A stretch of DNA of 26,676 nucleotides from a virus, in the IMG/VR virus record IMGVR_UViG_3300009706_000050, positions 1 to 26,676 of that record, one strand, 5' to 3'. Shown here piece after piece: positions 1 through 26,676 of the stretch. The position numbers and the translations under genes are program-made. Position 1 is the first letter of the stretch. Each line of letters begins with the position of its first letter. Below the pieces are notes generated by a model. That model made no database searches and had not been told where the DNA came from. It worked only from the letters and a program-made list of their open reading frames with translations.

Positions 1-917
1 GCTACAATGATCCAGCCTTGGTTTTTAATTTGATACTCAGTTTCCACAGCTAGATTTAATAGCTTCACAGTAGCAACAGATGACTTGTGCATAACCAACG
101 CTTTAGTCGTGCTAAAGTTGCCGTCATGTGTAGTCACTTGTGCGGAACTTACGTTAGTAATAGGTAGATTATTAGTCTTCACAATGTGAATACCAGCAAC
201 CTTCATAACTTCACCTTCTGAATATACTCCACTTCCACCCCAGTCACGATTGATAAGTGAAGTGGTCTCTGCCATCAGGTAATACTGAGCAGGACGGACG
301 TACATATACCTATCATTCTCAGGGACATTGTTCTCATCAAGCTGCTCTGCAGCATCAAAGAGTCCTGAACCCAAGGTGGAACCTGACGTTCCATAAGAGG
401 AGTTAGTTAGAACAGCACCACCATTACCACTCGTGATGAGCGTAGATGATCGTGCTCCTAATACACCCTGTTGTAATACATTCTGATCCCACTGTGTACC
501 TAAGGCAATACCAGCTTCCTTAGCGTAGATAGAGCGAACTTCAAAGTGAGACATAGCCTCATCCAAGTTGTTCACAAAGTGATCAGCAATCAAGAGACCA
601 TCAATAGAGATGACCTTCTCGTTCTTGTGAATAATTGTACCGTCTAACTCAATACCCGTGGTTCCAGTAGAACCTGAACCATTGATATAAGCGTACTCCG
701 TAGCAGCAGTCTTCCATACCAATGGAAACTGTACTGAAATACCTGAACTGATTGAACGAATAACGTGCTTGTCCATCGTTACACTTGCTTGCTCGAAAGC
801 AGTCAAGACTTCCCCAGCATAGACCTTGAGCATCAACGCAGATGAATCACCTGCAGAGTTAGCTTGGCCCGTTCGGGACATTGTAAGGACGGGAGCACTA
901 GTGTCTGTAACCGACAT
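1..917 (-). CDS. Major capsid protein (T7 gp10-like), 3' end cut by window edge
   Basis: The reading frame opens at an ATG (915-917) preceded by AGGAGA and stays open for 305 codons to the window edge, so the C-terminus is missing. The translation begins MSVTDTSAPVLTMSRTGQ and contains the stretches FPLVWKTA, DGLLIADHFVNNLDEAMSHFEV and RPAQYYLMAETTSLINRDWGG, the pattern of T7-like major capsid proteins. T7 gp10A has about 345 residues, so roughly 40 are probably lost. The protein forms the icosahedral shell assembled on the scaffold protein encoded just upstream. It sits in the expected order portal, scaffold, capsid. The long AT-rich leader in front suggests its own strong transcription and translation signals. 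The family call is from pattern recognition and gene order. Confidence 0.9.
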   Translation of the reverse strand, partial: MSVTDTSAPVLTMSRTGQANSAGDSSALMLKVYAGEVLTAFEQASVTMDKHVIRSISSGISVQFPLVWKTAATEYAYINGSGSTGTTGIELDGTIIHKNEKVISIDGLLIADHFVNNLDEAMSHFEVRSIYAKEAGIALGTQWDQNVLQQGVLGARSSTLITSGNGGAVLTNSSYGTSGSTLGSGLFDAAEQLDENNVPENDRYMYVRPAQYYLMAETTSLINRDWGGSGVYSEGEVMKVAGIHIVKTNNLPITNVSSAQVTTHDGNFSTTKALVMHKSSVATVKLLNLAVETEYQIKNQGWIIV

Positions 918-1053
918 TGTATTCTCCTAATTTAAAATTAATAAAAAGTATGTAACATAAAGTGCTATACCTTTCTCTAACTTTCAACTAGGGATTGTGG
1001 ACCGCAGCCCGTCTCTGTCTACTTGTTTAAATACTTGATAGCGTACTACTAAA
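918..1053 (-). promoter_or_regulatory. Leader region before the capsid gene
   Basis: This is the only sizeable gap inside the virion block (136 bases), directly ahead of the gene that is most highly expressed in T7-like phages. T7 has its strongest phage promoter here. The minus-strand end is very AT-rich and closes with AGGAGA seven bases before the ATG. A segment reading AAGGTATAGCACTTTATG could be part of a phage RNAP promoter, but I could not match it to a motif repeated elsewhere, so no promoter is assigned. No strong terminator hairpin is visible. Confidence 0.35.
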
Positions 1054-1836
1054 CTACAGACTGCCCTGACTAAACAGGTCAGACCGTTCTAGTTTATCTC
1101 TAACATCTTGCCTAAACGCATGATCATATTCATAGCGAGGGTCTTTCATCATAGCAGTAACTTCCGCATTACTACGGAACACAGCTCCAAGGTTCCCCTC
1201 AGGAGCAGCTTGTCTACCACCATATACTTCACCCTCTACACCTGTCTGGTTCTGGTATGCAGCTTGTAAGCCTTGTGCTGCCATCTTAGCAAACTCTATG
1301 TTCCCTGAGTTAACAGCATTGTCATAAGCTACGATCTGTTCTTGGCTATAATTACTCTTAGCCCAGTCTACCATCCCACTATAATTCTCTGAACCACCTA
1401 CACTATTCTTAACCTCATTACCAATCTGTTCTCCTAAGGCTCTCTGTCCAGCAATGTATTGGTTCGCCATGTCCCTACTGATACCACCATCTTCCAATTG
1501 CTGATAGCTATTGTCAGACAGTGAACCATTCTGAGTGTACTCTTCAGTAAGAGCAGCGATATCAAATGCACCTTCAGCCACTGGGACATCTTGTGGAATA
1601 CCAAGATCATCCTGGTCATCCATAGATTCATCAGGACTGTGCATCTTTCTTTCTAGTTCTTCATAACTTTGTTTTAGCTTTGCGTAGTCACCTTGGAACT
1701 TGTCACCACTATTGTCCATCTCAGGACGTTCAGTAGAGACATCATTTCCTTCTCCCTTGGCAGCCATCTCTTCATTATACTGGTCCTCAGAAGATATGTC
1801 TACTTGTTCACTTGGCACTGTCAGCTGGTTTGCCAT
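1054..1836 (-). CDS. Capsid assembly scaffolding protein (T7 gp9-like)
   Basis: This acidic, Gln/Asn/Glu-rich protein of about 260 residues lies between the portal and capsid genes, the fixed position of gp9 in T7-like phages. The N-terminal 90 residues are highly charged and probably disordered. The C-terminal region carries a helical stretch ending in YEYDHAFRQDVRDKLERSDLF, typical of the scaffold tail that contacts capsid protein. I prefer the ATG at 1836 because GGAGAGAGAT stands directly before it. The ATG four codons upstream (1848) would place that ribosome site inside the gene. It overlaps the preceding small gene by 29 bases. The assignment rests mainly on position, composition and length. 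Confidence 0.85.
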   Translation of the reverse strand: MANQLTVPSEQVDISSEDQYNEEMAAKGEGNDVSTERPEMDNSGDKFQGDYAKLKQSYEELERKMHSPDESMDDQDDLGIPQDVPVAEGAFDIAALTEEYTQNGSLSDNSYQQLEDGGISRDMANQYIAGQRALGEQIGNEVKNSVGGSENYSGMVDWAKSNYSQEQIVAYDNAVNSGNIEFAKMAAQGLQAAYQNQTGVEGEVYGGRQAAPEGNLGAVFRSNAEVTAMMKDPRYEYDHAFRQDVRDKLERSDLFSQGSL

Positions 1837-2050
1837 ATCTCTCTCCATAAGTTTCTTTGATTGTTCCGTTACGTAGTTGGATCTTAGTGTAAGTAGATGC
1901 TAGTCCACCATTAGTCTGTGCACCAGTCCTCTGCTCTAGGATCTCATTCTTGATCTCCACATCCTTTAACTCAGCTTTACTCGTAACGGATCGTGCTACC
2001 TTATCCTTTTCTTTCTGCTTGTCTTTAGACTCTGTATTCTTATTGGGCAT
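1808..2050 (-). CDS. Small charged protein between portal and scaffold
   Basis: This 80-residue protein is very rich in Lys and Glu in its first half (KDKQKEKDK) and carries TYTKIQLRNGTIKETYGERYG in its second half. The start is an ATG with AAGGAG twelve bases upstream, overlapping the portal stop by 11 bases; its own end overlaps the scaffold start. This tight head-to-tail overlap suggests translational coupling within the head module. I do not recognise a family. Its position implies a minor virion or assembly role, but that is inference only. Confidence 0.75.
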   Translation of the reverse strand: MPNKNTESKDKQKEKDKVARSVTSKAELKDVEIKNEILEQRTGAQTNGGLASTYTKIQLRNGTIKETYGERYGKPADSAK

Positions 2051-3590
2051 CTTGCTGTTGTGCTCCTTGTTGTTGTGCTCTCATCATTTCCCCACCCTGT
2101 GTAACAGCATTGGGTACTCCAGCTTTCATCATCTCAGCTTGTTGCTGGGCTTGTTGTTGAGCTTGTTGTTCTTCTTGAACTTCCTCTTGTGACTTAACTA
2201 AACCCTTCATATCAATACCAAAGCCTACACCAATTCTCTTAGCAAAGTCTCCTACATTGATATACTTTGCTACCACTTCTGGTCCTAAGGTTTGAGTTAA
2301 AGTCTGAATAAAGGTAGCTAGTTTGTTAGCATCATTGCCTCTACCTAGAGCCTCGTAGCCTGTAATGATCACAGGTTCTACAGTCCCTTCTGGTAGTGTG
2401 GGAAGTTTACCCTCTTTCTCTAGTCCTGCTTGTATTCGTTTGACCAATGGAAGTTGTAGCTCATGGGATAGTAGTGAATATACTCCTCCCTTTGAGGTAT
2501 CAATCTCCTGTGCCATCATTCTAATCTCTTCTGCTGTGACTCTCTCTGCATTTCTCTGTACTCCTTCTAACAATAAGAAGGCAGAAGCTAGTCTACGTTC
2601 GATAGCTTCAAGTGTTTCTCTGGCTACCCTGAAGTCATTGAACTTCTGTACTTGTATGACACCTACATCTTCTGGATTACCCTGCCTAACTGATAGGTTA
2701 GGTGCAATCACAGACTTCATCTTAGTTGTACCATTAGGTTTAACCAGGAAGATCACCTTGGCTGCCGCTGCAGTTCCTTCAAGTATGCTCCTGTTCAAAC
2801 CTTCTGCTGCTCTTAGGTCTCCTAAGTACTCTTCTACAAATCCTCTACCATAGTCTTCACCATCAATAGCGTTGTACCTTAATGCCAACCACGGGTTCTT
2901 ATCTAAGGGATAACTTGAGTCAGTGTTAGGGATCTTAGTATCATGTACTTCTTGGTGTACTACAATCTTATCACCCTTACGCCTGACTACTGTGTATAAC
3001 TCTAGTACTTTCTCAACACTGTCTGCATCATCTCCAGTTTCTTTAGGAGGTGATGAATTAAAGATGTCCATATATAATTCCCTAGACATCTCTTCTTTAA
3101 CTATGATCTCCAGCATCTCCCCTTGAGGATCTCTTCTTACACAGTACTGATCCAGGTGGAATACTCTAATCTTATTCTTCTTACCCACATGAAGTACACA
3201 GTTACCAGTGATAACTAGGTGACGTAAGCATTCATTAAGTGGTACACGCATAGCCTTAGCTTCTACCTCATTACTAATGGCTCTCTCCATAGAGTTAAGT
3301 CCTTCCTCTACTGGAGCACGTTGTTGCTGTAGCTCTTCTAACATAAAGTCATCTATCTGAAACTTAACAAACGGAGAGTTAGGAGGGAAGAGAGTAAGGA
3401 GAAACTTAGAGCTAAGACTGTTAACGCCTTTAGCTCCTATGCTTTGATAAGGTGTGGGTAAAGGATTGTTTCTATCACCATGACGGGGTAAGATAAAAGG
3501 TAAGGTTAGCTCTGCACTCTCCCATGCTACATCTAAGAATAGCTGTTTATCACGGCACATATTTGAGTAGCGTTTGTTAGTTTGCATCAT
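2040..3590 (-). CDS. Portal / head-tail connector protein (T7 gp8-like)
   Basis: At 516 residues it is close to the T7 connector (536). The N-terminal part has SIGAKGVNSLSSKFLLTLFPP, followed by PFVKFQID and a long mixed alpha/beta body with LRYNAIDGEDYGRGFVEEYLGDL, the conserved core of podovirus head-tail connectors. The C-terminus is a Gln-rich tail (EEQQAQQQAQQQAEMM, later QQQGAQQQDAQ). Twelve copies would form the ring at the capsid vertex through which DNA is packaged by the terminase. The start overlaps the stop of the preceding gene as ATGA, implying coupled translation. The CAG/CAA-rich 3' end is low complexity and could be a site of length variation. Confidence 0.93.
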   Translation of the reverse strand: MMQTNKRYSNMCRDKQLFLDVAWESAELTLPFILPRHGDRNNPLPTPYQSIGAKGVNSLSSKFLLTLFPPNSPFVKFQIDDFMLEELQQQRAPVEEGLNSMERAISNEVEAKAMRVPLNECLRHLVITGNCVLHVGKKNKIRVFHLDQYCVRRDPQGEMLEIIVKEEMSRELYMDIFNSSPPKETGDDADSVEKVLELYTVVRRKGDKIVVHQEVHDTKIPNTDSSYPLDKNPWLALRYNAIDGEDYGRGFVEEYLGDLRAAEGLNRSILEGTAAAAKVIFLVKPNGTTKMKSVIAPNLSVRQGNPEDVGVIQVQKFNDFRVARETLEAIERRLASAFLLLEGVQRNAERVTAEEIRMMAQEIDTSKGGVYSLLSHELQLPLVKRIQAGLEKEGKLPTLPEGTVEPVIITGYEALGRGNDANKLATFIQTLTQTLGPEVVAKYINVGDFAKRIGVGFGIDMKGLVKSQEEVQEEQQAQQQAQQQAEMMKAGVPNAVTQGGEMMRAQQQGAQQQDAQ

Positions 3591-4093
3591 GCTAATTGTA
3601 ACCCTGTGTTAGCGAATGACCCAGTGTCTATGCTTAGATCACCTACGTCTTCTTGTGTTAGCTTTCTTTTCTTGCTACGTTTAATAGCGTCAGCTAGTGA
3701 GGCAGTAGCTTGTCTGCCACCACTGCCTGTTGTTGCTATGTTCTGTGAGTTGTACTGTGTCACTTGAGAAATAGGAGTATAACCCTCATAGGAAGGAGGA
3801 TCAGGTAATAGGAGTCCTTTAGCAACTGAACCTGCTAATCCTACCGCAAAAGCTCCTAACATACCAGACGTAGATAACACCGTAGTCCCCATCGAAGCAG
3901 TCAAAGCTCCTGGAGCAAAAGGAAAAGCAGTTCCAACACCAACAGATCCAGGAAAGAATCCACCAGTAGCACCACCCATGATACCACCCATGAGTGCTCC
4001 TTGACCAACATCATTCCCAGTAATGGCAGCACCTGCAGCTCCAGTGGCTGCACCTATAGCGATACCAATTGCTATTCCAGTAGGATCACACAT
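3587..4093 (-). CDS. Glycine-zipper-rich small virion-associated candidate (MCDP type)
   Basis: This 168-residue protein starts MCDPTGIAIGIAIGAATG, and its first 110 residues are almost entirely Gly, Ala, Ile and other small hydrophobic residues. It is patterned like glycine zippers that pack transmembrane or membrane-inserting helices. The second half is polar and basic (DAIKRSKKRKLTQED) and ends TGLQLA. Proteins beginning MCDP occur next to portal genes in marine podoviruses, and a role in the internal core or membrane channel is plausible, but no enzymatic motif is visible. It is coupled to the portal through an ATGA overlap. The end resembles the ends of two other small proteins in this window (see findings). 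Confidence 0.75.
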   Translation of the reverse strand: MCDPTGIAIGIAIGAATGAAGAAITGNDVGQGALMGGIMGGATGGFFPGSVGVGTAFPFAPGALTASMGTTVLSTSGMLGAFAVGLAGSVAKGLLLPDPPSYEGYTPISQVTQYNSQNIATTGSGGRQATASLADAIKRSKKRKLTQEDVGDLSIDTGSFANTGLQLA

Positions 4094-4096
4094 ACT

Positions 4097-4333
4097 CTAA
4101 CCTATATTCAATCCAGTAGGACCAGAGCTACTAGTAGTTTTAAGACCACCTTTACCTCTGGACTTCCTCTGTGTTCTAGACGTAGCCTTAGCCTGCGCTG
4201 ACTTATCCGTAGTCACCTTAGCTATATCAGCTGGAGGACTAGGAGGGGGTGGCGGAGGAGGTGGGGGCGGAGGGGGAGGAGGGGGTTTAGGGGGTGCTCC
4301 CATACACATCAGCACACTTAATAATTGTAACAC
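4097..4333 (-). CDS. Polyproline-tract protein, GTG start
   Basis: This 78-residue protein has a short hydrophobic N-terminus (MLQLLSVLMCMG), a run of fifteen prolines near residues 17-31, and a basic Thr/Ser-rich tail (QRKSRGKGGLKTTSSSG) ending GLNIG. The start is GTG at 4333 with AAGGAG eight bases upstream. No ATG further in has a comparable ribosome site, although ATG codons exist at residues 9 and 11. The proline codons create a strongly C-rich coding strand and a G-rich template strand. Short proline-rich proteins in this place are seen in marine podoviruses; no function is known to me. Translation of such a proline run normally needs EF-P. Confidence 0.7.
   Translation of the reverse strand: MLQLLSVLMCMGAPPKPPPPPPPPPPPPPPPSPPADIAKVTTDKSAQAKATSRTQRKSRGKGGLKTTSSSGPTGLNIG
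4233..4294 (+). repeat. Regular G5 tracts, potential G-quadruplex on the template strand
   Basis: On the plus strand, runs of exactly five G occur at 4245-4249, 4263-4267, 4272-4276, 4281-4285 and 4290-4294. The last four are spaced exactly nine bases apart, leaving four-base loops, an ideal geometry for an intramolecular G-quadruplex. The tract is the complement of the polyproline codons of the gene at 4097-4333, so codon usage alone (mostly CCC/CCT and CCG) partly explains it. Because genes here are transcribed from the minus strand sense, the G-rich strand is the template strand. Confidence 0.8.
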
Positions 4334-4345
4334 ATTCTTCTCCTT

Positions 4346-4552
4346 TTAACTACTGTCTATAGTAATTTGTTCTGTGTTCTCGAACTGAGCCAGTCTCAAT
4401 TCTTCTTGTCTTTCTTTGAGATAATCTAGTATCTCTATGTACCCTTTGATCTTATAGAAATCCTCAGGCAATTTAGCATTACGTATACCTTGAGGACCAA
4501 AGCATTCATTGAGTTCTTTAAGTAATCCATCAGTAATAATTATGTTATCCAT
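4346..4552 (-). CDS. Small helical protein of unknown function
   Basis: This 68-residue protein begins MDNIIITDGLLKELNECFG and has an amphipathic helical segment YKIKGYIEILDYLKERQEEL. I chose the ATG at 4552 because AGAGAGAATCA stands directly before it. The frame is open back to 4639, but those extra 29 codons overlap the RNR gene and lack a ribosome site. It lies between RNR and the virion block, where T7 carries genes 6.5 to 7.3. No family is recognised. Confidence 0.65.
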   Translation of the reverse strand: MDNIIITDGLLKELNECFGPQGIRNAKLPEDFYKIKGYIEILDYLKERQEELRLAQFENTEQITIDSS

Positions 4553-4601
4553 TGATTCTCTCTTCTTAAGGTCCGAAGTTATCTTGCACATAGCAAGACG
4601 G

Positions 4602-6536
4602 TTATTTAACTGGACAGACACCTGACTCACACTCATCATTTTCTATCTCATGTGTACTATCAGTGTCACTAAAATCTACATCAGTTAGTTGTGCTACATA
4701 CTCTTTATACCTGGCCTCCGTGACTACTTCTTGTGGGAGGTATTCGTAGGTAGTATTAGTAATGGGAAGAAAGCTAACACCAACATAGCTAGACCAATTA
4801 CTCTTAAGCCAATCTCTAATAGCAGGGACTTCATCCTCTTTATAAGATACCGTAATCGAACAGTTCTGTTCAACGTAAGAATCCATGAGTAATTTGTAAC
4901 GTGTGAGTTGTTCAATAGCAGACTCCTTATTGACATAAAGATCTCCTTCCTTATCAAACCTAATGTTCTCCCAAGCTACTGGGAATGTGACGATGGCGTT
5001 ATGCTCATCAGTAGGATTCAATACAACATGATACCCTGCTTCCCTGAGCTTAGGTAACATAGGATCATTGATACTAAAGTTAACATTGTTAAAGATGTAC
5101 TTACCCATTGGCTTGTGACAGCCCTCAGTGGTGTCCATGATCTTACTTAGTGTTCCACTAGGTTTGATAGTGGTTACATTCTTAGGACGCTGAGTGCCCA
5201 GCTCGTCAGCCATAGAGTATGCTCCGTGGATGGCTAGGTTTTTGAACCTTTTATAATCATATGAATTAAGATCTTCACGGGTGGCGATCCCGGTAAGTCC
5301 GACTCCACAGAGACGAAGGTACTCATTATTCTCGTGCCAAGTTCTTTGTAATATTCCATCATCGAGGTTGACAAGTGTCTGGCGATAGTTTGCCCTACCT
5401 GCCAGAAACAACGCACGATCCAACCCACCGCTGTCGTCCTTGAATTTAAATAGATCAACTTCGGAAAGATTACAGAAACTTTTGTTCCCGAGGAGTATTT
5501 CAGCACAAGGGTTAACGCCTGAGAACCAAGGTGCTCTGCGTCTAGCCTCCTCGCCATTGATAATACCTGGCTCTGAACCTCCTGATTCTTTAATGATTTG
5601 AAATACCATGTCGAGTTCACTATCACTTGGTTCCCTCCAGAATACTACACTGTTATTAGATTGAGCACGATGTGGTGAGGAAGACAAGTCCTCCTTAGCT
5701 CTTGCAAACTGTTCCCAAGCTGGAGTATCATGATACACTAGGGCTATCTCTGCTGATCTCCTAGAAGATAACACAGTACCTAGCCAGTTCATAATATCTA
5801 GGATGTCCATCTTACTTAAGAGCTGTCCAGACTTCTTGTTTAGAATCCGAACGATTGCTGAGAAGGCTTTTGATATTGGCCCATCACCGGAGCTAATCCA
5901 TCCGTATCCTGCGAGTCGTTGACCAGCTGGTCTGAGTTGTGTGAGATCGAGTACGAACTTTGTAGCTTTCCCTTTGAATGAAAGAAGCTTACCGATAGAC
6001 TTTGCCCAAGCTTCAGCGGAGTCTCCAACTGTAATCGTCCAAGTCCCAGAATCTGTAGACTCTTTGTTCCCTTCGTGTCCTCCCTTTTTAGTGCGTTTTG
6101 AACGAATGATTGACACATCTTTGATTGGGGATGTGAATCCCGATAGTGTTCCGACAACAGGCGTGAATCCCACGCCACATCCCTGCAACAAGAGCCATAA
6201 AGAGTCAACCACATCATGGATAGTCTCCACTTTTAAGTGTGCACAATTAAACTGAGAAGCCTCACGCTTCTTAGCTACATCTGTTCCTCCTAACCATAGG
6301 GTTCTACCTGATACCATTACCTTACGTTCTAGCATGAGCTGACGTAGCTCCTCCAGCTCACCACACACAGCCTGATAAGCTGTACCCTCAGGGTAGGGCT
6401 TACCTAAAGCTCTATCCCAGAGCCACCCTTGATGCTGGATGACTATATCAACTGTGTCCTCCCACGTTTCATACCCTGTCTCCGTAGGTCTATTGTATGT
6501 ACGTCTGGTTATTACTTGTGCTCTTACACTTGTCAA
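4602..6536 (-). CDS. nrdJ: Class II (adenosylcobalamin-dependent) monomeric ribonucleotide reductase
   Basis: This 644-residue enzyme reduces ribonucleotides to deoxyribonucleotides using a B12-derived radical. The key residues of the Lactobacillus RTPR type are visible: the first redox cysteine in QFNCAHLKV, the active-site set N, C, E in NPCAEILLGN, and the second redox cysteine 11 residues after the radical cysteine in KSFCNLSE. A C-terminal swinging-arm pair is present in ECESGVCPVK. All catalytic residues are kept even though the protein is somewhat shorter than RTPR (about 740). The best start is a TTG at 6536 with AGGAGG about 11 bases upstream, overlapping the previous stop as TTGA. 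Class II enzymes need no oxygen and no second subunit, which suits marine phages. The host must supply or salvage cobalamin. Confidence 0.93.
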   Translation of the reverse strand: MTSVRAQVITRRTYNRPTETGYETWEDTVDIVIQHQGWLWDRALGKPYPEGTAYQAVCGELEELRQLMLERKVMVSGRTLWLGGTDVAKKREASQFNCAHLKVETIHDVVDSLWLLLQGCGVGFTPVVGTLSGFTSPIKDVSIIRSKRTKKGGHEGNKESTDSGTWTITVGDSAEAWAKSIGKLLSFKGKATKFVLDLTQLRPAGQRLAGYGWISSGDGPISKAFSAIVRILNKKSGQLLSKMDILDIMNWLGTVLSSRRSAEIALVYHDTPAWEQFARAKEDLSSSPHRAQSNNSVVFWREPSDSELDMVFQIIKESGGSEPGIINGEEARRRAPWFSGVNPCAEILLGNKSFCNLSEVDLFKFKDDSGGLDRALFLAGRANYRQTLVNLDDGILQRTWHENNEYLRLCGVGLTGIATREDLNSYDYKRFKNLAIHGAYSMADELGTQRPKNVTTIKPSGTLSKIMDTTEGCHKPMGKYIFNNVNFSINDPMLPKLREAGYHVVLNPTDEHNAIVTFPVAWENIRFDKEGDLYVNKESAIEQLTRYKLLMDSYVEQNCSITVSYKEDEVPAIRDWLKSNWSSYVGVSFLPITNTTYEYLPQEVVTEARYKEYVAQLTDVDFSDTDSTHEIENDECESGVCPVK

Positions 6537-6751
6537 TGACTAGTACCTCCTATGATATACTTAGTGTTAGTTAAAGTATCTACCAGGGTATCCACTGTAG
6601 TGTCAAAGGTAACTAACATCTCCTCCTTTGATTCATCTAGCAGTGAATCCTCAATGTCCAAGGCAGCTGTTGCTAAGGATTGTATGTCCTTAAAGATTAA
6701 CTTAAGTTGTTTATCCATCTTCTCTTTACTATACCCTTTAACCTTTGTCAT
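6533..6751 (-). CDS. Small acidic helical protein before RNR
   Basis: This 72-residue protein starts MTKVKGYSKEKMDKQLKLI and is followed by an acidic helical region (DIEDSLLDESKEEML) and a Thr-rich tail. The ATG at 6751 overlaps the DUF3310 gene by 14 bases, and the stop overlaps the TTG start of RNR. The AGGAGG site serving RNR lies inside its last codons. No family is recognised. The layout suggests co-translation with the nucleotide-metabolism genes. Confidence 0.65.
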   Translation of the reverse strand: MTKVKGYSKEKMDKQLKLIFKDIQSLATAALDIEDSLLDESKEEMLVTFDTTVDTLVDTLTNTKYIIGGTSH

Positions 6752-7064
6752 TATAATAATGTTCCTTCATCATTTCAATACATTTAATTGCTTTGTTTAA
6801 GTCTTCGACTCCGTTCTTATCTTGGTGTCGGACTACATATTTAACTACACTACCTACGTCCATGCCTAATTGGTTCTTAATAATAAAGGTCCAAGGATCT
6901 ATCTTATACTTAGCATAGTAAGTAGGTCTGATGTTGGTAGCTCCGCCTTTCCATTGGTCATTCATCTTATCATCCTCCTCTAGAATTTCAGAACAGTAGG
7001 TCATGTGATCTGTTGTTTCTTTTCCACACTCTTCACAGTACATTAGTTTTTTGACGGCTCCCAT
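6738..7064 (-). CDS. DUF3310-domain protein with an N-terminal Cys motif
   Basis: This 108-residue protein has a C-terminal half that matches the DUF3310 pattern (YKIDPWTFIIKNQLG, then GSVVKYVVRHQDKNG and DLNKAIKCIEMM). DUF3310 includes the C-terminal part of T7 gp1.7, a nucleotide kinase, and is widespread in phages. The N-terminus carries CEECGKETTDHMTYC, a possible zinc knuckle. The start at 7064 has GAGAGGTG just upstream and overlaps the exonuclease gene by 22 bases. Placement between exonuclease and RNR fits nucleotide handling. Kinase activity is inferred from the family, since no Walker motif is visible. Confidence 0.8.
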   Translation of the reverse strand: MGAVKKLMYCEECGKETTDHMTYCSEILEEDDKMNDQWKGGATNIRPTYYAKYKIDPWTFIIKNQLGMDVGSVVKYVVRHQDKNGVEDLNKAIKCIEMMKEHYYNDKG

Positions 7065-7789
7065 AATTTCACCTCTCCTGTATCAAAGTTATAATCATCA
7101 GCTCTTAAGATACGAGCCACTCGTGCCTGTACTAGTGCTTCAGTTTCTGTCAGTCCTGCTTTAATAAATGCTGCTAATACACCAGCCCACTGTGGAACCC
7201 ACGTAAGTATATCTGTAGCTCTCTTAGGTCCAACACCTGGACACCCCTTGTAGTTATCTGTAGAGTCACCCACTAGTGTCTGGTATAGGTGCATATGATC
7301 TGCAGCTTTCTCAGTGATAACCTCAGTAGTCTGCTTGTCTATGTTGTAGTACTCACATGGTATCGTTAGCATATCTTTATCAACACTGACGATAATGTTA
7401 CGAGCGTACTCACCATTGGTAGCTAGGATACCCAGGGTATCATCAGCTTCTAGCATAGGAACCTGAACATATTCAAAGGTGCTCTTTAAGTAGTCCACTA
7501 GAGAATGGTATCCCATAGGTTTCTGTGAGGCTTTTCTTGTAGCCTTGTAGCTCTCTAAAATATTGTGTCTAAAATATTTTCCACCTTTAGGAGAGAAACA
7601 TATGACCACCTCACTCACACCCAACTGTTCCTGCCAGTAGTTTACGGTAGACAAAGCTTGTGACCTTGCTTCCTTTAAGTTAGTAGCTGTGGTAACTATG
7701 TCATCATCCCATTGTACCTGCGTCTGGCACGCCCAACAAGTTCTGTATGTAAGTATGTCTCCGTCTATTAATAGCCGTGAAGTCTTCAT
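7043..7789 (-). CDS. 5'-3' exonuclease (T7 gp6-like, FEN/PIN family)
   Basis: This 248-residue protein degrades double-stranded DNA 5' to 3', removing RNA primers and breaking down host DNA for nucleotide recycling. The metal-binding acidic motifs are LLIDGDILTYR at residues 6-16, MLEADDTLGILA near residue 115, and VSVDKDMLT near 135. A helix-3-turn-helix segment reads VGDSTDNYKGCPGVGPKRA near residue 175. The ATG at 7789 has AGGAGA eight bases before it. The upstream HNH frame runs 86 bases into this gene. It sits after DNA polymerase as in T7 (gene 5 then gene 6), and neighbours RNR and DUF3310. Confidence 0.92.
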   Translation of the reverse strand: MKTSRLLIDGDILTYRTCWACQTQVQWDDDIVTTATNLKEARSQALSTVNYWQEQLGVSEVVICFSPKGGKYFRHNILESYKATRKASQKPMGYHSLVDYLKSTFEYVQVPMLEADDTLGILATNGEYARNIIVSVDKDMLTIPCEYYNIDKQTTEVITEKAADHMHLYQTLVGDSTDNYKGCPGVGPKRATDILTWVPQWAGVLAAFIKAGLTETEALVQARVARILRADDYNFDTGEVKLWEPSKN

Positions 7790-8138
7790 CTAAATCTCCT
7801 AAGTTAGCGTGTCGTTTATAGTGACAGACGTTGCATAAATAAGCACAGGTTAACAACTCCTCTACAGCCTTTACGTACTTACCCTTTGCAACTATCCTCG
7901 ATACTGAATCTGTTTTGATTTCAGGATCTAGATGGTGGCAATCTAGAATCTTTGTTGGATTAGATTCACCACAATCCTGGCAGCTGTATTCAAAGAGCCA
8001 AGCTATGAATCCTGACACTACCTTACGTCTGTACTTATCATACTCCTTACTTTTCTTATAAGGACAATTGGTCATACACATGGAAATACTATTGGACCAT
8101 AGTTTAGCCAGCTCCTCTATGGAATCAATGTGTCTGGC
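7704..8138 (-). CDS. HNH endonuclease wedged between DNA polymerase and exonuclease
   Basis: About 144 residues carry a complete HNH nuclease core: a first zinc pair CQDCGESNP, the catalytic histidine in LDCHHLDPEIK, and the second zinc pair with the closing histidine in LCNVCHYKRH. The frame is open back to 8276, but those codons lie inside the polymerase gene. I prefer ATG 8138, close to where HNH homology usually begins (KKSKEYDKYRRKV), although its ribosome site is weak. The end overlaps the exonuclease by 86 bases in another frame. Such free-standing HNH enzymes between replication genes are often homing endonucleases that cut relatives lacking the insertion. Homing here is inference; the nuclease fold is clear. 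Confidence 0.8.
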   Translation of the reverse strand, partial: ARHIDSIEELAKLWSNSISMCMTNCPYKKSKEYDKYRRKVVSGFIAWLFEYSCQDCGESNPTKILDCHHLDPEIKTDSVSRIVAKGKYVKAVEELLTCAYLCNVCHYKRHANLGDLDEDFTAINRRRHTYIQNLLGVPDAGTMG

Positions 8139-9930
8139 TCCAATTCTCTCCAATGTGGCTAGTTGCGGAAAGTGGGCAGTCAAACTCAAAGTAGGCTCCA
8201 GCTCGTGAAACAGATTCAGCTGCATGTTGTGCGATGACTTCTGCATATTTATAGTATACCTCAATCTGAAACTCATCGTGAATATTAGCTACAAATTCAT
8301 AGTCTACTCCCTGTTTCATACCTTCCACCTGAAGTTTCTGATCCAATAAGATCAAAGCCTTCTTCATTAGGACTGCACCTGCACTCTGTAACAGTGTATT
8401 CAAAGCAGAGTGCTCGCTTCTAATGTGGAGTTTCCGTCCGTCCAAACCAACGAGATGCCCACGCCTTCTGAATACCTGCTTAACTCTGTTGGTAAGCTCC
8501 ATAAGACCATCGACTCCAGCCAGAAAACTAGCTCTGGAATCTCTACCCTTCTTCGCTCCTCCACCAAGAATTGTACCAAGTTTAGCGTCTCCTGCTCCGT
8601 AAATGAATGCGTAGAAAAAAGTCTTAGCAACATCTCTTGAGTCGATTCCAAGTGCTCGCATATTGATAGTATGTATGTCAGTTCCAGCTTCTTTAGTCCC
8701 ACTGACTGCTGCTTCTGCATAGGTTCCTCCATCAAATCGTTTAAGGTATCCTGCTAAAGCCCTGAGTTCAAGGCCATCAGCATCACAACCAACAAGAAGC
8801 CTGTCTTTACCCCCTCTAAACAAAGACCTACACTCAGTACCGTACGGACTGTATGAGGCAGGGACTTGAGCGACATTAGGGCGGCTATGAGTACAACGCC
8901 CAGTGACTGCACCGTTAGTATTAACCCCACCATAGATACGTCCATTCCGTTCCAGTTTAAGCCAAGCATTATCACCCTCCGCTAGTTGTGAGATACGTTT
9001 ACTTATTAAGAAGTGCTCCTTTAATTCTTTGCAGTTAGGTAGATTTAATTTACTAAGTACTGATTCATCTATCTTAGGTTTGCCATTAGGAGTAAAGTCT
9101 TTAGGACTCCAGCCCTGCTGCTTAAGCTTAAGAGAGATGTGATCTCTACTGTTAGGATTGAACTCTATCTTCTTGATACGTGTAAGTTTATCACCAGCAG
9201 TATAACCTCTAGCCTTGTTACTCTTCTTAGGAGTAAGCTCTCCATCAGAAACATACCAACTACCATAAGCTTTCCTAAGTCCTTTGCCTAATGTCTCTTG
9301 GCGTTGAAGTAGACTAACATATAGTTCCTGGCCTTTCTTAATGTCAAAGCTAAACCCATACTCAACTTGACGTTGTATTATTTTAGCAAACTCATGCTCT
9401 AACTGGATAGCTTCATCACTGTATGGCAGTTCCTCAAAGTGTTCCTTAAGTATAGTAGTAACATTGACATCCTGCACACAGTACTCACCCATTTCAAAAG
9501 TAAACTCAGACCAAACATCCTCACCTGCTAGCTCTATCTTCTCCACTCCTAGTCGTAATCCCCAAGCTTTGAGACTGTGACTACCCCAGAGTTTAGGTGC
9601 TAGGAATTTCTCCTTGGCATCCACTTCTCTAAGACTAGTGTGGCAAAGGCGTGACATAACCAGGGTGTCTATGATCTCTGTACTCTTACTTGGTGTCCAC
9701 CCTAGTACCTTCTTAAGAACTGGAAGGTCATACCCTATGAGGTTATGTCCTGTTAAAGACTTAGCTGTAGACATGATCTCTAGAGCATCTTCAAGACAAT
9801 CATAAGGCTCATAGTTAGCAAAGACCTGACCAGCTAAGGCTCCTACTACTGTCATCCCTATGCAGTGTACCTTTGTGACATCAGGTAGCAGTCCATCTGT
9901 TTCTATATCAACTACTAGATCAAGATTCAT
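8125..9930 (-). CDS. Family A DNA polymerase with 3'-5' exonuclease (T7 gp5-like)
   Basis: This 601-residue replicative polymerase has an N-terminal proofreading domain with the metal residues in VVDIETDGLL, GHNLIGYDLP and YCVQDVN. The polymerase motifs are A in GCDADGLELRALAGY, B in RDVAKTFFYAFIYGAG and C in IHDEFQIEV. In motif B, the position equal to E. coli Pol I residue 762 is Tyr, as in T7, a state associated with virulent phages. Between GSWY and FNPNSRDHI only about 40 residues separate the thumb elements, while T7 has roughly twice as many, so the thioredoxin-binding loop looks reduced. The start overlaps the previous stop as ATGA. Confidence 0.95.
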   Translation of the reverse strand: MNLDLVVDIETDGLLPDVTKVHCIGMTVVGALAGQVFANYEPYDCLEDALEIMSTAKSLTGHNLIGYDLPVLKKVLGWTPSKSTEIIDTLVMSRLCHTSLREVDAKEKFLAPKLWGSHSLKAWGLRLGVEKIELAGEDVWSEFTFEMGEYCVQDVNVTTILKEHFEELPYSDEAIQLEHEFAKIIQRQVEYGFSFDIKKGQELYVSLLQRQETLGKGLRKAYGSWYVSDGELTPKKSNKARGYTAGDKLTRIKKIEFNPNSRDHISLKLKQQGWSPKDFTPNGKPKIDESVLSKLNLPNCKELKEHFLISKRISQLAEGDNAWLKLERNGRIYGGVNTNGAVTGRCTHSRPNVAQVPASYSPYGTECRSLFRGGKDRLLVGCDADGLELRALAGYLKRFDGGTYAEAAVSGTKEAGTDIHTINMRALGIDSRDVAKTFFYAFIYGAGDAKLGTILGGGAKKGRDSRASFLAGVDGLMELTNRVKQVFRRRGHLVGLDGRKLHIRSEHSALNTLLQSAGAVLMKKALILLDQKLQVEGMKQGVDYEFVANIHDEFQIEVYYKYAEVIAQHAAESVSRAGAYFEFDCPLSATSHIGENWSQTH

Positions 9931-10334
9931 TCCATTAACCTTTCGTTAAAGATGGTTTTCTTCGGCAATGATATATCTTCTAGTGCAGCTATCTTTTTAT
10001 TATTGTCCTTCGTGTTACATTCAACTAAATACATCCTAGTCAGTGCTGCATTACAGGCTGCATCAGTGGCTACCTCTACTTTAGAAAGCCTCTTGTCCAA
10101 TTGATCTATCCTGTCCCACTGTGCTTCTGCCGCACTCACTAAGTCTACCTGTGTTGGTGTTATAGAAGAGGTTCCCTGCAAGTCCAGTAGATGCGCCCTT
10201 ATATCTTGCTTTAAGAACTCTAATATTGGTCTCACCGTCCGACTGTTGGTCTCGTTCAAGTCCAATGACGAAATCGCTGAGTTGAGCAATGCTTCCTGAC
10301 CCTCTAAGATCTGACAGAGTGACTTGTTTACCAT
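9927..10334 (-). CDS. Helical protein overprinted on the helicase 3' end
   Basis: This 135-residue frame has its first two thirds overlapping the end of the primase-helicase gene in another frame; the last third fills the gap before DNA polymerase. It ends with an ATGA overlap with the polymerase start, the usual sign of a real coupled gene. The sequence has a coiled-coil-like stretch (WDRIDQLDKRLSKVE, then NNKKIAALED). The ATG at 10334 has GGAAAGGGA upstream; the only internal ATG (about residue 100) has a poorly spaced site. No family is recognised. If real, this is an unusually long overlap of about 250 bases. Confidence 0.6.
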   Translation of the reverse strand: MVNKSLCQILEGQEALLNSAISSLDLNETNSRTVRPILEFLKQDIRAHLLDLQGTSSITPTQVDLVSAAEAQWDRIDQLDKRLSKVEVATDAACNAALTRMYLVECNTKDNNKKIAALEDISLPKKTIFNERLME

Positions 10335-11757
10335 CTTCGTGTCCCTTTCCTTGTTGAGGTCTCTTAAGATGTGAGACTATGAACATTCCTATGTTGAGTT
10401 CTTCTGCTAGACTCCGTAGGGTAGTCATGATATTATCAATCAATCTTCTTTCGTCTCCACCTTCAATGCCTGACACCATAATAGAGAGATGATCAAGTAC
10501 AATCCAACCAACATTACAGCTTCGAGCGAGGTACCTGATCCTAGTAGATAAGAGATTAACATCAACGCTCCCCCAGTGATCGTACAGATATAGGCGATTG
10601 TCGGCAAATACCGCTTCCCAAGTATCCCTAAGATATTTCTCATCTAAATTTTTCTCCAAGTGTAACATCTTGTTAGCATGAATCGACATGAAGTCTAATG
10701 CTGCTTGTCTAACACTTTCTTCAAGTGCAATATAACCAAGCGTCTCACCCTTAGCGAGAAAGTAAGCAGCAATCTCTTTGACCGTGGTACTCTTCCCAGC
10801 ACCAGTTCCTGCACAAAAGGTAACAAGCTCACCCCTTCGTGCCCCAAGAGTTTTTTCATTAAGTCCATCCCAAGGATAAAGATGTTCACTTTCACTTATG
10901 TCAGTACTTACTAGATCCCAAGTGTCCTCCCCAGCAATGATACCATCTGGCCTAAATACTCTTGCTCTCCAGATGGCATCTACTAGAGCTGATCCTCCTT
11001 CCTCGATAAGTACGAGGTTGGCATCCTTCTTTGTGAGTCTAGCAATCTTGCAGCGTCCTGGTGGGAAGAGTTCTGCAGATTCCGTAGCCGCCTTCTGACC
11101 AACGGGGTCCATATCGAACATGAGAATAATCTCCTCGAAGCCAAGGAGCCACTCAAGATCTTTACTAATTGACTTCTTAGCATTACCAGCCCCACTAGGT
11201 ATCGATACCGTAGGCCACTTAGAGTTCTGAGCTTCTGCCACACTGAGTGCATCAATTTCTCCTTCTGTTATTACTATCTTCTTACCAGTGGACCATAGGT
11301 GTTTACCCCATAGTCCACTGCAGTCACCTAAGGTTCTGAAGTCTTTGTTTTTTAGTCGTAACTTTTGACCCACAACCTGTCCGTCCCTGATGAAGGAGGC
11401 AATGTGACACCTCTCCCCATTGTATTCCCCGATACTATAGCCAGCTTTTCTGCAAGTCTCTGCTGAGATTTTTCTTTTCTCCAGAGACTCATAATTACCT
11501 CGTATGATATTATAAGATTTTGTTGAACCTTGTTTCTTCTTAGCTGGGCTTGGAGTAGTAGTACTAGAGTCACTATCGCTGTGCTCATAATACTTACAAC
11601 CATGACAATAACCATGTCCATCGTCATACCTCGATAAGTTATCCTTAGACCCACACTCTGGGCACGACTCCTGACCCATCCAAACACTGTCTGATCCAGT
11701 CTTCTGGAACCCATTTTGTTGCATACTGGAATCCATGTTTATCGCACCAGTCTCCAT
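10081..11757 (-). CDS. DNA primase-helicase (T7 gp4-like)
   Basis: This 558-residue bifunctional replication protein has an N-terminal zinc-binding domain (CPECGSKDN, then GHGYCHGCKYYE) that recognises primer sites. A TOPRIM primase core follows (VITEGEIDALSVAEAQ and LMFDMDPVGQKAA). A RecA-like hexameric helicase follows, with Walker A GAGTGAGKSTTV, Walker B VGWIVLDHLSI, and later VTLSDLRGSGSIAQ. The protein ends IGQEAF. A terminal phenylalanine is also the last residue of T7 gp4, where it contacts the polymerase. The start is uncertain: ATG 11757 overlaps endonuclease I by 113 bases without a clear ribosome site, and ATG 11736 or 11679 are alternatives that keep the zinc domain. Confidence 0.94.
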   Translation of the reverse strand: METGAINMDSSMQQNGFQKTGSDSVWMGQESCPECGSKDNLSRYDDGHGYCHGCKYYEHSDSDSSTTTPSPAKKKQGSTKSYNIIRGNYESLEKRKISAETCRKAGYSIGEYNGERCHIASFIRDGQVVGQKLRLKNKDFRTLGDCSGLWGKHLWSTGKKIVITEGEIDALSVAEAQNSKWPTVSIPSGAGNAKKSISKDLEWLLGFEEIILMFDMDPVGQKAATESAELFPPGRCKIARLTKKDANLVLIEEGGSALVDAIWRARVFRPDGIIAGEDTWDLVSTDISESEHLYPWDGLNEKTLGARRGELVTFCAGTGAGKSTTVKEIAAYFLAKGETLGYIALEESVRQAALDFMSIHANKMLHLEKNLDEKYLRDTWEAVFADNRLYLYDHWGSVDVNLLSTRIRYLARSCNVGWIVLDHLSIMVSGIEGGDERRLIDNIMTTLRSLAEELNIGMFIVSHLKRPQQGKGHEDGKQVTLSDLRGSGSIAQLSDFVIGLERDQQSDGETNIRVLKARYKGASTGLAGNLFYNTNTGRLSECGRSTVGQDRSIGQEAF

Positions 11758-12091
11758 ATGTTGTCTTGCTCCCTTTATTTATTTTCTGCTTAGGGTTACT
11801 AAAGACAAACCGAATATCTAAATCGGGATGTTGCTTCTGAATTAATAGGTGCTTTGATCTATCTGCGGGGAGGAACCTACCTTTAGACTCTATATAGATC
11901 TTAATTGCTTGACCTTTTAATATAAAATCTGGAGTGTAGGTTCTCTCCTTAGGGGTATAAGGGATACGTTCAGATTCAAAAGACCACCGTACTTTACTGG
12001 TGTTAAGCTGACATCCTATGTCACGCTCTAATCCTGAACGATACCCCTCTATCATACCCCTCCGTAACTGCGAACTAGAAATCTTCATCAT
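11645..12091 (-). CDS. Endonuclease I, Holliday-junction resolvase (T7 gp3-like)
   Basis: At 148 residues it is essentially the length of T7 gp3 (149). The catalytic acidic and lysine residues are recognisable in the order PDFIL, then IESKGRF, matching the D..E.K set of the nuclease. The ending KWVPEDWIRQCL is typical of the family C-terminus. It resolves branched DNA before packaging and helps break down host DNA. It starts with two ATG codons (12091 or 12088) overlapping the ssDNA-binding gene by 17 bases, and its end lies inside the primase-helicase frame. Confidence 0.9.
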   Translation of the reverse strand: MMKISSSQLRRGMIEGYRSGLERDIGCQLNTSKVRWSFESERIPYTPKERTYTPDFILKGQAIKIYIESKGRFLPADRSKHLLIQKQHPDLDIRFVFSNPKQKINKGSKTTYGDWCDKHGFQYATKWVPEDWIRQCLDGSGVVPRVWV

Positions 12092-12653
12092 CTAAATCAG
12101 GACTAGACATATCGTCTAATACTGCTACCTCAACTACTGGTTCCTCTTTCTTAGGTTTGTCAACACAATCATCTCCCCAATCTAAGTTAGCATCCTTTGC
12201 AACATACTCAATAAGACCACCTTTAGCCATCCTAACTTTCTTAACTCTCAAAGATACGCCACCACCCATTGCACTGTATGCGAATGGTTCATAAGCAATC
12301 TTCATTTTGGAACCACCAGCAATCAAGGCATCCAATCTATTGCCATCCTCATCTAGTAAGACAGGAGACTGGGTGAAAGGTTCACTCTTCTTAGGTTTAA
12401 CAAGGGCTTTCAACTTAAACTTAACTAGGTAATTTCCTGTAGCATTACCCTGGTCATCTAACTCTGGCTTGATAGGATTGTTCTTACCACCATCCATCAA
12501 AGGCTTTACTACTGCATTGATAGGCTTGGTGTCTTCCTTACTAAGCTGTAGTGTAACTTGGTATACACCATCAGCATCAAAGCGTGTATCAGGATTGTTC
12601 AACCACGGATACACTGCTGTTCCTACTGGGGTGATGTACATTTGATTTGCCAT
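12075..12653 (-). CDS. Single-stranded DNA-binding protein (T7 gp2.5-like)
   Basis: This 192-residue protein starts MANQMYITPVGTAVYPWLN, followed by an OB-fold-type body with repeated short beta strands (YQVTLQLSKED, NYLVKFKLKALV). It ends in a strongly acidic tail, SSPDLDDEDF, whose last residue is phenylalanine. That acidic tail with terminal aromatic residue is the hallmark of gp2.5, which uses it to contact polymerase and helicase. It coats unwound DNA and coordinates the replisome. A clear AAGGAG precedes the ATG. It is somewhat shorter than T7 gp2.5 (232). Confidence 0.92.
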   Translation of the reverse strand: MANQMYITPVGTAVYPWLNNPDTRFDADGVYQVTLQLSKEDTKPINAVVKPLMDGGKNNPIKPELDDQGNATGNYLVKFKLKALVKPKKSEPFTQSPVLLDEDGNRLDALIAGGSKMKIAYEPFAYSAMGGGVSLRVKKVRMAKGGLIEYVAKDANLDWGDDCVDKPKKEEPVVEVAVLDDMSSPDLDDEDF

Positions 12654-12654
12654 A

Positions 12655-12918
12655 TTATAATTCTCCTTGGATGAATTTCTCTGCTCCCCCGAATTCGGGT
12701 ATCTTCAATCTCTTGCATTCACTACGCATGTTATCTGCTGCTCCCATAAGGTCAGTGACTGACCGCCTACCATGAAACTTATTGTTGTACATACAGTTGA
12801 ACACTGCTGAGACTATGGCATACTTCTCAGCCTTACTAAATCGTTCCAATACTTCCATCATCTTAATCATTCCTTCGGATACTTTAACTACATCTGCATT
12901 TGCTGAAAAACTACTCAC
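12655..12918 (-). CDS. Small conserved-type protein before ssDNA-binding gene, GTG start
   Basis: This 87-residue, mostly helical protein (VSEGMIKMMEVLERFSKAEK) has a basic middle and ends EFGGAEKFIQGEL. The start is GTG at 12918 with an exceptionally strong AAAGGAGGTG upstream. It is the first gene after the sigma-70-like promoter at 12964-12991 and the first after the RNA polymerase gene. It is separated from the ssDNA-binding gene by one base. No family is recognised. Position suggests a replication or transition-phase role (inference). Confidence 0.75.
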   Translation of the reverse strand: MSSFSANADVVKVSEGMIKMMEVLERFSKAEKYAIVSAVFNCMYNNKFHGRRSVTDLMGAADNMRSECKRLKIPEFGGAEKFIQGEL

Positions 12919-12963
12919 TTGCTGACACCTCCTTTGTTTGCGTGTCTAAATTAACTTAACTTC

Positions 12964-12991
12964 AGTATAACATTCTAAGCGAGGAAGTCAA
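12964..12991 (-). promoter_or_regulatory. Sigma-70-like promoter after the RNAP gene
   Basis: On the minus strand, TTGACT (12986-12991) and TATACT (12964-12969) are separated by 16 bases, with TG one base ahead of the -10 (an extended -10). The 13 bases AGAATGTTATACT are identical to those in the promoter at 17223-17250. It lies only a few bases after the RNAP stop and about 45 bases ahead of the next gene. Confidence 0.7.
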
Positions 12992-12994
12992 CAC

Positions 12995-15391
12995 TTAACT
13001 AAAAAAGAATTCACTGTCCAAGACTTCTTTAATATCCAACTCACCAAACTGTGGTAACTCTGGTAATTTAATATCCCTCTGTTCCTTTTTAAAGTTTAGT
13101 AATATGTCTCCTGTATATAGTTCACAGAAAGTTTCTCTTAGGACCATCCCTAGCTGCTCTATGTCACACGCATGAGTCCCAAAGCTATCGTGAACTACAG
13201 AGAAGTCTTCTATCCCATACTCATCCTTAGCTTTAACTATAGTCATCATTAGGTGACAAGCATCTAAGCTATGAACAAAGTTAGGAGCAATACCATTCAC
13301 CTGTCTGGACTTATCCATACGCTGGTCATCATGTAGAACTCCAGCATAGAGAGAAGCCATACGTCCATTTATAACTGTCTTAATTTGCTTTACCACTGAC
13401 TTGATATACTTCTGTTTAACTATGAAGCCTGTAGGAAGTGTCCAGTAGATGGGCCTGTCTGCCTTACTCATTGCCCTGGACACATCCTGTAGCCACTTCA
13501 TGCCTACCCTAGAAGATATAACAACTTCGCCAATAGCTTCATAAATATGAGAAGCAAGGTACTTGCAATGAGGCCATAGATCACTAGTAGCGTCAATGCC
13601 TTGAAATTGTACTCCTTTGTCCAACTGTTTTTTAAGTTCCTGATGTATTTGCTCACGCATTCCATAAAGTGTAGCTCCATAAGGTGTTGTCATTACTGGA
13701 CGTTTTACCAGCCCTCTGTTGAGGACTTTATGCCAAAATAAAAACTCACTATCAGTATCACGACTAATGCGAGTAACAGTATGTTCTCTAACGATCTCAT
13801 AGATATCCTGTGGTTGATCATATGGTATTAAGTTAGTAGCACATCCACCTACTTCATCCTTGAGCATAGCTGAGAAGTGCTGCAGTCCATTACAAGAACC
13901 GTCTACCGTGATAGGCAGATGGCTGATGTAATCAACATTCCCGTTACAGCAAGTGAACTCCATGCAAGCCCTAAGGAACTGCCAGGGTTTATCAGCGTCC
14001 ATCCACATACGGCTAGTAAGAGGATCAATGCCACACAACATAATGTCGTCCGAATGTTCATCTGTCCACTCTACCCTTTCTTCGAGGGAGATCTTATCTT
14101 CCCCGAAACAGTTTGCAATGTGTACCTTGAGCCATGCGTATCCTGAAGCTCCAAGAGGTTTTCCTCTAGAGAACTCAAGTAGTCCTCTTGCTGAATCTTC
14201 TCCTTGGGGGTTGAGGAAAGCTGTGTTTGCATAAAGTCTACCTCTGAAATCGAGCGTATGCGGAAAGTATATAGCTTTTTCATCTTTAAACTTCCTAGCC
14301 ATCCACATCAATTGACTGAATTGGATGCGCTTTGTTTTCCTACGTTGGTTATCAGAATACATGAGTGTTGCCTCACGTTTCCACTCTATTATTTCTTCTT
14401 TAGTTCCGTGCTTTGGATACGGACGTTCCATGTGCCGTTCTCCAAATTCTGGTATAACGCCACAACTTGCCTGTGAGTCAAAGAGTCTATCCATGACTTC
14501 AAAGACTTTCGGAGAGACTCTCCATCCAGTTTCTTGGACTGTGTTAACTGCATGAAATACCTCCTTTAAATTAGAACTATCTAGCTGTTGCATATAGGTG
14601 TCATCATTAGATTTCACCAGGTTCATGTTGGTGTACTGGTAGTAGCCACCAGTGTACACTGAGGTCCACTTGCGAGGACTAATGATACATGGTAACTTCA
14701 CAGGACTCAATAGTTCACACACTGAGTTCTTACCGTCTATCCATTTCAGGGAAGCTTCTGTAGCTTCCAGCCAGTATACCTGCTTGTACTTACCTTGAAC
14801 ATCTTTAGTCTGCTTACGTATCTCAAAGATACCTGTAGCATCACACACTAGTTCCACTAGTAGCTGCCCTAGTCTCACCTTGTTACCTGGTAGCCAGTTT
14901 TCCCATACCACATCAGCTTTAATACTGGAGTGAGCTAGTACTCTCTTTTGTTTTCTGTAGTTGGTGGTTCTCTTTGCTAGATCCCTAGAGACCACAGCAA
15001 ATAGAGCAGGGTTAGTCTCTCTAAAGTTCCTAAACCTAGCTTCATCTTCAATAAACCCACCCACCTCTAGGGCTACCTTAACTAGTTTCACTGGTGTACT
15101 CAGGTGATTGATACATCCCTTAAGAGCAAGGAAAGATATCACATCTGAGGGCAACTCAGCCAGTCTCTTGACTGCATCTACATTGTACTTGATAGGCTTA
15201 CCACTGACCATCTCTTTATGCAGGGTATCAATAGCATTAGATACCTTAGAGCATGACTTCCTAATGAACTGGATACCTGCTGGTGTGGTAGCTTCATGCT
15301 TCCCCTTCTTAGCTTCTGAGTTCTCCTTTCGGTATCTCTTGACACCTAGGGATACCATCTCTGCTTCTAGTAACTTTTGTCTGTTGAGCAT
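12995..15391 (-). CDS. Phage single-subunit DNA-directed RNA polymerase (T7 gp1-like)
   Basis: This 798-residue protein (T7 883) is the defining protein of the group. The catalytic aspartates are in TVDGSCNGLQHFSAML and SVVHDSFGTHACD; the lysine and tyrosine of the O-helix region are in RPVMTTPYGATLYGM. The C-terminus is SEFFFS, comparable to the aromatic end (FAFA) needed for T7 activity. A GGAGGGAGAG site precedes ATG 15391. It transcribes the replication and virion genes once made by host polymerase. The promoter it recognises cannot be read directly from the protein. Candidate CTATAG-core sites are discussed separately. Confidence 0.96.
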   Translation of the reverse strand: MLNRQKLLEAEMVSLGVKRYRKENSEAKKGKHEATTPAGIQFIRKSCSKVSNAIDTLHKEMVSGKPIKYNVDAVKRLAELPSDVISFLALKGCINHLSTPVKLVKVALEVGGFIEDEARFRNFRETNPALFAVVSRDLAKRTTNYRKQKRVLAHSSIKADVVWENWLPGNKVRLGQLLVELVCDATGIFEIRKQTKDVQGKYKQVYWLEATEASLKWIDGKNSVCELLSPVKLPCIISPRKWTSVYTGGYYQYTNMNLVKSNDDTYMQQLDSSNLKEVFHAVNTVQETGWRVSPKVFEVMDRLFDSQASCGVIPEFGERHMERPYPKHGTKEEIIEWKREATLMYSDNQRRKTKRIQFSQLMWMARKFKDEKAIYFPHTLDFRGRLYANTAFLNPQGEDSARGLLEFSRGKPLGASGYAWLKVHIANCFGEDKISLEERVEWTDEHSDDIMLCGIDPLTSRMWMDADKPWQFLRACMEFTCCNGNVDYISHLPITVDGSCNGLQHFSAMLKDEVGGCATNLIPYDQPQDIYEIVREHTVTRISRDTDSEFLFWHKVLNRGLVKRPVMTTPYGATLYGMREQIHQELKKQLDKGVQFQGIDATSDLWPHCKYLASHIYEAIGEVVISSRVGMKWLQDVSRAMSKADRPIYWTLPTGFIVKQKYIKSVVKQIKTVINGRMASLYAGVLHDDQRMDKSRQVNGIAPNFVHSLDACHLMMTIVKAKDEYGIEDFSVVHDSFGTHACDIEQLGMVLRETFCELYTGDILLNFKKEQRDIKLPELPQFGELDIKEVLDSEFFFS

Positions 15392-15609
15392 CTCTCCCTC
15401 CAGTACTGTATTAATCGTAAGATGTATATTAATAGTATTCCACTATCCAGAATGATAATACCCATCTGTCCCGTAGTATACCAGTAGTGTACCCATGCAA
15501 ACTGCATGAAGAACCCAAGTAGAACGCCTACTCTTGGCATCCACTGGAATACTACCGAATAGGCAGATATTAAAGTTGCTATGCTGTAACTGATTTGTAC
15601 GGTTATCAT
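15367..15609 (-). CDS. Small integral membrane protein
   Basis: This 80-residue protein is dominated by hydrophobic segments: about residues 5-22 (ISYSIATLISAYSVVFQW), 25-43, and 50-67 (GIIILDSGILLIYILRLI). It is followed by a short charged tail RERCSTDKSY. Two or three membrane spans are likely. It overlaps the RNAP start by 25 bases and follows the NifU-like gene by one base. No family is certain. Aromatic-rich spans with W and Y at the membrane edges are seen in small transporters, but the protein is too short for a call. Confidence 0.7.
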   Translation of the reverse strand: MITVQISYSIATLISAYSVVFQWMPRVGVLLGFFMQFAWVHYWYTTGQMGIIILDSGILLIYILRLIQYWRERCSTDKSY

Positions 15610-15610
15610 A

Positions 15611-15868
15611 TTAAGCTGGTGGTTTATAAGCGTTAGTAGGTATAACTACAATCTCAGGATCTATGGCCTGTCTTAGTGCTCTCTCGATTCCCCTAAGTGT
15701 ACCACCAGAAGAAGAAGGACAGCTACCACAGGCTCCCTGGAAACTGATAACTACTTCATTTCCTTTTACTAGGTCTAGCTCTATGTTCCCACCATCTGCC
15801 ATTAATGCTGGTCTGATAGATTCATCGAATAGATCTTCAATAGCTTGGAACTTCTCTTCATCGTTCAT
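15611..15868 (-). CDS. NifU C-terminal-domain (Nfu-type) Fe-S cluster protein
   Basis: This 85-residue protein carries the Nfu domain signature: SIRPALMADGGNIEL, then GACGSCPSSSGGTLRGIE with the CxxC pair that binds a bridging iron-sulfur cluster, and RALRQAID. Nfu proteins carry assembled Fe-S clusters to target enzymes. I chose ATG 15868, which overlaps the thyX stop as ATGA and has GAGAGGGA eight bases before it. The open frame extends ten codons further without a better site. Its role in infection is not known: it could support host Fe-S enzymes needed for metabolism, or a phage protein. The domain call is strong; the target is unknown. Confidence 0.88.
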   Translation of the reverse strand: MNDEEKFQAIEDLFDESIRPALMADGGNIELDLVKGNEVVISFQGACGSCPSSSGGTLRGIERALRQAIDPEIVVIPTNAYKPPA

Positions 15869-16551
15869 GGTGATTCCCTCTCCCATGCTGCTAGACAAAT
15901 AGGGGCTACAGTTTTAGCTAACTCCAACATAGCTTTAGCATATACCCTGATTTCATACTGAGCATGATCATGTGTTCTTAGAGTACAGAACTTCATAAGA
16001 TTAAGCAAGTTGACAGTAGCAAACATGTGGCTATAAGTAGCTAATGGAAGTATAGTCCTAGCTAGTTCTCTAGGACATTCTTGATCTAGTAGCTTATGGT
16101 ACAGTCTAAATGCCTGTTTGTTATGTTCGTCTATATACTCCCCAATCTCTAAACAATGCTCATTTGGTTCATTTGTACGCATCTGTTTATTATCAGTGGA
16201 CTGGGTTGTGATTTGCTCTACATCAGGTACATAGTACTCTTCTGGCATCTCTTTATACCTAGCTGATAATTCATTGTAACTCCATGTTCTGTGTCTATGC
16301 CACTGACGTAATACGAAGATAGGTGCTTTGACTTCAAAGGTAAAGGTAACTGCTTCAAAGGGAGTAGAATGCTTGTGTTTCCAAAGGTAGTTAATAAGCT
16401 TCCTATCTCCCTCTGTGTCATCTCCTGCCCTCCAAGCAGCATCATAGGATACCCTGGCAGCTCTAACTACAGATAGATCACTGCCCATGCTGTCAACTAG
16501 ACGTACAAAACCATGATCAAGTACATCTAGGTAAGTTGCCCTAGTTTCCAT
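15865..16551 (-). CDS. thyX: Flavin-dependent thymidylate synthase
   Basis: This 228-residue enzyme makes dTMP from dUMP using methylenetetrahydrofolate, FAD and NADPH. The ThyX motif is present as RHRTWSYNELSARY at about residues 84-97, and the N-terminal ARVSYDAAWRAG and HSTPFEAVTFTFEVKAPIFV fit the family. Length is normal for ThyX. ATG 16551 has GAGGAGT upstream and overlaps the previous gene by 25 bases. Together with class II RNR it makes phage DNA synthesis independent of host thymidylate supply. It lies in the early block upstream of RNAP, so dTMP production is expected to start early. Confidence 0.95.
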   Translation of the reverse strand: METRATYLDVLDHGFVRLVDSMGSDLSVVRAARVSYDAAWRAGDDTEGDRKLINYLWKHKHSTPFEAVTFTFEVKAPIFVLRQWHRHRTWSYNELSARYKEMPEEYYVPDVEQITTQSTDNKQMRTNEPNEHCLEIGEYIDEHNKQAFRLYHKLLDQECPRELARTILPLATYSHMFATVNLLNLMKFCTLRTHDHAQYEIRVYAKAMLELAKTVAPICLAAWERESP

Positions 16552-16790
16552 AGCTTAAACTCCTCATCTATCATATTATATTTTAATACTTTTTCTATTG
16601 CTTTTAACTGTGCTTTAATTGCAGCTATATCTTTTCTTTTATCACTGTGGAAGATACCATAACTCCCTTCTTTTCCCATACGGTTCTCTAGTTCGACACT
16701 AACTTCCTCGAACTGAGTTTGTAAGGTCTGTACTAGGATAGAATCAATTGTATCATATGTAAGCTCTACCTTATAGGTTTGAGTAGTCAT
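16527..16790 (-). CDS. Small helical protein upstream of thyX
   Basis: This 87-residue protein starts MTTQTYKVELTYDTIDSI and has amphipathic helices (LQTQFEEVSVELENRMG, IAAIKAQLKAIEKVLKYN). AGAGGAG precedes ATG 16790. It overlaps thyX by 25 bases. Similar short proteins with an N-terminal beta stretch and a long helical body are common in marine phages, but I cannot name a family. Confidence 0.7.
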   Translation of the reverse strand: MTTQTYKVELTYDTIDSILVQTLQTQFEEVSVELENRMGKEGSYGIFHSDKRKDIAAIKAQLKAIEKVLKYNMIDEEFKLWKLGQLT

Positions 16791-16828
16791 AAGAACATCT
16801 CCTCTGGTGCGGTGAATAACGTATCTAT

Positions 16829-17119
16829 TTACTGCTTATAGGTTTTAGTAGTAACAGGTTCCCAAGGTGCCCTAACTAAGATAGGGGTATTGGTATCTGT
16901 CAGGTAGCATGTCTGTTGATCTGTATCTTTAGTTTTGTATAGAACTAGTCCACTCTTAGTAGATGTAGTATCACATGATACTCTCATAGTGGCATAACTA
17001 GCTTTAACCCCTGACTCAAAGGTAATAGTCATTTGGTTGGGTACTTCGTGGATGTTCCAGTCAATACCAGTGGAAGCTAATGGTATAACCAGGGTTATAG
17101 AAAGTAATATAGGATTCAT
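16829..17119 (-). CDS. Small exported protein behind a stem-loop leader
   Basis: This 96-residue protein has a signal-peptide-like N-terminus (MNPILLSITLVIPLASTG) followed by a beta-rich, Thr-rich domain. That domain contains two cysteines (VSCDTTSTK and QTCYLTD) that could form a disulphide in the periplasm. Unusually for this window, no Shine-Dalgarno sequence stands before ATG 17119. Instead an 18-bp stem-loop ends 13 bases upstream. It is the first gene after the promoter at 17223-17250. An envelope role such as superinfection exclusion is possible but unsupported by any motif. Confidence 0.65.
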   Translation of the reverse strand: MNPILLSITLVIPLASTGIDWNIHEVPNQMTITFESGVKASYATMRVSCDTTSTKSGLVLYKTKDTDQQTCYLTDTNTPILVRAPWEPVTTKTYKQ

Positions 17120-17132
17120 TTATAAATAGGTA

Positions 17133-17190
17133 AAGCCAAGGCAACTTCCAGTGTATCCCCTGCACACTATATCTGGAAGTTCCTTGGCTT
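17133..17190 (-). other. Strong stem-loop in the 5' leader (18 bp, one bulge)
   Basis: AAGCCAAGG (17133-17141) plus AACTTCCAG (17143-17151) pair perfectly with CTGGAAGTT (17173-17181) plus CCTTGGCTT (17182-17190). The only defect is one bulged base at 17142. The loop is 21 bases. It lies between the predicted transcription start near 17216 and the ATG at 17119. No clean U-run follows, so it is a poor intrinsic terminator. An RNase III processing site or a translational control element fits better. Confidence 0.8.
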
Positions 17191-17222
17191 AATAAACTCT
17201 GGTTAATAATAACACTAACCCT

Positions 17223-17250
17223 AGTATAACATTCTTAGCTAGAATGTCAA
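17223..17250 (-). promoter_or_regulatory. Sigma-70-like promoter before the stem-loop leader
   Basis: On the minus strand, TTGACA (17245-17250) and TATACT (17223-17228) are 16 bases apart, with an extended -10 TG. The -35 overlaps the stop codon of the upstream gene. The spacer shares GCT, one variable base and AGAATG with the promoter at 12964-12991. It should drive the stem-loop leader and the genes down to thyX and RNAP. Confidence 0.8.
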
Positions 17251-17540
17251 GCTTTTTCTATCATTGTCTCCAGGGTAACTAAAGATAACTTAGTTAACTG
17301 TGGCATCTTAGTCTTTCTAAGGGTATTGGTAAGTGAGTTATACCGATACCCTGATAATACTACACCTGAGATATAATTACTGAAACCATCTGGTTTAGTT
17401 ACTCTGACAGGGTATGGATGATCTGCCACTTCAGATAACCTGATATCTTCTCTCTCCATAGGAGTGAGTTGACTAGGGTAGTAGTCATCTGATGTATCTG
17501 TCATGGTGTTTCTAGCTAGATCTGTCACTAAGTCTTTCAT
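17247..17540 (-). CDS. Unknown early protein
   Basis: This 97-residue protein starts MKDLVTDLARNTMTDTSDD and contains SNYISGVVLSGYRYNSLTN and a C-terminal KLSLVTLETMIEKA. I chose ATG 17540, with AAGGAG ten bases upstream. The frame stays open to a GTG at 17630, but that extension runs through the palindrome cluster and has a badly spaced ribosome site. The centre resembles a small beta domain. No family is recognised. Confidence 0.65.
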   Translation of the reverse strand: MKDLVTDLARNTMTDTSDDYYPSQLTPMEREDIRLSEVADHPYPVRVTKPDGFSNYISGVVLSGYRYNSLTNTLRKTKMPQLTKLSLVTLETMIEKA

Positions 17541-17600
17541 AATAGTAGTCTCCTTAGGTTTATTAATGGTAGAGTTAGTGTTACCATTGGTAATACTTTG

Positions 17601-17631
17601 AGTGTTACTTAAGTGTACACTAGGTAACACT
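17601..17631. repeat. 31-base near-palindrome
   Basis: Outer arms AGTGTTAC (17601-17608) and GTAACACT (17624-17631) are perfect complements. Inside them AGTGTACACT (17612-17621) is itself a perfect palindrome. Only the short segments between are unpaired. Both centres fall at position 616-617 of that kilobase, so the whole unit can fold as one hairpin or bind a dimeric protein. Confidence 0.8.
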
Positions 17632-17660
17632 TCCTTACTTACTTCCTTACTTACTTCTTA
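17630..17660. repeat. 12-bp tandem repeat
   Basis: CTTCCTTACTTA occurs at 17630-17641 and again at 17642-17653, followed by a shortened copy CTTCTTA to 17660. The unit itself contains CTTA repeats. On the transcribed sense this gives repeated AAGGAAG stretches that resemble ribosome binding sites without a following start codon. Confidence 0.75.
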
Positions 17661-17662
17661 GA

Positions 17663-17691
17663 TCTATAGTTCTTCTATAGTACTTCTATAG
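17663..17691 (-). repeat. Three TCTATAG boxes with 11-bp period
   Basis: TCTATAG occurs at 17663-17669, 17674-17680 and 17685-17691, exactly 11 bases apart. On the minus strand the last reads CACTATAGAAG, which resembles the core of T7-type promoters (CACTATAG). They could be phage RNAP promoter cores or stacked operator boxes; the data do not decide. Confidence 0.6.
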
Positions 17692-17735
17692 TGTTACCTT
17701 ATATACTTCTATATAGGGATTTTTCCCTACATCAA

Positions 17736-17888
17736 CTACAATGCTGGATTATCCTTTATTATCATATCTTTAGAGGGTGTTTTTATTTCTTCTAGCCACT
17801 GCGTCAATAATGCTTCATTATTCTTTACTTTATCAATAGCAGTAGTCACTGCCAGCTCTACTATTTGCTGCTCTCTAGGTGTAAGCAT
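17736..17888 (-). CDS. Small early protein, 50 residues
   Basis: The reading frame starts at ATG 17888 behind AGGAGAG and ends TAG at 17736. It encodes MLTPREQQIVELAVTTAID, continues with a helical stretch (NNEALLTQWLEEIK) and ends IIKDNPAL. It is short and mostly helical with no recognisable domain. The strong ribosome site and fit between flanking regulatory gaps support it as a real gene. Confidence 0.65.
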   Translation of the reverse strand: MLTPREQQIVELAVTTAIDKVKNNEALLTQWLEEIKTPSKDMIIKDNPAL

Positions 17889-18011
17889 AGTATCTCTCCT
17901 GTATTAATTATTTAAAGGTAGTTTTTACCTTCTTATTGTACTTCTAAGGTCACTTAAGGGCCTACCCTAAGCCACCTTACCCGTTAGAATAAGACGGCCT
18001 AGAATCGGCTC
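17889..18011 (-). other. Intergenic leader with inverted repeats
   Basis: This 123-base gap contains a 6-bp hairpin AAGGTA / TACCTT (17915-17920 and 17926-17931, loop of five). An imperfect CTTAGGG / CCCTTAAG pair lies about 30 bases to its right. A short T-rich stretch follows the first hairpin on the minus strand, so a weak terminator is possible. No promoter with good -35 and -10 boxes is seen. Confidence 0.4.
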
Positions 18012-18191
18012 TTAGGCTTCCTTAGAGGCTTCTATGATTTTAGCTTCTATTAGCTTTATATCAGCTCTTAGAATTTCCTGAGACTTCCAATAATTAAAGT
18101 CCTCACTCATCGCGTACCATTTATCCACCATATTCTTTTTAGATTCCAGGTCCTCGTGAAGTTTTGCAAGGTAATTCGAAGCATTTCTCAT
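18012..18191 (-). CDS. Small helical early protein, 59 residues
   Basis: The frame starts at ATG 18191, sharing one base with the stop of the preceding gene (TAATG), and ends TAA at 18012. The product MRNASNYLAKLHEDLESKKN continues with WYAMSEDFNYW and a Lys/Glu/Ile-rich helix (RADIKLIEAKIIEASKEA). It looks like an all-helical, coiled-coil-forming protein. No family is recognised. Translational coupling supports it. Confidence 0.65.
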   Translation of the reverse strand: MRNASNYLAKLHEDLESKKNMVDKWYAMSEDFNYWKSQEILRADIKLIEAKIIEASKEA

Positions 18192-18385
18192 TATAGTTCA
18201 ACTCCACATTTATTAAGCATTTCATCATAATTGAAAGTTCTTGAAGGAGCTTTTCTCATCCTCCAATACTCTTCCTGAATGTTGGTTACATGCCATATAT
18301 GAGCACCATTGCACTCATAATATTCGCTATTGTCTATTTGAGTATATTCAGATTCTAGGTAGTCGTCAAAGTTTGAATATTCCAT
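18191..18385 (-). CDS. Small acidic early protein, 64 residues
   Basis: This protein starts MEYSNFDDYLESEYTQIDN and is rich in Tyr, Glu and Asp, with a more basic centre (YWRMRKAPSRTFNYD) and an ending NKCGVEL. Strongly acidic early proteins sometimes mimic DNA in T7-like phages, but the charge here is mixed, so that is only a possibility. AAGG stands ten bases before the ATG. No family is recognised. Confidence 0.65.
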   Translation of the reverse strand: MEYSNFDDYLESEYTQIDNSEYYECNGAHIWHVTNIQEEYWRMRKAPSRTFNYDEMLNKCGVEL

Positions 18386-18401
18386 TTTAGTTATACCTTA
18401 T

Positions 18402-18488
18402 TTATTTAGCAATGATTAATAATAGTATTGAAAAGCCTATACACATAACACTAAAGAGTAAATCCCAGATTGTCAAGTATTTATCCAT
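18402..18488 (-). CDS. 28-residue single-span membrane peptide
   Basis: ATG 18488 is preceded by GGAAAGGAA, and the frame ends TAA at 18402. The product starts MDKYLTIWDLLFS and continues VMCIGFSILLLIIAK: one hydrophobic helix of about 20 residues with polar ends. It is too short for most gene finders. A single-span peptide in the early region could alter the host membrane or inhibit a membrane enzyme, but nothing specific is shown. Confidence 0.55.
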   Translation of the reverse strand: MDKYLTIWDLLFSVMCIGFSILLLIIAK

Positions 18489-18507
18489 TATATAATTCCT
18501 TTCCAGT

Positions 18508-18675
18508 TTAATTATTAATTTCTTCTAAACAATCACTACAGCATTCTCCCATTTCCTCATAATTCTTATCATTGAGTTGAAACCATATCCACCTATCTCC
18601 AGCTAGTCCATTATCGCATCTATCACATGAATACCTAGAAAAACCTTCATCTTTACCTGTATGTTCACTTATCAT
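18508..18675 (-). CDS. Small zinc-ribbon-like early protein
   Basis: This 55-residue protein begins MISEHTGKDEGFSRYSCDRC and ends GECCSDCLEEINN. Two Cys pairs, CDRC and CSDC, about 27 residues apart make a zinc ribbon likely. I chose ATG 18675 with AAAGGAG upstream, overlapping the previous stop as ATGA; the frame extends further back but inside the neighbour. Such tiny zinc proteins can bind nucleic acid or other proteins. The partner is unknown. Confidence 0.7.
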   Translation of the reverse strand: MISEHTGKDEGFSRYSCDRCDNGLAGDRWIWFQLNDKNYEEMGECCSDCLEEINN

Positions 18676-18977
18676 TTGATTCTCCTTTCTACGGTATAAC
18701 AGCCTGCCCAATATGTACATTCTACCCAATTAAGTTTACCTAAATTCTCTTTTGTTTCTGTATTGGATTCTAGAGTATATTGACCAACACTACCAAAAGT
18801 ATCAGTTCCAAAACCCTTAGTGTAAGCACATATATCGTCATTGTGCTCTATAGCTGTTTTACAGGCTGACATGGTAGGATGTTCTGCTCTATGACCATAG
18901 GGTCTATCGTCATACCATTCTGGCATAACTACATAACTGCTAAATACTACTCCTATAATACCGATTAAAGCTGTCAT
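18672..18977 (-). CDS. Exported or membrane-anchored Cys-containing early protein
   Basis: This 101-residue protein has a hydrophobic N-terminal segment (TALIGIIGVVFSSYVVM) that could be a signal or anchor. It is followed by a domain with four cysteines (MSACKTA, DDICAYT, VECTYWAGCYT). Paired cysteines after a signal suggest a disulphide-bonded periplasmic domain. AAAGGAGACAAA precedes ATG 18977. No family is recognised. Confidence 0.65.
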   Translation of the reverse strand: MTALIGIIGVVFSSYVVMPEWYDDRPYGHRAEHPTMSACKTAIEHNDDICAYTKGFGTDTFGSVGQYTLESNTETKENLGKLNWVECTYWAGCYTVERRIK

Positions 18978-18994
18978 TTTGTCTCCTTTGTTAG

Positions 18995-19231
18995 TTATTT
19001 CTTAGTTTTAACGTATATTCTTACAGTTTCCGCCAAAGGTAAAGGTAAACTTTGGTCATAGTGTCTTAAATCTAATCCATCTTTTCTAGTTTCTGGAGTT
19101 CTAGCTCCACTACCTCTAGGAGTTACGGTAAAACCGTATATCCCCAATGCTTTACCCCATGCTCTGGCCTCTTTTATCTGTTCTTTGGTTCTATCGTTAT
19201 ACTCTAGTTTTGCAATGTAGCTATACATCAT
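18995..19231 (-). CDS. Small basic early protein
   Basis: This 78-residue protein starts MMYSYIAKLEYNDRTKEQI and carries a basic central stretch (VTPRGSGARTPETRKDG) and a C-terminal strand TVRIYVKTKK. It overlaps the methyltransferase-like gene by 11 bases, and GGGGGA precedes the ATG. No family is recognised. Its coupling to the methyltransferase-like gene may indicate a shared function. Confidence 0.65.
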   Translation of the reverse strand: MMYSYIAKLEYNDRTKEQIKEARAWGKALGIYGFTVTPRGSGARTPETRKDGLDLRHYDQSLPLPLAETVRIYVKTKK

Positions 19232-19790
19232 TTTTCCCCCATTGTTGAGCCATTGCGTTGGCTATGCCTTCATAAGTAGTGCTTCTGATCTTCCATCTGT
19301 CTTCTGAGGGTGGTAGTTTATGAATACGATCTTCCCTTCCTTCTACTATATTGGTAGGTACAAGCTTATTGAGACCTTTTAACCATAATCCAGTCTTTTT
19401 TGTTTCACCATGTCCAAACTGCCATGGTTGAATATATTGAGTAGGTTTCTTATAATGTGTTGACATGATACCAACAGGGTTCTCTATAGCTATTCTAGGT
19501 ATATTACAGTTTGCTAGTTTTAAAAAGAACTCAATACCTTCTTGTTGTCTGCCGTCTGCTATCTTTTCAGGAAACCATCGAGCACCTGATGAACAAAGAT
19601 GGGTACAAGGCGGAAAAGCTATCAATAGATCATAATTGTTATTTATAATGTCAAATACATTGCCTTTATAATGTTTATGAGAATGTAAGCCTTCACCTTC
19701 TAATAAATCACATGATATAGCATTATGGCCTTCTTTTATGAAAGCATCTCGCACCCTTCCTGAATACTCGCAAGCTATTAAAACTTTCAT
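19221..19790 (-). CDS. Cytosine-methyltransferase-like protein (shortened C5 type)
   Basis: This 189-residue protein has the C5-methyltransferase layout. The N-terminal SAM-binding motif is MKVLIACEYSGRVRDAF; a second strand acidic residue is in AISCDLLEG; the catalytic-loop motif is FPPCTHLCSSG, with the PC pair; and motif VI appears as IAIENPVGIMS, where classical enzymes have ENV. It is much shorter than HhaI-type enzymes (about 330) and lacks an obvious target-recognition domain. Related short proteins are annotated as DNA methylases in marine phages. In the early region it could protect phage DNA against restriction. Activity is uncertain because the C-terminal motifs are not clear. Confidence 0.8.
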   Translation of the reverse strand: MKVLIACEYSGRVRDAFIKEGHNAISCDLLEGEGLHSHKHYKGNVFDIINNNYDLLIAFPPCTHLCSSGARWFPEKIADGRQQEGIEFFLKLANCNIPRIAIENPVGIMSTHYKKPTQYIQPWQFGHGETKKTGLWLKGLNKLVPTNIVEGREDRIHKLPPSEDRWKIRSTTYEGIANAMAQQWGKNDV

Positions 19791-19811
19791 TGTATAACCC
19801 TTTGTTAGTGT

Positions 19812-20090
19812 TTAAGATTGGTTGAGGTCTGCTAATACATACTCTCCACTATTAATCTTTTCTTGTGTTTCTTTTGTATTCTCTCCTAGGAACTTATTAC
19901 GATATTTTGATGTAGTTGCTGAATAATTCCAATATTTCTCATCAAGTTGAACTCGACAAGGAGCATATGTCCAATCTATATGGACAATTGTGGATCTATA
20001 AGATTGAAAATAATTGTGCTTATTGTCGTAGATTTCAAATTGATTTGCTACAGGATTACCTGAACTGCTTTCCATGTTCTTGACTTTCAT
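19812..20090 (-). CDS. Unknown early protein, 92 residues
   Basis: This protein starts MKVKNMESSSGNPVANQFEI and is rich in Tyr, Asn and Lys (NHNYFQSYRS-type stretches and YWNYSATTSKYRN). It ends EYVLADLNQS. AAAGGAGACACA precedes the ATG, and the promoter at 20123-20151 lies about 30 bases upstream, so it is the second early cistron with its own promoter. No family is recognised. Its position resembles T7 genes that counter host defences, but there is no direct support. Confidence 0.7.
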   Translation of the reverse strand: MKVKNMESSSGNPVANQFEIYDNKHNYFQSYRSTIVHIDWTYAPCRVQLDEKYWNYSATTSKYRNKFLGENTKETQEKINSGEYVLADLNQS

Positions 20091-20122
20091 TGTGTCTCCT
20101 TTGTTGAATTAATGATAAATAT

Positions 20123-20151
20123 AATATAAGACCTGTTTATTAGTTTGTCAA
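20123..20151 (-). promoter_or_regulatory. Early sigma-70 promoter, second copy
   Basis: On the minus strand, a perfect TTGACA (20146-20151) and TATATT (20123-20128) are separated by the optimal 17 bases. The sequence from the -10 to the ATG nearly repeats that of the promoter at 20394-20422, including ATTAATT and AACAAAGGAG. Confidence 0.85.
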
Positions 20152-20160
20152 GCTTTATTA

Positions 20161-20358
20161 TTAATTAATATCAGTGTATTCTACTATCATATATTTACGA
20201 GTGTCAATATGCTTAAAATGATCAGACCCATTCTTATCAGTATGCATATACATCCATTCCCCAGCATACTTACCATCACAATGATCAATAGTTGTTAAGT
20301 ATCCATGTTGAATAGCTTCGGCAAAAGCGAATCCTGATTCTCTAAAGCTTGATTCCAT
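20161..20358 (-). CDS. First early gene, unknown 65-residue protein
   Basis: This is the first reading frame after the leading early promoter, the place held by the anti-restriction gene 0.3 in T7. The protein starts MESSFRESGFAFAEAIQHG and is rich in His, Asp and Tyr (DHCDGKY, HTDKNGSDHFKHIDT). AAAGGAGCACA precedes ATG 20358. No family is recognised. The first protein made in a T7-like infection commonly blocks host defence or transcription, which is an inference from position only. Confidence 0.7.
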   Translation of the reverse strand: MESSFRESGFAFAEAIQHGYLTTIDHCDGKYAGEWMYMHTDKNGSDHFKHIDTRKYMIVEYTDIN

Positions 20359-20393
20359 TGTGTGCTCCTTTGTTGTTAATTAATGTTAAGGAT

Positions 20394-20422
20394 AATATAG
20401 GCCACATCCCAGAACTTGTCAA
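20394..20422 (-). promoter_or_regulatory. Leading early sigma-70 promoter
   Basis: On the minus strand, a perfect TTGACA (20417-20422) and TATATT (20394-20399) are separated by 17 bases. Directly upstream is a run of A/T (about 20424-20455) that would act as an UP element for the alpha subunits of host RNA polymerase. This is the best promoter in the window and the natural start of early transcription. Confidence 0.88.
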
Positions 20423-20453
20423 GTATAAAATGAATAAATAAAAAAATAAATAT

Positions 20454-20497
20454 ATGGTGTGCTTATGGTGTGGTCATGGTGTGGTCATGGTGTGACC
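20454..20497 (+). repeat. Four tandem 11-bp repeats (ATGGTGTG units)
   Basis: Units start at 20454, 20465, 20476 and 20487. Each begins ATGGTGTG, followed by CTT, GTC, GTC and ACC. The period is exactly 11 bases. The last unit also forms TGGTCA / TGACCA with its neighbour. The array ends about 32 bases upstream of the -35 box of the leading early promoter, on the far side of the A/T-rich tract. Confidence 0.85.
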
Positions 20498-20551
20498 ATA
20501 GAAGGAATAAAAAAACAAATACCCCATCACACAATGAGACACACATGGTAA

Positions 20552-20598
20552 CCACCCTAGCCCACCGTATGACCACCATTGCCCACCATGAGACCACC
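20552..20598 (-). repeat. Five CCACC boxes at 10/11/10/11-base spacing
   Basis: CCACC starts at 20552, 20562, 20573, 20583 and 20594, which is a 10.5-base period, one turn of B-DNA. On the minus strand each box reads GGTGG and is mostly followed by T or G, then C. The units resemble those of the array at 20454-20497 but point the opposite way, so the two arrays form a large inverted arrangement about a centre near 20525. Confidence 0.8.
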
Positions 20599-20722
20599 TA
20601 AAGTTGCCTCGCGTGATTAATAATGGACCTTTTCAAGTGTTTTTTTGGTGGCCCTATGGGGTAAAATCGGCTTTCTACTATCACATATACCCTCTCACAT
20701 TATTCCACTAAAATATTCCCTA

Positions 20723-20794
20723 ACCCCCACCATGATAACACTTATTCCCCTTAGTAGGTTAAGTGGGGGTATTTAATATTCCCTTAGTACCCCC
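20723..20794. repeat. Competing G5/C5 inverted repeats
   Basis: ACCCCCAC (20723-20730) is complementary to GTGGGGGT (20763-20770). The same G-run can instead pair through GGGGGTA (20765-20771) with TACCCCC (20788-20794). Two alternative hairpins are therefore possible around one G-run, a switch-like layout. CCCTAGG also occurs twice just beyond (about 20792-20798 and 20804-20810). Confidence 0.6.
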
Positions 20795-20834
20795 TAGGAA
20801 CCACCCTAGGAGACACCTTGGATTTACTCGTATT

Positions 20835-20870
20835 GGTCCTAAGGTAGCGAATCTCTGCACCAATGGCGTA
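20835..20870 (+). other. Trimmed 23S rRNA-like segment (domain IV core)
   Basis: Plus strand 20835-20851 reads GGTCCTAAGGTAGCGAA, identical over 17 bases to the universally conserved 23S rRNA sequence of domain IV that is also the core of the I-CeuI site. After five bases, GCACCAATGGCGTA (20857-20870) matches 23S GCACGAATGGCGTA at 13 of 14 positions, in the correct order. In 23S these blocks are separated by about 26 bases forming a hairpin; here that hairpin is replaced by TCTCT. The segment is antisense to all phage genes. The comparison is from memory of the E. coli sequence. Confidence 0.75.
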
Positions 20871-20962
20871 TCTTACTTCTACTACTATCGTTGATATAAG
20901 GCCACATTAGTTTCCCCCATAGTCCTCTATAGGTTATCCATAACATGGCCTCAGATCGTCTC

Positions 20963-21061
20963 TCAGTACTTCATAGAGCGTTTAGGCTTAGGCTTCACCA
21001 TCTTCTTCTTAGTCTTCTTAGGAGCTGGTGTAGGGTTCTTGTAGCCTTTTAGTTTAGGCAT
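20963..21061 (-). CDS. Lysine-rich 32-residue peptide
   Basis: ATG 21061 is preceded by AAAGGAAATA, and the frame ends TGA at 20963. The product starts MPKLKGYKNPTPAPKKTKKK and ends with KPKPKRSMKY. Thirteen of 32 residues are Lys or Arg, interspersed with Pro. It is the last gene before the non-coding region. Such a peptide would bind nucleic acid or membranes electrostatically. No family is recognised; the good ribosome site supports it. Confidence 0.65.
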   Translation of the reverse strand: MPKLKGYKNPTPAPKKTKKKMVKPKPKRSMKY

Positions 21062-21074
21062 TATTTCCTTTCTA

Positions 21075-21359
21075 TTAAGTTATTTGTAATCCTGAACCAG
21101 AGAGTGCTGGATTATTAGCTCTAAGTCCTCCTCCAGTTCTTTTAACGGGAGTGGAGTTTCTTTTAGCTTTCTTCCTAGCACCTGTAGTGTTTCCTTTAGG
21201 TGTTGCTGGAAAGAATGTTTGTCCTGCACCAGTAGTTTCCTTAAAGTTCTGTATAGGATCTCTACCTCCTGCTGCAAATTCTAGGGCTGCAGTAGCTGGT
21301 GTAGACACTGGCAGTTTACCTGTTGCTGCCTGCTGTGCAGCTACCCCTGCAGCACACAT
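21075..21359 (-). CDS. Small Ala/Gly/Thr-rich protein after the terminase
   Basis: This 94-residue protein starts MCAAGVAAQQAATGKLPVST and has a basic middle (GARKKAKRNSTPVKRTGGGL). It ends SGSGLQIT. AAGGGA precedes ATG 21359, which overlaps the upstream stop as TAATG. Its end resembles those of two proteins beside the portal gene (TGLQLA and TGLNIG), hinting at a shared binding or packaging motif. Low-complexity composition fits a disordered virion-associated protein, but this is inference. Confidence 0.7.
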   Translation of the reverse strand: MCAAGVAAQQAATGKLPVSTPATAALEFAAGGRDPIQNFKETTGAGQTFFPATPKGNTTGARKKAKRNSTPVKRTGGGLRANNPALSGSGLQIT

Positions 21360-21544
21360 TACAGTCCCTTATGGTCCCTAATGCCACCCCTAGAGGAGTC
21401 ATAGGGTAGTCTAGTGGACAGTTTAGATACACCTTGGCTCTTTAGAGATGCTGGTGTAGTTGGACTGGGTACTGGATTAGGTCTCCCAAGGCTCGTATTG
21501 AAACCCTTGTTGCCTATATCGCCTGATACTTTTTTCACGTTCAT
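21359..21544 (-). CDS. Small basic Pro/Ser-rich protein
   Basis: This 61-residue protein starts MNVKKVSGDIGNKGFNTSLG and continues with a Pro/Ser/Thr-rich stretch (RPNPVPSPTTPASLK) and a basic end (SSRGGIRDHKGL). I chose ATG 21544, with AAAGGA about eleven bases upstream; the frame extends to 21601 without a ribosome site. It overlaps the preceding gene by 68 bases in another frame and is coupled to the next by TAATG. No family is recognised. Confidence 0.6.
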   Translation of the reverse strand: MNVKKVSGDIGNKGFNTSLGRPNPVPSPTTPASLKSQGVSKLSTRLPYDSSRGGIRDHKGL

Positions 21545-21674
21545 ATTGTTTCTTGTCCTTTGTTTTAGGGTACACAGTATCCTGTGTATCATGTTGTTCA
21601 TAGGGAGTTGATTCTGTAATGGGGGTGAAGACAGTACTATTTAGTATTTCTTTAGCACTTCTTTTGTCCTTCAT
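21477..21674 (-). CDS. Small charged protein after the metallothionein-like gene
   Basis: This 65-residue protein starts MKDKRSAKEILNSTVFTPIT and has a charged centre (KTKDKKQYEREKSIRRYRQQ). It ends QYEPWET. AGGAGA precedes ATG 21674, which overlaps the upstream stop as ATGA. Its last third overlaps the following gene in another frame. No family is recognised; composition suggests a nucleic acid or capsid contact. Confidence 0.65.
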   Translation of the reverse strand: MKDKRSAKEILNSTVFTPITESTPYEQHDTQDTVYPKTKDKKQYEREKSIRRYRQQGFQYEPWET

Positions 21675-21778
21675 TTAGATTCTCCTAGGAGTTTCTTAGC
21701 TTCTTCTTTACATTCGTCACATGTACAGTCTTCACAGGTACATTCCTTACATTTACAGCCTTCCTTCTTAGACCTCAT
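21671..21778 (-). CDS. Metallothionein-like seven-cysteine peptide, 35 residues
   Basis: ATG 21778 is preceded by AAGGAG, and the frame ends TGA at 21671, overlapping the next start. The product has the motif GCKCKECTCEDCTCDEC, so seven cysteines follow the strict pattern CxCxxCxCxxCxCxxC (residues 8-23). The flanks are Lys/Glu-rich helices (EEAKKLLGESK). This spacing is typical of metallothioneins and other thiolate-cluster peptides that bind Zn, Cu or Cd. A role in metal storage, protection from metal stress, or delivery of metal to zinc enzymes is plausible. No membrane or signal segment is seen. An alternative is a small structural zinc peptide. Confidence 0.7.
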   Translation of the reverse strand: MRSKKEGCKCKECTCEDCTCDECKEEAKKLLGESK

Positions 21779-21782
21779 CTTA

Positions 21783-21983
21783 TTAAGCTCCTTGTTTACC
21801 AAATGGAACACACCCTAAGTTGATCTCAGGGGGTACAGGTTGACCATCTTCATCAGCCTGTTTAAAGATACTTTTCATTTTCTTGATGCAGTCTTGTTCA
21901 CTCTGAAACGTGTCACCGATACGAGAGTCAACAACAGATACAGGATCACCCCCTAAGTGAATTATAAATAATAACCAAATCAT
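21783..21983 (-). CDS. Small exported protein after the large terminase
   Basis: This 66-residue protein has a hydrophobic start (MIWLLFIIHLGG) that could be a signal peptide or anchor. A polar domain follows with two cysteines (SEQDCIKKMKS and NLGCVPFGK). AGGTAAG precedes ATG 21983, immediately after the terminase stop. The layout resembles small phage proteins with one disulphide. No family is recognised. Confidence 0.65.
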   Translation of the reverse strand: MIWLLFIIHLGGDPVSVVDSRIGDTFQSEQDCIKKMKSIFKQADEDGQPVPPEINLGCVPFGKQGA

Positions 21984-21984
21984 A

Positions 21985-23640
21985 TTATCTTACCTGATTC
22001 CAAACCATTGGTTCAGGATCTTGTCCTTTCGTCTGTGCCATAAAGTTATTAATGCCATCTAAGAACTCCTCTTGTTGTCTATCTACATAGGCTTGATCTT
22101 CATCAGCAGCCATTTGTTCCCACCAATACTTGACACCCATAGCCAGTACATCTATTCTATCATCATACTGTAGGCTACCACGGTCTCTTGTAAGTCGAGT
22201 CATCTGATAAAACAGTTGTCTCCTTGGTTCTTCCTTGGAACCTTCATAGTCTCTATCTACTTCAGATCTATCGAAGATGAGTCTATGTTGGTTCATTACA
22301 GGCTCTAATGAGTCTATAATCCTAGCTTCCTTCTGGGTACTATGCTTTACTTCTTCTACATTACAACGGTGGTAATTGAATAATACTGGTTTAAAGATCT
22401 CAGTATACATACCATCACCAAAGTTAGCTTCTATCTCTACGGTATTTACTTTGTGTTTCTGAGCTATCTTAGCTAGTTTCATGAGTGTGGACTTGTCATA
22501 GCCACCTTTGAGACCACCTATTTCTAATACAAAGATCTTACCATTGAGTATCTTAGTTACACAGTAACCAGTTTCATCCTGACCTCTACCTGATGGATCT
22601 ATGTGCATAGCAGACCCTGTGTATGTAAAGTAATCCTGTGATACATTCATAGCCCTATAGAAGTAGTCTCCAGTGAGACCCACAGCAGGTAGATCTAGTA
22701 GATCATCCTTACCATATAGGACTTGTCCTGGTCCACTCTCAGTACTCAAGGGTATTACTATGAGATCAGCTAATTTAAGTGGGTATCTCTGGTCATCTTC
22801 ACCAGAAGTATCCAACATAAACTGCAGGGAGAACCCTGAGTTACCATATGAAGCCCTACGTTCTTCTAAGTCTAAACTATCAAACCTCAGTGGATCTGTA
22901 GGAGCACCCACAGGCAGCTCCAGTTGGTCTATAAAGGGAGCTAATCTATGTGCGTAGAACTCCTTAAGCTTTGCATTAGGCATCAATGCAGGCCAAATGC
23001 GGCACTTGTAGCCCCTATCCTGTAGGTTAGAGTAGAGACTTTCCTCTACTTGGGGTGTCCCAAGGTAGACTATACGTCCAACCTTAGGCATAACTACCGC
23101 ATCAAACTCTTTTACTACCTCTCCTAGCTTGTCTCGCATGACCTGAGTAAGGGCATTAGAGAGTACTTCAACGTCATCCGCTATTATAGTGTGTGCCCTA
23201 CTACCGACAATCTGCCCAGTAATACCAACAGACTTGACAGAAGGAGCATGGGCAGCACGAGACGGAGCAACGTCAAAGGCCACATTGGAGTTACGCTGAT
23301 CCTCTCGTGCTCGTAAGTGTTGGAGGATTGGCATTTCGTGGATAATTCTTTTGGTGAATGTACTAAAGTCATCGGACCTCTGTTTGGATGCTGAGATTAC
23401 TAAAAATTTATCTTGTGGATCTACTAGTAGCTTCCATACGACATATGCAGAGGTAATCCAACTCTTACCCACACCTCGGAAGGCTTGGATAATTAGTCTC
23501 TTAGGACCATGTTGGAGGTACTCTGCTATGTCATATTGGATTGGAGTGGGAGGAGGGAGAGCAAGGTGCTTCCAAGCTATATATAGGAAGTTCCTAAAGT
23601 CCCTCTTAATTGGGTCTTGCTGGTTCCCTTGGTGTTTCAT
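21985..23640 (-). CDS. Terminase large subunit (T7 gp19-like)
   Basis: This 551-residue packaging motor and nuclease has an N-terminal ATPase with Walker A AFRGVGKSWITSAY near residue 57 and Walker B HTIIADDVEVLS near 150. The C-terminal RNase H-like nuclease carries metal residues in MHIDPSGRGQDETG, NTVEIEANFGDGMY and YDDRIDVLAMG. It cuts concatemers and pumps DNA into the prohead through the portal. I chose ATG 23640; a TTG one codon upstream also keeps the frame. It overlaps the small subunit by 35 bases, as in T7-like phages with adjacent terminase genes. Confidence 0.95.
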   Translation of the reverse strand: MKHQGNQQDPIKRDFRNFLYIAWKHLALPPPTPIQYDIAEYLQHGPKRLIIQAFRGVGKSWITSAYVVWKLLVDPQDKFLVISASKQRSDDFSTFTKRIIHEMPILQHLRAREDQRNSNVAFDVAPSRAAHAPSVKSVGITGQIVGSRAHTIIADDVEVLSNALTQVMRDKLGEVVKEFDAVVMPKVGRIVYLGTPQVEESLYSNLQDRGYKCRIWPALMPNAKLKEFYAHRLAPFIDQLELPVGAPTDPLRFDSLDLEERRASYGNSGFSLQFMLDTSGEDDQRYPLKLADLIVIPLSTESGPGQVLYGKDDLLDLPAVGLTGDYFYRAMNVSQDYFTYTGSAMHIDPSGRGQDETGYCVTKILNGKIFVLEIGGLKGGYDKSTLMKLAKIAQKHKVNTVEIEANFGDGMYTEIFKPVLFNYHRCNVEEVKHSTQKEARIIDSLEPVMNQHRLIFDRSEVDRDYEGSKEEPRRQLFYQMTRLTRDRGSLQYDDRIDVLAMGVKYWWEQMAADEDQAYVDRQQEEFLDGINNFMAQTKGQDPEPMVWNQVR

Positions 23641-23875
23641 CAAAAGGTAAATCCTCTGTTATTGCAGTTATATCTTCATTAGCAGCACCCATACACTCAA
23701 TGTTGTTGTCTCGTAAGAATTGACGAGCCACGTTAAGTACGGATGCTGGAGCAGATATTGTTTCAAGCTTTCCATCTTTATTCTCCACTTTGGTTCCATT
23801 CTTGATCTGATCAGCAAGAGCTTTCGCTATGATGCCATGCAGCTTACCGAGTTCATTAACGGTTGCATTACTCAT
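23606..23875 (-). CDS. Terminase small subunit (T7 gp18-like)
   Basis: This 89-residue protein is exactly the T7 gp18 length. It is an acidic protein starting MSNATVNELGKLHGIIAKAL and ending DLPFDETPREPARPN, directly upstream of and overlapping the large subunit. The helical N-terminal half (LADQIKNGTKVENKDG, then ASVLNVARQFLRDNNIEC) fits small terminase subunits that bind DNA and regulate cutting. The start overlaps the lipoprotein stop as ATGA, with GAGG upstream. Confidence 0.88.
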   Translation of the reverse strand: MSNATVNELGKLHGIIAKALADQIKNGTKVENKDGKLETISAPASVLNVARQFLRDNNIECMGAANEDITAITEDLPFDETPREPARPN

Positions 23876-24162
23876 TTCTTACATACCTCTTTAAATAGAT
23901 CATTGTTTCTAGCCACCTTAGCCACATCTTTAATTACATGGGCAGGGGGCTTTGCACTCTTTAGCCACTCTTTAGTGGTGGGACTAAACTTTACTTCTTC
24001 ATACCATAAGCACTCTTTCGAGTAATATGAATCAGCATTGTAAAGTCCCATCCCAAAGTTAGTAGCAGGAGCAACTAGTTCAGGGAGTATACTACACCCC
24101 GTCAAGAACATCAGGGAGTTTAACACGATCCCTAACTTCAGCTTTAGCTTTATCGAGTTCAT
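23872..24162 (-). CDS. Lipoprotein, candidate outer-membrane spanin
   Basis: This 96-residue protein has a signal peptide ending in a lipobox, FLTGC, with the lipidated cysteine at residue 23. The mature part is about 73 residues with two further cysteines (SKECLWYEE and FKEVCKK). It starts inside the upstream membrane-protein gene in another frame, overlapping it by 71 bases. Embedded lipoprotein genes next to a membrane protein are the classic Rz/Rz1 spanin layout, so a role in disrupting the outer membrane at lysis is likely. The mature part is longer than typical Rz1, and a different envelope function cannot be excluded. Confidence 0.7.
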   Translation of the reverse strand: MNSIKLKLKLGIVLNSLMFLTGCSILPELVAPATNFGMGLYNADSYYSKECLWYEEVKFSPTTKEWLKSAKPPAHVIKDVAKVARNNDLFKEVCKK

Positions 24163-24370
24163 CTTCTACTTCTCTTAATGCAGCCATCCCTTTTGGATGA
24201 TTGACGTTATTAAAGACGTTACCAGCTAGCCAATTAAAGATAGGCCATAGCTTACCTAAGACAGGGATTTTATTAACAAATCTGTCAGGCATTGCTCCTG
24301 TTAGAGCCGTAAACATCAACACAACTTCCCCTACAATCTGGAACCAACTCTGGCTCATAAACATTTCCAT
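24092..24370 (-). CDS. Small membrane protein, candidate inner spanin or holin
   Basis: This 92-residue protein has hydrophobic segments at about residues 9-27 (WFQIVGEVVLMFTALTGAM) and 37-55 (IPVLGKLWPIFNWLAGNVF). A charged helix follows (ALREVEDELDKAKAEVRDRV). The single long helix after the membrane part fits an inner spanin, while two spans also fit a holin. AAGGGAGAG precedes ATG 24370. It overlaps the lipoprotein gene, which supports a lysis role. The two options cannot be separated from sequence alone. Confidence 0.65.
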   Translation of the reverse strand: MEMFMSQSWFQIVGEVVLMFTALTGAMPDRFVNKIPVLGKLWPIFNWLAGNVFNNVNHPKGMAALREVEDELDKAKAEVRDRVKLPDVLDGV

Positions 24371-24382
24371 TACTTCTCTCCC

Positions 24383-24472
24383 TTAGTTAGGTGTACAAAC
24401 ATAGTAACCAAGACACCATCCTACAACCAGCATTACTGCCATTGTCCACGGATATCTATTTATTACGTCCAT
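24383..24472 (-). CDS. 29-residue single-span membrane peptide
   Basis: ATG 24472 shares one base with the upstream stop (TAATG), and the frame ends TAA at 24383. The product begins MDVINRYPWTMAVMLVVGWC and ends LGYYVCTPN: one hydrophobic helix and two cysteines. It lies in the lysis-type cluster, so a small holin or holin modulator is possible. TAGGAA stands about nine bases before the start. Confidence 0.55.
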   Translation of the reverse strand: MDVINRYPWTMAVMLVVGWCLGYYVCTPN

Positions 24473-24753
24473 TATTTACAGTTCCTATCCATTATTGATA
24501 CATTAGTAACTAGAGCTATTGGGATAGCCCCATACCCTTTATAGACATTCTTAAAAGGCACTTCTCTATTATAACCTATGATCATGTGGTCATCTTTGAT
24601 TTCCACAAAGAACCCTGAGGTCTCATATACTTGTTTAACTAGTGTGATGTCTGTAATGTCTAACTCTTCTGAGCTATCATAAGCATCTATCCACTCTACT
24701 ATTACTAGTCTATCTTTAGCTTCCTTTATGACTTCCTTGGTAATCCTGTCCAC
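24472..24753 (-). CDS. Unknown 93-residue protein, GTG start
   Basis: This protein starts MDRITKEVIKEAKDRLVIVE and continues with an acidic stretch (DSSEELDITDITLVKQ) and a beta-rich half (FFVEIKDDHMIIGYN, IALVTNVSIM). The start is GTG at 24753 behind GGGAGA, adjacent to the previous stop. No signal or membrane span is evident. No family is recognised. It sits between membrane-protein genes, so a lysis or envelope-related function is possible. Confidence 0.65.
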   Translation of the reverse strand: MDRITKEVIKEAKDRLVIVEWIDAYDSSEELDITDITLVKQVYETSGFFVEIKDDHMIIGYNREVPFKNVYKGYGAIPIALVTNVSIMDRNCK

Positions 24754-24984
24754 CTATTTCTCCCGATTCTTATTAGCTAATAAATGTTGAAGTATTATGT
24801 TCACATCGACCCTAATGGGACTTAATTGGTTCTCTAGGTACTGCCTATCTACTTGTTTAGATTCAAGCTTATCGAGACGCTCATGGGCCACATCAATAGA
24901 TTTAAACATACGTTTACAGATCCATAAGCAGACTCCAAGTGTTCCACTGGATACAGCAATAACTACCTCATTAATTTTATCCAC
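24754..24984 (-). CDS. N-terminal membrane span plus helix, GTG start
   Basis: This 76-residue protein has one hydrophobic segment at about residues 7-22 (VVIAVSSGTLGVCLWI), then basic residues and a helical stretch (AHERLDKLESKQVDRQY). The start is GTG 24984 behind GGGA. The T7 holin gp17.5 is 67 residues with one span and occupies the same region between tail fibre and terminase, so a holin function is plausible. The helical part resembles that of the next upstream gene. Confidence 0.65.
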   Translation of the reverse strand: MDKINEVVIAVSSGTLGVCLWICKRMFKSIDVAHERLDKLESKQVDRQYLENQLSPIRVDVNIILQHLLANKNREK

Positions 24985-25308
24985 TTACTTCCCTTTTTTA
25001 GGAGTATTAAAGTCATCACCACTAACTATACGTATGTCTGTTACCTTATCTTCTTTAGACCTCTCCAGCTCATTAGCTCGAATATGAAGACCAGCTATAT
25101 CAGACTTGTACTCTTGTCGTGGTACTGTAGTATGCTGTAACTCATCTATCCTACGGTCTACTTCATGTATCAATCCTGCATGTCTGCCCACAGTGGAGCC
25201 GTCAGCCTTCTCCTTTTCCAATGCGTCAACCTTAGCTGTGATCCTATTTATAAAGAACCACCCTATGGCTACAAATAAGGCCCATGCACTTTCTAGGATC
25301 TTCTCCAT
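24985..25308 (-). CDS. N-terminal membrane span plus long helix
   Basis: This 107-residue protein has an N-terminal span at about residues 5-21 (LESAWALFVAIGWFFIN), followed by a long charged region with coiled-coil character (KVDALEKEKADG, VDRRIDELQHTTVPRQ, ANELERSKEDKV). It shares a pattern with the downstream neighbour: a D.L pair, V-x-R-Q and an alternating helix. This suggests the two arose by duplication or act together. An inner-membrane spanin or holin partner is possible. The ATG follows the previous stop directly. Confidence 0.65.
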   Translation of the reverse strand: MEKILESAWALFVAIGWFFINRITAKVDALEKEKADGSTVGRHAGLIHEVDRRIDELQHTTVPRQEYKSDIAGLHIRANELERSKEDKVTDIRIVSGDDFNTPKKGK

Positions 25309-25683
25309 TTACTCTGTTACTTCTACCCAGTTAGTTATATCTTCATCCCATGTATACAGTTTATCGTCACTAGGATAAGCCACTGGAGATTCCCACTGGC
25401 ACGTAGATTCTACTAACAGCCAAGATGGATAAGGCTTAGGAGCTATGAAAGCATCCCTGCCTGTGTCATATGTAGACCCTACACCTGCGTAGTTATATCG
25501 CAGGGCTACACCAGAATCTTCTACGCCATCTTGATCGTAATGCTTGCCGCCACGGGTGTTATAAGAAGTCTGCACCCAGCTACTAGGGGTTCCCCAGTTG
25601 CCAGAATCAACCATCTCTTGCTCGATTACTATTACTCTGGTTACAATGCTATCTTCATTTATTTCTGCAAAATGCGCCATCAT
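25309..25683 (-). CDS. Marine-phage tail-associated protein
   Basis: This 124-residue protein starts MMAHFAEINEDSIVTRVIVI and contains SSWVQTSYNTRGGKHY, an Asp/Tyr-rich body, and RDAFIAPKPYPSWLL. It ends with a Trp/Val/Glu-rich strand (TWDEDITNWVEVTE). The MAHFAE opening with an alternating beta strand and a final YxWDE module recur in small tail or structural proteins of cyanophages and other ocean phages. A role in the tail or as a fibre accessory is likely from that resemblance and from lying next to the glycine-rich tail protein. Confidence 0.75.
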   Translation of the reverse strand: MMAHFAEINEDSIVTRVIVIEQEMVDSGNWGTPSSWVQTSYNTRGGKHYDQDGVEDSGVALRYNYAGVGSTYDTGRDAFIAPKPYPSWLLVESTCQWESPVAYPSDDKLYTWDEDITNWVEVTE

Positions 25684-25687
25684 TCAC

Positions 25688-26605
25688 CTATTGGAATAAA
25701 TATTTAATGATTACTACTCCAGACCCACCGGAACCCGCAATACCGGTATCGTTTCTTTCTGCACCACCACCACCGCCTCCCGTATTTGTTGTGCCGCTAG
25801 TTGCTCCGCCACGGCTACCAGCCCCGCCTCCGCCATTACCACCAGCACCGGGTGTTCCTGAACTATAGATTGAGCCACCGCCACCACCACCACGATAAAT
25901 ACCGCTACCCGTTATGGAGCTTGACCGCCCTACTCCACCAGCACCACCGACAGAACCAGAAGCCGCCCCCGCAATCCCACCAGCGCCACCACCACCGCCT
26001 GACCCGTAAGTGGAAGATAAGGAACCCTGAGAGCCAGCGTAACCCTCAACTGGCGAGAAACCACCTACGTTTCCTGCACCGCCATACGCGCTCCCGTTTG
26101 ACCCTGATCCACCACCGCCTGATCCTCCAGCCGCTCCGACTGTAAGCCCCGTGCCATTGGTGCCTCCTTTGCCACCACCAGAACTTGTAATGCTTGAGAA
26201 AGTACTATTAGCACCGTTTGAGCCATCTCCTTGAACACCCGCACCACCCCCACCAACTGTTATCGAGTATGAAGTTTCTCCTATAGACAGTCCGGTAGCC
26301 GTTCTATAGCCACCCGCACCACCCCCACCGCCTACATATTGACCACCCCCAGCACCTCCACCAGCAATTACAAGATATTCAGCAATTGCATCATCGCCAA
26401 GAGTTGTAACATTAAAAGTTCCTGATGAGGTAAATGTATGAATTTTGTAATTCCCTACAGTAGCTATGCTTCCTCCGGTGGCTACTGTCCAAGCTACATG
26501 ACCCCAAGTATCACCGTTCTTAGATGTATAAAGATCTGCTGACCCGCCATTGTGATGGCTTATATTGTCTTCTGCTATTCCGTTTATTGTCGCTATAGTT
26601 GCCAT
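25688..26605 (-). CDS. Glycine-rich tail protein
   Basis: This 305-residue protein has an N-terminal domain (residues 1-75) containing WGHVAWTVATGGSIATVG and the strand AEYLVIAGGGAGGG. A low-complexity body of Gly/Ser/Ala follows (GGGGGAGG-type runs) and closes with GSGVVIIKYLF. The combination of LVIAGGGAGG, repeated glycine runs and a final VVIIKY strand marks the glycine-rich domain found in phage tail fibres, where polyglycine-II helices can form a host-recognition tip. AAGGTAAATA precedes ATG 26605. It lies at the end of the tail genes, as expected for an adhesin. The coding strand is G-rich and unlike its AT-rich neighbours. Confidence 0.85.
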   Translation of the reverse strand: MATIATINGIAEDNISHHNGGSADLYTSKNGDTWGHVAWTVATGGSIATVGNYKIHTFTSSGTFNVTTLGDDAIAEYLVIAGGGAGGGQYVGGGGGAGGYRTATGLSIGETSYSITVGGGGAGVQGDGSNGANSTFSSITSSGGGKGGTNGTGLTVGAAGGSGGGGSGSNGSAYGGAGNVGGFSPVEGYAGSQGSLSSTYGSGGGGGAGGIAGAASGSVGGAGGVGRSSSITGSGIYRGGGGGGSIYSSGTPGAGGNGGGGAGSRGGATSGTTNTGGGGGGAERNDTGIAGSGGSGVVIIKYLFQ

Positions 26606-26613
26606 TATTTACC

Positions 26614-26676
26614 TTACGCTAGAGTCACATAATCAGATGAAGGAGCAAAAAAGATAATGTCAGCAGTAACTGCATA
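26614..26676 (-). CDS. C-terminus of an upstream protein, probably tail
   Basis: The last 20 codons of a frame entering from the window edge end with TAA at 26614. They encode YAVTADIIFFAPSSDYVTLA. Nothing more can be said than that it precedes the glycine-rich tail protein in the same orientation, so a tail or fibre protein is likely. Confidence 0.6.
   Translation of the reverse strand, partial: YAVTADIIFFAPSSDYVTLA

Follow-up and report, generated by a model that had tools for sequence, protein, structure and literature searches.

Genes and phased arrays between the late and early regions

The window, i.e., the complete stretch of DNA that was analyzed, is a virus record of 26,676 bp from a T7-type phage related to Pelagibacter phages. 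Most of its genes are located on the - strand, which is called phage sense in the following. A gap from 20359 to 21060 separates the end of the late genes from the first early gene. T7-type large terminase (TerL), small terminase (TerS) and RNA polymerase are all encoded in this one genome, together with a gp2.5-like protein and ThyX on the - strand. An HNH endonuclease ORF (7704-8276, - strand), which overlaps the start of a downstream 5'-nuclease-like ORF and the end of a DNA-polymerase-like ORF, looks like a homing insertion. The genes and the features of the gap are as follows:

12995-15391, - strand: T7-like single-subunit RNA polymerase (phrog_414, E=4.2e-241)
20394-20422, - strand: predicted leading early promoter, sigma-70-like TTGACA-17-TATATT with an A/T-rich stretch before it (promoter scan)
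20454-20494, + strand: array 1, four ATGGTGTG(GTC) units at 11 bp, opposed to array 2
20552-20598, - strand: array 2, five GGTGG (GTGGTC/GTGGGC) boxes at 10-11 bp
20782-20822, - strand: third, weaker phased set of GGTG-like boxes, AAGGTGTCTCCTAGGGTGGTTCCTAGGGGGTACTAAGG (score 25)
21985-23643, - strand: TerL, T7 type (phrog_38, E=4.9e-115)
23606-23875, - strand: TerS, 89 aa (Pfam DNA_Packaging_2, E=2.7e-13; phrog_891 terminase small subunit, E=5.6e-16)

Compared with cultured phages, the DNA of the whole window showed no megablast-level similarity. The only matches were weak ones to Pelagibacter phages, with at most 75% identity over part of the early gene region, and Pelagibacter phages are also the cultured relatives at the locus of the arrays. 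A search against Rfam gave no match at the gathering score.

The initial annotation had described two opposed arrays beside an early promoter, and this description holds. The four ATGGTGTG units start at 20454, 20465, 20476 and 20487 on the + strand, at exactly 11 bases, and the last 8-mer ends at 20494. The five GGTGG boxes of the opposite strand appear on the + strand as five CCACC copies within 20552-20598, with spacings of 10/11/10/11 from left to right. The extra related boxes were found at 20647, 20726 and 20801, and the promoter was recovered as a TTGACA-17-TATATT site reading from 20422 to 20394 (- strand). A distance of 31 bp separates the end of array 1 from the -35 box of this promoter-like site. 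On the + strand array 1 presents GTGGTC every 11 bp, and on the - strand array 2 presents GTGGTC alternating with GTGGGC. The two arrays therefore share a core and represent one box in two opposed orientations.

For an unbiased view, the whole window was scanned for four 7-nt boxes at steps of 10-12 bp. Arrays 1 and 2 ranked first and second, with scores of 28/28 and 26/28. In Markov simulations of the 700-bp region (n=300) the top score was 24, and in simulations of the entire 26.7 kb (n=60) a score of at least 26 was reached once and 28 never. A second zone of short phased or tandem repeats (GTGTTACTTAA, TATAGAAGTAC, ACTTCCTTACTT) is located at 17579-17720, where it overlaps the upstream end of the ORF at 17247-17630 and passes beyond it.

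Prediction of a terminal repeat around array 2

The gap contains several landmarks that are known from the ends of T7-type genomes:

20509-20520, - strand: ATTTGTTTTTTT, similar to the class II pause/termination signal ATCTGTT of T7 RNA polymerase, at the right edge of the predicted repeat and between the arrays
20521-20687, - strand: predicted direct terminal repeat (TR), 167 bp, from homology to the repeats of T7 (160 bp) and HTVC019P (162 bp) and their flanks
20607-20625, - strand: CATTATTAATCACGCGAGG block, kept in close relatives
20652-20666, - strand: TTTTACCCCATAGGG block, about 22-36 nt into the predicted repeat, aligning with GTTCCCCCATAGGGGG of the T7 repeat and AGTTTCCCCCATA of HTVC019P
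20688-20704, - strand: left-cut block AATAATGTGAGAGGGTA/ (slash, edge of the repeat), directly before the predicted repeat; consensus AAAAATcTGAGnGGGTA/T in 31 relatives, AAAAATCTGAGTGACTA/TCTCACAG in T7

Direct terminal repeats are present in the records of both T7 and HTVC019P. The 160-bp repeat of T7 is preceded by AAAAATCTGAGTGACTA/ and carries TTCCCCCATA at a depth matching that of the block in the window. In the HTVC019P record, the 162-bp repeat starts with ..ATTATGAGGGGGTA/TCGTATTACACTGG..TTTCCCCCATA and ends with ..GAGAGAGGGTCT/GTTTTTTTGC, and both places match the repeat predicted here. The corresponding edges in the window are AATAATGTGAGAGGGTA/TATGTG..TTTTACCCCATAGGG on the left and ..GATGGGGT/ATTTGTTTTTTT on the right. 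Since these landmarks match those of T7 and HTVC019P, the 167-bp repeat was placed at 20521-20687, with its left end in phage sense at 20687 and its right end at 20521.

Further relatives are in line with this placement. In 31 dereplicated relatives, the left-cut block follows downstream of TerL and aligns as AAAAATcTGAGnGGGTA/T (also written as AAAAATCTGAG-N-GGGTA/T), and it is the clear best match in most relatives tested. In the window it is accompanied by the CCCC block about 28 nt into the predicted repeat, as at a T7-type junction. At the other edge (20509-20520) stands ATTTGTT, one mismatch away from ATCTGTT, followed by a T-run. ATCTGTT or ATCTGTA starts at the right end of the repeat, or within 1-2 bases of it, in T7, T3, K11, SP6, MmP1, K1F and Syn5. 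T7 RNA polymerase has ATCTGTT as its class II termination signal, which is known also from the concatemer junction (PMC11617373). According to the ORF map and the promoter scan, the predicted junction is flanked by the last late gene on one side and by the leading early promoter on the other. The related 36-kb contigs G001 and G002 were tried for closure to show the repeat, and their ends do not overlap. On the basis of homology, the terminal repeat is very probably located at this place in the window; the exact genome ends of the virus we infer from the same landmarks. Some relatives have much longer predicted repeats of about 310-560 bp (L065 from 3206, L049 from 2615, L014 from 5807), with many more boxes or a perfect tandem expansion of the 11-bp unit.

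From this placement it follows that array 2 is located inside the predicted repeat and array 1 just outside of it, in the SRL position, and that the third phased set, before the repeat, takes the SRR position. The repeats described for the SRL and SRR of T7 are CCTAAAG at about 12-13 bp. In the sequence read here, many CCTAAAG copies flanking the repeat were not found; a single copy occurs inside the predicted repeat (20597-20603), and other boxes fill the SRL and SRR positions. The initial annotation had proposed that the two arrays could be the equivalent of the T7 short repeats for end processing or packaging. This idea is largely correct, as the left-cut block, the CCCC block and the ATCTGTT-like signal put a predicted terminal repeat at this place. 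However, the two arrays do not form one T7-like element, since array 2 is inside the predicted repeat, only the ATGGTGTG array is in the SRL position and neither has the CCTAAAG consensus.

In comparison with T7 and other Studiervirinae, the window has the same order of parts, the left-cut block, the CCCC block, a repeat of 160-170 bp, the ATCTGTT-like signal at the right edge, phased boxes in the repeat (11-12 bp), and T7-type TerL and TerS. It differs in its outer array of CACACCAT at 11 bp and in the T-run after the signal, which is absent in T7. The Pelagibacter phage HTVC019P and its relatives (Pelagivirus) share the position of the TR and its landmarks, and C-rich repeats follow the repeat of HTVC019P. 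However, its TerL is only ~55% identical, its inner array is not significant on its own, and it has a longer outer array rich in CCAC. The R sites of lambda cosB and SPP1 pac also comprise several short sites in a row close to the cut, to which TerS presumably binds. These have unrelated sequences and cutting rules, and their sites flank the cos or pac cut, whereas those of the window are inside the duplicated TR.

Conservation of the phase in related phages

The relatives were taken from viral contigs by TerL. The closest of them have the same architecture with other box letters. In the 108 nt before the T-run, autocorrelation over 31 relatives, which are not fully independent in statistical terms, gave z=14.4 at lag 11, z=8.1 at lag 22 and z=5.4 at lag 33. 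A control stretch upstream was without a comparable peak. For the 26 relatives outside the close clade of the window, lag 11 reached z=13.3. With 13 clade representatives, picked to reduce the dependence, it was z=8.4, while simulations did not exceed 2.3. Identity of the arrays among these 13 representatives was on average 0.62, compared to 0.58 after shuffling. The repeats of the cultured phages T7, T3, gh-1, K11, MmP1, K1F and SP6 (n=7) also show autocorrelation peaks, at lags 10-13 and 22-24. Taken alone, the array of T7 (TTGGGTTTGTCTTTGGGTGTTACCTTGAGTGTCTC) has P=0.007, whereas the phase of single relatives is often not significant.

An EM analysis found one shared degenerate box with a log-likelihood of 440, compared to 213-247 for simulations. 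It is roughly GT-N3-C and appears GTGGTC-like in the group of the window and GTTAAC-like in others. As a finder of repeats in whole genomes this universal box model was rejected as too weak: it wins narrowly in the window and does not locate the repeat in the whole T7 genome. On the phage-sense strand, G exceeds C in the inner array of 31 of 32 relatives, so the orientation of the inner array is fixed. The inner array, with its position relative to the conserved landmarks of the repeat, thus keeps phase, orientation and position while its letters have drifted apart to an identity close to random.

Among the relatives, the outer array is not a general feature. In close relatives it has 2-4 units (2-3 in L003, L034 and L007) or is absent. 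Pooled over the SRL region of the relatives, the signal at lag 11 is weak (z=3.7), in contrast to 14.4 inside the repeat. Phased short repeats directly after the repeat are thus present in the window as array 1 and weak among relatives generally. When the SRL region of relatives was tested for the box in inverted form, the result was unspecific, as the SRR region scored too and the box is close to a palindrome. C-richness after the T-run is no general feature either (16 of 32). The initial annotation had named related phages lacking the phased boxes as the finding that would speak against it; in this comparison the inner array survived and the outer one only in part.

Alternative functions of the arrays

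It was also considered in the initial annotation that the arrays could be an operator or a replication origin. Both appear less likely, since the array adjacent to the promoter is not conserved among relatives and the array inside the TR is. For an operator or enhancer, a phage or host regulator would bind cooperatively and control the leading early promoter. The 11-bp phasing is typical of cooperative regulators, and array 1 has a good promoter-like site nearby, with the -35 box at a distance of 31 bp. However, it is this promoter-adjacent array that is poorly conserved, as seen from the pooled SRL signal. The conserved array is located 130 bp further upstream, past the termination-like T-run, and is found at the matching place in T7-group phages with different early promoters. 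Regulation of the early promoter is therefore an unlikely function.

The inner array might instead be part of the pause or termination signal, with phased G-rich boxes on the non-template strand slowing the phage RNA polymerase ahead of the class II site. It is always located directly upstream of the ATCTGTT-like site with its T-run, the excess of G over C in 31/32 relatives concerns the non-template strand, and the sequence upstream of ATCTGTT was described as somewhat important (PMC11617373). Nevertheless, there is no evident need of a polymerase for an exact 11-bp phase over 4-6 turns, and the boxes of many relatives are not G-rich (GTTAAC, GTGTTAC), so we regard this function as improbable. 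The formation of a G-quadruplex was rejected as a general explanation because GTTAAC or GTGTTAC boxes occur in relatives.

Iterons of a replication origin would, like the arrays, be short direct-repeat boxes adjoining A/T-rich DNA. This is very unlikely here, as the array is inside the TR and hence at both genome ends, and T7-type phages start replication from RNA-polymerase promoters, not from iterons. Neutral tandem expansion in noncoding DNA, to which the perfect tandem units (array 1; GGGCTGTGCTA in L014) and their varying copy number would point, is highly improbable and for the inner array already disfavoured, because phase, orientation and position are kept despite near-random identity of the letters.

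Possible recognition by the packaging machinery

In the terminases of tailed phages, DNA is recognized by the TerS subunit, which usually assembles into rings (PMC7672466, PMC9611059). How it recognizes DNA is unclear and controversial according to reviews (PMC9611059, PMC7672466), and a solved structure for the TerS family of the window was not found. With TerL corrected for, box similarity among the relatives correlates with TerS (partial Mantel r=0.20, P=0.013; r=0.26, P=0.006 for an ungapped TerS version). In the reverse test, with TerL corrected for TerS, P was 0.22. The left 45 nt of the repeat track TerS just as well as the boxes do, and the covariation of the boxes with TerS is modest.

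TerS occurs in two natural forms, which differ by a 13-aa segment. L008 and L009 combine a window-like TerL (90-91%) with a short TerS of another group, which indicates that TerS was exchanged independently of TerL. In L008, whose TerL is 91% identical to that of the window, the swapped short-form TerS goes together with GTGTTAC boxes. In the comparison of long and short forms, the base before the C of the box is A in 8/54 and 43/64 boxes. The TerS form as a switch of the box type is suggestive and was rejected, as L062 has a long TerS and GTTATC/GTATAC boxes.

Taken together, the locus is likely where this marine phage of the T7 type has its concatemer junction, with phased boxes that serve as recognition sites for the packaging machinery, most probably for TerS. 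For the inner array itself a role in packaging is quite likely. Whether TerS reads the boxes directly appears evenly balanced; protein binding to the arrays, the identity of TerS as the binder and the order of cutting we infer from the arrangement of the parts. Read in phage sense, the replicated head-to-tail DNA would contain, in this order, late genes, left-cut block, TR of ~167 bp, class-II-like pause signal, array 1 and early promoter, and the DNA would be cut into single genomes at this junction. With roughly one copy per turn of the helix, array 2 would offer a short box, GTGGKC in the window and approximately GT-N3-C across the family. The packaging machinery, most probably a TerS oligomer, might dock along one face of this row, with its subunits on successive boxes. 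Docked in this way, it could mark the junction, assist in halting or removing the phage RNA polymerase at the signal that follows, and direct TerL to its cuts at the two edges of the repeat. A second dock, specific to the lineage, would be array 1, which has the box reversed, lies beyond the right-hand edge and corresponds in place to the SRL of T7.

Tentatively, it can be asked if terminal repeats of the T7 family carry a family-wide packaging code, in which a ring of TerS would read a row of GT-N3-C boxes at one turn, with spacing and orientation conserved and letters drifting along with TerS. Such a code is possible, if somewhat doubtful. In the open-access literature, no previous report of phased boxes within terminal repeats of the T7 family was found. 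The row of boxes, with its kept phase and changing letters across T7-group phages, offers specific DNA for binding assays, footprinting and mutation of the spacing. In addition, AAAAATcTGAGnGGGTA/T ... T-run offers a simple means to place genome ends in contigs of uncultured phages.

A match to 23S rRNA near the predicted junction

The gap also contains GGTCCTAAGGTAGCGAA at 20835-20851 (+ strand), an exact 17-nt match to positions 1921-1937 of E. coli 23S rRNA. The phage-sense strand is antisense to the rRNA at this place. The 14-nt core of the match, TTCGCTACCTTAGG, is absent from six more distant relatives and present in six close ones (L002, L003, L004, L006, L007 and L034). The 17-mer may have been acquired as a fragment, may act as a decoy or antisense element, or may match by chance, for which we estimate a probability of about 1% for one window.
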